Shown here one piece after another: positions 1 to 64,000 of a DNA stretch of 64,000 bases. A program made the translations under genes and the position numbers. A model generated the notes under the pieces. The model saw only the letters and a program-made list of their open reading frames with translations. It searched no databases and had not been told where the DNA came from. Numbering within the stretch: position 1 is the first letter of the stretch; each line of letters opens with the position of its first letter. Source of the DNA: an uncultured Ruminiclostridium sp. (GTDB lineage: Bacteria; Bacillota; Clostridia; Oscillospirales; Ruminococcaceae); NCBI GenBank assembly GCA_947629925.1, contig CANRFO010000007.1:62001-126000 (forward strand), read 5' to 3'.

Positions 1-711
1 GAATATTTTCCTTCCGCCCGCATACTTCGTATGGACGCGGACACGACCATGGCGAAAAACGCGTTTTCCGACCGCTTCACCGCCTTCGGGAACGGCGAGT
101 ATGACATCATGGTGGGAACGCAGATGATAGCGAAAGGCCTTGATTTTGAAAACGTCACTCTTGTGGGAGTGCTTATGATAGACAGATCCCTGTATTCGGG
201 GGATTATCTCGGTTACGAGCGCACCTTCTCCCTCGTAACGCAGGTAGTGGGACGCTCAGGCAGAGGGAGCAAGACGGGCAGAGCCTATATCCAGACCTTT
301 TCTCCCGACCATTATGTTCTGGAGCTTGCCGCAAGACAGGATTATCCCGAATTTTACCGTCAGGAGATAGAAATACGGAAAGCCCTGCTGTTCCCGCCTT
401 TCTGCGACATATGCCTTGTGGGGTTTTCTTCCGTCAACGAAAAGCTCTCGCTGAACGCCGCCCGCCGTTTTTTGGAAATATTGCGCAGATCCTCCGCAAG
501 CGAGACTGAGCCGCTTCCACTCCGCGCGCTTGGCCCCACCAAAATGGGAACGGGAAAGCTTGGCGGCAGATACAGGCATAAGCTTGTGCTCAAATGCCGC
601 TTCAACAAAACCTTCCGCCGTTTTATGGACAATGTGCTCATGCAGGCGTATAAGGACGAAGCCTTTGCAAATGTAAGCTTTTTTGTTGACATAAACGGTG
701 AAATGCTCTGA
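1..711 (+). CDS. priA: Primosomal protein N' (PriA helicase), C-terminal part
   Basis: The reading frame is open from base 1, so the gene begins upstream of the window and only the last 236 residues are present. PriA is the 3'-to-5' helicase that reloads the replisome at stalled forks. The piece starts inside the second helicase lobe: ARILRMDxDTT, then the motif V region TQMIAKGLDFENV, then motif VI as QVVGRSGRG, followed by the typical C-terminal domain with FPPF. The order priA-def-fmt matches the classic Firmicute cluster. The zinc-binding cysteines and Walker A site lie outside the window. The stop is a TGA, and about 90 bases separate it from def. Identification is secure; completeness upstream cannot be judged. 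Confidence 0.93.
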   Translation, partial: EYFPSARILRMDADTTMAKNAFSDRFTAFGNGEYDIMVGTQMIAKGLDFENVTLVGVLMIDRSLYSGDYLGYERTFSLVTQVVGRSGRGSKTGRAYIQTFSPDHYVLELAARQDYPEFYRQEIEIRKALLFPPFCDICLVGFSSVNEKLSLNAARRFLEILRRSSASETEPLPLRALGPTKMGTGKLGGRYRHKLVLKCRFNKTFRRFMDNVLMQAYKDEAFANVSFFVDINGEML

Positions 712-801
712 TAAAATTTTCATGATTTTCATATAAATTACACTTAAAGATTGTAAACTTTTATTCGGGAAAGACGAAACGAAAAGAAAGGAATAATAAA
801 A

Positions 802-1266
802 ATGGCAACAAGAAACATAGTAAAATTCGGAGATGACATTCTCCGCAAAAAAAGCCGCGAGGTGACGAATTTCGACGATAAGCTGTGGGTGCTGCTGGAC
901 GATATGTACGAAACAATGCAGACGGCAGGCGGCGTAGGTCTTGCCGCGCCTCAGGTGGGAATATTAAAGCGCGTTGTTGTCATAGACGTAGGCGAGGGAA
1001 AAATCGAGCTTGTCAACCCTGTGATAACCTATGCCAAAGGCAAGCAGCGCGAGGTGGAAGGCTGCCTCTCCTGCCCCGACACATGGGGATATGTCGAGCG
1101 CCCCGCCAAGGTGAAAGTGACGGCACAGAACCGCTACGGCAAGGAAGTGAAATTCGAGGGGACCGAGCTTCTTGCCCGCGCTTTCTGCCATGAGATAGAC
1201 CACCTTAACGGAATAATCTTTACCGACCTTGCAGATGAAATGGTGGACAAGAAGGAAAAGAACTGA
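802..1266 (+). CDS. def: Peptide deformylase
   Basis: Removes the formyl group from the N-terminal methionine of new proteins; a cytoplasmic metal enzyme. All three signature motifs are present: GGVGLAAPQ at residues 43-51, EGCLS at 86-90 supplying the metal-ligand Cys88, and HEIDH at 130-134 supplying two His ligands and the catalytic Glu. The length (154 residues) is normal for the family. ATG start behind GAAAGGAAT. It is followed after 27 bases by fmt, the enzyme that adds the formyl group to initiator tRNA, so the pair makes functional sense and is probably co-transcribed. Confidence 0.97.
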
Positions 1267-1293
1267 CATTTTCTGAAAGGAGCATAAGCGCTG

Positions 1294-2229
1294 ATGAAAA
1301 TAGTTTTTATGGGAACTCCCGACTTTGCCGTTCCCTGCCTTGACGCTCTTGTAAAGGCAGGACACGGAATAGAAGCGGTATTCACACAGCCCGACCGCCC
1401 CAAGAACCGCGGTCATAAGCTGCAAATGCCGCCTATAAAGGAATATGCGCTGGAAAATAACATACCTGTATATCAGCCCGCGTCGCTTCGCAAGGGCGAG
1501 GACGCCGAAGCCTCTCTTGAAGAACTGCGGAGCATCGCTCCCGACTGCATAGTTGTTGCGGCTTACGGGCAGATACTTCCGAAAGCCGTTCTCGACCTGC
1601 CAAAATACGGCTGTATAAATATACACGCGTCTTTGCTTCCCCGCTACCGCGGAGCTGCCCCTATAAACCGCTGCATAATGAACGGTGAAAAGGAAAGCGG
1701 CGTTACGATAATGCATATGGCTGAGGGCTTGGACACAGGCGATATGATAATAAGCGAAACCGTTCCCATATCTGAAGAAACGACCGCTTCACAGCTTCAC
1801 GACATTCTTGCGCAGGCAGGCGGAAAGCTTATAGTAAAAGCTCTTTCCATGATAGAAGACGGAATCGCTCCGAGAATACCTCAGACAGATGAAAATACCT
1901 GCTACGCGGCAATGCTTACCAAAGAAGAATGCCGCATAGATTTTAACGATACCGCCGATAATATATACAACAAAATACGCGGACTTTCCCAAAGCCCATG
2001 CGCATATACAATGCTTGACGGAAAGCGTCTGAAGGTATATTTTGCGCAAAAACTTGACATTTCCGTAAACGCTCCCGCAGGAACGGTCACAGAGGGCGAG
2101 GGACTTTGCGTCGCTTGTAAAAGCGGAGCCCTGCGCCTTACGGACATACAGCCCGAAGGCGGAAAAAGAATGAAGGACAGCGATTTTCTGCGGGGCAGGA
2201 AAATACCTGCGGGAACACTTTTAGGCTGA
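1294..2229 (+). CDS. fmt: Methionyl-tRNA formyltransferase
   Basis: Formylates Met-tRNA(fMet) with 10-formyl-tetrahydrofolate to make the initiator tRNA. The N-terminal Rossmann-type start (MKIVFMGTPDFAVP) and the catalytic region NIHASLLPRYRGAAPI, with its Asn-His pair, are clear, as is the following GVTIMHMAEGLDTGD stretch. A C-terminal OB-like tRNA-binding domain fills the last 100 residues. At 311 residues it has the usual length. ATG start behind GAAAGGAG. It lies directly downstream of def and 16 bases before the next gene, in the conserved priA-def-fmt-rsmB order. Confidence 0.97.
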   Translation: MKIVFMGTPDFAVPCLDALVKAGHGIEAVFTQPDRPKNRGHKLQMPPIKEYALENNIPVYQPASLRKGEDAEASLEELRSIAPDCIVVAAYGQILPKAVLDLPKYGCINIHASLLPRYRGAAPINRCIMNGEKESGVTIMHMAEGLDTGDMIISETVPISEETTASQLHDILAQAGGKLIVKALSMIEDGIAPRIPQTDENTCYAAMLTKEECRIDFNDTADNIYNKIRGLSQSPCAYTMLDGKRLKVYFAQKLDISVNAPAGTVTEGEGLCVACKSGALRLTDIQPEGGKRMKDSDFLRGRKIPAGTLLG

Positions 2230-2245
2230 TTTTTCGGAGGGATAT

Positions 2246-2941
2246 ATGTTCGATTTTTTCTTTAATAACGGCTTTTTTGCATATATGCTGGTAATAGTCA
2301 CAGTTTTGTTCGCTTACTTTGCCCAGTGGCGCGTCAATTCCGTTTTCAAAAAATACAGCGGAGTATCAAGCCGCAGTCAGACCCCCGCCAACGTTGTTGC
2401 AAGGCAGATACTTGACAGCTACGGTTTATACAACGTCGAGGTGGTGCATGTGAGCGGAAAGCTCAGCGACCATTACGACCCGCGGAACAATGTTGTCGCC
2501 CTTTCCGACTCCACCTTCTTCAGCCCTTCGGTGGGAGCGATCGGCGTAGCCGCTCATGAAGTCGGTCATGCCGTACAGTATAACACGAACTATCTTCCGA
2601 TACGGCTCAGGGCGATTTTTGTCCCTGTGGCACAGTTCGGATCAAATTCATGGATAATTTTCTTTCTTATAGGAATGTTTGTGGGATGGCCTTTTTTTGT
2701 TGACATAGGGATAGTGCTTTTCGCCCTTGTGGTATTGTTTCAGCTTCTTACGCTCCCTGTGGAATTTAACGCCAGCCGCCGCGCTATGCAGGTAATAGAA
2801 GATCAGTTCCTGCTTGGCGCAGACGAGCAGGTGGGAGCGAGAAAAGTCCTGTCTGCCGCCGCGCTGACATACGTCGCAGGGCTTATGGTCTCAGCGGCGC
2901 AGCTCCTAAGGCTCATACTGATGTCACGAAGAAGAGACTGA
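2246..2941 (+). CDS. Membrane zinc metallopeptidase, YugP-like
   Basis: A 231-residue integral membrane protein of the neutral zinc metallopeptidase type (B. subtilis YugP family). An N-terminal membrane segment (residues 8-24) is followed by a soluble stretch with the zinc site HEVGHAVQY near residue 106, then two or three hydrophobic helices and a last one close to the C-terminus. The physiological substrate of this family is not established. It commonly sits between fmt and rsmB in clostridia, as here. ATG start behind a GGAGG site; 36 bases then separate it from rsmB. The protease call rests on HExxH and overall shape; in vivo activity is inferred. Confidence 0.87.
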   Translation: MFDFFFNNGFFAYMLVIVTVLFAYFAQWRVNSVFKKYSGVSSRSQTPANVVARQILDSYGLYNVEVVHVSGKLSDHYDPRNNVVALSDSTFFSPSVGAIGVAAHEVGHAVQYNTNYLPIRLRAIFVPVAQFGSNSWIIFFLIGMFVGWPFFVDIGIVLFALVVLFQLLTLPVEFNASRRAMQVIEDQFLLGADEQVGARKVLSAAALTYVAGLMVSAAQLLRLILMSRRRD

Positions 2942-2977
2942 TTTATTTTGTAAATTCTGCGGAAAGGGGGAGTTGCT

Positions 2978-4282
2978 GTGAAAACCGCAAGGAAAGTCGT
3001 TGCCGAGCTGCTTGTATCCATGCAGCAAAACGGTTCTTATTCAAATATCGCCCTTGACAACGCTCTGACCCGTGAAAAGCTTCCGCCCCGCGACCGAGCC
3101 TTTGCCTCAATGCTTTTTTACGGCGTTATCGAGCGAAGAATGACGCTGGATTACATAATCCGCCTTTATTCCTCCACGGAGTTTGACAATATAGACATTG
3201 ATGTGCTTCAGCTTCTGCGAATGGGTCTGTACCAGCTTTTATACACTGCCGTTCCCGAATCCGCCGCTGTAAACGAGTCGGTGGAGCTTGCCCCTCAGAA
3301 CCGCAAGGGATTTGTGAACGGGATACTGCGAAGTTTCATAAGAAGCGGAAAAATCATTGATTATAAAGATCTGGAAGGAATACCCAAGCTTTCTGTGCAG
3401 TATTCCTGCCCGCGGTGGCTTATAAAAAAGTGGACAGGAATGTTCGGCGAGGAACAGACAGTAAAAATACTTCAGGACAGCTTCGGACGACCTCCTCTTT
3501 TTGTGCGGGTCAACACTTTGAAATGCACATCGGAGGAGCTTATAGCAAAATTTGCCAAGGAAAAGATAACCGCTGTCCCGAATAAGCTTATACCCGATTG
3601 CCTTGAGCTTGGCAGAGTGACAGGCATTGAAAGCACAAAAGCTTACCGTGACGGTCTTTTCCATGTTCAGGACATTTCATCTCAGCTTTGCTGCCTTATA
3701 GCAAAGCCTACATTTAACGAAACGGTCATAGACGTTTGCGCCGCTCCCGGAGGCAAAAGCTTTACCATGGCTCAGCTTATGGCAAACCGAGGAAAATTGT
3801 TGAGCTGCGACCTTTACGACGGAAGAGTTTCAATGATAAAAAAAGGCGCTCAGCGCTTAGGGATAGATATTATCACCGCCGAAGTACACGATGCCACCGA
3901 GTATGACGAAAGCCTTCCTCTGGCGGATAAAGTCCTGTGCGATGTGGTATGCTCGGGGCTTGGCGTTATACGGCGTAAGCCTGAAATAAAGTACAAGGAA
4001 ATGAAAAACCTTGAGCAGCTCCCCATACTTCAGGGCCATATCCTGAAAACCGCCGCAAGATATGTTAAACAGGGCGGAACGCTTGTATACTCCACCTGCA
4101 CCCTCAACAGGGACGAAAACGAGAGTGTGGTGGAAAAATTTCTTTCGGAAAATCCTGATTTTGCTCCCGTTGTCCTTCCTTTGGGAATAGACGGCATAGA
4201 AGAACAGTGTATGAGAACGTTTCTTCCCTCCGTGACAGGCGGAGACGGATTTTTTGCGGCTACGCTCAGGAGGGTCAGATAA
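2978..4282 (+). CDS. rsmB: 16S rRNA (cytosine967-C5)-methyltransferase
   Basis: Methylates C967 of 16S rRNA. The first 140 residues are an NusB-like RNA-binding domain, followed by a Rossmann SAM-methyltransferase domain with the SAM loop DVCAAPGGKSF, the PCxG-like catalytic-loop position (here DVVCSGLG) and the second catalytic cysteine in VYSTCTLN. The length of 434 residues is normal. I chose the GTG at 2978 because it follows a strong GGAAAGGGGG site. The stop TAA is followed immediately, with no spacer, by the rlmN start codon, which indicates translational coupling between the two rRNA-modification genes. Confidence 0.95.
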   Translation: MKTARKVVAELLVSMQQNGSYSNIALDNALTREKLPPRDRAFASMLFYGVIERRMTLDYIIRLYSSTEFDNIDIDVLQLLRMGLYQLLYTAVPESAAVNESVELAPQNRKGFVNGILRSFIRSGKIIDYKDLEGIPKLSVQYSCPRWLIKKWTGMFGEEQTVKILQDSFGRPPLFVRVNTLKCTSEELIAKFAKEKITAVPNKLIPDCLELGRVTGIESTKAYRDGLFHVQDISSQLCCLIAKPTFNETVIDVCAAPGGKSFTMAQLMANRGKLLSCDLYDGRVSMIKKGAQRLGIDIITAEVHDATEYDESLPLADKVLCDVVCSGLGVIRRKPEIKYKEMKNLEQLPILQGHILKTAARYVKQGGTLVYSTCTLNRDENESVVEKFLSENPDFAPVVLPLGIDGIEEQCMRTFLPSVTGGDGFFAATLRRVR

Positions 4283-5308
4283 TTGGCAAAGATCGACATT
4301 TTATCTCTCAGCATGGAAGAGCTTGAAGAGAAAATATTACAATTTGGTGACAAAAAATACCGTGCAGGTCAGATATTCCGCTGGCTTCATGTGAACAGAG
4401 CCACTGATTTCTCACAAATGACCAATATTTCTGCACAAACAAGAGCGCTTTTAGAAGAAAATTTTTATATAAATTCACTGAAAATTCAAAAAAGACTTGT
4501 ATCTTCGGCAGACAATACTGTAAAATATTTATATGTGCTTCCCGATGGAAACAAAGTTGAAACTGTCCTTATGGAATATCATCACGGGAACAGCATCTGT
4601 CTTTCCACTCAGGTGGGCTGTAAAATGGGCTGCCGTTTCTGCGCGTCCACAAAGGCGGGCTTCGTGAGGGACCTTGAGCCTTCCGAGATACTGCTCCAGA
4701 TATACGAAAGCGAGCGTGACAGCGGAAGAACGGTGGATTCCGTCGTTCTCATGGGCATAGGCGAGCCGCTGGATAACTTTGACAATGTGATAAAGTTTCT
4801 TCGGCTTATTTCTCATGAAAACGGCAGGAACATGAGCCTTCGCCATGTTTCTCTTTCGACCTGCGGTCTGGCGGACAGGATAAACGACCTTGCGCAGCTT
4901 GATCTGGGGCTTACCTTGTCGGTATCGCTTCACGCTCCCACCGACGAAAAGCGCGACGAGATAATGCCTGTGAACAGGAAATATCCTATCTCCGTGCTGA
5001 TAAAAGCCTGTGATGATTATTTCAGGAAAACGGGTCGGAGGATAAGCTTTGAGTTTGCCTTGATACAAGGCGTAAATGATGATAAAAAGACCGCCGACGA
5101 GCTTATATCTTTGCTGAAGCCTTTGGGTGTGTGCCATGTCAATCTTATTCCCGTGAATGAGATACGGGAAGGGGATTATAAAAAAAGCAGCTCCGTCCGC
5201 GAATTTCAGCAGCGTCTGCTGAATGCGGGACTGAACGCTACTGTGAGACGCACCCTCGGCGCGGATATAGAGGCGGCGTGCGGTCAGCTCAGACGCGATA
5301 ATATATGA
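4283..5308 (+). CDS. rlmN: Dual-specificity 23S rRNA / tRNA methyltransferase RlmN
   Basis: Radical-SAM enzyme that methylates C2 of adenine 2503 in 23S rRNA and A37 in some tRNAs. The [4Fe-4S]-binding triad is visible as Cys113, Cys117 and Cys120 in the stretch VGCKMGCRFC. The SAM-binding GIGEPL motif and the C-terminal catalytic cysteine region (DIEAACGQL) follow. 341 residues is typical. TTG start abutting the rsmB stop, with the ribosome site CAGGAGGGT lying inside the end of rsmB. It belongs to the conserved block upstream of the prpC-prkC pair. Confidence 0.96.
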   Translation: MAKIDILSLSMEELEEKILQFGDKKYRAGQIFRWLHVNRATDFSQMTNISAQTRALLEENFYINSLKIQKRLVSSADNTVKYLYVLPDGNKVETVLMEYHHGNSICLSTQVGCKMGCRFCASTKAGFVRDLEPSEILLQIYESERDSGRTVDSVVLMGIGEPLDNFDNVIKFLRLISHENGRNMSLRHVSLSTCGLADRINDLAQLDLGLTLSVSLHAPTDEKRDEIMPVNRKYPISVLIKACDDYFRKTGRRISFEFALIQGVNDDKKTADELISLLKPLGVCHVNLIPVNEIREGDYKKSSSVREFQQRLLNAGLNATVRRTLGADIEAACGQLRRDNI

Positions 5309-5374
5309 CCTGTCTGAAAGACGGATCTTATGCGGCTTGCCGCAATAAACAAAAGCATTTAAAGGGGAAAAACA

Positions 5375-6109
5375 TTGAAATTTTTTTCAAAAACCGACAT
5401 CGGCCTTGTCCGTGACGAAAATCAGGACCGTGTCTGGACATCATCGTTGGGAGAAAACGACGAAGCGGTCGCTCTTGTGGTATGCGACGGAATGGGCGGT
5501 GAAAACGCAGGAAGCTGCGCAAGCCAGATGACCGTTGACCTTATGAGCAGCCGTATACTTGACGGCTTTCGCTTCAGCAATAACCGCAATTTCATACGAA
5601 ACCTGCTTATAACTTCCGTGACCGCAGCAAACAGCCTTGTGTTTGACCGCGCCTCCAAGGAACCCGATAAGCGCGGAATGGGAACTACCTGCGTCGCCGC
5701 TATCGTATATGACCATCGCGCCTACATAATAAATGTGGGGGACAGCCGATGCTATCATATCTTCGACAACAGCATACAGCAGATAACCAAGGACCATACC
5801 GAGATACGCCGCCTTATCGAAAGAGGAAGGATAACCGAGGAGGAGAGCAAGACTCACCCGCTCAGAAGCCGCATTACCCGTGCGGTGGGCGCCTCTAAGG
5901 ACATAACGCCCGATTATTTCGAGATAGACCTTGAAGCGGGGAACTGTCTTTTGCTATGCTCCGACGGGCTTCATTCCTACGGAGACGACGCGGAGATAGC
6001 GGGAATAATCATCAACAATCCCATACAGAAATGCTGCGATCTTCTGATAGATTACGCGCTGGCAAACGGCGGACGCGACAACGTTACCGCCGCGCTGCTT
6101 CAGTGCTGA
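5375..6109 (+). CDS. prpC: PP2C-type Ser/Thr protein phosphatase (PrpC/Stp)
   Basis: Metal-dependent phosphatase expected to reverse the action of the neighbouring PASTA kinase. All PP2C landmarks are present: RDENQD near the N-terminus, VVCDGMGGENAG with the metal-binding Asp, INVGDSR, TKDHT, CSDGL and GRDNVT at the end. 244 residues, cytoplasmic, no membrane segment. TTG start chosen because of the AAAGGGGAA site at 5361. It directly precedes the kinase gene, the arrangement seen in B. subtilis (prpC-prkC), where the pair governs germination, cell wall synthesis and stationary phase. Confidence 0.95.
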   Translation: MKFFSKTDIGLVRDENQDRVWTSSLGENDEAVALVVCDGMGGENAGSCASQMTVDLMSSRILDGFRFSNNRNFIRNLLITSVTAANSLVFDRASKEPDKRGMGTTCVAAIVYDHRAYIINVGDSRCYHIFDNSIQQITKDHTEIRRLIERGRITEEESKTHPLRSRITRAVGASKDITPDYFEIDLEAGNCLLLCSDGLHSYGDDAEIAGIIINNPIQKCCDLLIDYALANGGRDNVTAALLQC

Positions 6110-6122
6110 CCTGATAAAAGTC

Positions 6123-6143
6123 CTTTCCCGCCGCACGGGAAAG
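6123..6143 (+). other. Short perfect hairpin between prpC and prkC
   Basis: CTTTCCCG pairs with CGGGAAAG across a five-base loop. No T-run follows, so it is not a standard terminator. It may adjust expression of the kinase relative to the phosphatase, but that is inference. Confidence 0.4.
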
Positions 6144-6183
6144 AACGGGCAAAAACCATAAAGTGCGGAGAAAGCGTAAGATT

Positions 6184-8409
6184 ATGGATAATAACATCGG
6201 TAAGAAGCTGGACGGCAGATATGAGCTGCTTGAGCTTATCGGCGTCGGCGGAATGGCGGACATATATAAAGCCAGAGATATAACCGAGGACAGGATTGTT
6301 GCGGTCAAGATACTTAAGACCGAGTTTATCGAAAGCGAGGATTTTCTCCGCCGTTTCCGCAACGAGTCCAAGGCTACCGCTCTCCTTTCTCACCCGAATA
6401 TCGTGAAGATATTTGACGTAGGATTTACCGAAAAGCTTCAGTTTATCGTAATGGAGTATATAGACGGAATAACCCTCACCGACGTTATAGCGAAGCAGGG
6501 CGCGCTGAAGTGGAAAGACGTAGTGCATTTCACCATGCAGATACTGAAAGCTTTGCAGCACGCTCACGACCGCGGTATCGTTCACCGTGACATAAAGCCT
6601 CAGAACGTGATGCTTCTTGCCGACGGCACTATAAAGGTGATGGACTTCGGTATCGCCCGCTTTAACCGTGAAACAGACAAAACAATGTCCGAAAAGGCGA
6701 TAGGTTCTGTCCATTATATAAGCCCCGAGCAGGCTCGTGGGGATATAACCGACGAAAGAAGCGACATTTATTCCGTCGGCGTCATGATGTACGAAATGCT
6801 TACGGGCAAAAAGCCTTTTGACGGCGAAAGCCCTGTTTCGATAGCCCTTATGCATATGCAGTCTCAGGCAAAGAAAATGTCCGAGATAAATCCCGACATT
6901 CCCGAGGGACTTGAGGAGATAACCGAAAAGGCTATGCAGAAGGAGCCTTCAAAGCGTTATCAGACCGCGGGCGAGATGATAAAGGACATTGAGGAGTTCA
7001 AGCAGAACCCCAGCATTGTCTTTGAGTACAAATATTTTTCTTCAGACGAAAGCACCAAGTATTTTGACCGCGTTACCCCTGCGGAAAGCAGTCCTGCTCC
7101 TCATTCGGCTCCTGTTCCCGCACCCGTTCAGAATAAAGAAAAGAAGGGCTACACCGTTGCAGAAGAAAGCGATTACGAGGAAGCAGAGGAAGAAGATGAG
7201 GAAGATGACGACGATGAGCCCGCTCCCAGACGTTCGCCTTTGCTGTCCGTCCTGTTCGCGGTTACAGCGGTATTTGTAATAGTCGCCGCTTTTGTTGTGT
7301 ATAAGCTCGTTACCGACACTATCCCCACCGAAACCGTAACTCCCGAGGAAGAAGTGGTAGTTCCGACTCTTGTGGGACTTACGCAGGACGAGGTGGAACA
7401 GCAGTATAAAGACTTCAACATCTATATAGACAGCGAGCACGACTCCGCTCCCGCAGGAGAGATAATCTATCAGTCTATCGGTGCAGGTACTACCATAAAG
7501 CCTACTCAGCAGATCCGCGTCACCGTGAGCCTCGGTCCCCGCATGGAGGAGATTGACGAATTTGCTTCCCGCCCGAAGGAGGAAGCTGTATCACAGCTTC
7601 GCAATCAGGGCTTTGAAACTACGATAAACTGGGTGACAGACGAAACAGTCCCGAATAACTATGTTATAAGGACCGACCCTCCCGCAAGAACAAGAGCCGA
7701 GGTAGGCACGCTTGTCACTATTTATGTAAGCCAGGGACCTTCACCTAAAGCGACGGTCGTTCCCGACTTCCGCGGTCTTTCCGAGGCTACCGCCCGTTCC
7801 AATGCCGAACGCAACGATATAATCCTTGTGGTCGACTACCAGCCCAGCGCCGAAGGCATAGAAAAGGGAAAAGTCATCAGTCAGGATATCGAACCCAACA
7901 CTCATGTTGAGAAAAATACCGTTGTCACGATAGTTGTTTCCAACGGTGAAGTTGCTACAAAGAACGAATCCATAAGCCTTACCGTAAGCGACAGTGTTAC
8001 AGGACAGTTCCGCTTTGAGTATTATATAGACGGCGTTCTTCAGGAGGACCTCACCAAGGTTATGGATATGTCCCTGTCGAAGAATATCAAATGGGATATT
8101 TCGGGAACAGGTCAGCATAATTACGTTATCCGCGTGATAAGTCCCGTTACCGAGCTTTGGCTCGACCTTATCGAGGTCGCGGTGGACTTTGACACTGACC
8201 CTGTGACGAAAGACACATTGTTCCTGAACTCAAGCGTATTCTCTGAACTTCAGGCAGGAGAAAACCCTTTCAATACAGAGCCTTCCGATACCACGGAGGA
8301 AACCTTTGACATCTTCGGACCTCCGCCTGAAGAGACCACCTTGCCTGAAGGACTTGTTCCGCCTGAAGAAGATAATTCGGAATCAACTGAAGCCACACCT
8401 GACTTCTGA
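6184..8409 (+). CDS. prkC: PASTA-domain Ser/Thr protein kinase
   Basis: Transmembrane eukaryotic-type kinase that senses muropeptides or lipid II through extracellular PASTA repeats. Domains in order: kinase domain at residues 1-280, with the glycine loop GVGGMA, Lys42 in VAVK, HRDIKPQN and DFG; a very acidic juxtamembrane tract near 325-345; one membrane span at about 352-376; three PASTA repeats at about 390-450, 455-519 and 520-590; then a further 150 residues ending in a Glu/Thr/Pro-rich tail. I prefer the ATG at 6184 (start MDNNIGKKLDGRYE, typical of the family); an in-frame GTG at 6163 would add seven residues but has no ribosome site. The stop overlaps the rsgA start (TGATG). Confidence 0.95.
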   Translation: MDNNIGKKLDGRYELLELIGVGGMADIYKARDITEDRIVAVKILKTEFIESEDFLRRFRNESKATALLSHPNIVKIFDVGFTEKLQFIVMEYIDGITLTDVIAKQGALKWKDVVHFTMQILKALQHAHDRGIVHRDIKPQNVMLLADGTIKVMDFGIARFNRETDKTMSEKAIGSVHYISPEQARGDITDERSDIYSVGVMMYEMLTGKKPFDGESPVSIALMHMQSQAKKMSEINPDIPEGLEEITEKAMQKEPSKRYQTAGEMIKDIEEFKQNPSIVFEYKYFSSDESTKYFDRVTPAESSPAPHSAPVPAPVQNKEKKGYTVAEESDYEEAEEEDEEDDDDEPAPRRSPLLSVLFAVTAVFVIVAAFVVYKLVTDTIPTETVTPEEEVVVPTLVGLTQDEVEQQYKDFNIYIDSEHDSAPAGEIIYQSIGAGTTIKPTQQIRVTVSLGPRMEEIDEFASRPKEEAVSQLRNQGFETTINWVTDETVPNNYVIRTDPPARTRAEVGTLVTIYVSQGPSPKATVVPDFRGLSEATARSNAERNDIILVVDYQPSAEGIEKGKVISQDIEPNTHVEKNTVVTIVVSNGEVATKNESISLTVSDSVTGQFRFEYYIDGVLQEDLTKVMDMSLSKNIKWDISGTGQHNYVIRVISPVTELWLDLIEVAVDFDTDPVTKDTLFLNSSVFSELQAGENPFNTEPSDTTEETFDIFGPPPEETTLPEGLVPPEEDNSESTEATPDF

Positions 8410-9287
8410 TGACAGAGAAAAATATGATAGTCGGCGTTTCAGGCGGACTTTATACCGTTGAAACTCCCAAAGGCGAGGTTTTCGCCCGAAGCCGCGGAGT
8501 TTTCAGGAATCAGGGAATAAAACCTGTTTCAGGCGATTTTGTACAGCTTCTGTACGAGGAAAATTCCGAAGCGGTGATAACCGATGTGCTTGACAGGAAG
8601 AACGTCCTTATCCGTCCGCCTCTTGCCAATTTGGATATGATACTGCTTGTGGCAGCTTCATGCGAGCCTGCTCCGAATTTGCAGATACTCGATAAACTTA
8701 CCGCTATTTTTGAGAGCAAAGGCATAGAGACCGTGTTTGTTTTCACAAAGACGGATAAAGCCGACGCCGAGCGTTATTCCGAGCTTTACGGCGGGATCGG
8801 CTATAAAACCTTTCTTGTGAACAATCTAAACGGGGAGGGAACAGACGAAGTAATAAACTTCGTCGCAGGAAAAACCGCCGCGCTTATCGGAAACACAGGC
8901 GTCGGAAAATCCAGCCTGATGAATTATATCGCCCCCGCTTCTCAGCACAGGACCTGCGAAATAAGCAAAAAACTGGGACGCGGTAAGCACACCACCCGCG
9001 AAGTAAGGTTCTACCGCCTTGAAAACGGCGCGTATGTCGCCGACACTCCCGGCTTCTCAACTGTGGAGGTCAGCAGATACGGGAATATACCGTCCTCCGA
9101 GCTTATCGGCTGTTTCCGCGAATTTTCGGGATATACCGACGGCTGTAAGTTTAAAGACTGCTCCCATATAAAGGAAGAAAGCTGCTCCCTGCGCCATGCC
9201 GTTTCCGAGGGAAAGATCGCTCTTTCCCGCTATGAAAGCTATTGCAGACTGTATGAAGAAGCGCTGAAGGCGGAAAACACATATTGA
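8409..9287 (+). CDS. rsgA: Ribosome small-subunit biogenesis GTPase RsgA (CpgA)
   Basis: Late 30S assembly GTPase. It shows the circular permutation that defines the family: an OB-fold, then G4 (TKTD), then the Walker A site GNTGVGKSS, then G3 (DTPG), and finally the zinc knuckle built from the spaced Cys and His residues in CKFKDCSHIKEESC. 292 residues, normal. ATG start overlapping the prkC stop by one base. In B. subtilis rpe and thiN follow at this point; here both are absent and a terminator comes next, with the spoVM region after it. Confidence 0.96.
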   Translation: MTEKNMIVGVSGGLYTVETPKGEVFARSRGVFRNQGIKPVSGDFVQLLYEENSEAVITDVLDRKNVLIRPPLANLDMILLVAASCEPAPNLQILDKLTAIFESKGIETVFVFTKTDKADAERYSELYGGIGYKTFLVNNLNGEGTDEVINFVAGKTAALIGNTGVGKSSLMNYIAPASQHRTCEISKKLGRGKHTTREVRFYRLENGAYVADTPGFSTVEVSRYGNIPSSELIGCFREFSGYTDGCKFKDCSHIKEESCSLRHAVSEGKIALSRYESYCRLYEEALKAENTY

Positions 9288-9327
9288 CGTCGCCCCGACA
9301 GCGCAGCTTTTCTCACACCATATGATT

Positions 9328-9357
9328 AAAGCACCGTTTTTTAAACGGTGCTTTTTT
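9328..9357 (+). terminator. Intrinsic terminator after rsgA
   Basis: AAAGCACCGTTT pairs perfectly with AAACGGTGCTTT around a TTT loop, and the right arm runs into a T6 tract. It ends the priA-to-rsgA transcript. Confidence 0.9.
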
Positions 9358-9414
9358 GTAACACATTTTTCTCTGCTGAATAAAATGCAGTAATAGCAAA
9401 AAGGCGGTGGAAGT

Positions 9415-9567
9415 ATGCAGAACAGGAGAAAATGCGGCTGTCCCAAGGCGGCTCTTATATTTTTTGCCGCGGCGGTGATATGCCTTTGCCTGCTTTCCGC
9501 AAAAATAACTCTTGTGGTACTGGCGATCTCGCTTGCGGCAGTGGGAGTATGGCTGCTGAAGCGATAG
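9415..9567 (+). CDS. Small two-helix membrane protein upstream of spoVM
   Basis: A 50-codon frame with a good ribosome site (AGGCGGTGG, 4 bases before the ATG) and a TAG stop. The product has a basic N-terminus with two cysteines (MQNRRKCGCPK), then two hydrophobic stretches (about residues 12-28 and 31-47) separated by Ser-Ala-Lys, and a basic end (LLKR); it should be a membrane hairpin. I do not recognise a family. It is the only coding candidate between the rsgA terminator and spoVM and lies 41 bases before spoVM, so a shared transcript is likely and a sporulation role is possible but unproven. Confidence 0.62.
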   Translation: MQNRRKCGCPKAALIFFAAAVICLCLLSAKITLVVLAISLAAVGVWLLKR

Positions 9568-9608
9568 CATAAATGGTAGTGCGATCAAGATGAGAAAGCG
9601 AGGTACAT

Positions 9609-9692
9609 ATGAAGATCGTGGTTGTAAAAAGTCCAAGGTTCCTTGCGGGATTTTTAAGGCTGTTTTTCGGCATAAAAAAGTCCGAGACCTGA
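9609..9692 (+). CDS. spoVM: Stage V sporulation protein M (SpoVM)
   Basis: A 27-residue amphipathic protein that marks the convex forespore membrane and anchors the spore-coat ATPase SpoIVA. Set against the 26-residue B. subtilis SpoVM it keeps Lys2, Lys7, Pro9, Phe11, Leu12, Gly14, Arg17 and Gly21; Pro9 is the residue known to be needed for curvature recognition. The start follows an AGCGAGG site and a terminator lies 12 bases after the stop. The gene order prkC-rsgA-(x)-spoVM matches B. subtilis, where spoVM also follows this cluster, which strongly supports the call despite the small size. Confidence 0.9.
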   Translation: MKIVVVKSPRFLAGFLRLFFGIKKSET

Positions 9693-9704
9693 CGGCTGAG
9701 ACGG

Positions 9705-9729
9705 AAAATGCGGTTTTACCGCATTTTTT
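9705..9729 (+). terminator. Intrinsic terminator after spoVM
   Basis: AAAATGCGGT pairs with ACCGCATTTT around TTT, and the right arm runs into a T6 tract. Confidence 0.88.
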
Positions 9730-9814
9730 GCTTTTCAAAGAGGAATTTTCCACCGTCTGCCGCATAAATTTAACCAAGAATGAAAAAAGACACATAAACG
9801 GAAAGGACAGAAAA

Positions 9815-10054
9815 ATGCAGGAAAACATTATTGAAGAAAAGACCGATATTATAGGCAGCGCAGACCAAAGCGCAGGCAAGCCCCGTTTTTTCACCGACCC
9901 CAGACCTGTGAAACACAAGACCCGAAAGCACATCATTATTTTCCAGACAGCAGTCTGCCTGTCTGTATGCCTTTTTATAAAGCTCTGCGGGCTTATGTCG
10001 CCGCAGCTTTATGAAAATATCCTGACTTATCTGCGCCGCCTGTTCTTATGGTAG
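9815..10054 (+). CDS. Small single-span membrane protein, putative M50 protease partner
   Basis: 79 residues: about 45 hydrophilic residues, one membrane span (about 45-61), then a short outer tail ending in SPQLYENILTYLRRLFLW. The start is the ATG at 9815 behind GAAAGGACAG; the frame is open further upstream, but it runs through the spoVM terminator there. It overlaps the M50 protease gene by 7 bases, so the two are probably translated together. In B. subtilis the gene before the SpoIVFB protease encodes SpoIVFA, a membrane protein with an outer LytM domain. This product has the same place and topology but no such domain; homology to SpoIVFA is only inferred. Confidence 0.68.
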   Translation: MQENIIEEKTDIIGSADQSAGKPRFFTDPRPVKHKTRKHIIIFQTAVCLSVCLFIKLCGLMSPQLYENILTYLRRLFLW

Positions 10055-10635
10055 GATTTACCGTGGGAGGCGTCAGGATAGCCTTTGATTTTTCTTTTTT
10101 TGCGGCGGTCGGGATATTTCTTGCCTTTGATACGAGCGGGTACGGGATATTCTGTCTTTCGGCATGCCTTTGTCATGAGTCGGGACATCTCCTGCTCATG
10201 CTTCTCAGCGGAAAGAAGCCTGACGAGCTTATATTCAGCGGCGGCGGAATATGCATAAAACAGCAGGGCGACGCCTCGCTTCCCGTTCTTGCGGCAGGAA
10301 GCGGGGTGAACTTCGTCCTGTTCGTTGTTTTTTGCTTTTTACTGCCCCACGACAGTATCTATAAGCTTCTTTTCGGCTTTTCAAATTTTTGCGTGGGAGC
10401 GATGAACCTGCTGCCGATAGGTGAGCTGGACGGGAAAAAGCTGCTGGAAAGGCTTTTCATAGCCATTCTCCCTTACAGAGCTGCTCAGAACGCAATGAGT
10501 ATAGCGGAAGCGGTCGGATATATTGCGGCTGCTGCGGTGATCGTCCTGCTTTTCTTTTCGGGAACGCTGAATTTTACCGCCCTTGCCGTCATAATATATA
10601 TAACGGTTGTTGACATAATGCTGAAAATGCGGTAA
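10048..10635 (+). CDS. M50-family intramembrane metalloprotease (SpoIVFB-like)
   Basis: A 195-residue polytopic protein with the site-2-protease zinc motif HESGH at the end of a membrane helix (about residue 44) and the second motif NLLPIGELDG, whose Asp is the third zinc ligand. At least five hydrophobic segments are visible. Size and layout fit SpoIVFB, the protease that cuts pro-sigmaK during sporulation. The overlap with an upstream small membrane protein, and spoVM 350 bases away, support a sporulation role. Other M50 proteases of similar size exist, so the specific SpoIVFB assignment is inference. No spoIVB, the usual activator, is seen in the window. Confidence 0.82.
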   Translation: MVGFTVGGVRIAFDFSFFAAVGIFLAFDTSGYGIFCLSACLCHESGHLLLMLLSGKKPDELIFSGGGICIKQQGDASLPVLAAGSGVNFVLFVVFCFLLPHDSIYKLLFGFSNFCVGAMNLLPIGELDGKKLLERLFIAILPYRAAQNAMSIAEAVGYIAAAAVIVLLFFSGTLNFTALAVIIYITVVDIMLKMR

Positions 10636-10733
10636 AATAACTCTGTACATCGCACGAATATGTAAAATTCCACAAGGCGGGCGGAATTTCCCTGCTTTAA
10701 ATGAAATATTTTTACAAATTTACCGATAAATGC

Positions 10734-10762
10734 TTGCATTTGCCGCGGAAATGTGATACAAT
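10734..10762 (+). promoter_or_regulatory. SigmaA promoter of rplS
   Basis: TTGCAT and TACAAT are separated by 17 bases. The predicted start is about 250 bases upstream of rplS, leaving a long leader. Confidence 0.75.
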
Positions 10763-10769
10763 ATGTCGA

Positions 10770-11021
10770 GGCGGTACACACGGCGTATAAAAAGCCTTTA
10801 TCACCGCCATACAAATCATTTCCGTTGCCTTGGCGCAACGTGAGTAAACGTCGTATACCGACGTAAACTATGACGATCCGCTGCACGGGAAGGCGAAGAC
10901 CCCGCCGCCCGATGTGAAGGCTTGAGCTTTTGAGACCTTGAAGGAACACTGTTCCTTGTATAATAAGCGGTATATCCGCGTTTGATGTATGATCGTCTGA
11001 AGAAACAGGAGGAAATAAAAA
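10770..11021 (+). promoter_or_regulatory. Long structured 5' leader of rplS
   Basis: About 250 bases lie between the promoter and the L19 start and hold several short inverted repeats, for example AAGGAAC/GTTCCTT at 10941-10957 and GCGG/CCGC near 10967-10979, before the AGGAGG ribosome site at 11009. Leaders of rplS mRNAs in low-GC Gram-positives are known to form conserved structures linked to L19 control; whether this one belongs to that class would need a covariance search. No credible leader peptide is seen. Confidence 0.55.
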
Positions 11022-11366
11022 ATGGATGCACTGAAACTTATTGCACAGGACAGCATCAAGGCTGACGCTCCTTCCTTTGAAGTGGGCGACACCGTAAGGG
11101 TTCATGTAAGAATTACCGAAGGAAACAAGACCCGTATACAGGCATACGAGGGAACTGTTATCGCCAAGAAGCACGGCGGCGTGTCCGAAACCTTCACAGT
11201 ACGCAGAGTGGCTCACGGCTGCGGCGTTGAAAGGGTATTCCCCCTTCATGCTCCCGCTGTTGAAAAGGTCGAGGTAGTAAGAACAGGTAAGGTTCGCAGA
11301 GCTAAGCTCTACTATCTGCGCGACAGAGTCGGCAAGGCTGCTAAGGTAAAGGGCAAGTTTAATTGA
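11022..11366 (+). CDS. rplS: 50S ribosomal protein L19
   Basis: A 114-residue ribosomal protein at the 30S-50S interface. The hallmark core with the stretches [27 protein letters not shown] and the C-terminal [20 protein letters not shown] is unmistakable. ATG start behind a strong AGGAGG site. In B. subtilis rplS precedes rbgA, whose product assembles the large subunit; here two signal peptidase genes are inserted between the two. Confidence 0.98.
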
Positions 11367-11458
11367 GTTTTGCGTATATGCGCATAGCTTGAAGGAACGA
11401 ACCGACGGCTGCATTGTATATTTCGGCTGACAGGGTGCGGCAGTCACGCTTCACTTTC

Positions 11459-11486
11459 AAAAGCCGCTGTATGCAGTGCAGCTTTT
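11459..11486 (+). terminator. Weak terminator-like hairpin after rplS
   Basis: AAAAGC-C-GC pairs with GC-A-GCTTTT with one mismatch and a 10-base loop; T-rich sequence follows. It may only attenuate readthrough into the signal peptidase genes. Confidence 0.42.
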
Positions 11487-11523
11487 CGTTTTGTCAGATA
11501 CAGACCCTTGGAAAGGAATTACC

Positions 11524-12588
11524 ATGCAGGAAGAAAAAAAGAACGCATCTCAGGGCGGCATGGACGCCATTGACCCTGACGAATACAAAAGATCCGTAGA
11601 GGAAGAAGACAGCTTCTACGTTCCGAGAAAAACGACAAAAAAGGCTTCGCAAAGATCTGCCTCCGACGAAATGGACGCGATAGACCCTGAAGCTCTCCTG
11701 AACGAAGGAGACGACGTTTTGGGAAGCGCTCCTGTCATTCGTCCGAAAAAGCCGACAGTGAACCGTATAGCTGAAGTAGATCCCAATGCTGTAAATGAAG
11801 ATGATTTTGACGCAATAGCTGTCCCGACAGCAAAAAAGCCTTCGGAAACAGCGTCAGACAGCGGAATGGATTCTATCGACCTTGACGAATATAAAAAAGG
11901 AATGGACGATTTTGACGAAAAAAAGGTCATGGAAGCCATTTCCCCCATTGAGGTGAAAAGTACCCGTCATATCGAGCTTCAGAAGCGCGAGGAGCAGAAA
12001 AAGGAAAATATCGTAAGCGCTCATACCGCTGCCAACGAGGTGTTCGACTGGCTTGAGAGCATTCTCATGGCGATAGTCATAATCGTTCTGGTATTTACGT
12101 TCATAGTGCGGGTGAATACCGTTGACGGGACCTCAATGCTCCCCACTCTTACCGAAGGACAGAAGCTGATAGTGACCGATCTGTTCTACACCCCAGATTA
12201 TAACGACATCGTGATAATTCAGGCTGCGAAGCTTGACGGCGGAAAGCCCATAGTAAAGAGAGTCATAGGGCTGCCGGGAGACACGATAAAAATAGACTTT
12301 GACAACGGTATCGTGTACAGAAACGGCGAAGCGCTTCTGACCGAAATAAGAGACGGTTTTATATATGAGGACGGTCATACCATATACACTCTTACCACCC
12401 GACAGATGGAAATGGTAAGTATGCAGGACTATACCGTTCCCGACGGCTGTTATTTTGTGATGGGAGATAACCGTGACAACTCCAAGGACAGCCGTTTGTT
12501 CAGCGAGATAGGCTTTGTGGAGGAAAATTATATTGCAGGTCATGCGATATTCTCTATTTTCCCTGTAAGCTCTTTCGGACCTGTTTAA
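11524..12588 (+). CDS. lepB: Type I signal peptidase with long repeat-bearing N-terminal extension
   Basis: Cleaves signal peptides at the outer face of the membrane. The catalytic part is standard: one membrane span (about residues 176-195), nucleophile Ser204 in GTSMLPTL, catalytic Lys245 in IVKRVIGLPGD, and GDNRDNSKDSR. Unusual is a cytoplasmic extension of about 170 residues, rich in acidic and Lys residues, with a repeated motif: MDAIDPDEYK at 13, MDAIDPEALL at 50, MDSIDLDEYK at 115, and a weaker copy near 85-98. Family members normally have 10-30 residues before the span. ATG start behind GGAAAGGAAT. A second signal peptidase gene follows 32 bases downstream. Confidence 0.93.
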   Translation: MQEEKKNASQGGMDAIDPDEYKRSVEEEDSFYVPRKTTKKASQRSASDEMDAIDPEALLNEGDDVLGSAPVIRPKKPTVNRIAEVDPNAVNEDDFDAIAVPTAKKPSETASDSGMDSIDLDEYKKGMDDFDEKKVMEAISPIEVKSTRHIELQKREEQKKENIVSAHTAANEVFDWLESILMAIVIIVLVFTFIVRVNTVDGTSMLPTLTEGQKLIVTDLFYTPDYNDIVIIQAAKLDGGKPIVKRVIGLPGDTIKIDFDNGIVYRNGEALLTEIRDGFIYEDGHTIYTLTTRQMEMVSMQDYTVPDGCYFVMGDNRDNSKDSRLFSEIGFVEENYIAGHAIFSIFPVSSFGPV

Positions 12589-12620
12589 TATTTATCATTT
12601 TATAAAGGAAAGGTCTCGCA

Positions 12621-13247
12621 ATGGCTGACGACACCCGCGAATATGTATTTGAAAACGAAAATCCCCATGACGAGGTAAGCAGTGAAAGACCCATGCGCGT
12701 TTATCTCTGGCTCCAGTCGGTGATAGAATCTGTCCTTGCGGCATTTTTGATAATGGCACTCATTTTCAGGATAAACGTAGTTGTGGGAGAGTCTATGGAG
12801 CCTACCCTTTATGAAAATGACAGAATAGTTGTATCTCAGTTTTTTTACACTCCGAAGTACGGCGATATAGTTGCTCTTTGGGCAAAGGACCTTACCGACC
12901 GCGGAACGGGCGGCAGAGGCGAAATGATAGTAAAGCGCGTCATAGGCTTGCCCGGTGATATTATTGACATTGACGAAAACGGCGTCGTATACCGTAACGG
13001 CGAACCGCTTTACGAGGGATACGCCGCTGAGCCTATCTTGCCCTCCCGCCGCGGAAACGCCGAGTTCCCGCTGACGGTAGATGAAAACTGCGTCTTTGTT
13101 TTGGGAGATAACCGCAATCACTCCACCGACAGCCGTTATGTCAATGACGGTATTGCCGAATTTTATGTAGGCTGCGTTGATATGAGATACGTTGTGGGAA
13201 AAGCGCTGTTCCGCATTTTTCCATTTGACAGGATAGGAGCTTTATAA
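12621..13247 (+). CDS. lepB: Type I signal peptidase, short form
   Basis: 208 residues with a short N-terminus (about 28 residues), one membrane span (about 30-50), nucleophile Ser58 in GESMEPTL, catalytic Lys105 in IVKRVIGLPGD and GDNRNHSTDSR. All catalytic features are intact, so both tandem signal peptidases should be active. Compared with its upstream neighbour it lacks the repeat extension. ATG start behind AAGGAAAGG. It ends two bases before rbgA, suggesting one transcript. Confidence 0.95.
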   Translation: MADDTREYVFENENPHDEVSSERPMRVYLWLQSVIESVLAAFLIMALIFRINVVVGESMEPTLYENDRIVVSQFFYTPKYGDIVALWAKDLTDRGTGGRGEMIVKRVIGLPGDIIDIDENGVVYRNGEPLYEGYAAEPILPSRRGNAEFPLTVDENCVFVLGDNRNHSTDSRYVNDGIAEFYVGCVDMRYVVGKALFRIFPFDRIGAL

Positions 13248-13249
13248 AA

Positions 13250-14101
13250 ATGAGTTACGAAGGGAATATCCAGTGGTTTCCGGGACACATGACCAAGACC
13301 CGCCGTATGATAGAGGCTGACATAAAGCTGGTGGACGCAGTCGCCGAGATAGTTGACAGCAGAATACCCGAATCCAGCCGAAATCCTGTCCTGAACGAGC
13401 TTATAAAGGACAAGCCCCGAATCATCATACTGAACAAATGCGATTACGCCGATGAGGAAATGACCTCCCGCTGGCGTGAATATTATAAAAAACAAGGCTT
13501 CGGAGTGCTTTGCTGCGACTGCCGAAGCGGCAAGGGGATAAAAAACTTTGTTCCCATGTTGAAAAAGCAGCTTGCCGACCTGCTGGAAAGGCGCAGAGCA
13601 AAGGGAATGATAGGAAAAGCCCTGCGCGTTATGGTGGTGGGAATACCCAACGTGGGAAAATCCTCCTTCATCAACCGAATGGCAAATTCCAGAAAAACAG
13701 CAGTAGGCGACCGTCCCGGCGTCACACGGGGGAAGCAGTGGGTGACTATCGACAAAGAGGTGGAGCTTCTTGACACTCCCGGTATCCTCTGGCCGAAATT
13801 TGACGACAAGAACGCCGCCGAAAGGCTCGCCTTTACAGGAGCGATAAAGGACGACGTTATAGACGCAGAAGCCCTTGCGGACAGCCTTGGACGTTATCTG
13901 AGCGAACACTATCCCTCCCGCCTCAAAGAGCGTTACGGAACGGACTTTTCCGAAGGCAGAGCCACCGAGCTGATAGCAAAGGCGAGAGGTATGCTGGTAT
14001 CGGGAGGAGAGCCTGATACCGAGCGTGCGGCTGCGGCATTACTTGACGATTACAGGAGCGGTAAAATTGGAAAGATCACTCTTGAAACACCTCCAATGTG
14101 A
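13250..14101 (+). CDS. rbgA: Ribosome biogenesis GTPase RbgA (YlqF)
   Basis: Late 50S assembly GTPase needed for incorporating uL16 and other late proteins. The circularly permuted GTPase domain begins with QWFPGHM and shows G4 as NKCD, then G1 as GIPNVGKSS, G2 in RPGVTRGKQW and G3 as DTPG. A C-terminal helical domain completes 283 residues. ATG start behind ATAGGAGC. It overlaps the rnhB start, as in the B. subtilis ylqF-rnhB order. Confidence 0.96.
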   Translation: MSYEGNIQWFPGHMTKTRRMIEADIKLVDAVAEIVDSRIPESSRNPVLNELIKDKPRIIILNKCDYADEEMTSRWREYYKKQGFGVLCCDCRSGKGIKNFVPMLKKQLADLLERRRAKGMIGKALRVMVVGIPNVGKSSFINRMANSRKTAVGDRPGVTRGKQWVTIDKEVELLDTPGILWPKFDDKNAAERLAFTGAIKDDVIDAEALADSLGRYLSEHYPSRLKERYGTDFSEGRATELIAKARGMLVSGGEPDTERAAAALLDDYRSGKIGKITLETPPM

Positions 14102-14732
14102 GGAACGCTTTGAATTTGACAAAAACAAACGAGCTGAAAACGGCATTGTATGCGGTATCGACGAGGCGGGACGAGGTCCGTGGGTGGGCAGAGTTTACGC
14201 CGCGGCGGTGATTTTTGACGACGATGTTTTCATAGAGGGACTTGACGACAGCAAAAAGCTGTCCGAAGCAAAGCGTGAACAGCTTTTTGACGAGATAATC
14301 TCCAAGGCATCTGCATATTCGGTCGCTTATGCCGAGGTGGAGGAGATAGAACAGCTCAACATTCTCCAAGCCACCTTTCTTGCCATGGAAAGAGCCTTTC
14401 AAGGCTTGCAGACAGCGCCTGAACTTGCCCTTGTTGACGGGAACAGGCTCCCTCCACTCCCTTGCCAAATCGAAACCGTAGTAAAGGGCGACAGCAAATC
14501 CGCAAGCATAGCCGCCGCCAGCATTCTTGCCAAGGTGAGCCGTGACCGCTATATGAACGAGCTTGACAGGGAATATCCCGAATACGGTTTTTCCGCTCAC
14601 AAAGGCTACGGCACTGCGGCGCATATCGCCGCCCTGCAAAAGTACGGGATAACCCCCGTTCACAGGCGTTCGTTCCTGAAAAAGCAGGAGGCAAAGCTGG
14701 GAAAATTCCCCGAATACAAAGGCGGAAAGTGA
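14067..14732 (+). CDS. rnhB: Ribonuclease HII
   Basis: Cuts RNA in RNA-DNA hybrids and at single embedded ribonucleotides. The active-site block is GIDEAGRGP with Asp32 and Glu33; further conserved blocks are DDSKKLSEAKRE, the VDGN motif, GDSKSASIAAASILAKVSRD and HKGYGT. I chose the TTG at 14067, which has an AGGAG site eight bases upstream, giving 221 residues and a 35-base overlap with rbgA. A GTG at 14025 would add 14 residues without a ribosome site. The residues after DEAGRG (PWVGRVYAAAV) differ somewhat from the usual PLAGPVVAAAV. Confidence 0.93.
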   Translation: MERSLLKHLQCEERFEFDKNKRAENGIVCGIDEAGRGPWVGRVYAAAVIFDDDVFIEGLDDSKKLSEAKREQLFDEIISKASAYSVAYAEVEEIEQLNILQATFLAMERAFQGLQTAPELALVDGNRLPPLPCQIETVVKGDSKSASIAAASILAKVSRDRYMNELDREYPEYGFSAHKGYGTAAHIAALQKYGITPVHRRSFLKKQEAKLGKFPEYKGGK

Positions 14733-14733
14733 T

Positions 14734-15123
14734 ATGTACGGCAACGAGAAAAGCGCCGCCAGAGGCAAAGCGGGCGAGGACGCAGTATGTGAATATCTTG
14801 AAAAGCAGGGCTGCGAGATACTTGCCAGAAATTACCGCAAGCGGTGCGGCGAGATAGATATTATAGCAAAAGACGGCGACACCGCCGCATTTGTTGAGGT
14901 CAAGGCCCGCAAATTCGGCGCGCTGGAGGACGGAACAGGCGCAGTGAACAAAACGAAAAAGCGCCGCATTATCCTCACCGCCGAGGAATATATGAGCGAG
15001 CATACAGAGCTTGACCTGTACACACGCTTTGACGTGGCATATGTCACTGTGACGAATGAAAAAATCCCGCAGATATTGGAAATAGAGTATTATAAGTCGG
15101 ATTTTACCGCTATGGATATATAG
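14734..15123 (+). CDS. UPF0102 / YraN-family endonuclease-fold protein
   Basis: 129 residues of the YraN family: GKAGEDAVCEYLEKQGCEILARN, then RCGEIDIIAKDG and VEVKAR, which give the Glu-Asp-Glu-x-Lys pattern of a restriction-endonuclease-like fold. Its cellular role is not firmly known. It follows rnhB by one base, the standard arrangement, and probably shares the transcript. ATG start behind GGCGGAAAG inside the end of rnhB. Confidence 0.9.
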   Translation: MYGNEKSAARGKAGEDAVCEYLEKQGCEILARNYRKRCGEIDIIAKDGDTAAFVEVKARKFGALEDGTGAVNKTKKRRIILTAEEYMSEHTELDLYTRFDVAYVTVTNEKIPQILEIEYYKSDFTAMDI

Positions 15124-15140
15124 CTGAAAGGACGGAAAAT

Positions 15141-16631
15141 ATGAACTATAAAAGCACCAGAAACAATGACGTCAGCATTACAAGCGCTCAGGCGATAGCA
15201 CAGGGCTTGTCCCCCGAGGGCGGACTTTTCGTTCCCGAAAGCCTGCCGAGGATAGACGGGGATTTTGTGAAAGCCCTCTGCGAAAAATCCTACGCCGACA
15301 GAGCCTTTGATATTTTCAAGCTGTTTCTGACGGATTTTACCGATGAGGAAATACGCTACTGTGTAAACAACGCCTACGCCGACAATTTCGACACGGAAAA
15401 TATTGCGGAGATATCCCACCTTTTGCAGGGAACATACATTCTTGAGCTGTGGCACGGTCCCACCTGCGCATTCAAGGATATGGCTCTGCAAATTCTGCCT
15501 TATCTGCTCACCACCTCCGCAAAAAAGACCATTCCCGACAAGGATATAGCAATTCTTGTAGCAACTTCGGGCGACACAGGAAAAGCCGCTCTTGAAGGCT
15601 TTAAAGACGTGGAGGGAACTACCATAACCGTTTTTTACCCCGAGGACGGCGTCAGCGATATGCAAAAGCGCCAGATGGCTACTCAGGAGGGAAATAACGT
15701 GTTCGTCTGCGCCGTAAAGGGCAACTTTGACGACTGCCAGAACGGTGTAAAGGCAATTTTCACCGACAAGGAGATAATAGAACAGCTTGACAGTGCGAAC
15801 ATAGTCCTTTCCAGCGCCAATTCAATAAACTGGGGCAGACTTTCCCCTCAGATAGTTTACTACATCTCCGCCTACGCCGAGCTTGTTAAGAACGGTGAAA
15901 TAGAGTACGGCGAGAAGATAAACATAGTAGTCCCCACAGGCAATTTCGGCAACATTCTTGCCGCCTACTATGCCAAGGAAATGGGACTTCCCGTAAACAA
16001 GCTGATATGCGCCTCCAACGCAAACAATATCCTGACGGATTTCATAAACACAGGCGTTTACGACCGCAACAGACCCTTCTACACCACCGTTTCCCCCTCA
16101 ATGGATATTTTGATCTCCAGCAACCTTGAACGCCTTTTGTATCATCTTTCAGGTGAAAACACCCAGCTTATCAACAAATGGTTCACCTCTCTCAAGACCG
16201 AGGGAAGATATGAAGTCACCGACGACGTCAAGGCAAAGATACAGGAGCTTTTCTGCGCAGGCTGCTGCAACGACCGGGAAACAAAGGCGGCGATAAAGGA
16301 CTGCTTTGACAGCTATTCCTACCTTATGGACACCCACACCGCCGTTGCCTACAAGGTATACAACGACTACAAAAAAGCAACGGGCGACAACACCAAGACC
16401 CTGATAGCCTCCACCGCAAATCCCTATAAATTCGGCGCAGCGGTATTTGACGCCTTAAAGGGCGACGCTGCAGGGCTTGACGAATTTGCGATAATCGAAA
16501 AACTGGAAGAGATGACAGGCACGACGATACCTCAGCCTCTTGCCGCCACAAAGAACAAGGCGGTGCGTTTCAAGGGCGTTATAGACCGCTCCGAAATGCC
16601 CAAGGCAGTGCTTGACTTCCTGAAAAAGTAA
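15141..16631 (+). CDS. thrC: Threonine synthase
   Basis: PLP enzyme converting O-phosphohomoserine to threonine in the cytoplasm. The N-terminal NYKSTR and SPEGGLFVPE, the PLP lysine Lys112 in GPTCAFKDMAL, and the phosphate-binding ATSGDTGKAAL are characteristic of the longer (about 490-residue) threonine synthase class; this one has 496. ATG start behind GAAAGGACGG. No other threonine genes are nearby; it sits between yraN and a metallophosphoesterase, nine bases before the latter. Confidence 0.96.
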   Translation: MNYKSTRNNDVSITSAQAIAQGLSPEGGLFVPESLPRIDGDFVKALCEKSYADRAFDIFKLFLTDFTDEEIRYCVNNAYADNFDTENIAEISHLLQGTYILELWHGPTCAFKDMALQILPYLLTTSAKKTIPDKDIAILVATSGDTGKAALEGFKDVEGTTITVFYPEDGVSDMQKRQMATQEGNNVFVCAVKGNFDDCQNGVKAIFTDKEIIEQLDSANIVLSSANSINWGRLSPQIVYYISAYAELVKNGEIEYGEKINIVVPTGNFGNILAAYYAKEMGLPVNKLICASNANNILTDFINTGVYDRNRPFYTTVSPSMDILISSNLERLLYHLSGENTQLINKWFTSLKTEGRYEVTDDVKAKIQELFCAGCCNDRETKAAIKDCFDSYSYLMDTHTAVAYKVYNDYKKATGDNTKTLIASTANPYKFGAAVFDALKGDAAGLDEFAIIEKLEEMTGTTIPQPLAATKNKAVRFKGVIDRSEMPKAVLDFLKK

Positions 16632-16640
16632 GGTGATAAG

Positions 16641-17333
16641 TTGAGTTTATACGTTTTAGGCGACCTGCACCTGTCTTTCGGTACGGATAAGCCTATGGAC
16701 ATATTCAAAGGCTGGAGCAATCACGTTGAAAGAATAAAGGAAAACTGGAACGCTCTTGTGACTGAGGAGGACACCGTTGTGATAAACGGCGATATTTCCT
16801 GGGCAATGTCCCTTCAGAACACTCAAAAGGATTTTGCTTTCATCAACAACGAGCTTCACGGCAATAAAATTTTCATAAAGGGCAATCACGACTACTGGTG
16901 GACCACAAAGGCAAAAATGGACTCTTTTCTTGAAAGCTGCGGCTTTGACAGGATAAAAATACTCCATAACAATGCATACCTTGCGGACGGAACAGCGATA
17001 TGCGGCACAAGAGGCTGGATAAACGACGACAGCGAGCCGTTCGACATAAAGCTACTGAACCGCGAGGCGGGAAGACTTGAAATGTCGATAGCCGAAGCGG
17101 AAAAGCTTGGCGGAACGCCCGTTGTTTTTATCCATTACCCGCCCATATTCGGAGATGAAAAAAATTTTTATATCATAGAAGTGATGAAAAAGCACGGGAT
17201 CACCGACTGCTACTACGGACACGTCCACGGAGCGGCGGTGAAAAAAGCCTTTATCGGCGAGCATGACGGTATAAATTATCATATCGCGTCATGCGACTGT
17301 GTCAAATTTACCCCTGTGCCTGTAAAAAATTAG
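16641..17333 (+). CDS. Calcineurin-like metallophosphoesterase
   Basis: 230 residues with the complete di-metal phosphoesterase set: GDLHLSF, INGDISW, GNHDYWW, FIHYPP and GHVHG. TTG start behind AAGGTGATAAG. The family member seen in clostridia is a predicted phosphohydrolase of unknown substrate. No signal peptide or membrane span, so it is cytoplasmic. It lies tightly behind thrC and is probably co-transcribed. The function beyond phosphoester hydrolysis cannot be read from sequence. Confidence 0.85.
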   Translation: MSLYVLGDLHLSFGTDKPMDIFKGWSNHVERIKENWNALVTEEDTVVINGDISWAMSLQNTQKDFAFINNELHGNKIFIKGNHDYWWTTKAKMDSFLESCGFDRIKILHNNAYLADGTAICGTRGWINDDSEPFDIKLLNREAGRLEMSIAEAEKLGGTPVVFIHYPPIFGDEKNFYIIEVMKKHGITDCYYGHVHGAAVKKAFIGEHDGINYHIASCDCVKFTPVPVKN

Positions 17334-17351
17334 AAAAAATATACAAAAACA

Positions 17352-17381
17352 CTGGAAATCCACAATGATATATGCTATAAT
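17352..17381 (+). promoter_or_regulatory. Candidate sigmaA promoter of tig
   Basis: A perfect TATAAT (overlapped by a second one at 17381-17386) lies 33 bases before the tig start; the -35 (CTGGAA, 18 bases upstream) is weak. Confidence 0.45.
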
Positions 17382-17413
17382 ATAATCTGACTGTAAAAAC
17401 GGAGGAAAATAAA

Positions 17414-18691
17414 ATGGAAATAATCAGCAATAACAAAACAGCTACCAACACCGTAGAGGTGGAATTCAAGAACAGCCCCGAGGAATTTGAGGCTGCGGTA
17501 CAGGAAGCGTTTCTTAAAAAGAGAAAGAACATAACCGTTCCCGGCTTCCGCAAGGGCAAAGCCACCAGAAAGATGATAGAAACTCATTACGGTGAAGGCG
17601 TTTTCTATGACGACGCCATAAATGCAATTTACAGAAACACAATTGACGGCGTTATAAAAGAACTGGGACTTGAAGTTGTAGACATTCCCAAAATAGAAGT
17701 TACCGCCGTCGGCAAGGAGGAGGGCGTTTCCTTCAAGGCGGAGTTCACCACCAAGCCCGAAATAAATATTTCCGATTACAAAGGATTAAATATAGCAAAA
17801 GAGGTCAAAACTGTTACCGATGAGGACGTTGACAAGTCCATCGAAACTATGCGCAGCAGAAACGCCCGCATAATCGACATTGACGACAGAGCAGCACAAA
17901 AGGGCGACACCGTTGTATTCGACTTTGAGGGCTTTGTTGACGACAAGGCGTTCGAGGGCGGCAAAGCGGAGAAGTACAGCCTTGAGCTTGGCAGCGGCAG
18001 ATTTATCCCGGGATTTGAGGAGCAGATAGAGGGCAAGAACATCGGCGAAGCCTTTGACGTAAACGTTACATTCCCCGAAGACTACAACGCTGAGGAGCTT
18101 GCAGGCAAGCCCGCAGTGTTCAAGTGCCTCCTCCACGAGATAAAGGGCAAGGAGCTGCCCGACCTTGACGACGAATTTGCTAAGGACGTAAGCGAATTTG
18201 ATACCCTTGACGAGCTGAAAGCCGACCAAAAGAAGAAGCTGGAGGAACAGGCTCAGCATGAAGCGGATATGAAGTTTGAGACCGACATAAACAACACCCT
18301 TATAGAAAAGGTGGAGGGCGAGATCCCTGAAGTAATGTACGAGAACAGCATAAACGATATGATCCGCGACTGGGAGTACAACAACAGATATCAGGGCATA
18401 ACCGTAAAGGATTATCTCAAGTACACAGGCTCCACCATCGAGCAGTTCAGAGAGAACTTCCGCGATTCCGCCGTAAAGAGAGTAAAGCTCAGACTTGCTC
18501 TTGAAAAAATAGCTGCCCTTGAGAACATTGAGGCGACTGAAGAAGAGCTGGAAAAGCACTACACCGATCTTGCTGAAGAACACAAGATGGACGTAGAGCA
18601 GGTCAAGAAGCTCATATCCGAAGAGGCTCTCTCCGAGGATATAAAGGTAGAAAAAGCATTCAACATTGTAAAGGACAGTGTTAAAGCGTAA
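17414..18691 (+). CDS. tig: Trigger factor (ribosome-associated chaperone and prolyl isomerase)
   Basis: Binds at the ribosome exit tunnel and shields nascent chains. The N-terminal ribosome-binding domain has the signature GFRKGKA (usually GFRKGKVP); the FKBP-type isomerase domain follows at about residues 155-245 ([27 protein letters not shown]), then a long helical chaperone domain. 425 residues, standard. ATG start behind GGAGG. It heads the tig-clpP-clpX block, the normal order, linking folding with proteolysis. Confidence 0.97.
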
Positions 18692-18717
18692 TTTTATCTG
18701 ACAGAAAGGAACGACTT

Positions 18718-19311
18718 ATGGATTATATGAGCCTTGTGCCTACCGTCATTGAACAGACGGGACACGGCGAGCGCGCCTATGACATTTATTCAAGACTTCT
18801 CAACGACCGTATCGTTATGCTTCATGAGGAAGTGAATTCCGTTACCGCAAGTCTTGTTGTGGCACAGCTTCTTTTCCTTGAGGGGCAGGACGCCGATAAG
18901 GACATTCAGCTTTATATCAACAGTCCCGGCGGCTCTATCACCGACGGTATGGCTATTTACGATACCATGCAGTATATAAAGTGTGACGTTTCCACTATCT
19001 GCATGGGCATGGCGGCGTCTATGGGCGCATTTCTCCTTGCAGCTGGAACAAAAGGCAAGCGTATCTGCCTTCCCAATTCCGAAGTGCTTATACATCAGCC
19101 TTCAGGCGGAACGGGAAGAGCGCAGGCTTCCGACATCGACATTGTTGCGAAGCATATCATCTATGTAAAAGACAAGATGAACCGTATGCTTTCCGAAATG
19201 ACGGGTCAGCCTCTTGAAAGGATAATCGCGGATACCGACCGCGACCATTACATGACGGCTCAGGAAGCTCTTGAATACGGAATAGTCGATAAGATATACG
19301 AAAAGCGTTAA
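18718..19311 (+). CDS. clpP: ATP-dependent Clp protease proteolytic subunit
   Basis: Serine peptidase that forms a double heptamer and degrades substrates fed by ClpX or other Clp ATPases. Catalytic Ser101 lies in GMAASMG and His126 in LIHQP; the Asp is in the later DTDRDHYM region. The oxyanion block [18 protein letters not shown] is intact. 197 residues, typical. ATG start behind GAAAGGAACG. It directly follows tig and precedes clpX by 23 bases. Confidence 0.98.
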
Positions 19312-19334
19312 GCGCAGAGGGAACTATCTGAAAT

Positions 19335-20624
19335 ATGTTAAAATGTAATTTCTGCGGAAAGACCGAGGGATATGTCTCCAGAATGCTGGTGGGCAAAAAC
19401 GGTGTTATCTGCAACGAATGTGTTATTGCATCATATAACATGCTTCTTGAGGAAGGCGACATTCCCGAACGGGACGAGCATTTTTTGTCTGAACCCCGCG
19501 GAAACGGAAAGCTGAAAAAGGACGATCTGCTGAAGCCTGCCGAAATAAAGGCTATCCTTGACGAATATATCATCGGTCAGGAGGAAGCGAAAAAAGTCCT
19601 CTCCGTTGCTGTTTATAACCACTATAAGCGTGTTCTTTCCGAAAACGACAAAAGCAGGGAGATCGAGCTTCAAAAGAGCAACGTCTTGCTGCTCGGTCCA
19701 ACAGGTGTTGGAAAGACAATGCTGGCGCAGACTCTTGCAAAGATATTGAACGTTCCATTTGCCATAGCCGACGCCACGACCTTGACTCAGGCAGGTTATG
19801 TTGGCGAGGACGTTGAAAATGTGCTTCTTCGCCTGATACAGGCGGCTGATTTTGATATCGAAGCGGCTGAAAAGGGAATAATCTATATTGATGAGATAGA
19901 TAAAATATCCCGCCGCTCGGAAAATACTTCGATAACCCGTGATGTCAGCGGCGAAGGCGTTCAGCAGGCTCTTTTGAAAATAGTTGAGGGTACTATATCC
20001 AATGTTCCCCCGCAGGGCGGCAGAAAGCATCCCAATCAGGAATTTATACAGATAGACACGAAGAATATTCTTTTCATTTGCGGCGGCGCGTTTGACGGTA
20101 TAGAGAAAAACATACTTTCACGTCTTAATTCATCGGCGCTCGGCTTCGGCTCGGAACTGAAAAGCCGTAAGGAACACACCCTTTCCGAAGCGTTCCATCA
20201 GGTGGCCCCTGAGGATCTTGTAAAATTCGGCATTATACCTGAGCTTGTGGGAAGACTACCCATCGTTACCGTCCTTGACGAGCTTGACGAAGACGCACTC
20301 GTAAAGATATTGGTAGAGCCTAAAAACGCTCTTGTAAAGCAGTATGTTTATATGTTCGGCCTTGACGGCATAGATCTGGAGATAGATACCGAAGCGCTTC
20401 ATGAAATAGCAAGAAAGGCTGTTGAGCGCAAAACAGGCGCGAGAGGTCTGCGCACTATATTGGAAGATATTCTCTCTCAGATAATGTTCGAGGCTCCGTC
20501 TGACGACAGTATAACAAAGGTCGTGGTTACCGCCGATAACGTTAAAAACGGAACTCAGCCTCAGCGCATACACGGAAAGAAGCCCGGGCTCCTGAAAAAA
20601 AGCACCAAGAAAAACGCAAGCTGA
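19335..20624 (+). CDS. clpX: Clp protease ATP-binding subunit ClpX
   Basis: AAA+ unfoldase partner of ClpP. The N-terminal zinc-binding domain is formed by CNFCGK and CNEC (residues 4-34). The AAA+ domain has Walker A GPTGVGKT, Walker B in [10 protein letters not shown], the pore loop GYVGEDV, the ClpP-contact IGF-type loop (here LGFGSEL) and sensor 2 GARGLR. 429 residues. ATG start behind AGAGGGAACT. A bidirectional terminator follows. Confidence 0.98.
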
Positions 20625-20646
20625 AAGCTTTACGAAAAAACATCAG

Positions 20647-20681
20647 AAAAAATCCTTCAGATATCATCTGAAGGATTTTTT
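20647..20681. terminator. Bidirectional terminator between clpX and the GH5 gene
   Basis: A 16-bp perfect stem (AAAAAATCCTTCAGAT with its complement) around a 3-base loop, with A and T runs on either side so that it works for both converging genes. Confidence 0.9.
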
Positions 20682-20683
20682 GA

Positions 20684-21634
20684 TTAAAGATATTTTATAA
20701 GCTCATCGCGAACAGCGTCAAGGCGTTCGTCCGACAGCCCGAAATCCATCTCTTTGTAGCTCCATGCGGCTCTCGATATATCATACTTTTCAAATACGCT
20801 GTTTATTGCCTTGAACCATTTCAGCGTATCTTCGGGACCGACTGTATCAATGACGCCGTATTCTCCGCAGTATATATCCGCTCCGCATTCCTTTGCCTTT
20901 TTTATTGCAGGCTCAAACTCCTTTTCAAAGAGTTCAGGAGTTATCTTAAGGTCGTCAAACGAATATTCCGCATTCTGGTCTATTTCCCTTACCCACGGGG
21001 CCTTCTGATGAGTGAATTCAAGCGGAGAATAGCAGTGAAAGCTGTATATTATCTTATCGTCTATCGGGTCATCAAGGTCTTTCACCGCCACAGGGCTGTT
21101 GTTCCAGTATCCGCCTATCAGTATCATGGTATCGGGCGCGTTTTCTCTTATCTTTTTTATACATTCGCAGGATACTCTGTTCCATGTGTCTATGTAATGC
21201 TTCTCGGTTATTTCGTTGAGAAGCTCAAATATCGCGGTTTCGTAATATTTGCCGAATCGTTTTGCGATCTCGTCCCAAAGGCGGATAAACCGCTGCTGAA
21301 GCTGTTCGTTCTCAAAGAACCCGCTTTCGTTTTCCTGCCAGTCAAAAGAAAATCCCGCTGTTTTATGTAGGTCGATAACAGCTTTAAGACCGTATTTTTC
21401 CGCAAGGCTCAGAGCCTTTGAGATATGTTCAAATCCGTCCTCTTTGAAAGTCCCGTCATCATTTTCAAGAACATTGTAATCTATGGGGATCCTTACATGA
21501 TCCAGTCCCCAGGAAGCGATTTTCTCAAAATCCTTTTCGGTGATGAAATTGTTCAGCCTGTCTTCGCTGTAATCGCACTGCGAGAGCCAGCCTCCCAGAT
21601 TTATCCCCTTTTTGAAGCCTTTGTCCTTTAACAC
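20684..21634 (-). CDS. Intracellular GH5-family beta-glucanase / glycosidase
   Basis: 316 residues of the GH5 TIM-barrel type with no signal peptide or membrane span, so it should act in the cytoplasm on imported oligosaccharides. Landmarks: KGINLGGWLSQ at the start, HVRIPIDY at strand 2, catalytic acid Glu141 in FELLNEI, and nucleophile Glu258 in IYCGEYGV, with WSYKEMDFG near the end. Start ATG chosen as the first codon after a GAAAGGCGGG site. It is divergent from the GH16 gene across an AT-rich 213-base region that must hold both promoters. Substrate (cellodextrin, mixed-linkage glucan fragments or similar) is inferred from context. Confidence 0.88.
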   Translation of the reverse strand: MLKDKGFKKGINLGGWLSQCDYSEDRLNNFITEKDFEKIASWGLDHVRIPIDYNVLENDDGTFKEDGFEHISKALSLAEKYGLKAVIDLHKTAGFSFDWQENESGFFENEQLQQRFIRLWDEIAKRFGKYYETAIFELLNEITEKHYIDTWNRVSCECIKKIRENAPDTMILIGGYWNNSPVAVKDLDDPIDDKIIYSFHCYSPLEFTHQKAPWVREIDQNAEYSFDDLKITPELFEKEFEPAIKKAKECGADIYCGEYGVIDTVGPEDTLKWFKAINSVFEKYDISRAAWSYKEMDFGLSDERLDAVRDELIKYL

Positions 21635-21847
21635 AGTAAATCCCGCCTTTCTTTTTCTGTAAATTTTAATAAAAATATATCATAAATAAATATATGAATA
21701 TATCATATATTTATTTTTTTTATCAAATATTCATTATTTGAAGACATATTATTTTAATGTTTTTTTGATATAAAAGTCAGTATTTTTATATTATTTCCAC
21801 ATTCAAATAACTATAATAAAAGCAATAAATATGGAGGTGATATATAA

Positions 21848-22588
21848 ATGAAAACAGCTTTTTTGGCAGCAGCTTTAGTTCCTGTTCTGTTTTTTTCATC
21901 CTGCTCGGCACAACCTGCCGAATCAATGCCCGAAGGCTCCGTTTACGTTGATTTTAAAAACGGAAAGCCTGAGGACTTTGAATGTGCGGACGGCTGGTGC
22001 AACGGAAGCATGTTCAATGTAACGTGGCATGCGGACAATGTCACTTATGAAAACGGAAAGATGCAGCTTATTATTGACAACGACCCTGCTCCGTCAGGAG
22101 GAGTTCCGTATTCAGGCGGCGAGTTCAGAAGTAAGGATTTTTACGGCTACGGCAGATATGAAGTCAGCATGAAAGCAATAAAGAACGACGGAGTCGTATC
22201 CTCATTCTTTACATATACAGGATCTTCCGACAACAATCCGTGGGACGAGATAGACGTTGAGATACTGGGAAAAGACACTACCAAGGTACAGTTCAACTAT
22301 TTTACCGATGGACAGGGAAATCACGAGTATTTATACGACCTGGGCTTTGATTCGGCGGCTAATTTTCACACATATGCTTTTGAATGGCATAAGGACAGGA
22401 TAATCTGGTTCGTGGACGGCGCCGAAGTCCACAGCGTGACAGAAAATATCCCCGTAACGGAAAGCAAGATAATGATGAACGCATGGTGCGGGACAGGCGT
22501 GGACGGCTGGCTCAACGCGTTTGACGATTCGCAGCTTCCCCTTACCGCCGAGTATCAGTGGATAAAATTTACGCCTTTTGATGAGTGA
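21848..22588 (+). CDS. GH16 endo-beta-1,3-1,4-glucanase (lichenase-like), lipoprotein
   Basis: 246 residues. An N-terminal signal ends in FFSSC, so Cys19 is a likely lipidation site, though the lipobox is atypical. The GH16 active site is EIDVE at 134-138 within WDEIDVEILGKD, with nucleophile Glu134 and acid/base Glu138, and the lichenase-type landmarks SGGEFRSKDFYGYGRYEVSMKA (in pieces) and FHTYAFEW and WFVDG are present. It should cut mixed-linkage beta-glucan at the cell surface. A very strong GGAGGTGAT site precedes the ATG. A TATAAT at 21812 is the likely -10; the -35 is unclear. Confidence 0.93.
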   Translation: MKTAFLAAALVPVLFFSSCSAQPAESMPEGSVYVDFKNGKPEDFECADGWCNGSMFNVTWHADNVTYENGKMQLIIDNDPAPSGGVPYSGGEFRSKDFYGYGRYEVSMKAIKNDGVVSSFFTYTGSSDNNPWDEIDVEILGKDTTKVQFNYFTDGQGNHEYLYDLGFDSAANFHTYAFEWHKDRIIWFVDGAEVHSVTENIPVTESKIMMNAWCGTGVDGWLNAFDDSQLPLTAEYQWIKFTPFDE

Positions 22589-22601
22589 TAAAGCGCTTTA
22601 T
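22588..22601. promoter_or_regulatory. Perfect 14-bp palindrome downstream of GH16
   Basis: ATAAAGCGCTTTAT, a perfect palindrome with a central CG as in LacI-family operators. No T-run follows, so it is not a simple terminator. It lies about 150 bases before the sugar-binding lipoprotein gene. Confidence 0.4.
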
Positions 22602-22670
22602 TGTCAGAAGAATATTTATATAGCAAAAAAATTATACAAAAAGCAAAAAAATGATATGTAAAAATTACTT

Positions 22671-22689
22671 TATAAGGTAAAATGTAAAG
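22671..22689 (+). promoter_or_regulatory. Shared promoter motif, copy 1 (sugar-binding lipoprotein)
   Basis: TATAAGGTAAAATGTAAAG. Sixteen of 19 bases match a motif upstream of the leftward surface-protein gene (25143-25161). It contains the direct repeat GGTAAA-N2-GTAAA and lies 52 bases before the start codon. A binding site for the nearby AraC-type regulator is inferred. Confidence 0.45.
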
Positions 22690-22740
22690 TATCAAAAAGT
22701 ACACCTTGACGTGTAAAAATATTAAAAGGAGGAAATACTT

Positions 22741-24165
22741 GTGAACAAGAAAAGAACACTTACTGCGGCTGCCGCGGTATTGCTCGCGGCGAGCATGCTC
22801 ACAGCCTGCTCAGGTGATGAAGGCGGCAATCCGTCAGGCGGCAATGTCGGCGGTAACGTAGTTACCTCGCAGACTACGCCCGTTCCTTCTACCATGGCTG
22901 AAGAACAGCAAAGTCAGGTAGAAGAGATCAAAGTAAAAGATTACGAACTGGAGAATAAAAAAATAACTTTCCTTGCGTCATGGCCGAGAAACCCTGCTAA
23001 GGGCAAAAATAAGGACGTTGCGCTGGAGCTTTTCCAGACGAGATTTGGCGGTGAGATCGAAGACATAACCGTTCCCGACGCCGACAGATACAGCAGACTT
23101 GCAACGCTTATTTCAACAGGAGATGCTCCCGACTTCTTCTCCGCAGGTGATATGGACGCATTCCCCAAGGGCGCGATATCCAAGATGTTCCAGCCTCTTG
23201 ATGATTACATTGATTATGACGACGAGTGGTGGAGCGATCTGAGCGACCTTAACGAGCCTTTCATATTCAACGGAAAGCATTATGTAGGCGCTGTCGGCGC
23301 TGAAGTTGACGTTCTGATGATCTACAACAGAGCGATCGTTGAGGAAAACGGTCTTCCCGATCCTATCGACCTTCTTGCCGAAGACAATTGGAACTGGGAT
23401 ACCTGCAAGGATATGATGAATAAGTTCTGCGCACAGGGCGAAGGCTACTATGCTACCGACGGCTGGTGGGTAGTAAAGGGCTTTTCCGCAACTACCGGTG
23501 TTCCTTATGTAGGAATGCAGGACGGAAAAGTAGTGAACAATCTTAGAGACGGGCTCCTTGAGCAGGCTCAGGACTTTGTTTACAATATCCGTAAGGAAGA
23601 AATGGCTTATCCTGTATGGGATTACGGCTGGGTTGCAAATGCCTCGAATGTAGGACTTGGAAAGACCTTGTTCTTCCCCTGCGGCTTCTGGGCTCTTACC
23701 GAAGTTGATACTGATTACGGTCTGAAGAACTACGGCGAGGTTAAGGATATAGGATTTGTCCCCATGCCTAAATGCCCTTATGTTGACGATTATTACATTC
23801 CCGCAAGAGTAAACGGTTATATGCTCGTTTCAGGCGCTCCCAACCCCGAAGGTGTTGCATGCTACCTCTATTGTGAAGCAGCAGCTCAGGGAAGCGAAGA
23901 AGCTGAACAGATCACAAAGGAACAGTACTTCAATGAATACGGCTGGACCGAAGATATGTGGGAAATGAGACAGACCCTTTACGATATGCTTGAAGAACAT
24001 CCTGTATTTGAATTTTATACCGGCATTTCCGATGAATTGTTCGACGCTCTTGACAATCCTTCCAAGGATTCATATCACAACGCTGTTTCCTGGATACAGA
24101 CAAGAGAAGAGATATTCAACAGCGTACAGGCTGAAATTGATAAAGCAAATCAGGTTCTTGAATAA
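22741..24165 (+). CDS. Extracellular sugar-binding lipoprotein (ABC family 1), orphan
   Basis: 474 residues. The signal peptide ends with the canonical lipobox LTAC (Cys23), followed by a Gly/Ser/Thr-rich linker to about residue 60 and a family 1 solute-binding fold (KKITFLASWPRN, DRYSRLATLISTGDAPDFF). Many Trp and Tyr residues suit carbohydrate stacking. Such proteins normally feed an ABC importer, but no permease or ATPase gene is adjacent; a terminator follows at once. It could serve a transporter elsewhere or act as a surface sensor. GTG start behind GGAGG. Its neighbours (GH5, GH16, AraC) suggest a beta-glucan-related ligand. Confidence 0.88.
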   Translation: MNKKRTLTAAAAVLLAASMLTACSGDEGGNPSGGNVGGNVVTSQTTPVPSTMAEEQQSQVEEIKVKDYELENKKITFLASWPRNPAKGKNKDVALELFQTRFGGEIEDITVPDADRYSRLATLISTGDAPDFFSAGDMDAFPKGAISKMFQPLDDYIDYDDEWWSDLSDLNEPFIFNGKHYVGAVGAEVDVLMIYNRAIVEENGLPDPIDLLAEDNWNWDTCKDMMNKFCAQGEGYYATDGWWVVKGFSATTGVPYVGMQDGKVVNNLRDGLLEQAQDFVYNIRKEEMAYPVWDYGWVANASNVGLGKTLFFPCGFWALTEVDTDYGLKNYGEVKDIGFVPMPKCPYVDDYYIPARVNGYMLVSGAPNPEGVACYLYCEAAAQGSEEAEQITKEQYFNEYGWTEDMWEMRQTLYDMLEEHPVFEFYTGISDELFDALDNPSKDSYHNAVSWIQTREEIFNSVQAEIDKANQVLE

Positions 24166-24210
24166 TTCTTACGCTCTTTAAGTTTTCATTTATCATTTTC
24201 TTCTCCAAAC

Positions 24211-24250
24211 GGAAAACCGCCTCTGTAAAGTGGCGGTTTTCCTATTTTAT
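24211..24250 (+). terminator. Intrinsic terminator after the sugar-binding lipoprotein
   Basis: GGAAAACCGCC pairs with GGCGGTTTTCC around a 10-base loop, followed by a T-rich tract. Confidence 0.85.
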
Positions 24251-24339
24251 TTAGCAAAAGACCCTGCGCGGCATTACGACGATATCAACGTCTCCTTGCA
24301 GTATTTGTATACGATACACGCTGTACACAATGAACGCCT

Positions 24340-24409
24340 CAGCTCTCTGCCATATTCTGATAAAACACAGATTGAATGACACAGCTCTCTGTCATCTGAT
24401 AAAGCACAG
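24340..24409 (+). repeat. Two imperfect 30-bp direct repeats in a gene-free stretch
   Basis: The segment 24340-24370 recurs at 24382-24409 with two small gaps or changes: both hold CAGCTCTCTG, CTGATAAA and CACAG. They lie in the 354-base interval 24166-24519, which otherwise has only the two terminators and no open frame with a ribosome site. Confidence 0.6.
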
Positions 24410-24451
24410 TCTACTATCTTTACCTTCCCCTGAACATTTCAAATCCGCATA

Positions 24452-24480
24452 TAAAAACCCCGCCGTGTGATCAGCGGGGT
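24452..24480 (-). terminator. Intrinsic terminator for the surface-protein gene
   Basis: Read leftward, ACCCCGC pairs with GCGGGGT across a 10-base loop, followed by TTTTT. Confidence 0.85.
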
Positions 24481-24519
24481 GTTATTATATTTGGAGGTAA
24501 ACCTTATTTTTTATGTCTC

Positions 24520-25113
24520 TCAGTTTCTTTTCTTTGCAACTGCGATCGCGCCGACAGCCAGTATTGCAAGACCAGCAACAACTGCTACGCCTTCAACGCC
24601 TGTATCAGCGGCTCCTTTATCGCCTGCGGTAGGAGCTGAAGTATCGCCTGCTTCACCTGCGGGAGCTTCGCTTGCAGCGGGTGCTTCGTCAGAAATGGTC
24701 ATTTCATTCAGATAAATGCTGTGTCCGATGATTATCATTCCGCCCTCTTTTATGGAGTCAAGGTAATCAGCGGGAACCTTGAAGGAGATTGATGTCCAAT
24801 CTTTTTCAACGGGGTAAGCGTCTTTTCCTTCAGCAAGTTCGGGACCGCCTTCGCCGTTGGGATCGATAAATGCCCAAGTTGAATCCATAGGCTTGATCGA
24901 CCAGTATTCTTCCTCTTCCTGATCAGGAGTAAATGTGATCGTTACATAGGAGTCAGCAGTGAGATCAGCGAATTCAGATGCGGGGATCTGGCAGTTAAGG
25001 CTCCAGTTTTTACCAAGGTTCTTGTCCAAAGTGTAAGCAGATGCCATGGTGGAGATTGCCATTGCTGCGGCTGCAGCTGCTGCAATTCCTGCAAAAATTT
25101 TTGCTTTTTTCAT
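24520..25113 (-). CDS. Secreted, membrane-anchored surface protein of unknown function
   Basis: 197 residues with a clear signal peptide (MKKAKIFAGIAAAAAA..., cleavage after ASA). The mature part (about residues 30-150) is a beta-rich domain with many Trp and acidic residues (EEEEYWSIKPMDSTWAF; WTSISFKVPADYL), reminiscent of carbohydrate-binding sandwiches but not matched to a named family. An Ala/Pro/Glu/Gly linker leads to a C-terminal hydrophobic segment ending KKRN. That tail resembles a sortase signal, but only ADTG is present, not LPxTG, so it may simply stay membrane-anchored. Start ATG at 25113 follows AGAAAGGACA; the longer in-frame start has no ribosome site. It lies downstream of the AraC regulator on the same strand. 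Confidence 0.8.
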   Translation of the reverse strand: MKKAKIFAGIAAAAAAAMAISTMASAYTLDKNLGKNWSLNCQIPASEFADLTADSYVTITFTPDQEEEEYWSIKPMDSTWAFIDPNGEGGPELAEGKDAYPVEKDWTSISFKVPADYLDSIKEGGMIIIGHSIYLNEMTISDEAPAASEAPAGEAGDTSAPTAGDKGAADTGVEGVAVVAGLAILAVGAIAVAKKRN

Positions 25114-25142
25114 GATACATTGTCCTTTCTTGATTTTTGGGT

Positions 25143-25161
25143 TTTTACCCTTTACCTTATA
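25143..25161 (-). promoter_or_regulatory. Shared promoter motif, copy 2 (surface protein)
   Basis: Read leftward, TATAAGGTAAAGGGTAAAA: 16 of 19 bases match the copy upstream of the sugar-binding lipoprotein. It lies 30 bases before the surface-protein start. Confidence 0.45.
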
Positions 25162-25209
25162 TTTTACAATGAAAAGCACCTTATCTATATCATAATAATA
25201 TTTTTTATA

Positions 25210-25977
25210 TCACTTTTTTGCTTCAACATCTTCTTTGTCGCCCCAACGTGTTCTGAAGAATTTGTTCCGATATTCTTTCGGCGTCAATTTTGTGTAGGAT
25301 TTAAAGACCTGAATAAAATAGCTTTCAGAGTTGAAGCAAAGATAGTTCGATATTTCTATGCAGGAATAGTCGGAATATTTAAGCAGGTTTTCCGCCGCCT
25401 CTATCCTTTTCTGAGAAATATACTGTGACACGGTGACGCCAAGCTCTTTCCTGAACAGCTTTGAGAGGTAGGATTCGCTCAGCCCCGCCGCTTCTGACAG
25501 CTCCTTCAGGGTGATCTTGCTGTGAAGGTGGTTGTAGATATAGTCAAGACATAAAGCGACAGGCTTTGAATAAAGCTCATGCTTTACTATCGCGTGCATT
25601 CGTTTGGCGTAGTCCTCAACGGATTGACGATGGATCGCATGTATTTCTTCCTCGGTATTGCACTTGTCTATATGTCTTATATAAACATCGCTGAGATTAT
25701 ATGCGGTTTCCATTTCCATTCCGCCCTCAATGCAGTACCTTGTGATAAAAGCTATCGTAATAATAAAATGATATTTCAGATTACGCAGCGGATCATCGCT
25801 GAGCTTTCCGAAGCCTTCGCCGCAAAGAGGCTTGAAAAGGCGCTTTGTCTCTTCCACATTTCCCATCTGGATACTTTGATAAAACGCCATTTCACGCTCG
25901 TAAGGAAGGTGCGTTATCATATATTCTCTGTTGTTGAACGCGATGTGAGCAAGAGTTTCTTCTATATCCATTTTCAT
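25210..25977 (-). CDS. AraC-family transcriptional regulator
   Basis: 255 residues. The C-terminal 100 residues form two helix-turn-helix units typical of AraC/XylS proteins: ITLKELSEAAGLSESYLSKLFRKEL, then the second with CIEISNYLCFNSESYFIQVFKSYT and the ending LTPKEYR. The N-terminal 150 residues are helical with no cupin signature, like clostridial regulators of sugar utilisation. Start ATG at 25977 follows GAAAGGAATC. It sits upstream of the surface-protein gene on the same strand and near GH16, GH5 and the sugar-binding lipoprotein, which are the likely targets; that link is inferred. Confidence 0.92.
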   Translation of the reverse strand: MKMDIEETLAHIAFNNREYMITHLPYEREMAFYQSIQMGNVEETKRLFKPLCGEGFGKLSDDPLRNLKYHFIITIAFITRYCIEGGMEMETAYNLSDVYIRHIDKCNTEEEIHAIHRQSVEDYAKRMHAIVKHELYSKPVALCLDYIYNHLHSKITLKELSEAAGLSESYLSKLFRKELGVTVSQYISQKRIEAAENLLKYSDYSCIEISNYLCFNSESYFIQVFKSYTKLTPKEYRNKFFRTRWGDKEDVEAKK

Positions 25978-26023
25978 AACGATTCCTTTCACGGATATAT
26001 GTTCTGCTGATTTATATTTGATT

Positions 26024-26416
26024 TCAGTTTCCTGTCGTTATGTAGTCTTTGATGTCGGCAAATTTCCCTTCTCCGATACCGCTGACGTCCATTATCTCCT
26101 CAACGGAATCAAATCCGCCGTTTTCCTCTCGGTATTCGATTATCCGCTGCGCTATCGTTTCGCCTATTCCCGGAAGCTCTGCCAGCTCTTCAGATGAAGC
26201 CGTGTTTATGTTTACCTTTTCATTTTCAGGCACTCTGTTCTTTTCCTGCTGTTCTTCTGTTTTATGCTCTGCCATTTCTTCAACAGACGCTTCTGCGGTT
26301 ATCTCCCTGATATATATCGTCTCTGTTCTTCGCTTCATTTCACTGAACAAAAGCAAGCATATGCAAGATATAACAAAAATTGCGGCAAGAAGCCAGAATA
26401 GTATTCTTTCTTTCAT
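26024..26416 (-). CDS. ComEA-like helix-hairpin-helix DNA-binding protein
   Basis: 130 residues with one N-terminal membrane span (about residues 5-25), a charged linker, and a C-terminal ComEA-type domain: VNINTASSEELAELPGIGETIAQRIIEYR and SVEEIMDVSGIGEGKFADIKDYI, i.e. two helix-hairpin-helix motifs. ComEA binds incoming DNA in competence; no comEB, comEC or other competence gene is near, so a DNA-uptake role is only possible. It lacks the outer SLBB-like domain of longer ComEA proteins. Start ATG at 26416 behind AAGGTGAGG. Confidence 0.85.
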   Translation of the reverse strand: MKERILFWLLAAIFVISCICLLLFSEMKRRTETIYIREITAEASVEEMAEHKTEEQQEKNRVPENEKVNINTASSEELAELPGIGETIAQRIIEYREENGGFDSVEEIMDVSGIGEGKFADIKDYITTGN

Positions 26417-26681
26417 AAGCCTCACCTTCTTGGAATGATTTTATTGTAACACAACATTTATTTTGTGTCAAGATTGCTTTTTGCAGCAGCGGTCTTTGCG
26501 GTTTTCCCGAATGTTTTCAGATTTCTTGTTTAATTTCCGATTACGGTTTTAAATCCCCCAAAAACGCGAAAAAATTTAAAATAGCATGCAATTGTATTAC
26601 AAAGCAAAAATAAATCGAAAAAATTGCCGATTTTTGCTTGAATTGCAGTTGTCGGGCGTTTTTCTCCTTATTGCGATATAT

Positions 26682-26688
26682 TTCGACA
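26682..26688 (-). promoter_or_regulatory. Candidate 0A box (distal)
   Basis: TTCGACA, the exact complement of the Spo0A-box consensus TGTCGAA, about 150 bases upstream of the spo0A -35. A 7-base match can occur by chance. Confidence 0.4.
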
Positions 26689-26837
26689 GACTGTTGCCTT
26701 CCTCTTCGTTTTTATGGCTGTTTTGCCGTTTTATAAGCTTATTATACATTTTTATCGTCGCTGCTTTTTCTTCCGACTCCTTTCTTTGCCTCTTAAAATC
26801 CACTTTCATTATTTTTTGTATTTTTTCAAAAAAACTC

Positions 26838-26866
26838 TTGTATTTTTCAATATATTATGCTATCAT
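26838..26866 (+). promoter_or_regulatory. SigmaA-type promoter of spo0A with adjacent 0A-like box
   Basis: TTGTAT and TATCAT are 17 bases apart. A TGCGACA (26872-26878), one mismatch from the 0A-box complement, follows the -10 by five bases, where a bound regulator would block initiation. Autoregulation is inferred. Confidence 0.6.
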
Positions 26867-26916
26867 CATATTGCGACATATTATCGTACATTATTCCCAT
26901 AAAAGGAGAGACATCT

Positions 26917-27714
26917 ATGAGCAGCTCTAAAGTTCTGATCGGAAACGATATCCCCGATCAGGGGATAGCATGGGCTAATATGCTGAAAACAGCAGGCGCC
27001 TTTGCAGTTACAAGAAAACCCAACGGTCTTACACTCCTTCAGTATGTGAAGGAATATTCCATGCCCGACATACTCATCATCGAGGCTAAAATGCCCGGTC
27101 TTGATTCTATTGGCTTGATAAGGGAGCTGAAAAAGCTTGGCGAGCTTCCGACGGTCATCATAACCGCCGATCACCCTATGCCCGTGCTGGAGGAAGAAGC
27201 CTTATATCTCGGAGCTTCAGCATTTATGGTAAAGCCTTTTGAACCCTCGGAGCTTATGAGAAGGATAGCGGAGTCCGACACACAGGACAGGAAAACATCA
27301 GACATAGACTTTGACAGATTTATAAAAGAACCGTCTCGTCAGCAGGACCTTGAATGTATAGTAACCGACATAATACACCAGATAGGCATACCTGCTCACA
27401 TCAAAGGCTATCACTTTTTAAGATACGCCATAATGCTGTGTGTTGAAAACAACGAGATGATAAACAGCATAACGAAACAGCTTTATCCTACTGTTGCGGC
27501 TGAATTCAGGACGACCTCCTCAAGAGTTGAGCGCGCGATAAGGCACGCGATAGAGCTTGCATGGGACAGAGGAGATGTAGACGTTCTTAACTCCTACTTC
27601 GGCTATACAATACGCAACACCAAGGGCAAGCCTACCAACTCCGAATTTATCGCTCTTATTTCGGACAAGCTCAGGCTTCAGATCAAAACAGGCGAAGTCG
27701 CTTTGAAAAGCTGA
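26917..27714 (+). CDS. spo0A: Sporulation master regulator Spo0A with altered receiver site
   Basis: 265 residues. The C-terminal DNA-binding domain is unmistakable Spo0A: IGIPAHIKGYHFLR, LYPTVAAEFRTTSSRVERAIRHAIELAW, KPTNSEFIALISDKLRL. The N-terminal receiver is unusual. At the phospho-acceptor position, Asp56 in B. subtilis, this protein has Glu56 (ILIIEAKMP in place of LVLDIIMP), and the acidic pair Asp10-Asp11 reads Asn10-Asp11. The switch Thr (VIITAD) and the Lys of MVKPF are kept. Phosphorylation by the usual relay may thus be lost or mimicked. Start ATG at 26917 behind AAAAGGAGAG. The gene is away from its usual place after recN and spoIVB. Identity is certain; the consequence is inferred. 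Confidence 0.95.
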   Translation: MSSSKVLIGNDIPDQGIAWANMLKTAGAFAVTRKPNGLTLLQYVKEYSMPDILIIEAKMPGLDSIGLIRELKKLGELPTVIITADHPMPVLEEEALYLGASAFMVKPFEPSELMRRIAESDTQDRKTSDIDFDRFIKEPSRQQDLECIVTDIIHQIGIPAHIKGYHFLRYAIMLCVENNEMINSITKQLYPTVAAEFRTTSSRVERAIRHAIELAWDRGDVDVLNSYFGYTIRNTKGKPTNSEFIALISDKLRLQIKTGEVALKS

Positions 27715-27730
27715 AAAACATTATAATATT

Positions 27731-27764
27731 AAAATAAGCCGACAAAACTATGTCGGCTTATTTT
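27731..27764. terminator. Bidirectional terminator between spo0A and the Xre regulator
   Basis: AAAATAAGCCGACA pairs with TGTCGGCTTATTTT around six bases, with A and T runs for both directions. Confidence 0.9.
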
Positions 27765-27775
27765 GTTTGATCATA

Positions 27776-28171
27776 TTATTGTTTTTCTTTGTTCACTGCG
27801 TCAAAATAGATCTCCGTGAAGCAGGAGAACAGCCCCTGCTTATCCTCAGCGGTAAGCCCGCTTCCGTTTAGAAGCGTCCTTGCCTGTTTCAGCAGCTCCA
27901 TAGCGTCGTCTATTTCAGCGCTTTCCTCCGACGCTTCGTATAAAAACCGCTCTTCGCTGTTCAGAACAATGTTTTTTCTGTCGTCCATCAAAAACTCAGG
28001 CGTCACCTCAAGCTCTTCCGCCATTCTTCCGAGGATCGCCCGTCTCGGCTTTCTTGCGCCCGAAAGATAGTTTGCGAAGGCGCGGTATGTAATGCCCATC
28101 TTTTCGGCAAATTCCGTTTTCTTGTAACCTTTTCTGTGGAGCAGTATTTCAAGCTTGTCATGGAGGTTCAT
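27776..28171 (-). CDS. Xre-type helix-turn-helix regulator
   Basis: 131 residues. Residues 1-60 form a Cro/C1 helix-turn-helix (KLEILLHRKGYKKTEFAEKMGITYRAFANYLSGARKP, read in pieces), followed by a variable C-terminal half rich in Glu and Leu, without a known ligand domain. Start ATG at 28171 follows AAAGGATA. It converges on spo0A and diverges from argG. An inverted repeat between its -10 and its start suggests autoregulation. Targets are unknown. Confidence 0.88.
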   Translation of the reverse strand: MNLHDKLEILLHRKGYKKTEFAEKMGITYRAFANYLSGARKPRRAILGRMAEELEVTPEFLMDDRKNIVLNSEERFLYEASEESAEIDDAMELLKQARTLLNGSGLTAEDKQGLFSCFTEIYFDAVNKEKQ

Positions 28172-28188
28172 AACACAATATCCTTTCA

Positions 28189-28204
28189 AACGACAAATTT
28201 CGTT
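28189..28204 (-). promoter_or_regulatory. Candidate operator of the Xre regulator
   Basis: AACGA-N6-TCGTT inverted repeat, nine bases downstream of the -10 of the leftward promoter. Autorepression is inferred. Confidence 0.45.
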
Positions 28205-28212
28205 CATTTATT

Positions 28213-28241
28213 ATTATATCAGTGAACGCGGGAACAGTCAA
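28213..28241 (-). promoter_or_regulatory. SigmaA promoter of the Xre regulator
   Basis: Read leftward, TTGACT and TATAAT are 17 bases apart, 42 bases before the start codon. Confidence 0.78.
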
Positions 28242-28265
28242 TAAAAAATAAAAAAATTCAAAATA

Positions 28266-28311
28266 TGCAAAATATTCATAAAATATTCAAAATATACTGC
28301 ATAATATTCAT
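28266..28311 (+). promoter_or_regulatory. Paired ARG-box-like sites upstream of argG
   Basis: TGCAAAATATTCAT at 28266 and TGCATAATATTCAT at 28298 differ by one base and start 32 bases apart, about three helical turns. Reversed, each reads ATGAATATTWTGCA, close to the ArgR box (ATGAATAAAAATKCA) but one base shorter. They lie just upstream of the argG promoter, and argR is in the window. Confidence 0.5.
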
Positions 28312-28329
28312 AAAATTGCATTAAACCCC

Positions 28330-28357
28330 TTGACAATCGCGTTAAATGCTGTATAAT
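28330..28357 (+). promoter_or_regulatory. SigmaA promoter of argG
   Basis: Consensus TTGACA and TATAAT with a 16-base spacer, 34 bases before the argG start. Confidence 0.8.
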
Positions 28358-28391
28358 GTATAAAGAAAATTTTTTAAACAGGAGTTTAGTT

Positions 28392-29618
28392 ATGGAAAAA
28401 GAAATAAAAAAGATCGTACTTGCGTATTCAGGCGGACTTGACACTTCAATAATCATTCCTTGGCTGCATGAGAATTACCCCGGCTGCGAAGTTATCTGCG
28501 TAGCGGGAAACGTAGGGCAGGACGCAGAGCTTGACGGACTGGAGGAAAGAGCAAAGAAAACAGGCGCCTCCAAGCTGTACATAGAGGACATACAGGAAGA
28601 ATTTGTGAACGACTTTATTTTCCCCACGCTGAAAGCGGGCGCAAAATACGAGGGGTATCTTCTGGGAACTTCCTTTGCAAGACCTCCTATCGCAAAAAGG
28701 ATAGTCGAGATCGCGAGAAAAGAGAACGCCGACGCTATCTGCCACGGCTGCACAGGCAAGGGCAACGATCAGGTTCGTTTTGAGCTTACAATAAAGGCGC
28801 TCGCCCCCGATATAAAAGTGATCGCTCCCTGGAGAATATGGGATCTTCGTTCCAGAGATCAGGAAATAGATTATGCCGAGGCTCACAACGTACCCATTAA
28901 AATAACGAGAGAAACCAACTATTCCAAGGATATGAACCTCTGGCACCTTTCTCATGAGGGACTTGACCTTGAGGATCCCGCTAACGAGCCTCAGTACAAC
29001 AAGCCGGGATTCCTTGAGCTTGGCGTATCTCCCGAAGCTGCGCCCGACAAGCCCACCTACATCACCATTTCCTTTGAAAAGGGAATACCCGTTGCTCTTG
29101 ACGGAGAAAAAACAGACGGCGTAACTCTTATCAAAAAGCTGAACAAGCTGGGCGGCGAAAACGGCATAGGACTTTTCGACGTAGTTGAGAACCGTCTTGT
29201 GGGAATGAAGTCAAGAGGCGTATACGAAACTCCGGGCGGCACTATCCTTTACCACGCTCACGAAGTCCTTGAAACCATCTGCCTCGACAAGGAAACTCAG
29301 CACTACAAAGCTGGACTTGCTCAGAAATACGCAGACCTTGTATACAACGGTCAGTGGTACACTCCTCTCAGAGAGGCTATGGACGCATTTGTTGACAAAA
29401 CTCAGGAGACCTGCACAGGCGAAGTAAGACTGAAGCTCTATAAGGGCAATATAATCAACGCAGGCGTAACTTCTCCCTACACTCTTTACAGTGAGGATTT
29501 CGCCTCCTTCGGCGAGGACGACGTATACGACCATAAGGACAGCGAAGGCTTTATCAACCTGTTCGGTCTGCCTATCAAGGTAAAAGCGCTGCTTGACGCT
29601 GAGAGAAACAAGAAATAA
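28392..29618 (+). CDS. argG: Argininosuccinate synthase
   Basis: Joins citrulline and aspartate with ATP. The ATP-binding AYSGGLDTS at the start, the citrulline and aspartate contacts (for example SFARPPIAK and [15 protein letters not shown], read as separate blocks), and the full 408-residue length are standard. ATG at 28392 behind CAGGAG. It has its own promoter with ArgR-like sites; a terminator-type hairpin follows before argH, so transcription into the rest of the arginine cluster may be attenuated. Confidence 0.97.
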
Positions 29619-29621
29619 TGC

Positions 29622-29654
29622 TTTAAGCGGAGGCTTCTCCGCTTAAACTTTTTT
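29622..29654 (+). terminator. Terminator or attenuator between argG and argH
   Basis: TTTAAGCGGAG pairs with CTCCGCTTAAA around GCTT, followed by CTTTTTT. No clear separate promoter for argH is seen in the 40 bases after it, so partial readthrough is likely. Confidence 0.85.
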
Positions 29655-29694
29655 GAAAAATTATCTACCTTTTATTAAGGAAAGGAACACAGCT

Positions 29695-31074
29695 ATGTCA
29701 GAAAAAATGTGGGCGGGAAGATTTTCCAAGGAAGTGGACAGCGGCGTAAACGCTTTTAATTCTTCCGTTTCCTTTGACAGCAGAATGTACAGGCAGGACA
29801 TAAAGGGCAGTATCGCTCACGCTGAAATGCTGGGCAAAGCAGGGATAATTTCCGCCAAGGACAGCAAAAAGATAATAGCGGAGCTTGAAAATATCCTTAC
29901 TGACCTTGAAAGCGGAGCGCTGAAGATAGACCCCACCGCCGAGGACATTCATATGTTCATAGAGGCTGTCCTCACACAGCGTATCGGCGAAACAGGAAAA
30001 CGACTGCATACCGCCCGATCCCGCAATGATCAGGTAGCTCTTGACATTCGCCTTTATCTCCGTGACGAAACGGAAGAAATAAAGGCTTTGCTGAAACAGC
30101 TTATAACCGTCCTCTGTGACACAGCGGAGCAGAATACCGATACGATAATGCCGGGCTACACTCATCTCCAGCGAGCTCAGCCCATAACCTTCGGACATCA
30201 TCTTATGGCATACTCTCAGATGTTTTTGCGTGACATAAGCCGCCTGAACGATGCCGCCCGCCGTATGAACCAATGCCCCTTGGGCAGCGGAGCCTTGGCG
30301 GGAACCACCTATCCCATAGACCGACAGCTCACATCACAGCTTTTAGGCTTTGACTGTCCCACCGCAAATTCCCTTGACGGCGTATCAGACCGTGATTTCT
30401 GCATAGAGCTTGCAAGCGCTATATCCATAATAATGACCCACCTTTCCCGCTTTTCCGAGGAGATAATTTTTTGGTGCAGCTGGGAATTTAAGTTTATCGA
30501 GCTTGACGACGCCTTTGCAACAGGCTCCAGCATAATGCCACAGAAGAAAAACCCCGACATAGCTGAACTTGTAAGAGGAAAGTGCGGACGTGTTATCGGC
30601 GACAATATGACCCTTCTTACAATGATGAAAGGACTTCCCCTTGCATACAACAAGGATATGCAGGAGGATAAGGAGGCGATTTTCGACGCCATAGACAACG
30701 TAAAGCTGTGCCTTTCCACCTTTATCCCCATGCTTCAGACTATGACCGTTTACAGGGAAAATATGAGGAACGCTGCCGCAAAAGGCTTCATAAACGCCAC
30801 CGACTGCGCCGATTATCTTGTTAAAAAGGGAATGGCTTTCCGCGACGCATATAAGATAACAGGCGGACTTGTCGCCCTTTGCATAGAGAAAAAGACCGAC
30901 CTTGAACACCTTCCCATAGAGGATTACCGCTCCCGCAGTGAGCTTTTCGACATTGACGTGTACGACGCCATAAACCTTGACACCTGCGTGAACAGCCGCA
31001 TTTCCTACGGCGGACCTTCCCCCGAAAGTGTGAAAAAGCAGATAGCCGATGTCAGAGGAGCGCTTGATGAATAA
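29695..31074 (+). CDS. argH: Argininosuccinate lyase
   Basis: Splits argininosuccinate to arginine and fumarate, the last step of the pathway. The superfamily signature GSSIMPQKKNPD contains the catalytic Ser; the LHTARSRNDQVALD block and the TPGYTHLQ-type block (here MPGYTHLQRAQP) are also present. 459 residues. ATG at 29695 behind AAGGAAAGG. It overlaps the downstream kinase gene by 8 bases. Confidence 0.97.
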   Translation: MSEKMWAGRFSKEVDSGVNAFNSSVSFDSRMYRQDIKGSIAHAEMLGKAGIISAKDSKKIIAELENILTDLESGALKIDPTAEDIHMFIEAVLTQRIGETGKRLHTARSRNDQVALDIRLYLRDETEEIKALLKQLITVLCDTAEQNTDTIMPGYTHLQRAQPITFGHHLMAYSQMFLRDISRLNDAARRMNQCPLGSGALAGTTYPIDRQLTSQLLGFDCPTANSLDGVSDRDFCIELASAISIIMTHLSRFSEEIIFWCSWEFKFIELDDAFATGSSIMPQKKNPDIAELVRGKCGRVIGDNMTLLTMMKGLPLAYNKDMQEDKEAIFDAIDNVKLCLSTFIPMLQTMTVYRENMRNAAAKGFINATDCADYLVKKGMAFRDAYKITGGLVALCIEKKTDLEHLPIEDYRSRSELFDIDVYDAINLDTCVNSRISYGGPSPESVKKQIADVRGALDE

Positions 31075-31957
31075 CTTTGTCTATATGTACGGAATGATAA
31101 TTTCCACACAAAGCTTTTTGCTGAAGGGCAGCTTTCCTGCTCCTGACGGTCAAGCGGAGATTAAGGAGAAATATCATCTTGTAGGCGGAGAGACGGGAAC
31201 AGCTGCTGCAGTTTGCTTATCGCTGGGACTTAACGTAAAGTTAGGCGGAACTCACCTCGGTTCACTTAATAAAGATGTCATATTGAATTATTTCGGCAGC
31301 AAAAACGCCGACATCTCAGAGCTTGTAACAAAGCCTTATGACGGCGTTACCGACTATATAATCATAGACAAAAACACCCGAACCTGTTTCGGAGAATGGG
31401 AAAAATTGTTCGGCAGCGGAAAACCTTTCTATGAGCCGCCAAATGAAGCGTCAATAAGAGATTGCGAATGTGCGGGGATAGACCCTTTCTTTTACCCCGA
31501 TTTATCCGCAGAGATTTGCCTGAAATACAGCAAACCCTACGCTACGATAGATTGTACTTATGACAGCGTTATGAACCGCCACTGTGCAATAAACGCCGTT
31601 TCCCACCAATTCCTGAAAACCTGTTACGGCAACACCGACCTTGAGGAGCTTTTCAGATCATACACCGACAATACTGACGGACTTGTGATTTTTACAAGAG
31701 GAGAAAAAGAGCTTTTATATGGCAGAAAAGGTCAAAAGCCAAAATACTTCAAGCCTTATTCTCTTGGTATTATCTCCACTCTCGGTGCGGGAGACAGCTT
31801 CAAGGCGGGAACAATATACGCTCTTTATAACAAAATGAGTGACGAAGACACGGTGAGATATGCCTGTGCAGTGGCAGGACTTGCCTGCACTAAATTTCCC
31901 ATAGCTCTTTACCCACCGACTGTTAAAGAAGTGGAAAAATTGATACAACAAAAATAA
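31067..31957 (+). CDS. PfkB-family carbohydrate/nucleoside kinase inside the arg operon
   Basis: 296 residues of the ribokinase/PfkB fold. An N-terminal Gly motif (LVGGETGTAA) and the C-terminal catalytic signature STLGAGDSFKAG, with the general-base Asp, are both present. The exact substrate cannot be told; sequence between the motifs is not that of fructokinase or ribokinase as I know them. The ATG at 31067 follows AGAGGAG inside argH and overlaps it by 8 bases, and argC follows by 13 bases, so it is fully embedded in the arginine operon. A link to arginine metabolism is suggested only by position. Confidence 0.85.
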   Translation: MNNFVYMYGMIISTQSFLLKGSFPAPDGQAEIKEKYHLVGGETGTAAAVCLSLGLNVKLGGTHLGSLNKDVILNYFGSKNADISELVTKPYDGVTDYIIIDKNTRTCFGEWEKLFGSGKPFYEPPNEASIRDCECAGIDPFFYPDLSAEICLKYSKPYATIDCTYDSVMNRHCAINAVSHQFLKTCYGNTDLEELFRSYTDNTDGLVIFTRGEKELLYGRKGQKPKYFKPYSLGIISTLGAGDSFKAGTIYALYNKMSDEDTVRYACAVAGLACTKFPIALYPPTVKEVEKLIQQK

Positions 31958-31970
31958 CGGAGAAAATGAA

Positions 31971-32915
31971 ATGACAAAAATATTCATTGACGGCAAAGAG
32001 GGAACAACGGGACTGAAAATTTACGAGCGTTTTCAAAACCGCACAGACCTTGAAATACTTGAAATAGACGAGGAAAAGCGCAAAGACCCTTCGGAACGTG
32101 CCAAGCTGATAAATGCGTCCGATTTCACATTTTTGTGCCTTCCCGACGCAGCGGCAAAAGAGGCGGTATCTCTTGCGACAAACCCGAACGTCAGAATAAT
32201 CGACGCCTCTACCGCCCACAGAACAAATCCCGATTGGGCATACGGCTTTCCCGAGCTTTCACCCACTCACCGTGAGAAAATAAAAAACTCTAAGCGTGTG
32301 GCAGTTCCGGGCTGCTATGCAGGCGGCTTTGCGGCTCTTGTTTATCCTCTTGTGGCGAACGGCTTCATCGCTCCCGATTATCCCGTGACCTGCTATGCGG
32401 TCTCAGGATACAGCGGGGCGGGAAAGAAAGCGATAGCGGTTTACGAGGGAGCAGACAAACCAAATGAATACAACAGCCCCCGTCAGTATGCCCTCACTCA
32501 ACAGCACAAGCACCTGCCGGAAATGCAGCAGATAAGCGGACTTGCGGAAAAGCCTGTATTTGTGCCTCTCATCTGTGATTTTTACAGCGGGATGACCGTT
32601 ACCGTTCCCCTTTATTCACGACTTATGAAAAAGCGCTATACACCCGCCGACATTTTGGAAATGTACAAAGCCCATTACGCGGGTCAGCCTATGATGAAGG
32701 TCGCCGCTCTTATGGGAGAAGACCTTCTCCCCGACGGATTTCTTGCGGCAAACACCCTCAGCGGTAAAAACATAATGGAGATATTCGTCTGCGGCAACGA
32801 GGACAGGATAGTCCTCACCTCCCGTCTTGACAATCTGGGCAAGGGAGCCAGCGGCGCCGCCGTTCAGTGCCTCAACATAATGCTTGGCATAGACGAGACC
32901 ACAGGCTTGCTGTAA
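31971..32915 (+). CDS. argC: N-acetyl-gamma-glutamyl-phosphate reductase, short type
   Basis: NADPH-dependent reduction of N-acetylglutamyl phosphate. The Rossmann start is KIFIDGKEGTTGL, the catalytic Cys115 is in VPGCYAGG, and HKHLPEM carries a catalytic His. At 314 residues and with this opening it is the short AGPR class (type 2), different from the longer class in B. subtilis. ATG behind ACGGAGAA. It is followed by argJ after 15 bases. Confidence 0.95.
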   Translation: MTKIFIDGKEGTTGLKIYERFQNRTDLEILEIDEEKRKDPSERAKLINASDFTFLCLPDAAAKEAVSLATNPNVRIIDASTAHRTNPDWAYGFPELSPTHREKIKNSKRVAVPGCYAGGFAALVYPLVANGFIAPDYPVTCYAVSGYSGAGKKAIAVYEGADKPNEYNSPRQYALTQQHKHLPEMQQISGLAEKPVFVPLICDFYSGMTVTVPLYSRLMKKRYTPADILEMYKAHYAGQPMMKVAALMGEDLLPDGFLAANTLSGKNIMEIFVCGNEDRIVLTSRLDNLGKGASGAAVQCLNIMLGIDETTGLL

Positions 32916-32930
32916 AGAAAGGAAACAAAA

Positions 32931-34163
32931 ATGGTACAGTATAAGGATTTTAAATATACAGACGGCGGGATCTGTGCCGCAAAAGGCTTTTCAGCCGCAG
33001 GCACAAACGCTCATATAAAACCGAACTCCGCCAAAAACGATATGGCGCTTATTTATTGCGACGTAAAATGCACCGCCGCCGCCCTTTACACTCAGAATAA
33101 GGTACAGGGCGCACCTATAACGGTGACAAAGCAGCATTTAGCAGACCATACCGCACAGGCTGTCATAGTGAACTCAGGCAACGCCAACACCTGCAATTCC
33201 AACGGTATTGAGATAGCACAGCAGGCTTGTATGCTTACCGCAAAGGCGCTGAACATTCCTGCAGAGGACGTTATCGTAGCGTCAACAGGCGTTATCGGAC
33301 AAAAGCTGTCCATAGAGCCTTTTGAGCGCTGCATACCCGTTCTTGCACAGTCCCTTTCCGATAAAGGGAACAACGACGCCTGCACCGCCATAATGACCAC
33401 AGACACAAGACAAAAGCAGTTTGCGGTAGAATTTCAGCTTGACGGAAAAACCTGTCATTTAGGCGGAATGAGCAAGGGCAGCGGAATGATAAATCCCAAT
33501 ATGGCTACCATGCTCGCCTTTATAACAACAGATGTTTCAATAAACGCCGAAATGCTTGAAAAAGCGCTGAGAGAAGTAACCAACGTCACTTACAATATGG
33601 TGAGCGTAGACGGCGACACCTCCACCAACGATATGGTAACTCTCCTTTCATCAGGTCACGCGGGAAACACCGAAATAACCTCGGAGAATGAGCTTTACTC
33701 ACAGTTTAAAGACGCGCTTTATGCCGTGATGATGAACCTTGCCCGTGAGACCGCCCGCGACGGCGAGGGCGCAACAAGGCTTATGGAATGTAAGGTGAAA
33801 AACGCTCACGACGATAAAACAGCAAAAACCGTAGCAAAATCAGTAATAAACAGCTCACTTCTCAAAGCGGCGATATTTGCCGCCGACGCCAACTGGGGAC
33901 GAATTTTGTGCGCCATAGGCTACGCCGACGCTGACTTTGACATCTCAAAAGTATCGGTGGATCTTGTTTCCCGCGCGGGAAGTATCCGTGTATGCGAAAA
34001 CGGTTCGGGAACGGATTTTTCCGAAGACACAGCCTTTAAAATACTGTCGGAAGACGAAATAACCATAGAAGTCGACCTTGCGGAAGGAAGCTGCGAGGCG
34101 ACCGCATGGGGCTGCGACCTTACATACGATTATGTAAAGATAAACGCCGAATACAGGAGCTGA
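32931..34163 (+). CDS. argJ: Glutamate N-acetyltransferase (ornithine acetyltransferase)
   Basis: Moves the acetyl group from N-acetylornithine to glutamate, making the pathway cyclic; some members also use acetyl-CoA. The enzyme cuts itself before a Thr nucleophile, here Thr193 in NPNMATMLAF. KGSGMI precedes it and the NSSLLKAAIFAADANWGR block follows. 410 residues, normal. ATG behind AAAGGAAAC. ArgJ makes a dedicated argE unnecessary, which fits its absence here. Confidence 0.97.
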   Translation: MVQYKDFKYTDGGICAAKGFSAAGTNAHIKPNSAKNDMALIYCDVKCTAAALYTQNKVQGAPITVTKQHLADHTAQAVIVNSGNANTCNSNGIEIAQQACMLTAKALNIPAEDVIVASTGVIGQKLSIEPFERCIPVLAQSLSDKGNNDACTAIMTTDTRQKQFAVEFQLDGKTCHLGGMSKGSGMINPNMATMLAFITTDVSINAEMLEKALREVTNVTYNMVSVDGDTSTNDMVTLLSSGHAGNTEITSENELYSQFKDALYAVMMNLARETARDGEGATRLMECKVKNAHDDKTAKTVAKSVINSSLLKAAIFAADANWGRILCAIGYADADFDISKVSVDLVSRAGSIRVCENGSGTDFSEDTAFKILSEDEITIEVDLAEGSCEATAWGCDLTYDYVKINAEYRS

Positions 34164-34176
34164 GAGGAGAAAAAAG

Positions 34177-35022
34177 ATGAATCTTGACAGAGCGCAGATA
34201 TTAAACGACGCGTTGCCCTATATACAGCAGTATTCAGGCAAGACAGTAGTTGTAAAATACGGCGGCAACGCCATGACAAATGACGCCTTAAAGCAGGCGG
34301 TAATGTCCGATATCGTCCTTTTGTCCCTTGTCGGAATAAGGATAGTTCTTGTCCACGGCGGCGGACCCGAGATAAACGCCATGCTGAAAAAAACAGGCAA
34401 GGAAAGCAGATTTGTAAATGGTTTGCGCTACACCGACGAGGAAACAATGGACATCGTTCAGATGGTCCTTTGCGGCAAGGTGAATAAGGATCTTGTAGAC
34501 CTCTTGCATCTGCACAAAGGCAAAGCGGTAGGACTTTGCGGGCTTGACGGTCATATGATCGAGGCTGAGCAAAAAGACCCAGAGCTCGGTCTTGTTGGCG
34601 AGATAACAAAAGTTGATCCTCAGATGATAAACGACGTCCTTGACAAAGGTTATATCCCCGTAATATCCACCGTTGCCTCAGGCGGCGACGGACAGGTATA
34701 CAACATCAACGCCGATACCGCCGCGGCAAGGATAGCGGCGGAAATAAAAGCGGTAAACCTTATTCTTATGACCGATATCGCAGGGCTTCTTGAAAACAAG
34801 GACGACGACAGCACCCTCATTCATACCGTGGGAGTGAGCGAAGTGCCGTACCTCAAGCGTCAGGGAATAGTTTCAGGCGGAATGATACCCAAGATAGACT
34901 GCTGTGTTGAGGCAGTGCGCCGAGGCGTTTCCAAAGCAAACATAATCGACGGCAGAATACCTCACTCGATCCTGATAGAGCTCCTCACCAACGAAGGCGC
35001 AGGAACAATGATAATCAGCTGA
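34177..35022 (+). CDS. argB: Acetylglutamate kinase
   Basis: Phosphorylates N-acetylglutamate. The amino-acid kinase fold is shown by VVKYGGNAM at the start, LVHGGGPEIN, and the C-terminal GGMIPKI and nucleotide-binding NINADTAAARIA. 281 residues. The N-terminus is extended enough (LDRAQILNDALPYIQQYSG) to match the arginine-inhibitable hexameric class, so feedback control is plausible. ATG behind GAGAGGAG. Confidence 0.97.
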   Translation: MNLDRAQILNDALPYIQQYSGKTVVVKYGGNAMTNDALKQAVMSDIVLLSLVGIRIVLVHGGGPEINAMLKKTGKESRFVNGLRYTDEETMDIVQMVLCGKVNKDLVDLLHLHKGKAVGLCGLDGHMIEAEQKDPELGLVGEITKVDPQMINDVLDKGYIPVISTVASGGDGQVYNINADTAAARIAAEIKAVNLILMTDIAGLLENKDDDSTLIHTVGVSEVPYLKRQGIVSGGMIPKIDCCVEAVRRGVSKANIIDGRIPHSILIELLTNEGAGTMIIS

Positions 35023-35045
35023 GAAACGAGGGGAAAGGATATAAA

Positions 35046-36212
35046 ATGAACACCATAGAACAGTTCAACAAACACGTTATGCCCACATATGACAGATACG
35101 ACCTTGTTCTGGAAAAAGGCGAAAACCGTACAGCTACCGATGAAAACGGCAGACAGTATATAGATTTCGGCTCAGGCATAGGCACCAACAGCCTCGGCTT
35201 TTGCAATGAAAACTGGGTGAATGCCGTCTGCGGGCAGGTAAAAGCCGTACAGCACGCCTCAAACTATTATTACACCAAGGTTCAGGCTGATTTTGCCGAA
35301 AAGCTCTGCAACATAACAGGTTACAGCAAGGTCTTCTTCGGCAACAGCGGCGCCGAGGCAAACGAATGTGCCATAAAGCTTGCGAGAAAATACAGCTTTG
35401 ATAAATACGGCAAAGGCAGACACAATATAATAACTCTTGTGAACAGTTTTCACGGCAGAACGCTCTGCACCCTTTCCGCGACGGGGCAGGACACTTTCCA
35501 CAACTACTTTTTTCCCTTTGTTGAAGGCTTCATATACGTCAACGCCAACGACATAGACGATTTGAGAGCAAAGCTTGACGACACTGTTTGCGCCGTGATG
35601 TTTGAATATATTCAGGGCGAGGGCGGAGTCGTGCCGCTGAGTCAGGATTTTGTAGATGAAATTTTTGACCTTTGCGCAAAAAAGGATGTTCTGACCATCG
35701 CCGACGAGGTGCAGACAGGCGTCGGCAGAACGGGAAAATTCCTTGCAGGGGACAACTTCGGTCATAAAGCCGATATATCCACTTTAGCAAAGGGAATCGC
35801 AGGCGGTATACCGATGGGCGCCTGCCTTGCGGATGAAAAATGCGCCGACGTTCTGGAAAAGGGAACTCACGGTTCCACCTTCGGCGGCAATCCCATAGCC
35901 TGCGCGGGCGGAAACGCAGTCCTTGACTTTATCTCAGATGAAAAAAATCAGAAGGAAGTAGCCGAAAAAGGAAAATACCTCCGTGAAAAGCTGCTTGAAA
36001 TATCCGAAATAGCTTCAGTCGATGGAATGGGACTTATGCTTGGCGCAGCGTTAAAAACAAAGTCAGCGTCAGACGTTGTGAAAGCTGCCCTTGACAACGG
36101 ACTTCTCCTGCTCACCGCAAAGGAAAAGGTGCGCTTCCTGCCGCCTCTTACAATAACCTATGATGAAATAGACAAAGGGATTTCTATCCTTAAAGACATA
36201 CTTGAAAAGTGA
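35046..36212 (+). CDS. argD: Acetylornithine aminotransferase
   Basis: PLP transaminase giving N-acetylornithine. The class III fold shows SGAEANE, SFHGRTLCTLSATGQ, the metal- and PLP-contact DEVQTGVGRTG and the PLP lysine in STLAKGIAGG. 388 residues. ATG behind GGGGAAAGG. It precedes the GNAT gene by 7 bases. Confidence 0.97.
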   Translation: MNTIEQFNKHVMPTYDRYDLVLEKGENRTATDENGRQYIDFGSGIGTNSLGFCNENWVNAVCGQVKAVQHASNYYYTKVQADFAEKLCNITGYSKVFFGNSGAEANECAIKLARKYSFDKYGKGRHNIITLVNSFHGRTLCTLSATGQDTFHNYFFPFVEGFIYVNANDIDDLRAKLDDTVCAVMFEYIQGEGGVVPLSQDFVDEIFDLCAKKDVLTIADEVQTGVGRTGKFLAGDNFGHKADISTLAKGIAGGIPMGACLADEKCADVLEKGTHGSTFGGNPIACAGGNAVLDFISDEKNQKEVAEKGKYLREKLLEISEIASVDGMGLMLGAALKTKSASDVVKAALDNGLLLLTAKEKVRFLPPLTITYDEIDKGISILKDILEK

Positions 36213-36219
36213 GATAAAA

Positions 36220-36654
36220 ATGATAAAATACAGAAATCTGCTCATCTCCGACTATGACGAAGTTTCGCTTCTATGGAACAGCATAAACGGAATGGGGCTT
36301 CGCAGCCTTGACGACAGCAGAGAGGGGATTGAGAGATACCTGAAAAGAAATCCGTCCACCGGCTTTGTTGCGGCAGATGACAGTAAGATCGTCGGCTGTA
36401 TTATGTGCGGTCACGACGGTCGTCGGGGATATATTTATCATACCTGCGTCCTTCCGCAATACAGAGGGCAGGGAATAGCCTCCCGCCTTGTACAGCTCGC
36501 CTGCGAAGCGCTTAAAGCTGAGAATATAAATAAGTGCGCTCTTGTCTGTTTTACATCTAACGAGTTGGGAAATACATTCTGGAAGTCAAGCGGCTGGGAA
36601 CAGCGCACGGATCTTAATTATTTCAACCTGTCACTTGATCAAAATAACAAATAG
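36220..36654 (+). CDS. GNAT-family N-acetyltransferase in the arg operon
   Basis: 144 residues with a typical GNAT core: IVGCIMCGHDGRRGYIYHTCVLPQYRGQGIAS in pieces, where QYRGQGIA is the acetyl-CoA phosphate loop. The closing WKSSGWEQRTDLNYF is common in clostridial GNATs. The ATG at 36220 lies 7 bases after argD and argF follows after 13 bases. It may be a N-acetylglutamate synthase-like helper or an unrelated acetyltransferase; the substrate is not visible in the sequence. Confidence 0.85.
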   Translation: MIKYRNLLISDYDEVSLLWNSINGMGLRSLDDSREGIERYLKRNPSTGFVAADDSKIVGCIMCGHDGRRGYIYHTCVLPQYRGQGIASRLVQLACEALKAENINKCALVCFTSNELGNTFWKSSGWEQRTDLNYFNLSLDQNNK

Positions 36655-36667
36655 AAAGGGAAACACA

Positions 36668-37570
36668 ATGAAACACCTGTTAAAGCTTCAGGACCTCACC
36701 ACTGAGGAAATAACCGACATTTTAAATCTTGCCGACCAGCTCAAGTATGAGCAGAAGCACGGCATACCACACAATCATCTTAAAGGCAAAACTCTCGGAA
36801 TGATTTTCGAGAAAGCATCCACCAGAACCAGAGTCAGCTTTGAAACGGGAATGTATCAGCTTGGCGGTTATGCTCTGTTCCTGTCCTCAAGCGAACTTCA
36901 GATAGGCAGAGGCGAGCCTGTTCAGGACACCGCGAGAGTCCTTTCAAGATACCTTGACGGCATTATGATAAGAACCTTCGCTCAGGAAGAGGTGGAAAAC
37001 CTTGCCGAATACGGCTCGATACCGATCATAAACGGACTTACCGATTACTGCCACCCCTGTCAGGTTCTTGCCGACCTTATGACCGTAAGGGAGTACAAGA
37101 ACAAGCTGGACGGACTTAAAATGTGCTACATCGGCGACGGCAACAATATGGCAAATTCGCTGATAGTGGGCTGTTTAAAGGTAGGAATGGACGTTTCCGT
37201 CGCTTGTCCCGAGGGCTATTATCCCGACAGCACCGTTCTTGATTTTGCAAAAGCTTACCCTAATTTTAAGCTTGTAAACGACCCCAAGACCGCCGCCGAG
37301 GGCGCAGACGTTCTTTTCACCGATGTCTGGGCGTCAATGGGACAGGAAAGCGAAGCGGAAAAAAGAAAGATAGCCTTCAAAGGCTATCAGATAAATGATG
37401 AAGTTATGTCCGCCGCAAATCATGACGCAATGGTAATGCACTGCCTTCCCGCTCACCGCGAGGAGGAGATAACCGCCAAGGTATTCGAGGCTCACGCAAA
37501 CGAAATTTTTGACGAAGCCGAAAACCGCCTCCACGCTCAGAAGGCCGTAATGGTAAAGCTTATGAGCTGA
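36668..37570 (+). CDS. argF: Ornithine carbamoyltransferase
   Basis: Makes citrulline from ornithine and carbamoyl phosphate. The carbamoyl-phosphate loop is KASTRTRVSFE, the ornithine site region is DYCHPCQVLADL, and the second signature is MHCLPAHREEE. 300 residues. ATG behind GAAAGGGAAA. It closes the operon argH-kinase-argC-argJ-argB-argD-GNAT-argF. Confidence 0.97.
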   Translation: MKHLLKLQDLTTEEITDILNLADQLKYEQKHGIPHNHLKGKTLGMIFEKASTRTRVSFETGMYQLGGYALFLSSSELQIGRGEPVQDTARVLSRYLDGIMIRTFAQEEVENLAEYGSIPIINGLTDYCHPCQVLADLMTVREYKNKLDGLKMCYIGDGNNMANSLIVGCLKVGMDVSVACPEGYYPDSTVLDFAKAYPNFKLVNDPKTAAEGADVLFTDVWASMGQESEAEKRKIAFKGYQINDEVMSAANHDAMVMHCLPAHREEEITAKVFEAHANEIFDEAENRLHAQKAVMVKLMS

Positions 37571-37596
37571 TTTGCAGAATAGATTTATAAATAAAA

Positions 37597-37626
37597 AAGC
37601 TCCCGCAAAGGTCTATGCGGGAGCTT
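37597..37626 (-). terminator. Terminator between argF and the zinc-ribbon gene
   Basis: AAGCTCCCGCA pairs with TGCGGGAGCTT around eight bases. The leftward side carries the stronger T-run; rightward it is followed by ATGTATTTTTATT and may also work. Confidence 0.82.
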
Positions 37627-37634
37627 ATGTATTT

Positions 37635-38309
37635 TTATTCCTGTTTTGCACCGCATTTTGAGCAGAATAAAGAGCCTTCCGAAAGCTTTTCACCGCAATT
37701 TTTGCAGACAGCCTCCGTATTGAGCGGGCTTCCGCACTGCGGACAGAACTTTGTATCCTTGTCAGAAATGTTCATACCGCATTTGGGACAGGTCGTTGTG
37801 AGCTTTGCGCCGCATGCTTTGCAGAAATTCTGTCCTTTGACATTTTTTGTTTTGCATTGCGGGCAAATAACTTCATTTTCGTTTACCATCGAACCCACGC
37901 TCGCGATTATCGAGTTCCCGCCCATCATGATAAATCTTTCGATCTCATAAAAAACTTCATCGGGGAGCTTGCTTTGCTTTACCGTACCGACAATGGCAGT
38001 AACGGCAAGAGGCGGGAACAAAAACCAGCCGGCAACGCCTGCTCCCACTTTATCTGACCAGTTTCCGAAGCCGCAGTTTACCACAACGTTGTTATCCGCT
38101 TTAAGAAGCTGGATCTGTATAGCCTTTGTCATTCCTGATATTTTTTTCCAGCCGTCGTCGGCGTCTTTCGCCTGAACAAAATATCCGCCTTCCGCGGGGC
38201 CGCCGTTGGAAACCATATTTTTCGTTTGCTGGAACCAGCTGATGAGATGTTCGCCTATTTTTTCAACAGTGACGTTATTTTGGAGTACAAAAGTTCTTGA
38301 GCTTGCCAT
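37635..38309 (-). CDS. Zinc-ribbon protein with membrane-like segment
   Basis: 224 residues. The C-terminal 75 residues hold three to four tandem zinc ribbons (CPQC/CKAC, CPKC/CPQC, CKNC/CSKC). The N-terminal 140 residues are a globular domain with a weakly hydrophobic segment (GAGVAGWFLFPPLAVTAIVGTV). I do not recognise the N-terminal family; similar proteins are common and uncharacterised in gut Firmicutes. ATG behind GGAGGAAT. It stands alone between two terminators or gaps. Confidence 0.82.
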   Translation of the reverse strand: MASSRTFVLQNNVTVEKIGEHLISWFQQTKNMVSNGGPAEGGYFVQAKDADDGWKKISGMTKAIQIQLLKADNNVVVNCGFGNWSDKVGAGVAGWFLFPPLAVTAIVGTVKQSKLPDEVFYEIERFIMMGGNSIIASVGSMVNENEVICPQCKTKNVKGQNFCKACGAKLTTTCPKCGMNISDKDTKFCPQCGSPLNTEAVCKNCGEKLSEGSLFCSKCGAKQE

Positions 38310-38383
38310 TTGTAATTCCTCCGTAATATATTTTTAATATATTTTTCGTATTTATAATAACAAATTTTGTGATATTTGTCAAG

Positions 38384-40000
38384 TCAGAATTTTTTTGCTT
38401 TCTCAAAAATCACCGTATCCGTAAACGGATTATAAATAATATCCTCGCAGTCCTCACCGAAAAATGCGTACTTGCTCTGCTCCAAAAGCGGCACGAACAC
38501 CGCCGCTCCTGTGATATTCGTTTCCGCCTGCAAATAAAGCTCCGCGCCTTCTTCAACGCTCTCTGCGCTTTCCGCTTTTGACATCAGCATATTGAACTCA
38601 GAGCTTGAAAATCCGCTGTAATTTCCTGCTCCGCCTGATAAAAACGAGGATAAATACGCATACGGACTGTTAAAGCTGCCCGATATATCGGTGACTATCA
38701 TATCAAAATCGCCGCTTTTCAGCGCATTGTCATATTCGCTTTGCTCAAGCCTTTTTATATTGCAGTAAAATCCAAGCTCCGCCTGCCACTGCTGAGCCAC
38801 CGAGGAAACGTAGTCCTCAACAGCGTCGTTATCGGGAATATACAGCGTAGTCCCTGACATACAGGAGCGGTCGATATGCTCAAAAGCGTTTTTTATCGCT
38901 GTATCCGCCGCCTTGCTGTCATATTTGAGCGCAGAGCTTTTCTTTACAATATCGCGGTATGCTTCGTCCCCTAACTTTACCGACGAGGGAATAATATTGT
39001 TTGCTTTTTCATAGCCCGATTCCTGAAAATCTATTTTGTCTGCATTTATGCTGTAAGCCAGCGCCTTTCTCAGATCCGCGTTCCTGAAATTTTCATCTTT
39101 CAGGTTGAACAGTATGCCCAGCGTTCCGTTTTTGTTTTCGCTGTAAGAATATCCCATTTTGAGAAGCTGTGACGCTTCGTTTCCTGATGTTATATAAACA
39201 TGACTTTGTTCATCTATGAAGTTTTGAAATCTGTCAGGCTCCTCTATAAAGAAATTCAGCCCGTAAGGGCAAACCTCGCCGTTTTTGTTGTTTTCGGGAT
39301 TTACCCTCAGAATGACGTAGTTGTTGTCCGTGCTCCAATAGTCATAGCTCCATTTATAAAGATAAAACGCCCCGTTGGAAATTATCGAATCTTCCGTAAG
39401 CCCGTATTTTCCGTCCGTGCTGTAATAGTATTCCTCGTTGCAGGGCATAGCGGGAGCGGTCGTCAGCAAAACAGGAAATGAAGGATTGGGATATTCCAGC
39501 GTTATCTCAAGCGTAAAATCGTCCTCAGCCCTTACGCCTAATTGCGACAAGTCCGTCAGAACTCCCTTATTCACTGCCTGAGCATTTTTTATGCAGAAAA
39601 AATCCCCTGCGTTGACCGATTTGGTAGCAGGCTTTAACAACCTCTGAAACCCGAACACAAAGTCCTTTGCGGTGCATTGTGCCTTGAACTCGTCGCCGTC
39701 CGTCCAGAAAATATCTTCTCTCAGCTTGAATGTGTAGACCAGCCCGTCGTCGCTTACATCATAGCTTTCCGCGGCGGCGCATTCCACATTCCCCTCGATG
39801 TCGGTCTTCAACAGCCCCATAAACATATTTGCGATTATTTCGATCGAAGAGCCGTCGTAAGCAGTCTGCGGGTCCAGCGTAGAAGGATTTGAGGGAATGT
39901 CGTACTTGAAAACATACCCCGTCCCGTCGCTTTCCTTACAGCCGCTTACCGAAAGGCACAAAGCCGCCGACAACAGCAAAGCCGTAAATCTATATCTCAA
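38384..40000 (-). CDS. Peptide/oligosaccharide-binding lipoprotein (ABC family 5), orphan
   Basis: 538 residues. The signal peptide ends in VSGC (Cys21). The mature protein is an OppA/DppA-type binding fold: YDIPSNPSTLDPQTAYDGSS, ESYDVSDDGLVYTFKLREDIFWTDG, LRKALAYSINADKI. No oligopeptide permease genes accompany it. The TTG start overlaps the end of nrdG by 11 bases and has a GGGAGAGCAGTGG site, so it is translated from the nrdG message. Ligand unknown; a link to NrdG is not obvious and may be chance. Confidence 0.9.
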   Translation of the reverse strand: MRYRFTALLLSAALCLSVSGCKESDGTGYVFKYDIPSNPSTLDPQTAYDGSSIEIIANMFMGLLKTDIEGNVECAAAESYDVSDDGLVYTFKLREDIFWTDGDEFKAQCTAKDFVFGFQRLLKPATKSVNAGDFFCIKNAQAVNKGVLTDLSQLGVRAEDDFTLEITLEYPNPSFPVLLTTAPAMPCNEEYYYSTDGKYGLTEDSIISNGAFYLYKWSYDYWSTDNNYVILRVNPENNKNGEVCPYGLNFFIEEPDRFQNFIDEQSHVYITSGNEASQLLKMGYSYSENKNGTLGILFNLKDENFRNADLRKALAYSINADKIDFQESGYEKANNIIPSSVKLGDEAYRDIVKKSSALKYDSKAADTAIKNAFEHIDRSCMSGTTLYIPDNDAVEDYVSSVAQQWQAELGFYCNIKRLEQSEYDNALKSGDFDMIVTDISGSFNSPYAYLSSFLSGGAGNYSGFSSSEFNMLMSKAESAESVEEGAELYLQAETNITGAAVFVPLLEQSKYAFFGEDCEDIIYNPFTDTVIFEKAKKF

Positions 40001-40490
40001 TTTCCACTGCTCTCCCTTGCTTCAGGCTCTCCTGCACATCGATAGTGCGCTGATTTTTGCTCCCTTTATATTTAAGCTCCAGACTGCGCTGAGAGAGAAT
40101 GAATTTTCCGTCTATTATAACGTCCATCAGCCCCAGAAACTTTTTAACGTCGCTGTTTTTTTCGCTCATCTCCAAAAGCTGTTCAAAGGTAAATCCCGTA
40201 TAGCTCATAAGATGATAGTCCTTTTTCAGCCTTTCCGCCAGATAAGCGCAGGGCTCAGGCTGACAGAACGGCTCTCCTCCCGAAAAGGTAACACCCTTTG
40301 TCAGCTTGTTTTCGTGTATCTTTTCGATTATTTTATCACAGTCGGCGTATCTTCCGCCCTCAAAATCATGTGTCTGCGGATTGTGACAGCCCTCGCAGTG
40401 ATGGGGGCACCCCTGTGTGAATATAGTAAAGCGAAATCCCGGTCCGTCAACAATGGAATCTGCCACCAGCCCCGCCAGTTTTATTTTCAT
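39990..40490 (-). CDS. nrdG: Anaerobic ribonucleotide reductase activating protein
   Basis: Radical-SAM activase that forms the glycyl radical of the class III ribonucleotide reductase NrdD. The cluster-binding triad is in FTQGCPHHCEGCHN, and the SAM motif is FSGGEPF. 166 residues is normal. ATG behind AAAGGAAA. nrdD is not adjacent, unlike in many anaerobes. The gene has its own promoter and shares its message with a solute-binding lipoprotein. Confidence 0.93.
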   Translation of the reverse strand: MKIKLAGLVADSIVDGPGFRFTIFTQGCPHHCEGCHNPQTHDFEGGRYADCDKIIEKIHENKLTKGVTFSGGEPFCQPEPCAYLAERLKKDYHLMSYTGFTFEQLLEMSEKNSDVKKFLGLMDVIIDGKFILSQRSLELKYKGSKNQRTIDVQESLKQGRAVEIEI

Positions 40491-40533
40491 GATAATTTCC
40501 TTTCAAATCAGAATGCTTGATCTTCCGTAATCA

Positions 40534-40562
40534 AGTATACTTAATTTCCCTTAAAAAATCAA
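40534..40562 (-). promoter_or_regulatory. SigmaA promoter of nrdG
   Basis: Read leftward, TTGATT and TATACT are 17 bases apart, in the 86-base gap after znuB. Confidence 0.65.
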
Positions 40563-40576
40563 TACCGAAATTATGA

Positions 40577-41401
40577 TTATTTTCTTACAGCGCTTTTTAT
40601 TTTTCCGACCAGTGTACAAATAAGGAACGCCGCCAGATCAACTACCACGATGCACGCTCCCGTTGGAACGGGCAGATAAAAGGTTATCACCAGTCCCGTT
40701 ATAAAGCAGACTATGGAAATGACAACGGAAAACACCGTCACTCCACGATAGCTTTTGCACACTCTCATCGCCGTAAGAGAGGGGAATATTACCAAGCTTG
40801 AAATAAGCAGCGCTCCCATAAGCCTCATTCCAACTACGATGACCACCGCGGTGAGCAACGCTATAAGTCCGTTGTAAAGCCCTGTTTTTATTCCAGTAGC
40901 CTTTGAAAAGCTCTCGTCAAACGTGACGCTGAATATTTTGTTGTAAAACAGTATATAAAGCGCTATCACCGCCAGCGAAGACACGACGCTCACCGCCACG
41001 TCCTCCTGCTGCAAAGCAAGGATACTTCCGAACATATAGCTGTTTACGTCTATATTCACCTGAAAAACAGAAATGATTATCATTCCGATAGCCAGCGCAC
41101 TGCTTGAAATGATAGCGATAAGCGCGTCACCTTTAAGTCTGCTGTTCTGACTTAATCTCAGCAGGAAAAACGCTGCCGCCACCACCACGGGTATCGCCAC
41201 ATAAAGCGGCGCCAGATTGAACGCCGCCGCAAACGCCAGTGCGCCGTAACCCACATGGCTCAGTCCGTCACCTATCATTGAATATCTTTTCAGCACAAGG
41301 CTCGACCCCAGCAGGGAAGCACACAGCGACACCAGCAGCCCCACCAGCAGCGCCCTTAAAATAAAATCATATGACAGCATTTCAGCAAGAATACTCGGCA
41401 T
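40577..41401 (-). CDS. znuB: Zinc ABC transporter permease
   Basis: 274 residues, an ABC-3 family permease with about eight hydrophobic segments and the family block MIGDGLSHVGYGALAF near residue 42. It should form the membrane channel for zinc (manganese remains possible for this family). ATG behind GGGAGGCGG; it overlaps znuC by 20 bases. Last gene of the leftward zur operon. Confidence 0.93.
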   Translation of the reverse strand: MPSILAEMLSYDFILRALLVGLLVSLCASLLGSSLVLKRYSMIGDGLSHVGYGALAFAAAFNLAPLYVAIPVVVAAAFFLLRLSQNSRLKGDALIAIISSSALAIGMIIISVFQVNIDVNSYMFGSILALQQEDVAVSVVSSLAVIALYILFYNKIFSVTFDESFSKATGIKTGLYNGLIALLTAVVIVVGMRLMGALLISSLVIFPSLTAMRVCKSYRGVTVFSVVISIVCFITGLVITFYLPVPTGACIVVVDLAAFLICTLVGKIKSAVRK

Positions 41402-42101
41402 TATTTCCGCCTCCCGTCATATTTTTGTAAAAATCGGTGCGGACATATTCCTCGGCAGTGCCGAAAAAGCTGTTTCCCGCCGAAAGATGAAGCACCTTGT
41501 TTGCGTATTTCAAAGCGTTTGCAATATCGTGAGAGATCATTATTATCGTAGTTTTGTGTACCTTGTTCAAATGCTCCGTAATATCATAAAGCTCCGCCGT
41601 CATAACAGCGTCAAGTCCTGTCACAGGCTCGTCCAGAAGCAGCATTTTGTCCGTCGCGCAAAGCGCCCTTGCTATCAGGACTCTCTGCTGCTGACCGCCT
41701 GACAGATCACGAAAGCTCTTTTTCCTTATATCCTCCAGATGCAGGTGACGAATACTTTTATCCGCCGCCTGCCTTTGTTTTTTTGTATAGAAAGGGCAAA
41801 AACCGCCTGCTCCCAGACAGCCCGACAGCACCACCTCCTGAACGGTGGCGGGAAAATCCTTTTGTATAGCGTTCTGCTGAGGAAGATAACCAATCTGCCT
41901 CGGAGTTATCCCGTTAAAAGCAATTTTCCCCGCAGACGGCTCTTTAAGTCCCAGTATTCCCTTTACCAGTGTACTTTTCCCTGACCCGTTCTCTCCCAGA
42001 ATAAGCAGATAATCTCCGCTTTCCACCGAAAACGATATATCCTTGAACGCCGCAACGCCCTCATAAGACATTGAAAGCCCTTCGCATTCAATTTGCTTCA
42101 A
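41382..42101 (-). CDS. znuC: Zinc ABC transporter ATP-binding protein
   Basis: 239 residues with Walker A GENGSGKST, the Q-loop in IGYLPQQN, the signature LSGGQQQRVLIARAL, Walker B LLLDEPVTGLD and the switch His in MISHD. I chose the TTG at 42101, seven bases after a strong AAAGGGGG; a longer TTG start at 42128 has no better site. It overlaps the end of znuA by 14 bases. It powers uptake with ZnuA and ZnuB. Confidence 0.94.
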   Translation of the reverse strand: MKQIECEGLSMSYEGVAAFKDISFSVESGDYLLILGENGSGKSTLVKGILGLKEPSAGKIAFNGITPRQIGYLPQQNAIQKDFPATVQEVVLSGCLGAGGFCPFYTKKQRQAADKSIRHLHLEDIRKKSFRDLSGGQQQRVLIARALCATDKMLLLDEPVTGLDAVMTAELYDITEHLNKVHKTTIIMISHDIANALKYANKVLHLSAGNSFFGTAEEYVRTDFYKNMTGGGNNAEYSC

Positions 42102-43047
42102 CTCCAAGCCCCCTTTCAAGAACCTCAAGATTTCCTCTCATAAGCTGTTCGTAGGTAACTCCGTTTTCAAAATCCTCTTTTGAAACAGTGTGGCAGGAGT
42201 GAAACAGCAAAGCCTGCGCTCCCGTTTCCTCCGAAATGACCTCCGCCACTTTCCCCGCGCTGAACTCAACGTAATACACAGCGGGGATCGACAACTCCCT
42301 CACCTTATTTATAAGGAACGACACCGTAACGGCGCTGACGTCGGTAGAGGTGCTGCACCCGGGGAATGCGGCGTAATATTCCAACCCGTAATCCCTGCAC
42401 AAATATCTGAACGGAAATCTGTCCCCAAACACAAGAACTTTATTTTTCGCCTTACCGACAGCTTTTTCGTATTCCTTGTCAAGCTCATCCAGCCTTTTTA
42501 TATACTCGTCGGCATTCTTTCGGTAAAATTCCGCGTTCTCGCTGTCATCTTCCGCCATTTTACGGCAAATAACGTCTGAAATAATTTCAGCGTTCCTGAT
42601 AGAAGTCCACACGTGTTCGTCGTATTCTGTTTCTTTCCCGTGAACCGAAACGCCCTCCGTCATTCCCTCGGAATGTTCCTCCTCCACCGTTTCAACACAG
42701 TCCATCATACTGATAACATCAATATCCTCACTGCCTATCGCAGAAAGAATTTTTCCCGTCCATACATCCGACTCTCCACCTGAGCAAATAAAAATATCGC
42801 AGTTTTTCACCGCTGTTATATCCTGCGGCATAGGCTCATAAGCGTGGCTTTCTCCGCCCGGGGTAACCAGCATGGTTATTTCCGCCTTATCTCCGCCTAT
42901 CTGCCTTGCAAAATCATAAGGCGGGAAGATCGTGGTAACTATTTTCAATTTTGCGCTGTTTTCATCTCCGCTGTCGGTGGAACAGCCGCAAAGTCCGATA
43001 AACAGCGATAATATCAATATCGTTGAAATAATTTTTATTTTTTTCAT
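42088..43047 (-). CDS. znuA: Zinc-binding lipoprotein ZnuA
   Basis: 319 residues, cluster 9 metal-binding protein. The signal peptide ends in LCGC (Cys22). Candidate metal ligands are the His of GGESHAYEPMPQD, a short acidic/His loop (EEEHSEGM and VHGKE), the His in YDEHVWTS, and a C-terminal His/Asp pair region. The small His-rich loop is typical of zinc rather than manganese binders. ATG start two bases after the VOC gene stop. Operon with znuC, znuB and a Fur-family regulator supports zinc. Confidence 0.92.
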   Translation of the reverse strand: MKKIKIISTILILSLFIGLCGCSTDSGDENSAKLKIVTTIFPPYDFARQIGGDKAEITMLVTPGGESHAYEPMPQDITAVKNCDIFICSGGESDVWTGKILSAIGSEDIDVISMMDCVETVEEEHSEGMTEGVSVHGKETEYDEHVWTSIRNAEIISDVICRKMAEDDSENAEFYRKNADEYIKRLDELDKEYEKAVGKAKNKVLVFGDRFPFRYLCRDYGLEYYAAFPGCSTSTDVSAVTVSFLINKVRELSIPAVYYVEFSAGKVAEVISEETGAQALLFHSCHTVSKEDFENGVTYEQLMRGNLEVLERGLGVEAN

Positions 43048-43049
43048 CT

Positions 43050-43433
43050 TTATACCGTAATTTCTATTAAATTCCCCTCAAAATCGCATATACAGCTTTC
43101 GTAATATCCGTCTCCCGTTGTTCGCGGACCGCTTACGACCCGATATCCGTCAGCTCTGAGATTTTCCGTTAATTGACGGACGTTTTCTTCACTTCCGACG
43201 CTGAAAGCAATATGTGCATAACCGAAATGCCTGCCTTTTTCGTCGTCACTGCTCAAATTCGGTTTATTCATTATCTCAAGCCTCGCTCCTCCGTCAAATG
43301 TCAGAAAATAAGAGCGAAAGCCTGTACTGACATTATGGTATCCGTTATTGGGAACAGCATTGAAATATCTCATAAAAAATTGCTTTGCTTTTTCAATATC
43401 ACCGACATACATTGCAATATGTTCAATAATCAT
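43050..43433 (-). CDS. VOC/glyoxalase-fold protein in the zinc operon
   Basis: 127 residues with a vicinal-oxygen-chelate fold: [18 protein letters not shown] at the start, a mid segment [17 protein letters not shown] and the end [18 protein letters not shown], giving His and Glu candidates for metal binding. These enzymes are metal-dependent lyases, isomerases or resistance proteins; the substrate is unknown. It overlaps the zur stop by 4 bases (ATGA) and precedes znuA by 2 bases, so it is co-expressed with zinc uptake. Confidence 0.85.
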
Positions 43434-43849
43434 TTCTTGTCACCTTTCTTCCCGCACTCCTCGCAAACGCCGTAAAGAACCGTCTTTGTGTTGTCAACTC
43501 TGAACCTGTGGTGCTCAAAAACGTGATTTTCAAGCTGCGTCAGATGTTCGCACTTTAAATGTATCAGCTTCCCGCATTCCACGCATTTAAGATGAAAATG
43601 CTGTTCGCAGTGTCCCTTTTCGTCAACATACTGAAAGCAGGCGCTTTTTCCCTCTTCGCTTATATATTTTCTTACCCGCCCTTCCGCCGTCAGCTTTTCC
43701 AGCGTGCGGTAAACGGTGGTTTTCCCCACGTTGACGCCCTGCTCCTCAAGCCGCCGCACTATCTCATCGGCAGTCATATGCTTTTCACTGTTGCTTATAA
43801 GGCAGTCAAGCACCTGCGTCCTTTGCTTTGTGTTATATGTTTTCTGCAT
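43430..43849 (-). CDS. zur: Fur-family zinc-responsive repressor (Zur)
   Basis: 139 residues. A winged helix (TRQRTQVLD-like start, then [29 protein letters not shown]) precedes the dimerisation domain with [19 protein letters not shown] and the second CxxC near the end (CEECGKK), forming the structural zinc site. Leading a znu operon makes Zur more likely than Fur or PerR. Start ATG at 43849 behind CGGGAG; an upstream ATG at 43891 lies in the operator region. A perfect Fur-type palindrome sits on its promoter. Confidence 0.92.
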
Positions 43850-43869
43850 TTTATAACAGCTCCCGAAAT

Positions 43870-43884
43870 TGAAATTGAATTTCA
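43870..43884. promoter_or_regulatory. Perfect 7-1-7 Fur-family operator at the zur promoter
   Basis: TGAAATTGAATTTCA: two 7-base arms in exact inverted repeat around one base, the layout of B. subtilis Fur, Zur and PerR boxes. It begins 7 bases downstream of the -10 and so covers the start site. Confidence 0.75.
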
Positions 43885-43891
43885 TTTTCAT

Positions 43892-43920
43892 ATTATATAT
43901 TTTTTTCTTTTATTTGTCAA
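43892..43920 (-). promoter_or_regulatory. Consensus sigmaA promoter of the zur-znu operon
   Basis: Read leftward, TTGACA and TATAAT are 17 bases apart: a full-consensus promoter, as expected for one held off by a repressor. Confidence 0.88.
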
Positions 43921-43940
43921 TACCGTTTAAAGACTTTCCG

Positions 43941-43969
43941 TCATATATTCATTTTATTTTTCATAAATA
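43941..43969 (+). promoter_or_regulatory. Candidate sigmaE promoter of the spoIIIA operon
   Basis: TCATATATT and CATAAATA with about 13-14 bases between resemble the sigmaE elements (ATATT and CATACANT). In B. subtilis spoIIIAA is sigmaE-dependent. The match is partial. Confidence 0.42.
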
Positions 43970-43996
43970 TAGACAAGCAGCGAAGGAAGTGGTAAG

Positions 43997-44854
43997 TTGA
44001 TAAACGCAAAAATATGCGGAAACGAAAGCGTGCTTTCATACTTAGGCACGATAGGCACAGTTATCGGGCGTTCAAAATACAGAATGTCCGATATATGTGA
44101 GATAAGACTGAGAGCAGGGCTTCCTGTCGTGCTTGAAACCGTTCGAGGAAGAGCCGTTCTGGAACGAAGACCGTCCCCTGACGAAATAAGCGAGTGCATA
44201 AAAAGCTTTTGTCATTATTCGCTCCACAGCTTCGAGCGTGAACTGAAAGAGGGCTATGTAACGCTGAAGGGAGGGCATAGGGCGGGCTTTTGCGGAAGCG
44301 CAGTGATAAAGAACGGCGAGCTTGAGACCATAAAAAACATAAGCAGCATAAATATTCGTATTGCCCGTGAGATAAAGGGCTGCGCCGAACAATTGAAAAA
44401 TATAGTGTTTTCTGAAAACTTCAGAGGGCTTCTCATAGCGGGGAAGCCCATGAGCGGCAAGACCACGGTCCTGCGGGATCTTTGCAGAATGATAGGAAAT
44501 GAGCATAAGCTCGCGGTCATAGACACAAGAAGCGAGATAGCCGCGTCACATGAAGGTGTATCCCGAAATGACGTGGGAATTTTTACCGATGTTCTCGACG
44601 GATACGGAAAGCAGGAGGGAATAGAGATAGCCACCCGCGTCCTGTCGCCTGAATATATCGCCTGCGACGAGCTTACAGGCGAAACAGAATATGCGGATCT
44701 GTGCCTTAACAGCGGCGTAAAAATTATTTTCACCGCTCATTGTGACGCTATGGAACAAGCGAAAAAACTGCCTGTTATTCAGACAGGAGCCGTAAGCGAC
44801 ATAGTGATGTTAGGCGGAAGAATGGGACAAGTAACGGAAAGGGCGGTGATTTGA
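43997..44854 (+). CDS. spoIIIAA: Stage III sporulation protein AA (ATPase)
   Basis: 285 residues; secretion-type ATPase made in the mother cell that powers the SpoIIIA-SpoIIQ channel to the forespore. Walker A is IAGKPMSGKTTVLRDL; the acidic Walker B is in YIACDELTG. The N-terminal part (EIRLRAGLPVVLE, LKGGHRAGFCG) is typical of this family. TTG start behind GAAGGAAGTGG. It heads the complete spoIIIAA-AH operon, with spoIIIAB starting immediately after its stop. Confidence 0.95.
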   Translation: MINAKICGNESVLSYLGTIGTVIGRSKYRMSDICEIRLRAGLPVVLETVRGRAVLERRPSPDEISECIKSFCHYSLHSFERELKEGYVTLKGGHRAGFCGSAVIKNGELETIKNISSINIRIAREIKGCAEQLKNIVFSENFRGLLIAGKPMSGKTTVLRDLCRMIGNEHKLAVIDTRSEIAASHEGVSRNDVGIFTDVLDGYGKQEGIEIATRVLSPEYIACDELTGETEYADLCLNSGVKIIFTAHCDAMEQAKKLPVIQTGAVSDIVMLGGRMGQVTERAVI

Positions 44855-45352
44855 ATGAATTTTATCGTTTCATTATCGGTTATCGTTTTCGGTACCGCCG
44901 CGGGTATTTTCTTTTCAAAAAGGCTGAAACAGCGCGAACAGATCATTTCTTCCGTTATGATGCTGATAAAGGAGTTTATTGTCCGCATAAGATATACCAA
45001 CGCGCAGATAGGCGATATCCTTCTGAGCGCTTCTCAGGACGAAGCCTACGGCGATTTGCTTTTTGTGACCGATTGTGCGTCGATACAGGAAAACGGCGAC
45101 TTTCATTCTCTTTGGAATAAAGGCGTTTCAAATCAGCAGTGCCTCACTGAAAGAGATAAAGAGCTGCTTATTATGCTCGGCGATAAACTGGGAGAAACTG
45201 ATGCCGACGGGCAGATAACTTTTCTGGAGATGATACTTGAAATGATGACGAAACAGCAGCAGGAGGCTTCCGAGAACTACCGTCAGAAAGGCAGGATGTA
45301 CCGTTCGGTGGGAGTTTTATGCGGACTTGCGGTAGGAATAATGATTTTATAG
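44855..45352 (+). CDS. spoIIIAB: Stage III sporulation protein AB
   Basis: 165 residues with an N-terminal membrane helix, a charged helical middle (SKRLKQREQIISSVMMLIKEF), and a C-terminal hydrophobic helix (GVLCGLAVGIMIL). It resembles type II/IV secretion inner-membrane proteins and is a mother-cell membrane part of the SpoIIIA complex. The ATG follows the spoIIIAA stop directly. Weak primary sequence conservation is normal for SpoIIIAB; position in the operon settles the call. Confidence 0.9.
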   Translation: MNFIVSLSVIVFGTAAGIFFSKRLKQREQIISSVMMLIKEFIVRIRYTNAQIGDILLSASQDEAYGDLLFVTDCASIQENGDFHSLWNKGVSNQQCLTERDKELLIMLGDKLGETDADGQITFLEMILEMMTKQQQEASENYRQKGRMYRSVGVLCGLAVGIMIL

Positions 45353-45361
45353 GAGTATGAC

Positions 45362-45559
45362 ATGGATGTGGATTTTATATTTCAGATCGCCGCGATCGGA
45401 ATAGTTGTTGCGGTCCTCAATATGCTCCTTCAGCGTTCGGGGCGCGAGGAACAGGCGATGATGACTACGATTGCAGGTCTTATCGTTGTGCTTATGATGA
45501 TAATTACGCAGATAAGCCAGCTTTTTGACACGATAAAGGAAGTGTTCAATCTATGGTGA
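45362..45559 (+). CDS. spoIIIAC: Stage III sporulation protein AC
   Basis: 65 residues with two membrane helices (about 7-23 and 34-51) joined by QRSGREEQAM, the usual signature loop of SpoIIIAC. A small mother-cell membrane component of the channel. ATG behind TAGGAG. SpoIIIAC and the next gene product SpoIIIAD are related, and AD begins seven bases later. Confidence 0.93.
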   Translation: MDVDFIFQIAAIGIVVAVLNMLLQRSGREEQAMMTTIAGLIVVLMMIITQISQLFDTIKEVFNLW

Positions 45560-45566
45560 GCGTGCC

Positions 45567-45956
45567 ATGAACATAACAATGATAGTTTCGGTCGCGCTGA
45601 TAGCCGCGATCCTTTCGATCATTCTCCGACAGTACAAGCCCGAATATTCGCTGTTCATATCCATAGCGGCGGGAATAATTATCCTGACGGCGGTAATTGC
45701 CATGATAGATCCGCTTATAGGATTCGTGACCAATATTACGGACGAAGCAGGTCTGAGCGGGATATATGCGCAGATACTCATAAAATCCCTTGCCGTATGC
45801 TATATTACGCAGCTCGCCTGCGACTGCTGCAAAGACGCGGGAGAAACGGCTATCGCGGGGAAAATACAATTGGCGGGAAAAATAGCGATACTGCTTATAG
45901 CACTCCCCATGTTTGAAGGATTGTCGGACATTGTGACCCGACTGATAAATATATAA
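45567..45956 (+). CDS. spoIIIAD: Stage III sporulation protein AD
   Basis: 129 residues; the first half repeats the SpoIIIAC pattern (two helices with ILRQYKPEYSLF between), then two further helices around IYAQILIKSLAVCYITQLACDCCKDAGE (read in pieces), which is the conserved SpoIIIAD core. Membrane component of the mother-cell complex. ATG with GGTGAGC upstream, inside the spoIIIAC end. Confidence 0.94.
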   Translation: MNITMIVSVALIAAILSIILRQYKPEYSLFISIAAGIIILTAVIAMIDPLIGFVTNITDEAGLSGIYAQILIKSLAVCYITQLACDCCKDAGETAIAGKIQLAGKIAILLIALPMFEGLSDIVTRLINI

Positions 45957-45979
45957 CGGACAGATCATAAAGAGGGAAT

Positions 45980-47092
45980 ATGAATATAAAAGGATTTTTA
46001 AAAATAACGGCGCTTTTTTCCGCAGCTTTTTTATTCTTGTCAGCCGAAGTGCAGGCCGAGGATACATACGATTTCGGGCAAAGCGGCATATATGAAGCTT
46101 TGCCTGACGAAGCGGAGGAAATGCTCGGTCAGCTTGACATAACTGCTGAAAACGGCGGCTCCGAACTGAGCGCGGAAAATCTTCTTGAAACGGTATGGAA
46201 CGTTCTGGCGGGAAGTATTTCAAAGCCTGTCACAATGCTTGCTTCAATAGCCGCCGTTATAATCCTGTGTTCAGTGATCGAAGCGATGAACGATGGGAGC
46301 AGCACTCTTACAGGAACATTCGGCACGGTAGGTATCCTTGCCTGCTCAGGGATAATATGCGTCAGCTTTTCAGCTGTTCTGGAAAGCGCAAAGACCGCAA
46401 TAGAAGGCTTTTCGTCTTTTCTTGCCGTTTTTATCCCCACATTGGCAGGAATAATGGCGGCGAGCGGACAAACATCTTCCGCGGCTTTATATAACGGCAC
46501 TGTCGTTGCAGCGACTCAGCTTTTTTCACAGATAGTTTCCGCAGTTATTTTTCCACTGACGTCATGTATCATGGGAATTTCCGTGGCGGGTTCGGTAGAC
46601 CCCGACATAAAGATCAACAATATTGCGGAAACGGTGAAGAAACTGGTAAACTGGGGATTGGGACTGCTTGCGACCATATTTACAGGTCTTGTTTCAATAC
46701 AGGGCTTTGTAAGCGCCTCCGCGGATTCCGTTGCCATGAAAGCCGTGAAGTTTACATTTTCAGGCTCAGTGCCGATAGTTGGCGGAGCCGTTTCAGATGC
46801 GCTGTCCACCGTAAAGAGCAGTATGGAGCTTATAAAAAGCACCACAGGAAGCTTCGGCATACTTGCACTGTCGATATACGCGCTTCCTTTGCTCGTTTCA
46901 CTTTTGCTGTTCCGTGCGGCAATGCTCGTTTCAGCCTCATTAAGCGACGTTTTCGGAACTTCGAGGCTGACGCCGCTGCTTAAAAGCGGCGAAAATGCTG
47001 TTGCTATAATAACAGCGGCAGTTATGTTTTATCTGCTGGTTGCCGTGGTTTCCACCGCGCTTATCCTTGCAATAAGCGGAGGTGCGTCATGA
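45980..47092 (+). CDS. spoIIIAE: Stage III sporulation protein AE
   Basis: 370 residues with a signal peptide (cut after VQA), then a short exported region and about seven hydrophobic segments; typical blocks are FIPTLAGIMAASGQTSSAALYNG and GAVSDALSTVKSSMELIKSTTG (read in pieces). It is the polytopic core of the mother-cell SpoIIIA complex. ATG behind AGAGGGAA. The stop overlaps the spoIIIAF start by 4 bases (ATGA). Confidence 0.94.
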   Translation: MNIKGFLKITALFSAAFLFLSAEVQAEDTYDFGQSGIYEALPDEAEEMLGQLDITAENGGSELSAENLLETVWNVLAGSISKPVTMLASIAAVIILCSVIEAMNDGSSTLTGTFGTVGILACSGIICVSFSAVLESAKTAIEGFSSFLAVFIPTLAGIMAASGQTSSAALYNGTVVAATQLFSQIVSAVIFPLTSCIMGISVAGSVDPDIKINNIAETVKKLVNWGLGLLATIFTGLVSIQGFVSASADSVAMKAVKFTFSGSVPIVGGAVSDALSTVKSSMELIKSTTGSFGILALSIYALPLLVSLLLFRAAMLVSASLSDVFGTSRLTPLLKSGENAVAIITAAVMFYLLVAVVSTALILAISGGAS

Positions 47093-47559
47093 AGGAAGCT
47101 TTGCTCGGTATCGCGCTTACCGCAGTTGCAACGGGAGTTTTCAAGCTTCTTATCCCCGACAGCAGCTTCAAAAAGCAGATCGCTTTTCTTACGGCGTGTT
47201 TTTTCGTCCTCAGCATAGCTTCTTTTTTTACCGAAGCGGTTGATCTGAGCGACATATCCTTGTCTTTGAGCGATAAAGGAGCGTATGTGGATTTTTCAGT
47301 TGAAGCCTATCGCCTCACACAGACGGAAATAGCCGCCAAAATGTCTGAAGAGCTGAAAGCGGAGCTTGAAAAAAATAATATTTCGGTAGATGAAATTTAT
47401 ATTATCATTGATATTTCGTCATCTTACAGCATATCTATTAAGCAGGTACGGCTTGCCTTTTCCGCAAAAAATGCCTCTTATGCGTCTGCAGCTGAAGAAT
47501 TAGTAAAAAAGGAGGTCGGGGATGAAATAGAGATAGTTACGGAAATAAAGGGAAGATGA
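47089..47559 (+). CDS. spoIIIAF: Stage III sporulation protein AF
   Basis: 156 residues: two N-terminal membrane helices (about 3-20 and 30-46, the second with FLTACFFVLSIASFF), then a soluble domain of about 100 residues with a ring-building-type alternation of helices and strands. Membrane component of the feeding-tube complex. It overlaps spoIIIAE by 4 bases, showing tight coupling. Assigned from operon position and helix pattern. Confidence 0.92.
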   Translation: MKEALLGIALTAVATGVFKLLIPDSSFKKQIAFLTACFFVLSIASFFTEAVDLSDISLSLSDKGAYVDFSVEAYRLTQTEIAAKMSEELKAELEKNNISVDEIYIIIDISSSYSISIKQVRLAFSAKNASYASAAEELVKKEVGDEIEIVTEIKGR

Positions 47560-47570
47560 AAGGATAGAAG

Positions 47571-48005
47571 ATGAAAAAACCGTCAGAATTGTTAAAAAGC
47601 GAAAAAGGAACAAAGATTATTTTTGCTGTCGGTATCGTTCTTATCGCGCTGATATTTTTATTCAGCATGACCGACAAGGGAACCAAAGCGCCTGTATCCG
47701 AGGAAAAAGACAGCGTGCTTTCGCAGGTGGATGAATATGAGCGGCGATTGGAAGAAAGACTCGCAAAAATAATAGGCTCGATACAGGGAACAGGCGATAT
47801 AAAAGTGATGATAACGCTTGAAAGGACCGAAGAAAACATATATTCTGACAGGGAAACTTCCGTTGCCGCCACAGTGACCCCTACCGTAAGAGGCGCTGTG
47901 GTCGTATGCCGAGGCAGTGAAAACGCTTCGGTAAGGCAGAAAATAGTAGATGCAGTATGCAAGGCGTTGGGGATAAGCGCCGCAAGAGTTTGTGTAACAT
48001 ATTAA
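47571..48005 (+). CDS. spoIIIAG: Stage III sporulation protein AG, compact form
   Basis: 144 residues: one N-terminal membrane helix (about 18-35), a charged linker, and a ring-building domain of the YscJ/FliF kind (LAKIIGSIQGTGDIKVMITLE and GAVVVCRGSENASVRQKIVDAVCKALG, read in pieces). In B. subtilis SpoIIIAG (229 residues) forms a large ring; here the protein is clearly shorter, lacking most of the insertion that forms the extra beta-barrel. ATG behind GAAAGGATAG. Confidence 0.92.
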   Translation: MKKPSELLKSEKGTKIIFAVGIVLIALIFLFSMTDKGTKAPVSEEKDSVLSQVDEYERRLEERLAKIIGSIQGTGDIKVMITLERTEENIYSDRETSVAATVTPTVRGAVVVCRGSENASVRQKIVDAVCKALGISAARVCVTY

Positions 48006-48026
48006 ACTTGAAAGGGAGTTTATATT

Positions 48027-48617
48027 ATGAAAAGAAGAAGGATAAACCTTATAATCGGGAAAAAGCAAATAATAATCGTAGGTCTGACACTTATTTTGGG
48101 CGTAGCGATCTATGTGAATTATCTGGTCGGCACAAAAATGAGTACAGGATCGCCTGTTTCGGCTTATGACAGCGAGGCTCAGAGCGCGGGCGTTTACGGC
48201 GAACAGCAGTTCGTTTCCGACAACGATCAGGGAAGCTCCGATTCTCAGGTACCGCTTTCCGACAGTTCCGACGAATATTTCGCTCAGGCAAGGCTTGATA
48301 AAGAAGAAAGCCGTGCTGAAGCCGTTGAGGTCCTTCAGAGCATTTACAGCGGCGGTGACGCGACAGACACGGAGCTTGCTGTTTTTGCACGGGACGCTGC
48401 GGCGATAAGCGGATACATAGAGAGCGAGAGCAAGATCGAAAATGTGCTTAAAGCTCAGGGCTTTGAAGATGTTCTTTGCTATCTGTCTGACAGCGGCGCG
48501 AGCATAATAGTAAAGACCGACGGGCTTGACACCGCTCAGGCGGCACAGATAAAGAACGCCCTTTTGTCCGAAGTAAATGTGCCTGCTGAAAAAATAACAA
48601 TTCTTGAGATAAAATAG
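48027..48617 (+). CDS. spoIIIAH: Stage III sporulation protein AH
   Basis: 196 residues: one N-terminal span (about 11-32), a Ser/Asp-rich linker, and the ring-building domain (RAEAVEVLQSIYS to the C-terminus), which contacts the forespore protein SpoIIQ. ATG behind AAAGGGAG. It ends the operon, and no further spoIII gene follows. A promoter for the next genes and a long inverted repeat begin at or just after its stop. Confidence 0.94.
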   Translation: MKRRRINLIIGKKQIIIVGLTLILGVAIYVNYLVGTKMSTGSPVSAYDSEAQSAGVYGEQQFVSDNDQGSSDSQVPLSDSSDEYFAQARLDKEESRAEAVEVLQSIYSGGDATDTELAVFARDAAAISGYIESESKIENVLKAQGFEDVLCYLSDSGASIIVKTDGLDTAQAAQIKNALLSEVNVPAEKITILEIK

Positions 48618-48646
48618 TTGTTTATTTTTATAATTTGTGGTATAAT
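48618..48646 (+). promoter_or_regulatory. SigmaA promoter of asp23-nusB-xse
   Basis: TTGTTT and TATAAT are 17 bases apart. The -10 lies in the left arm of the inverted repeat at 48639-48711. Confidence 0.7.
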
Positions 48647-48711
48647 GTTCTAAGATATATGTTCTTGTATGGCGCGGTCTGTTTGCGATACGGAACAAAG
48701 AACATTATACC
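48639..48711 (+). other. 73-nt multi-stem inverted repeat between spoIIIAH and asp23
   Basis: Perfect 13-bp arms (GGTATAATGTTCT and AGAACATTATACC) enclose nested pairings TGTTC/GAACA, GTAT/ATAC and CGC/GCG, so the whole segment can fold as one long interrupted hairpin. A TTATTTTATTTT tract follows. Readthrough RNA from spoIIIA would form it and possibly terminate; RNA from the local promoter would contain only the part after the -10. Confidence 0.65.
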
Positions 48712-48751
48712 TTATTTTATTTTGTTCAAATACTTATATGGAGGAGCTTTT

Positions 48752-49108
48752 ATGGATAATAACAACATTGCGGCTTCAGGCGGCATCAAAGTGGCGGATG
48801 ATGTGATAGCTAAAATTGCCGTGCTCGCCGCAAGCGAAATACAGGGAGTTGCCTTGGACGAAGAGGGCAAGCTTCTTGTCCCACAAGTCAATATACTTAA
48901 GATCAAGCTGTCAAGAAATCCCGTTAAAGTTTCTGTATCCAAGGAAGCCGCCGTTATAGATATTTCCGTTATAACCGAGCAGGGGAGCAAAGCTGTGAAT
49001 GTTGCTTCTGCGGTTCAGGAAAATGTAAAATCTGCCGTTCAGAGCATGACAGGAGTTCCCGTATCAAAGGTAAACGTCAATATCGTCGGCATCAGACTTT
49101 CCAAATAA
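48752..49108 (+). CDS. Asp23/Gls24-family envelope stress protein (YqhY-like)
   Basis: 118 residues of the Asp23 family: GGIKVADDVIAKIAVLAASEIQGV near the start and VNVASAVQENVKSAVQSMTGVPVSKVNV towards the end (read in pieces). Family members are linked to envelope stress and, for YqhY, to fatty-acid precursor control beside accBC; here accBC is absent. ATG at 48752 behind ATGGAGGAG. It precedes nusB by 19 bases, the standard neighbour. Confidence 0.92.
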   Translation: MDNNNIAASGGIKVADDVIAKIAVLAASEIQGVALDEEGKLLVPQVNILKIKLSRNPVKVSVSKEAAVIDISVITEQGSKAVNVASAVQENVKSAVQSMTGVPVSKVNVNIVGIRLSK

Positions 49109-49127
49109 TAAACATCGGGAGAAACGA

Positions 49128-49529
49128 ATGACAAAGCACGAAATAAGAGAAGCGGCTTTTATTGTCCTGTATCAGATGGAGCTTACGGGTCAGACGTCGG
49201 AAGAAATATCCGATACCACTGCGGAAGCGTTTGAAATGCCTGTCAATAAAGCTGTGCTTTCTCTTGCGGATAAGGTTTGGAGCAGCAGGGCAAGCCTTGA
49301 TGAAACGATAGGAAAATACAGTCCTTCAAGAGCCGTAAACAGAATATCCAAGGTCAATCTTACAATATTGCGTATTGCGGTATACGAGCTTATTTTTGAA
49401 AAAGACAGCGTTCCGCCTAAAGTTGCTATCAACGAGGCGATAGAACTTGCAAAAGCTTATGCCGAAAAAAAGGACAGCTCTTTTGTGAACGGCGTCCTTA
49501 ATTCCTGCTATAAGGATCTGGAAAAGTAA
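49128..49529 (+). CDS. nusB: Transcription antitermination factor NusB
   Basis: 133 residues, all-helical RNA-binding protein of the rRNA antitermination complex. Recognisable blocks are TKHEIREAAFIVLYQMEL, the middle LTILRIAVYELIF and the end VAINEAIELAKAYAEKKDSSFVNGVLN (read in pieces). ATG behind CGGGAGAA. xseA begins one base after the stop. Confidence 0.96.
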   Translation: MTKHEIREAAFIVLYQMELTGQTSEEISDTTAEAFEMPVNKAVLSLADKVWSSRASLDETIGKYSPSRAVNRISKVNLTILRIAVYELIFEKDSVPPKVAINEAIELAKAYAEKKDSSFVNGVLNSCYKDLEK

Positions 49530-49530
49530 A

Positions 49531-50721
49531 ATGGGTCTTGTAGTTACAGTATCGCAGATAAATCGCAGACTGGCTCTGCTTATAAAAGGCGATAAGCCTG
49601 TTCAGAACATTTCCGTAAAAGGCGAGATAGCGGATTATAAGGAACATTATAAAACAGGGCACATTTTTTTCAGGCTCTGCGACGGAGAATCCTCGATAAA
49701 AGCCGTTATGTTCCGCAGCTATGCCGAAAAGCTGAAATTTGAGCCTGAAGACGGAATGAACGTCATAGTGAGCGGAAGCGTTCAGCTTTATGAAAAAGAC
49801 GGCGCCTGCCAGCTTTACGCTTATTCAATCGAGCAGGGCGAAGGCTTGGGCGACGGTCTTTTGTCGTTTGAACAGCTGAAGAAAAAACTTGGCGACGAAG
49901 GTCTGTTTGACCAAAAACGCCCTTTACCGACCCGACCGAAGTCTGTCTGCGTTGTCACCTCAGAAACAGGCGCCGCGCTTCATGATATTTTGAATATCCT
50001 GTCAAGAAGATGGCCTTTTATAAAAGTCGTGTTTGTTCCTGTCATGGTTCAGGGCGCCGAAGCTCCGACCTCAGTGGCAAACGGACTGAAAAAAGCTCAG
50101 AATACAGGCTGCGACCTGATAATATTCGGCCGCGGCGGCGGTTCGTCGGAGGATCTGTCCGCGTTCAATACCGAGATCGTGGCAAGGGCGGTCTATGAAA
50201 GTAAAATTCCTACCATTTCCGCTGTGGGACATGAGATAGATTATACGATAGCTGATTTTGCGGCCGACAGAAGAGCGCCTACACCAAGCGCCGCCGCAGA
50301 AATTGCCGTCCCTGATATAAACGAGATCATGTCAAAGGTCAATGCATTGTTTGAACAGACGACAAATAAGGCAAAGTCGGGAATAACTGCTCTTGAAAAC
50401 AGGGTCGATTCCCTTGAAAGACTTATTTCCGCGTTGTCACCTGCGGGACGCGCCGAAGCCGATAAACAAAAAGTTTCCTCTCTTTTTACATCTGTCCGTA
50501 AATCTTTTTTCAACGTACTGACAAATAAAAGCAGCCGCTTTGCAAAAGCTGCGGAGCTTATCGACGCCTTTGACCCCATGAAGACCCTTGAACGCGGATA
50601 TTCGGTCGTTTTTAAAGACGGAAAGGTCCTCACCTCAGCCGATAACGTTTCGTCAGGGGATAGAATAACCGTAAAAATGCATGACGGTGAATTTGAAGCT
50701 GTTGTTGCAGATCATATATAA
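49531..50721 (+). CDS. xseA: Exodeoxyribonuclease VII large subunit
   Basis: 396 residues. An N-terminal OB domain (VSQINRRLALLIKGD, VKGEIADYKEH, GHIFFRLCDGESSIKAVMF) is followed by the nuclease domain with the conserved GRGGGSSEDLSAFN and GHEIDYTIADFAADRRAPTPSAAAE (read in pieces). It degrades single-stranded DNA together with XseB, encoded just downstream. ATG start overlapping the nusB end region. Confidence 0.96.
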   Translation: MGLVVTVSQINRRLALLIKGDKPVQNISVKGEIADYKEHYKTGHIFFRLCDGESSIKAVMFRSYAEKLKFEPEDGMNVIVSGSVQLYEKDGACQLYAYSIEQGEGLGDGLLSFEQLKKKLGDEGLFDQKRPLPTRPKSVCVVTSETGAALHDILNILSRRWPFIKVVFVPVMVQGAEAPTSVANGLKKAQNTGCDLIIFGRGGGSSEDLSAFNTEIVARAVYESKIPTISAVGHEIDYTIADFAADRRAPTPSAAAEIAVPDINEIMSKVNALFEQTTNKAKSGITALENRVDSLERLISALSPAGRAEADKQKVSSLFTSVRKSFFNVLTNKSSRFAKAAELIDAFDPMKTLERGYSVVFKDGKVLTSADNVSSGDRITVKMHDGEFEAVVADHI

Positions 50722-50732
50722 AGGAGATATAT

Positions 50733-50906
50733 ATGACATTTGAAGAAGCGCTGAAACGCCTTGAAGAAATATCTTCGCTGATGGAAGATCCCGAGATAAC
50801 ATTAAAAAATGCCGTGGAGCTTTACGCTGAAGCGAAAAAGCTCGTCGATTTCTGCAATAAAAGCATTGAAGACGCAAAACTTACTTTGGAGAAGATAGAT
50901 GAATGA
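50733..50906 (+). CDS. xseB: Exodeoxyribonuclease VII small subunit
   Basis: 57 residues; the complete family pattern is visible: MTFEEALKRLEEI, then the LKNAVELYAEAKKLVDFCN segment and SIEDAKLTLEKI, forming two helices that bind XseA. A strong AAGGAGATAT site precedes the ATG. The stop overlaps the ispA start by 4 bases (ATGA). The order xseA-xseB-ispA-dxs is widely conserved. Confidence 0.95.
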   Translation: MTFEEALKRLEEISSLMEDPEITLKNAVELYAEAKKLVDFCNKSIEDAKLTLEKIDE

Positions 50907-51787
50907 ATTTTGAAGAACGTTCCGCATTTTACAGGGAAGAAACAGAGAGGGAACTGATCTCATACATGAATATCCCGCATTGTGCGCAGGACAGGCTGAT
51001 CGACGCCATGCGGTACAGCCTGACGGGCGGCGGAAAAAGAATAAGAGCTGTCATCACCCTTGAATTTGCAAGAATGTGCGGCGGAAAACCCGAAGCGGCA
51101 ATGCCCGCCGCCTGCGCAATTGAAATGATGCACGCTTTTTCGCTTATACACGACGATTTGCCCTGCATGGATGATGACGACATGAGAAGGGGAAAACCGA
51201 GCTGCCATATAGCTTTTGATGAAGCCACCGCCTTGCTTGCGGGCGACGCGCTGGAAATTTATCCGTTCAAGCTTATTGCTGAAAGCGTCGAGCGCGGAGT
51301 CAAAGCCGAAAATGCGCTGAAAATGTGCAGGATACTTTCTGAAAATGCAGGTCATATGGGCATGACAGGCGGACAGATAATTGATTGTATCATGCCTGAC
51401 GATTGTTCCTCACAGGACGATATACTCAGAATGTATGAGCTTAAAACTTCCCGACTTTTGCAGACGGCGGCTGTTTTCGGCTGCCTGGCGGCTGACGCCG
51501 ATGAAATGCATATAAAAAAAGCGGACGAATATGCAAAAAAAGTAGGACTTGCGTTTCAGATAATTGACGATATACTTGATATATGCGGCGATGCCGAAAC
51601 GTTGGGAAAGCCTGTGGGAAGCGATGCGCAGATGGGCAAAAAGACATATGTCAGAGCTGTCGGAATTGAAAATGCGCGCCGCTATGCCGAAAAGCTTACC
51701 GATGAGGCGATGTCTCTGCTTGATGGATTTGACGACAATGAATTTATCAGGCAGTTTACAATAGGATTGTTAAACAGAAATAAGTAG
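50903..51787 (+). CDS. ispA: Farnesyl diphosphate synthase (short-chain polyprenyl synthase)
   Basis: 294 residues. The first Asp-rich motif is HDDLPCMDDDDMRRGKP (DDx2-4D) and the second is DDILDICGDAETLGKPVGSD. GGGKRIR near residue 40 contacts the diphosphate. It builds the C15 chain for lipid carriers and quinones from products of the Dxs pathway encoded 550 bases downstream. It overlaps xseB by 4 bases. Confidence 0.95.
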   Translation: MNFEERSAFYREETERELISYMNIPHCAQDRLIDAMRYSLTGGGKRIRAVITLEFARMCGGKPEAAMPAACAIEMMHAFSLIHDDLPCMDDDDMRRGKPSCHIAFDEATALLAGDALEIYPFKLIAESVERGVKAENALKMCRILSENAGHMGMTGGQIIDCIMPDDCSSQDDILRMYELKTSRLLQTAAVFGCLAADADEMHIKKADEYAKKVGLAFQIIDDILDICGDAETLGKPVGSDAQMGKKTYVRAVGIENARRYAEKLTDEAMSLLDGFDDNEFIRQFTIGLLNRNK

Positions 51788-51797
51788 GTGAAAATCA

Positions 51798-52295
51798 ATG
51801 AAGGAGTACATCAATGTAGCCATACTGGTATCGGTCATCAGTTGGGCTGCTGCTCAGTTAATCAAAGCCGTGATATATGCCATAAAATATAAGACATTCA
51901 ATCCTGAACGTCTTTTTGGTTCGGGTGGAATGCCTTCCTCCCATTCTTCCACGGTATGCGCGCTTGTGATAACTATTTACAGAATGGAAGGGCTTAATTC
52001 TTCGGTATTCGGTTTGGCGATGATCGTCGCTATGATAACTATGTACGACGCTTTGGGAGTTCGCCGTGCGGCAGGGCTTCATGCAAAGCAAATAAATCGT
52101 TTAAGACATATTGTAGATGAGCTTGACGAAGAGATACTCGATGATATTGACGAAAAAGTAGACAACGAAGAGGAAGACCCCGATGAAACAAAGGAGCTGA
52201 AGGAATTTCTCGGACATACTCCTTTGGAGGTCATTTTCGGAGCGCTGCTTGGAATATTGATAGGACTGGTTTTCCCCACTGATTATTTTATATAA
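51798..52295 (+). CDS. Divergent PAP2-like membrane protein (YuiD family)
   Basis: 165 residues with three to four membrane spans and the phosphatase-like segment GGMPSSHSSTVCAL plus GVRRAAGLHAKQIN, characteristic of the YuiD / DUF212 family, related to acid phosphatase and vanadium peroxidase folds. Lying between ispA and dxs it may act on a polyprenyl or related diphosphate, but activity is not established. ATG behind GTAGGTGAAA. Confidence 0.88.
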   Translation: MKEYINVAILVSVISWAAAQLIKAVIYAIKYKTFNPERLFGSGGMPSSHSSTVCALVITIYRMEGLNSSVFGLAMIVAMITMYDALGVRRAAGLHAKQINRLRHIVDELDEEILDDIDEKVDNEEEDPDETKELKEFLGHTPLEVIFGALLGILIGLVFPTDYFI

Positions 52296-52331
52296 AACTT
52301 AAACTCATGTGACAAGTTAGGGGGTAAGGTA

Positions 52332-54155
52332 TTGATATTATCACCCAATATTTCGCCCGATTTGATAAAAAAACTTTCTTTGGCTGAAAAAGAGCAGCTT
52401 TGCGCTGAACTCAGAGCTTATATAATCGACGTGGTATCTTCCACGGGAGGACATCTTGCCTCCAGCCTCGGAACAGTAGAGCTTTGCGTTGCACTTCACA
52501 GTGTGTTTTCGACCCCGGAGGATAAAATAATCTTTGACGTAGGGCATCAGGCTTACGCCCATAAAATTATAACAGGTCGTTATACAGACTTCCGCAGCTT
52601 AAGGACCGAAGGCGGAATATCAGGTTTTCCACGTCCTGATGAATCCGAGCATGACGCGTTTATAGCGGGTCACGCAAGCACGTCTATTTCGGCGGCTCTC
52701 GGTATTGCCAGAGCTATGGAGCTTCAGGGCGACGATCATAACGTCATATCGGTCGTCGGCGACGGAGCGCTTACTGGAGGCGAAGCTTACGAAGGGCTTA
52801 ACAACGCCAGTAAGCTGAAGCGCAATTTTATTGTAATACTTAACGACAATCAGATGTCCATATCCAAAAATTCGGGGGCAGTTGCCGCATATCTTTCGCA
52901 AATGCGTTCGTCCACCAAATATTATGAAACAAAAAAGCGTGTAAAGGACGCATTGTCAAAGTCAGCGATAGGCAGGGAACTGTCAAAATCCGTAAGCGGA
53001 ACGAAAGAGCTTGTAAAATTTGCTATTTTCCAGAGCAACATTTTTGAGAATTTAGGGTATAAGTATCTTGGACCTATCAACGGCAATAATCTGAAGGAGC
53101 TTACAGAAGCGCTTAATGTTGCGAAAATGCTTAACGAGCCGTGTATCGTTCATATAAAGACAAAAAAAGGAAAAGGCTATCTTCCTGCCGAACAGAACTC
53201 AGGCGCGTATCACGGAGTATCTGCCCGCTGTTATTCCAAGGCCTCGGATAAAGGCGACACATATTCGGAAATAACAGGAAAGTATTTATGTGAGCTTGCA
53301 AAGTCGGATGAAAAAATATGCGCGATAACTGCCGCCATGAAATATGCAACAGGTTTGCAGTATTTTGCCAAAATGTTCCGTCCCCGTTTTTTTGACGTGG
53401 GTATCGCGGAGGAGCATGCTGTGACGTTTGCAGGCGGCTTGTCCTCACAGGGTATGCTCCCTGTTTTTTGTGTTTACTCAACCTTTTTGCAGCGCTGTTA
53501 TGATCAGATAATACACGACATCGCCATAGAAGGCGAGCATGTCGTGTTTGCAGTCGACAGGGCGGGAATGGTCGGCGAAGACGGGGAGACCCATCAGGGA
53601 CTGTTTGATGTTTCAATGCTCACGTCTGTACCCGGTATTACGATCTATTCTCCTTCAAATGATAAAGAGCTGTGCGCTTCGCTTAATAAAGCGCTGTATT
53701 TCTGCAGCGGCGTCGCTGTTGTCCGTTATCCGAAAGGGATAGCGGCAAGAGGCGGCTTGAATGATTCGGGCGAGGATTTCCGCCTTTATGAAAAAGGCGG
53801 CGAGGTCCTGCTCGTAACATACGGAAGAGTTTCCAACAACGCGGTTTCCGCCGCTGATGAGCTGAACGCCGATGTATTGAGCCTTATATGTATTTATCCC
53901 ATACCTGAAGAAGCGGTAGATATTGCTTTTAAATATAAAAAGATCATTTTCTTTGAAGAGGGGATAAAGTCGGGCGGTATAGGTGAAAAGCTTTCCGCTG
54001 AGCTTTTGGAAATGAACTGGAGCGGTAAATACAGAATTTGCGCGGTAGATGACAGATTTGTAGGATACGGTTCTGTTGAACATCAGCTTTCCTCATTTGA
54101 TCTTGATACAAACGGAATAGTAAAAGCAACAGGTGAATTTATTGAACAGACTTGA
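52332..54155 (+). CDS. dxs: 1-deoxy-D-xylulose-5-phosphate synthase
   Basis: 607 residues; first enzyme of the MEP isoprenoid pathway, a thiamine-diphosphate protein. GHASTSISAALGIARAMEL and GDGALTGGEAYEGLNNAS carry the ThDP/Mg site, and IAEEHAVTFAGGLS and the HQGLFDVSML segment are typical of the C-terminal domains. TTG start behind TTAGGGGGTAAGG. tlyA begins within the last codons. Confidence 0.96.
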   Translation: MILSPNISPDLIKKLSLAEKEQLCAELRAYIIDVVSSTGGHLASSLGTVELCVALHSVFSTPEDKIIFDVGHQAYAHKIITGRYTDFRSLRTEGGISGFPRPDESEHDAFIAGHASTSISAALGIARAMELQGDDHNVISVVGDGALTGGEAYEGLNNASKLKRNFIVILNDNQMSISKNSGAVAAYLSQMRSSTKYYETKKRVKDALSKSAIGRELSKSVSGTKELVKFAIFQSNIFENLGYKYLGPINGNNLKELTEALNVAKMLNEPCIVHIKTKKGKGYLPAEQNSGAYHGVSARCYSKASDKGDTYSEITGKYLCELAKSDEKICAITAAMKYATGLQYFAKMFRPRFFDVGIAEEHAVTFAGGLSSQGMLPVFCVYSTFLQRCYDQIIHDIAIEGEHVVFAVDRAGMVGEDGETHQGLFDVSMLTSVPGITIYSPSNDKELCASLNKALYFCSGVAVVRYPKGIAARGGLNDSGEDFRLYEKGGEVLLVTYGRVSNNAVSAADELNADVLSLICIYPIPEEAVDIAFKYKKIIFFEEGIKSGGIGEKLSAELLEMNWSGKYRICAVDDRFVGYGSVEHQLSSFDLDTNGIVKATGEFIEQT

Positions 54156-54864
54156 TTTTGAAATGGCTGCCCGCCGCATTGTCAAAAGCAGAACGCTGGC
54201 TCAGCAGCTCATAAAGGAAGGCTCGGTCGCCGTAAACGGAAATATTGTTTCAAAACCGTCATTTTATGTATCTGCGGAAGACGAGATAGAAATTATCGGC
54301 GAATTGCCGCGCTATGTCGGGCGCGGCGGATTGAAGCTTGAAAAAGCAGTCGATCTGTTCAAGATCAGGCTCAAAGACCTTACCTGCATAGATGTAGGCG
54401 CGTCAACAGGCGGATTTACCGATTGTATGCTGCAAAACGGAGCGAAACTGGTTTACGCTGTTGATGTGGGGCAGGATCAGCTTGACGAAAGCTTGAAAAA
54501 CGACTCAAGAGTTATTTCTCTTGAAAATCTTGATGTGCGTCAGGCTGCTTCATATATAAACGAAAAAGCCGATTTTGTAAGCGTTGATGTTTCCTTTATA
54601 TCCCTGAAACAGGTGCTTCCCGCCGTCAAGGAGCTTGTGAAAACAGGCGGAAAGGTCATAGCGCTTATAAAACCGCAGTTTGAGGTAGGCAAAAGCGGCG
54701 TGGGAAAACGCGGTATAGTAAAGGACAGTAAACTGAGAAATAAAGCCGTTGAGGAGATACAGAGCTTTGCTTCAGCCGTGGGATTTAAAGTGAACGGATT
54801 GACAGAGTCCCCTATAAAAGGCGGAGACGGCAATATTGAATATCTTATTTATCTTTCTGTTTGA
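54142..54864 (+). CDS. tlyA: TlyA-family rRNA 2'-O-methyltransferase / S4-domain protein
   Basis: 240 residues. An S4 RNA-binding domain (RIVKSRTLAQQLIKEGSVAVNG) is joined to an FtsJ-type SAM-methyltransferase domain with the SAM loop DVGASTGGFTDCMLQNG and the catalytic Lys region LIKPQFEVG. TlyA methylates 16S and 23S rRNA in mycobacteria; the Firmicute YqxC homologues are less studied. I favour the TTG at 54142, six bases after AGGTG; a GTG at 54133 is the alternative. Either way it overlaps dxs. Confidence 0.92.
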   Translation: MNRLDFEMAARRIVKSRTLAQQLIKEGSVAVNGNIVSKPSFYVSAEDEIEIIGELPRYVGRGGLKLEKAVDLFKIRLKDLTCIDVGASTGGFTDCMLQNGAKLVYAVDVGQDQLDESLKNDSRVISLENLDVRQAASYINEKADFVSVDVSFISLKQVLPAVKELVKTGGKVIALIKPQFEVGKSGVGKRGIVKDSKLRNKAVEEIQSFASAVGFKVNGLTESPIKGGDGNIEYLIYLSV

Positions 54865-54872
54865 GGTGTTAA

Positions 54873-55736
54873 ATGAAGGTTTTTATTTGCGCAAATTTAA
54901 ATAAAGAAAAAACTGTCGAAGTCTTTTCTCAGGTTATATCGGCTCTTCGTGCAGGCGGGATAGTCCCCATGGTTGAAAGCAGATATACCGATATATGCAG
55001 TGAGCTTAAAATTACCGACCTTGTTTTCGGGAGCGCCGACGAAAACGCCGACCAATGCGATATTTTCCTTACCATAGGCGGCGACGGAACTATACTTCGC
55101 TGGGGCAAAAAAGCCGCGTTCCACAATAAGCCTTTGCTTGGAGTCAATACAGGGCGGCTCGGATTTATGGCTGCTCTTGAAAAAGAGGATATTTACAAGC
55201 TTCGTTATCTTGCCAAAAGAAAGTATAAGGTAAGCACCAGAATGATGCTCAACGTTTCGTTGTCTTCAAACGGCTATACGAAACGCTTTATCGCCCTGAA
55301 CGACGTCGTTCTCTTTAAAGGCGTGAGGTCCAAGCTTCCCGAATACGTTGTTTCACGGGGAAAAACAGAAGTGTCCCGCATTCGCGCCGACGGCCTCATC
55401 ATCAGTACGCCTACAGGCTCTACCGCCTATTCTCTTTCCGCAGGCGGACCTATAATCGATCCATACCTGTCATGTTTTGAACTTACCGCTCTTTCTCCGC
55501 ATACCCTTTTCAGCAGACCCATGATCTTTTCTGCTTCTATCCCGATAAAAGCGGAGTATGTAGCGTATGAGAACAGCAGCGTTTTTATTTCCGTTGACGG
55601 CGGTGATTCGACAGAAATGTTTCCTGAGGATACCGTTTTGGTCGAAAAATCAAAACTGAGCTTAAAGATCATAGATATAAACGGCGACAGCTTTTACAAT
55701 TCTGTTCACAATAAGCTGATGACGCCTATCAAGTAA
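54873..55736 (+). CDS. nadK: NAD kinase
   Basis: 287 residues; phosphorylates NAD to NADP. The signature GGDGT in TIGGDGTILRW, the NTGRLGFMA block and the nucleotide-binding TPTGSTAYSLSAGGPI are all present. ATG behind GAGGTG. It sits between tlyA and argR, the usual order in clostridia. Confidence 0.96.
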   Translation: MKVFICANLNKEKTVEVFSQVISALRAGGIVPMVESRYTDICSELKITDLVFGSADENADQCDIFLTIGGDGTILRWGKKAAFHNKPLLGVNTGRLGFMAALEKEDIYKLRYLAKRKYKVSTRMMLNVSLSSNGYTKRFIALNDVVLFKGVRSKLPEYVVSRGKTEVSRIRADGLIISTPTGSTAYSLSAGGPIIDPYLSCFELTALSPHTLFSRPMIFSASIPIKAEYVAYENSSVFISVDGGDSTEMFPEDTVLVEKSKLSLKIIDINGDSFYNSVHNKLMTPIK

Positions 55737-55748
55737 GGGGACGCCAAA

Positions 55749-56183
55749 ATGAAAAAGAAAAGGCAGGATGAAATACTTGCTATTCTCAAGGAGCAGCCTG
55801 TTGAAAATCAGGAAATGCTTATAAAAGCTCTTGCAAAGCGCGGATATAACGTAACTCAGGCCACCGTGTCGCGGGACATCAACGAGCTGAATATAGAAAA
55901 AAGCATAAATAAAGACGGCATAAACTGTTATTCGCAGGTGACAAGGAACACTAAGTCTTTTGATACGATATTTCAGCAAGCGATAGTAAGCGTCGATCAC
56001 GCCATGAACATCGTGTGTATGAAGTGCCACTCAGGGCTTGCAAATGCCGCGTGCGCCGCATTTGACGTTATGAATCCCGAATGTGTGGTGGGTACTATCG
56101 CAGGCGACGATACAGTTTTTATACTTGTCAGAACGGAAGCCGATGCAAAAAATCTTTGTGAAAAACTAAAGAAAATGTTTTGA
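55749..56183 (+). CDS. argR: Arginine repressor
   Basis: 144 residues: an N-terminal winged helix (KKRQDEILAILKEQ, VTQATVSRDINELNI) and a C-terminal arginine-binding hexamer domain including CAAFDV and GTIAGDDTVFIL (GxxxGDDT, which carries the arginine-contact Asp residues). It should repress the arg cluster at 28.3-37.6 kb, where ARG-box-like sites precede argG. ATG behind AGGGGACG. Confidence 0.95.
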   Translation: MKKKRQDEILAILKEQPVENQEMLIKALAKRGYNVTQATVSRDINELNIEKSINKDGINCYSQVTRNTKSFDTIFQQAIVSVDHAMNIVCMKCHSGLANAACAAFDVMNPECVVGTIAGDDTVFILVRTEADAKNLCEKLKKMF

Positions 56184-56201
56184 TGAAAGGAGTGAAATAG
56201 T

Positions 56202-57878
56202 TTGCTAAGGGAACTTGATATAGAAAATCTTGCTGTTATAGAAAAAGCGGCTATTTCATTCTGTGACAAATTCAATGTTTTCTCAGGCGAAACAGGCGCG
56301 GGAAAAAGTATTCTGATAGGCGGTATAAACGCCGTACTTGGCGGAAGGATAGGACGGGATATCGTAAGGAGCGGGGAAAATAAAGCGGCAGTTACCGCTC
56401 TTTTTGATGAAATCCCCGAAAATGTGCGCAGAAAGCTTGAAGAAAACGGCTATTCATGCGGCGAAGAACTGCTTTTACAGCGTGAGATCACCTCAGACGG
56501 CAAAACGACCGCCCGCATAAACGGGAAGGTCGCGACTGTCGCCGTGCTGCGGGAAATCGCTTTGGGGCTTATAGACATACACGGACAGCATGATACGGCG
56601 ATCCTCATGAGTACCGACAATCAGCGCAGTATCCTTGACGCCTACGCAGGACTTGAAGCGGAACTGAGTGATTATAAGGAAACCTTTCACGAGTTTTCAA
56701 AAATAAGCAGAACGGTAAAAACGATACAGCTTCAGGCTGCTGAAAAAGAAAAGCGTATAAACGAACTCAGCGAAAAAATAGAAGATGTTTCAAGATACGA
56801 TCTTAAAATCGGCGACGAGAACGAAATAACAGAACGCCTTGAGACCGCCCGCAATTACGAAGAAATACAGAGGGCTTTGTCATCAGCCTACGGCAGCATG
56901 ATCGGATACGATGATGATGTAAATGCAGTCGGTCTTATCCGCGACGCCGTCCGTGAGCTTAACAGGATATCAGATAAGCTGAAAGAAATCGAACCGCTCA
57001 ATGAAAGACTTTCTGGGCTCCTTATCGACCTTGAAGACATAGGCTCGGAAATTTCAGGGCTGTTGACCGACGGTTATTCCACAGAAAGCTTGTCTGAGCT
57101 TGAAACAAGAAAGAGCGATATCCTTGCCCTGAAGCGCAGATACGGCATGGATATCGATCCCTTGCTCCTTGAACTGGAAAATTGGAAAAAAGAACTTGAT
57201 GAATTAAAAAACAGCGACGATATACTTGAACAGCTTTCGGAAAAACGAAGACAGCTTGCCGATACGGTGAAGGAAAAAGCGCAGATGATAAGCGATAAAC
57301 GAAAAAAAGCGGCGAGCGATCTTGAAAAAGCTGTGACTGAAGAGCTTATTTTCCTCGATATGCCTAACGTTAAGCTGATCTTTGACTTTCATCGCGATAA
57401 AATCACCGCCGACGGAATGGATCAGGTCGAAATGCTCATATCGGTAAATAAAGGCGAAGACCCAAGACCGATGAACAGGATAGCTTCAGGCGGCGAACTT
57501 TCGCGTATTATGCTTGCGATAAAAAATGTTCTTGCGTCGGCTGACAATATACCTACGATGATCTTTGACGAGATAGATACGGGAATAAGCGGCAGAGCTG
57601 CGCAAAAGGTGGGAATAAAGCTCTCCGAGATAGCGCAGAAAAGGCAGGTCCTTTGCGTTACGCACCTTGCGCAGATAGCGGCTATGGGCGACAAGCATTT
57701 TTTGATAGAGAAAACATCGGATAAAAACCGCACATATACAAGTGTGCGCAGTCTGGATTTTGAGGAAAGAAAGCATGAGATCGCCAGAATTATTTCAGGC
57801 GATTCCGACAGCGAGGTAACTTTGCTCAGTGCCGAAGAGCTTCTGAACAGGCGTGACGCCTCCGCTAACAAAAGCTGA
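56202..57878 (+). CDS. recN: DNA repair protein RecN
   Basis: 558 residues, SMC-like ATPase of double-strand-break repair. Walker A is SGETGAGKSILI; long coiled-coil segments fill about residues 150-390; the ABC signature and Walker B come late (ASGGELSRIMLAIK, TMIFDEIDTGISG). TTG start behind AAAGGAGTG. In most clostridia spoIVB and spo0A follow recN; here an endoglucanase gene does. Confidence 0.96.
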   Translation: MLRELDIENLAVIEKAAISFCDKFNVFSGETGAGKSILIGGINAVLGGRIGRDIVRSGENKAAVTALFDEIPENVRRKLEENGYSCGEELLLQREITSDGKTTARINGKVATVAVLREIALGLIDIHGQHDTAILMSTDNQRSILDAYAGLEAELSDYKETFHEFSKISRTVKTIQLQAAEKEKRINELSEKIEDVSRYDLKIGDENEITERLETARNYEEIQRALSSAYGSMIGYDDDVNAVGLIRDAVRELNRISDKLKEIEPLNERLSGLLIDLEDIGSEISGLLTDGYSTESLSELETRKSDILALKRRYGMDIDPLLLELENWKKELDELKNSDDILEQLSEKRRQLADTVKEKAQMISDKRKKAASDLEKAVTEELIFLDMPNVKLIFDFHRDKITADGMDQVEMLISVNKGEDPRPMNRIASGGELSRIMLAIKNVLASADNIPTMIFDEIDTGISGRAAQKVGIKLSEIAQKRQVLCVTHLAQIAAMGDKHFLIEKTSDKNRTYTSVRSLDFEERKHEIARIISGDSDSEVTLLSAEELLNRRDASANKS

Positions 57879-57885
57879 CCATCTG

Positions 57886-57914
57886 TTGAAAAACTTGGCA
57901 TGGCTGTTTATACA
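57886..57914 (+). promoter_or_regulatory. SigmaA promoter of the GH5 endoglucanase
   Basis: TTGAAA and TATACA are 17 bases apart, 38 bases before the start codon. Confidence 0.7.
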
Positions 57915-57952
57915 ACGACCATATTCTTGAAAAATATACTGAAGGAAAAAAT

Positions 57953-59581
57953 ATGAAAAAACTTTTTATTAAAGCTGCAGCGCTGGCGCTAAGCCTTACC
58001 GTTTTTGTTACGGGCTGCGGAAATTCACAGGCTCCTGATTTTTCTGAAGAAACTACGGTGACTGTTTCCGACGCAGGCACATCTTCCGCTGAAACCGAAA
58101 ACAGCAGTTCTGCTGCGTCTTCGGTAGAAACGACAACCGAAGCCCCTGAAGAAAACGCTTTTGCGGTCAGATGGGAACTTTCAGGCACATGGGAGCAGGA
58201 CGGCGCATTTTGCGGAGGATACAGCGTATACATAACGAATAATTCAGGAAGCCCTGTCGATGAATGGAAAGCGGAATTTGATGTACCTGAAGGCTTTGAG
58301 CTTACCGCTCAGTGGAACGGAAAGTTCAATGTTGAAAATAATAAAGTTACCGTTGACAACGAAGAATATAACGGAGCTATCGACGACGGCGGGGAAGTGA
58401 GCTTCGGATTTAATTACAGCTCGCCTGAAGAGTTCAGACCGTCAGGCATAAAAATAAACGGACAAAAGGCAAAGGAAGATACAGGCCCAGCGGAAACTTC
58501 CGCGGCTACGATTTCCGAAACAACAGCCGTTTCTGCTTCAGATGAAGTTACAACGTCCGATGAAATTACAACGTCTGCGACCGTGGAAGAGACAACTACA
58601 TCTACAACAGCTCAAACAGCTCCCCCGACCGCAGGAACTGAAGCGACAGCTTCCGACCCGTCGGGAACTACTCCTGTTTCACAGCATGGGCAGCTTTCGC
58701 TGAAAGGCACACATATAGTGGACAAGAACGGAAACAATTATCAGCTTAAAGGCATGAGTACCCACGGGATAGGTTGGTTTCCTGATTTTGTGAATGAGCA
58801 GTCGTTCAAAACGCTTCGTGACGACTGGCATACGAATACAGTGCGCCTTGCGATGTATTCGGGCGCAAGTGAAGGATACAGCGGCTCAAATATGGCTCAG
58901 CATGAAGCTATCGTAAAAAAGGGAATTGATATAGCCATAAAACTTGATATGTATGTTATAGTGGACTGGCATATCCTTGCAGACCAATCTCCGCAGGTCA
59001 GAAAAGATGATGCTAAGCGTTTCTTTGAAGAGATTTCTTCCACATACGGAAGCTATCCCAATATAGTATATGAGATTTGTAACGAGCCGAACGGCTATGC
59101 TACATGGGAAGGTGATGTAAAGCCTTACGCCGAAGAAATAATTCCGATAATAAGAAAGAACGACCCTGATTCCCTTATAATCGTAGGCACTCCCACATGG
59201 AGCCAGGATATAGATAAAGCGCTTGCAAATCCTTTGAAATATGATAATGTCTTGTACGCGCTTCACTTTTACGCCGCAACTCACACAGACTGGCTGCGCC
59301 AGCGACTGAAGCAGTGTGTAAATGCGGGACTTCCCGTATTCGTTTCTGAGTTCGGGTGCTGCGACGCTTCAGGAAACGGAAACAACGACTTTAACCAGAC
59401 AAAACAATGGCTCACACTTTTGGACGAGCTTGGAATAAGCTATATGAACTGGGCGCTTGCAAACAAGAACGAAACATGCTGCGTGCTTAAAGGTTCCGCT
59501 CCGTCGGGAGGGAATTGGAGCGAAAGCGACCTTTCGGAAGGCGGAAATTGGATAAGAAAGTGGTTCAGAGGCGAACAATAA
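57953..59581 (+). CDS. Modular CBM-GH5 endo-beta-1,4-glucanase, lipoprotein
   Basis: 542 residues. The signal ends in VTGC (Cys22), so it is lipid-anchored on the cell surface. A Ser/Thr/Glu linker leads to a CBM2-like cellulose-binding module at about 68-172, with Trp74, Trp80, Trp105 and Trp121 as candidate stacking residues and NGKFNVENNKVTV. A second Thr/Ser-rich linker (about 178-242) precedes the GH5 catalytic domain, of the bacterial endoglucanase (GH5_2-like) kind: HGIGWFP, the acid/base Glu378 in YEICNEPN and the nucleophile Glu466 in FVSEFGC. No dockerin is seen. ATG behind GAAGGAAA. Confidence 0.94.
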   Translation: MKKLFIKAAALALSLTVFVTGCGNSQAPDFSEETTVTVSDAGTSSAETENSSSAASSVETTTEAPEENAFAVRWELSGTWEQDGAFCGGYSVYITNNSGSPVDEWKAEFDVPEGFELTAQWNGKFNVENNKVTVDNEEYNGAIDDGGEVSFGFNYSSPEEFRPSGIKINGQKAKEDTGPAETSAATISETTAVSASDEVTTSDEITTSATVEETTTSTTAQTAPPTAGTEATASDPSGTTPVSQHGQLSLKGTHIVDKNGNNYQLKGMSTHGIGWFPDFVNEQSFKTLRDDWHTNTVRLAMYSGASEGYSGSNMAQHEAIVKKGIDIAIKLDMYVIVDWHILADQSPQVRKDDAKRFFEEISSTYGSYPNIVYEICNEPNGYATWEGDVKPYAEEIIPIIRKNDPDSLIIVGTPTWSQDIDKALANPLKYDNVLYALHFYAATHTDWLRQRLKQCVNAGLPVFVSEFGCCDASGNGNNDFNQTKQWLTLLDELGISYMNWALANKNETCCVLKGSAPSGGNWSESDLSEGGNWIRKWFRGEQ

Positions 59582-59586
59582 AAATG

Positions 59587-59616
59587 ATCCCTGCTTTTTT
59601 AAAAGCAGGGATTTTT
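59587..59616 (+). terminator. Intrinsic terminator after the GH5 endoglucanase
   Basis: ATCCCTGCTTTT pairs with AAAAGCAGGGAT and is followed by TTTT. Confidence 0.9.
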
Positions 59617-59722
59617 GCAAACAGAAAAAGATTTTATGGCTTTACTTTCATCTTTTTGTGGGAAAAATCATATGTAAATTAAGCCCACTGCCACACTGTC
59701 CTATAAAACGTACAAATACCCA

Positions 59723-59751
59723 TTGACAAATAAAATACAACATGTTAGAAT
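59723..59751 (+). promoter_or_regulatory. SigmaA promoter of cas3
   Basis: TTGACA and TAGAAT are 17 bases apart, about 70 bases before the cas3 start. Confidence 0.8.
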
Positions 59752-59822
59752 GAAAAACAATCATCAATTGCTTAATAGTGTATAAGCAGCGTCGAATAAA
59801 ACGCAGAAAGGAACGAGATTTG

Positions 59823-61994
59823 ATGGAATATTATGCACACAAAATGGACGGCAAAAAGCAATATCTGAAAGACCACCTTGAACAAACAGCAGCTCTTGCA
59901 AAGGAATTTGCGGTGGATTCTATGAAAGCTATCGCTTGTGCGGCGGGGAAATATCACGATTTGGGAAAGTACGGACTGACTTTCCAAAAGGAAAGACTGG
60001 AAAACGACCGCAGCGTAAAATATGAACATTCCTCTCCCGGCGCAATAGAACTGGGAAAATCAGTTCTTACTGCTGAGCAAAAAGCTATTCTTCCTATGCT
60101 GCAATACTGCATTATGGGACACCACTCAGGACTTCCCGACGGCGGCACAAACAGCGATACCGCCGATGACGGCACTCTTCACGGAAGATTAAAAAGGGAA
60201 TATACAGGAAAAAATGATTACAGCGCTTACAAAAACGAGATCAAAATCGAATTTCCCGAAATCAATGAGCTTTTAAACGATCTTATGTCAGATGATTGCC
60301 GAGAGCTTATGGAAAAATATGCGTTTTTTACCCGATATATTTTTTCCTGCCTTACAGACGCAGATTATCTCGATACCGAAAAAGTGTATAATCCTGATAT
60401 TGACAGGGAATTAAAAAGCGATTTTGAAACGGCGTATACCCTGCTTGACAAACGGCGGGAAAATTTTCCCACCGACACCGAACTCCAGCGTTCAAGGACC
60501 CGCCTGCTGGAACAAGCGCTGCGCAATTTGGCAGACTCAAAGAGCATAAGCATACTCAATATGCCCACAGGGAGCGGAAAAACCTATTGCAGTCTTAAGC
60601 TTGCCTTTGAAAAGATAAGATCATCAGGGAAAAAGCGCATAATCTACGTCATTCCCTACACCAGCATAATCGAGCAGACAGCAAAAGAGCTCAACAAGAT
60701 CTTCGGCAATTGCGTTGATGTCCTTCAGCATCATTCAAATTACAGCTTTGAGCCTGATAAAAATGCATCCGATGAGGAAAAATCAACAGCGGAAAAACTG
60801 CACAGATCCACCGAGAACTGGAACGCTCCCATAATAGTTACCACAAGTGTGCAGTTTTTCCAGTCCTTGTATCATTACAGAAGTTCTTCATTAAGAAAGC
60901 TGCACAATATGGCGGATTCTGTGATAATTTTTGACGAGGTACATCTGCTGCCTGTGGAGCTGCTTCAGCCCTGCCTGAGAGCTATCGGCTACATAACAAA
61001 ATATCTTAACAGCGAGGCGATATTTCTTTCAGCGACAATGCCTGATTATTCCGAATTATTCAGAAGATATATGCCGGGCTGTGAATTTTCGGAGCTTATC
61101 TCTGACAAGTCGGATTTTGCTTACTATAATAAATGCAAATACACCTATTTAAAAGACGCCGATTATGAAAGCGTTGCGGAAAAATCTCAAGGTTTCAGAT
61201 CAAGCCTGATAGTGGTCAATAAAAAGAAGGCCGCCGCAGAGATATACAATTTGCTGTCGGGAAACCGTTTTCACCTGTCCGCCTTTATGACTCCCCAACA
61301 CCGCACAGACGTTATTAAGAAGATCCGCACTTGCCTTAAAAACGAAGAGCAAGTCACCGTTGTTTCCACCTCCCTTATCGAGGCGGGCGTGGATCTGGAT
61401 TTCGAGGCGGTTTTCAGAGAGGCGGCGGGACTTGACAGTATCCTCCAGTCAGGCGGTCGGTGCAACCGTGAGGGCAGGAATGAAAGCGGCAGCGTCTATA
61501 TATTTGATACAGGCGAAAAAATGAAAGGTGAATTTGAGATCCGCACCGAGATCGTGAGAGAACTGCTGGAGGAGGGATATGATATTTCTTCCGACGCAGC
61601 TGTCAGAGAGTATTATGAAAGACTTTTCAAAAATTATGATGGCAGTATTGAAGACAATACCATATATAAAACGGGTATGGAGTTTGACAGGATTCCTTTC
61701 CGCAAATACGCCGAAAGCTTCCGCTTTATCAACGAGGATACCGTCAGCGTTGTGATAAATAACTGCGACAAAGCAAATGAAACGCTGCAACAAGTACGTT
61801 CAGGCGGCTTAAAGTACAAGCGTGAATTGCAGAAATATTCAGTTTCACTTCGTGTTCACGGTGAATTTGACGTTGCAATGGCAAACGGTATTATAAGCGA
61901 ATTTGCAGATGGAGTATACGTTCTTGGCAACAAAGATTATTATAAACCTGAAACGGGGCTGGATCTGTATATGGCAGACGATAAAAATGTTTGA
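59823..61994 (+). CDS. cas3: CRISPR-associated helicase-nuclease Cas3 (type I-C)
   Basis: 723 residues. An N-terminal HD nuclease domain has His19-type helix KDHLEQTAALA, His45-Asp46 in KYHDLGKYG and His100-His101 in MGHHSG. The superfamily 2 helicase follows: Walker A MPTGSGKT (Lys253), DEVH in IIFDEVHLLP, SATMPD, and motif VI SGGRCNREG. It unwinds and cuts target DNA after recruitment by Cascade. Start ATG at 59823 behind AAAGGAACG. The cas5c gene is 263 bases downstream with its own promoter. Subtype is inferred from the neighbouring Cas5c and Cas8c. Confidence 0.95.
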   Translation: MEYYAHKMDGKKQYLKDHLEQTAALAKEFAVDSMKAIACAAGKYHDLGKYGLTFQKERLENDRSVKYEHSSPGAIELGKSVLTAEQKAILPMLQYCIMGHHSGLPDGGTNSDTADDGTLHGRLKREYTGKNDYSAYKNEIKIEFPEINELLNDLMSDDCRELMEKYAFFTRYIFSCLTDADYLDTEKVYNPDIDRELKSDFETAYTLLDKRRENFPTDTELQRSRTRLLEQALRNLADSKSISILNMPTGSGKTYCSLKLAFEKIRSSGKKRIIYVIPYTSIIEQTAKELNKIFGNCVDVLQHHSNYSFEPDKNASDEEKSTAEKLHRSTENWNAPIIVTTSVQFFQSLYHYRSSSLRKLHNMADSVIIFDEVHLLPVELLQPCLRAIGYITKYLNSEAIFLSATMPDYSELFRRYMPGCEFSELISDKSDFAYYNKCKYTYLKDADYESVAEKSQGFRSSLIVVNKKKAAAEIYNLLSGNRFHLSAFMTPQHRTDVIKKIRTCLKNEEQVTVVSTSLIEAGVDLDFEAVFREAAGLDSILQSGGRCNREGRNESGSVYIFDTGEKMKGEFEIRTEIVRELLEEGYDISSDAAVREYYERLFKNYDGSIEDNTIYKTGMEFDRIPFRKYAESFRFINEDTVSVVINNCDKANETLQQVRSGGLKYKRELQKYSVSLRVHGEFDVAMANGIISEFADGVYVLGNKDYYKPETGLDLYMADDKNV

Positions 61995-62014
61995 CGATAT
62001 ACCCTAATAAATAT

Positions 62015-62045
62015 GATGGACATTCCCGATACAGGAATGTCCATC
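62015..62045 (+). other. Strong 12-bp hairpin between cas3 and cas5c
   Basis: GATGGACATTCC pairs exactly with GGAATGTCCATC around a seven-base loop, 20 bases after the cas3 stop. No T-run follows; it may stabilise the cas3 message or act as a factor-dependent stop. Confidence 0.55.
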
Positions 62046-62201
62046 TGATTACCTTATAAAAAATAAAAATAGTTTCAACTCACTGCTTTCGCAGACTTTT
62101 AACAAAAATATTATACCATATTTATTTTTCTATGTCAAACAAATAAGTCCTTTTGTAAAAAATTAACAAATATTTATATAAAATTTTGAAAGGTGACGTA
62201 A

Positions 62202-62230
62202 TTGACAAACACATTATATGATGTTATAAT
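62202..62230 (+). promoter_or_regulatory. Full-consensus sigmaA promoter of cas5c-cas8c
   Basis: TTGACA and TATAAT with exactly 17 bases between, 27 bases before cas5c. Confidence 0.88.
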
Positions 62231-62257
62231 AAATATAAATAAAGGAGGTGATTTTAT

Positions 62258-62977
62258 ATGGGCTATGGATTTAAGATCATTGCCGAAAGCGATCATGCCT
62301 TATTTACCAGACCGTCTATGAAAACAGAGCGTGTCAGTTTTGACGTGCCCACCGTTTCAGCTCTTGAAGGTCTGATAAAATCTGTCTACTGGAAACCGCC
62401 AATTCGCTATGTCATAGACAAGATCATTGTTTTCAATCCCATAAAATTCACAAACATCAGAAGAAACGAGGTAAAGAGCAAGATACCGCTTTCCGCTGTG
62501 AAAGGGCAGATGAAAGGCTCAGGTTCGCCGATAATATATACCTCGGAGGAACGCAGTCAGCGTTCGTCAATGATACTCAAAGATGTGAAGTACGGCATTG
62601 AGTTTCATTTTGAGCTTACGGGACTTAAAGCCGACAAGGCGGACGAATGTGAGGAAAAGCACTATAACATTATGCTCCGCAGATTGAGAAACGGTCAGTT
62701 TTTCCGTCAGCCCTGCTTTGGCTGTCGGGAATTTCCCGTAAAGCGGATAGAGCTTGTGGAGGAGTTTGACCTTTCTCAGGTAGACGATTCTCTCAAGGGC
62801 GATATTGATCTTGGTTATATGCTGTACGGTCTGAAATTTGAGGACAACGGTATTCCCGTTAACGGCGACTGGGAACATCCGATATTTTCCGACAAAGCTG
62901 ATGCGATGTACTACCGTCCGCATATGATAGACGGTGTTATCGACGTTGCCCGTTACAGGGGAGGGATAGTATGTTGA
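62258..62977 (+). CDS. cas5c: Type I-C Cas5 (Cas5c/Cas5d), pre-crRNA endonuclease
   Basis: 239 residues. In type I-C, which lacks Cas6, this Cas5 processes the CRISPR transcript and caps the crRNA in Cascade. The family pattern is clear: an opening that keeps TRPSMKTERVSFDVPT, then SALEGLIKSVYWKPPIRYVIDKI, the middle KHYNIMLRRLRNGQFFRQPCFGCREFP, and the end MYYRPHMIDGVIDV (all read in pieces). Very strong AAAGGAGGTGAT site. It overlaps cas8c by 7 bases. Confidence 0.95.
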   Translation: MGYGFKIIAESDHALFTRPSMKTERVSFDVPTVSALEGLIKSVYWKPPIRYVIDKIIVFNPIKFTNIRRNEVKSKIPLSAVKGQMKGSGSPIIYTSEERSQRSSMILKDVKYGIEFHFELTGLKADKADECEEKHYNIMLRRLRNGQFFRQPCFGCREFPVKRIELVEEFDLSQVDDSLKGDIDLGYMLYGLKFEDNGIPVNGDWEHPIFSDKADAMYYRPHMIDGVIDVARYRGGIVC

Positions 62978-64000
62978 TAAACGCCTTATGCGAATACGAA
63001 AATTTAAGGGCAAAGGCCGACTCTGCGTCCGAAGGCTGGGAAAAGCAGCCTGTGCATTATCTGATAATACTTTCCTCCGACGGCAGGATAGCGAACATTC
63101 TTGACATTCGCAAAGCTGACAAAGTCTACGATAAAAAGGGCAAGGAAAAGACAGTTTACAAGCCGAAAGACGTTCTGCTTCCAAAGCGCACGCAAAAGCC
63201 GGGTATTGAATCCAATTATGTAGAACACCGTGCCCTTTACATATTCGGGCTGAATTACGATAAGGAAAGCGGAAAATTTACTCCCGAAGACAAAACCGAC
63301 AAAGCAAAGAAATCCCACAGCGCTTTTGTAAAGCACGAGCTTGAATTTATGGAAGGACTTGATTCTCCTGTTTGCAATGCTTACAGGAGCTTTATTGAAA
63401 GCTGGGTCCCCGAAAATGAAACAGAGAATCCCGAACTTATGAAACTTGGCAAGAACGTTGAAAATGCATATTTTGCATTTTCACTCGGCGTCGGCAAGCC
63501 TTTTTTTCAGGAGGACGCTCAGCTTAAGGAAAAATACAAAGCGATCCTGTCCGCTGAAACAAAGCGGCAAAGCGAAAGCGCCAACACTGCCGTATGCGAG
63601 ATATTAGGGCAAAGGCTCCCTGTTGCCAGACTTCATGATAAGGTGACTTTTCCGTTCGGACAAGCCTCAGGAAGCCAGCTTGTCAGTATGAACGACACCG
63701 CCTTTGAGTCCTATGGCAAGACCCAGTCCTATAACAGCAACGTTTCCGAGCTTGCTATGAAACAGTACACTTCTGCGCTGAAATATCTTCTCAACGACCC
63801 CGATCATCACATTATTATCGGAAAGATGACCGTCATTTTCTTTGCTATGAAAGAAAATGATACATCAGAATGTAAGATATTCCTGAAATCGACGTCAGGG
63901 GTACAAAGCTCCGTTGACAGTACATCGGAAGGAGATATTAAAGGCGCTGGAGAACACGTAAAATCAGGCGTTGTCCCTGATACAGAGCGGCTTGACAGCG
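62971..64000 (+). CDS. cas8c: Type I-C Cas8 (Cas8c/Csd1), N-terminal part, runs off the window
   Basis: The large Cascade subunit that recognises the PAM. The frame is open from the ATG at 62971 to the window end (343 codons). Family blocks are YEHRALYIFGLNYD-like sequence (here VEHRALYIFGLNYD), KHELEFMEGLDSP, and GSQLVSMNDTAFESYGKTQSYNSNVSE with YTSALKYLLND after it (read in pieces). Overlap with cas5c by 7 bases shows one operon. The C-terminal half, with cas7c, cas4, cas1, cas2 and the array expected beyond, is outside the window. Confidence 0.93.
   Translation, partial: MLINALCEYENLRAKADSASEGWEKQPVHYLIILSSDGRIANILDIRKADKVYDKKGKEKTVYKPKDVLLPKRTQKPGIESNYVEHRALYIFGLNYDKESGKFTPEDKTDKAKKSHSAFVKHELEFMEGLDSPVCNAYRSFIESWVPENETENPELMKLGKNVENAYFAFSLGVGKPFFQEDAQLKEKYKAILSAETKRQSESANTAVCEILGQRLPVARLHDKVTFPFGQASGSQLVSMNDTAFESYGKTQSYNSNVSELAMKQYTSALKYLLNDPDHHIIIGKMTVIFFAMKENDTSECKIFLKSTSGVQSSVDSTSEGDIKGAGEHVKSGVVPDTERLDS

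Follow-up and report, generated by a model that had tools for sequence, protein, structure and literature searches.

The spo0A gene and its receiver

The window that we analysed, a 64,000-nucleotide stretch of one contig from an uncultured Ruminiclostridium sp., carries at 26917..27714 on the plus strand the first of two spo0A copies in this genome, encoding a protein of 265 aa that we identified from its translation and from family profiles. The protein scores 234 bits against NCBIfam TIGR02875 (cut-off 200), which places it in the Spo0A family. Pfam finds both expected domains, Response_reg (53 bits) and Spo0A_C (152 bits). The receiver, delimited by Pfam and an AlphaFold model, spans residues 6-117 (26932..27267, plus strand), and the DNA-binding domain, residues 149-252 (27361..27672, plus strand), matches its profile over the full length (1-104 of 104). 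The top PDB matches of the DNA-binding domain are solved Spo0A domains with 57-60% identity in the aligned part, and receiver structures are also among the PDB matches of the protein. The initial annotation, made from the sequence alone, had described the DNA-binding half as a standard Spo0A, and the complete Spo0A_C domain and the TIGR02875 score agree with this.

We aligned the focal protein with 130 other Spo0A rows, plus 61 Spo0A from other families of the class, and located the five catalytic positions of the receiver from the translation and this alignment (all on the plus strand). The phospho-acceptor position is Glu56 (GAG, 27082..27084). In the acidic pair (26944..26949) the first residue is changed to Asn10 (AAC, 26944-26946) while the second acid, Asp11, is intact. 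Both substitutions had been pointed out before and are borne out by the translation; a third had been overlooked, namely Ala84 (27166..27168) at the switch position, which is Ser or Thr in 60/61 class controls. The adjoining Thr83 aligns with a column of a hydrophobic residue. The conserved lysine, Lys106 (27232..27234), is kept. Three of the five catalytic positions (10, 56 and 84) are thus altered, with Asp11 and Lys106 retained.

The focal protein therefore falls outside the phospho-activated response regulators, which have an acceptor Asp together with the acidic pair, Ser/Thr and Lys, and the presence of a receiver domain excludes it from the phage-type receiver-less class. In the AlphaFold model the receiver is a (beta-alpha)5 fold of five alternating strands and helices with a pLDDT of about 95, and Glu56 lies at the end of strand 3. 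With the acceptor Asp among the missing catalytic residues and the receiver fold kept by prediction, the receiver is, on its sequence, an aspartate-less pseudo-receiver by the definitions given in PMC12632262, where the absence of any of the five residues suffices.

The initial annotation had allowed that relatives with Asp at position 56, together with a sequencing error here, might account for the unusual acceptor. Relatives with Asp56 do occur (18/57 genus rows); a sequencing error at the focal Glu56 is very unlikely because an identical protein comes from a second contig and because Glu56 is found in 34/57 Spo0A of the genus.

A second spo0A copy in the same genome

The genome (99.75% complete, 44 contigs) contains a second spo0A copy encoding the identical protein on another contig (G000:C4:7460-8254; L009:7457-8314). 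A search of the 44 contigs at E 0.001 returned these two Spo0A matches, six weaker response-regulator matches and no third Spo0A. The neighbours of the second copy differ from those of the first and, as far as ORFs can be named by eye, are a metallo-hydrolase-like ORF, a tRNA-Pro and a long pyruvate oxidoreductase-like ORF. The block common to both copies is 1168 bp long with 15 mismatches, 13 of them upstream and two downstream, at the gene end, of a 930-bp tract that is identical between the copies (26760..27689, plus strand; from 157 bp upstream of the gene to codon 258). Since the mismatches lie only outside the identical run, the sequence has the pattern of gene conversion or of recent homogenisation of the duplicates. 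The nearest relatives (G067 and G068, 86% identity) have a single spo0A copy each.

In relatives from the focal clade (L041, L046, L122), spoIVB is located directly upstream of spo0A (TIGR02860 above cut-off), and it is beside neither copy in the focal genome. We take spoIVB-spo0A to be the canonical gene order, so the gene of this clade is probably the orthologue and not a stray paralogue.

Position 56 across the genus

Spo0A matches at 1e-20 were found in 56/71 genus genomes and in 40/41 of the good ones. G046 is 98% complete and has SpoIIE and SASP matches, yet has no Spo0A match at this threshold. After removing duplicates, fragments and long-branch paralogues, including the second-type copies of G036, G038, G065 and G066 and the second copy of the focal genome, 57 rows from 54 genomes remained. 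Position 56 is Glu in 34 of these rows and Asp in 18, and the acceptor loop is deleted in the remaining 5; across the genus the residue alternates between Asp and Glu, and one clade lacks the loop. All five catalytic residues are intact in only 1/57 rows (G029), or in 2/61 when the dropped paralogues are counted, which adds a second copy from G038. That genome has both a Glu56 main copy and a divergent second copy with all five residues (L146 and L021).

Whether Glu56 and Asn10 are a clade trait had been left as a check on the initial annotation, and the alignment of relatives shows that they are. Two members of the Asn10 clade carry Asp56 yet still lack the other two residues, and the switch Ser/Thr is gone in 17/34 Glu56 proteins of the genus, including the focal one. 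Sister clades (L122, L131 in G001 and G032; L025, L031, L028) have Asp56 but Arg106 instead of the conserved Lys, and are therefore pseudo-receivers by another route. The pairing of positions 56 and 106 across the genus is 33 E-K, 15 D-R, 3 D-K, 1 E-M and no E-R. Such covariation would be consistent with a salt bridge whose length is maintained, but we set it aside as evidence because only 3-4 changes underlie the pairing and a test on independent pairs cannot reach significance.

We also observed receiver-less ORFs consisting of Spo0A_C only (L151:2407-2857, L149, L150, L152, L154:2019-2564) in G062, G063, G003 and G064. The one in G062 sits, by eye, behind holin- and endolysin-like ORFs, and these ORFs resemble the phage spo0A described in PMC10294663.

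Acceptor loss across the family

TIGR02875 matched 192/198 family genomes. Outside the genus we sampled 101 rows, taken as best matches, from 89 other genera, having dropped five rows that were fragments or second copies (one Asn56, in G103, and four Asp56). Position 56 in the 101 rows is Asp in 74, Glu in 17, Asn in 5, Ser in 3, Cys in 1 and His in 1, and a non-Asp row is present in 26 of the 89 genera. As a class control we used 61 Spo0A on 60 hand-chosen stretches spread over other families, from the 94 genomes that matched at 1e-45 among 118 searched. Asp56 is present in 56/61 of these controls, so that the acceptor is lost in 5/61 versus 27/101 in the family, and all five catalytic residues are found in 45/61 controls, 39/101 family rows outside the genus and 1/57 genus rows. 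Fisher tests of family against class give p 0.004 for the presence of Asp56 and 2e-5 for that of all five residues, values that are rough because the sequences are related, and the family set admitted weaker matches than the control set.

On a 225-row tree built without the active-site columns, Asp versus non-Asp needs at least 33 changes, an approximate count given that the tree is a quick one with many weak forks. Most non-Asp genomes are represented by one Spo0A, and both G132 and G170 have a further copy that carries Asp. Judged from these sequences, acceptor loss is recurrent across the family.

Spo0A without the acceptor was also seen outside the family, in G305 and G272 (L302, L301), G276 (L306), G267 (L289) and G269 (L293), where position 56 is Ser, Ala, Glu, Glu and Asn, respectively. 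Another Oscillospiraceae lineage (L097, L069, L060, L094) has Ser or Gly at position 56 together with a Glu-Glu acidic pair.

Selection on the receiver

The receiver is under purifying selection. Nei-Gojobori dN/dS for pairs without synonymous saturation is 0.014-0.163 in the receiver and 0.007-0.046 in the DNA-binding half, with the receiver changing faster in 12 of the 13 pairs that allowed both values to be calculated. Gly9, Gly16, Trp19, Ala20, Arg33 and Glu94 are identical in 57/57 genus rows, the loop-deleted ones included, unlike positions 10, 56, 84 and 106, which vary. Trp19 (helix 1; 26971..26973, plus strand) is found in only 2/101 family rows outside the genus. Of the six invariant positions, four map to helix 1 and to the end of strand 2. 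For pseudo-receivers, PMC12632262 describes a network on the helix1-strand2-helix2 surface, near which several of them bind ligands.

Sporulation genes kept or lost

The initial annotation had stated that a full spoIIIA operon and spoVM are kept. The operon, spoIIIAA-spoIIIAH, reads as complete, with eight ORFs at 43997..48617 on the plus strand whose names we assign from their order and length and from the usual make-up of the operon. The claim for spoVM was not confirmed, as one simple motif for SpoVM gave no match in the 64-kb window.

Elsewhere in the focal genome SASP is present, and SigE, SigG and SigK are above their NCBIfam cut-offs. SpoIIE has Pfam SpoIIE and SpoIIE_N matches above cut-off; its TIGR02865 match has an E-value of 1.7e-76 but is below cut-off, as is the case in all 71 genus genomes. 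The genes spoIIAA-spoIIAB-sigF are in one operon order, with SpoIIAB above its cut-off and SpoIIAA and SigF below theirs, and in spoIIGA-sigE-sigG the SpoIIGA is partial, cut by the end of the stretch.

Among genus genomes that are at least 90% complete, SASP and SpoIIE are found in 19/22 and 20/22 of those with Glu56, in 12/14 and 13/14 of those with Asp56, and in 5/5 and 5/5 of those with the deleted loop; both are missing in the genus genomes G007 and G042. Across the family, SASP is present in 21/28 non-Asp versus 44/52 Asp genomes (p 0.37), and SpoIIE at 1e-30 in 23/28 versus 51/52 (p 0.018). The acceptor-less family genomes without SASP (7/28) or SpoIIE (5/28) include the very small G118 and G132. 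Acceptor loss showed no association with sporulation loss as judged by SASP and a weak one as judged by SpoIIE, where some of the genomes lacking the gene are small. Given the retention of SASP and SpoIIE in both genus and family, sporulation genes are mostly not lost along with the acceptor, apart from the weak SpoIIE signal.

0A boxes upstream of spo0A

A motif search found TGTCGAA, which we take to be the core of the 0A box, on the minus strand at 26682..26688, some 230 bp ahead of the start codon, and a box is also present upstream of the second copy. This motif is within 350 nt upstream of 42/60 genus loci (two genomes counted twice), versus 150/2501 random stretches (6%). Without repeats and paralogues it precedes 40/56 genus spo0A genes, comprising 23/33 with Glu56, 16/18 with Asp56 and 1/5 with the deleted loop, and several genus genes have two boxes 10 bp apart. 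In the focal genome, neither spoIIA nor spoIIE is preceded by a strict 0A box.

Histidine kinases in the genome

The 12 HisKA matches in the focal genome comprise six hybrids and six kinases next to a response regulator, and three stand-alone hybrid kinases are located on contigs C1, C9 and C10. Of the 23 HATPase matches, 12 are these HisKA kinases and four are GHKL kinases with a response regulator as neighbour; the other seven are SpoIIAB, gyrase B, a pair of small ATPases and three frames of 648-665 aa. A search for Kin homologues had been suggested as a check on whether Spo0A was cut loose from the kinase relay; our surveys did find kinases, and the three stand-alone hybrids could still feed Spo0A. 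We also noted in this genome a 231-aa protein (L396:1712-2407) that combines a helical domain of the Spo0B type (SPOB_a, 3e-8) with a GHKL ATPase and is encoded beside a response regulator.

An orphan kinase was reported in 47/48 spore-formers in PMC6136694. In G158, our sole control genome with an intact Spo0A, 11/18 HATPase matches belong to kinases with an adjacent response regulator and five are other ATPases; one more is a HisKA kinase of 605 aa with no regulator on the downstream side, the side viewed. Because only one side of this control kinase was viewed, we claim no causal link between loss of orphan kinases and loss of the acceptor, and regard it as a lead.

How Spo0A may work without the acceptor

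The focal protein is probably the true Spo0A of this organism, now an aspartate-less pseudo-receiver that works without aspartyl phosphorylation and whose activity is set by its amount and/or by a partner or ligand. Phosphorylation at position 56 is chemically improbable and would not be what activates the protein; unmodified Spo0A would dimerise and bind 0A boxes, and a partner or ligand might contact a rebuilt helix1-strand2 face made up of Gly9, Gly16, Trp19, Ala20 and Arg33, and also Glu94. Feedback would be possible through the 0A box in the spo0A promoter, and the two gene copies would raise the dose. The uncoupling from phosphorylation with sporulation genes kept, as first proposed, fits the clade trait of Glu56 and Asn10, Ala84, the recurrent acceptor loss and the downstream genes; the part concerning spoVM stays unconfirmed. 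Counting for this reading are the catalytic losses, the loop deletion with SASP and SpoIIE kept, the purifying selection and invariant residues, the boxes at 40/56 genes, spoIVB upstream in relatives, and the fact that all HisKA kinases of the genome are hybrid or paired. Counting against it are the lack of a box at its own spoIIA and spoIIE, a box at only 1/5 loop-deleted genes, the faster change of the receiver (12/13 pairs), the misses of SpoIIE (5/28 vs 1/52) and the three stand-alone hybrids. A broader claim, plausible but tentative, is that by repeated independent loss across the family, and throughout the genus, Spo0A has left phosphate control to become a pseudo-receiver that reads a ligand or partner through the Trp19/Arg33 face, with spores formed without Spo0A~P.

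The initial annotation had also raised Glu56 as a phosphate mimic, which the analysis does not establish. A plain mimic, with Spo0A locked on, only its transcription regulated and no ligand or partner involved, would account for Glu being the commonest replacement (17/27 acceptor losses elsewhere in the family), and Glu, which can mimic phosphate, is also given as the commonest substitute in aspartate-less receivers (PMC12632262, PMC4395418). However, half of the genus's Glu56 proteins (17/34), among them the focal one, have also lost the phosphate-reading Ser/Thr, Asn, Ser, Cys or His replace the acceptor in 10/101 family rows, one clade has deleted the loop, and PMC4395418 notes that Asp-to-Glu alone is often insufficient, naming Spo0A. 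A plain mimic is hence unlikely, being ill-suited to the loss of Ser/Thr in half of the Glu56 proteins and to the deletion clade.

Continued phosphorylation of Spo0A, whether on Glu56, on Asp11 or elsewhere in the protein and for instance by a stand-alone hybrid kinase, is very unlikely: Asp11, Lys106 and three such kinases remain, and a hybrid is among the candidate sporulation kinases of another species (PMC11210211), but the Ser/Thr and one metal-binding acid are gone, the loop deletion in relatives leaves no site there, and the discussion of Glu phosphorylation in PMC4395418 gives no known example in bacterial signalling. We consider it rather improbable that these lineages are losing sporulation and that the receiver drifts under relaxed selection, as similar SASP retention (21/28 vs 44/52, p 0.37), purifying selection on the receiver, its six invariant positions and the presence of sigma cascade genes all speak against decay, even though SASP or SpoIIE is missing in 7 and 5 of 28 acceptor-less genomes, among them the very small G118 and G132, and both are absent from G007 and G042.

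Comparison with known systems

In the standard teaching, endospore formation is triggered universally by Spo0A~P. In the focal bacterium, spore formation may be started in some other way than by attachment of phosphate, and if many gut Clostridia start spores with a Spo0A that cannot be phosphorylated, kinase-centred models will fail to carry over to them. Studies of metagenome-assembled genomes have read spore-forming ability from whether spo0A is present (PMC8340488, PMC11536998). How receivers leave phosphate control without losing their role is described as the main open question on pseudo-receivers in PMC12632262, and the repeated switches seen here would offer a natural experiment on it.

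The focal protein resembles Spo0A of Bacillus and Clostridia (TIGR02875) in its two-domain layout, its DNA-binding domain, the spoIVB-spo0A order in relatives and the 0A box in the promoter, but differs in having no acceptor Asp, an Asn in the acidic pair and an Ala at the switch, and possibly in an organism without a dedicated plain kinase. It resembles aspartate-less receivers, or atypical response regulators (PMC4395418, PMC12632262), in having Glu for the acceptor and a retained fold. The common substitutions given in PMC12632262 include its Asp to Glu and Ser/Thr to Ala changes, and Lys to Arg as in the sister clades. Pseudo-receivers are thus already known, and we found none described for Spo0A: our search of the open-access literature, with subscription papers mostly outside its scope, returned no description of a full-length Spo0A without the acceptor Asp, and the aspartate-less receivers covered in PMC4395418 and PMC12632262 (RitR, ChxR, FrzS, FruA and others) are not Spo0A.

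The Spo0A of gut phages (PMC10294663) would share with the focal protein its freedom from phosphate control, but the phage protein drops the receiver and the focal one keeps it. BldM and WhiI of Streptomyces and FruA of Myxococcus (PMC12632262 for FruA) are likewise described as developmental regulators whose receivers work without the usual phosphorylation, although their output domains and lineages are unrelated to those of the focal Spo0A. What sets the present case apart from the described pseudo-receivers is that here a developmental master regulator that is normally phospho-dependent appears to have made the change many times.
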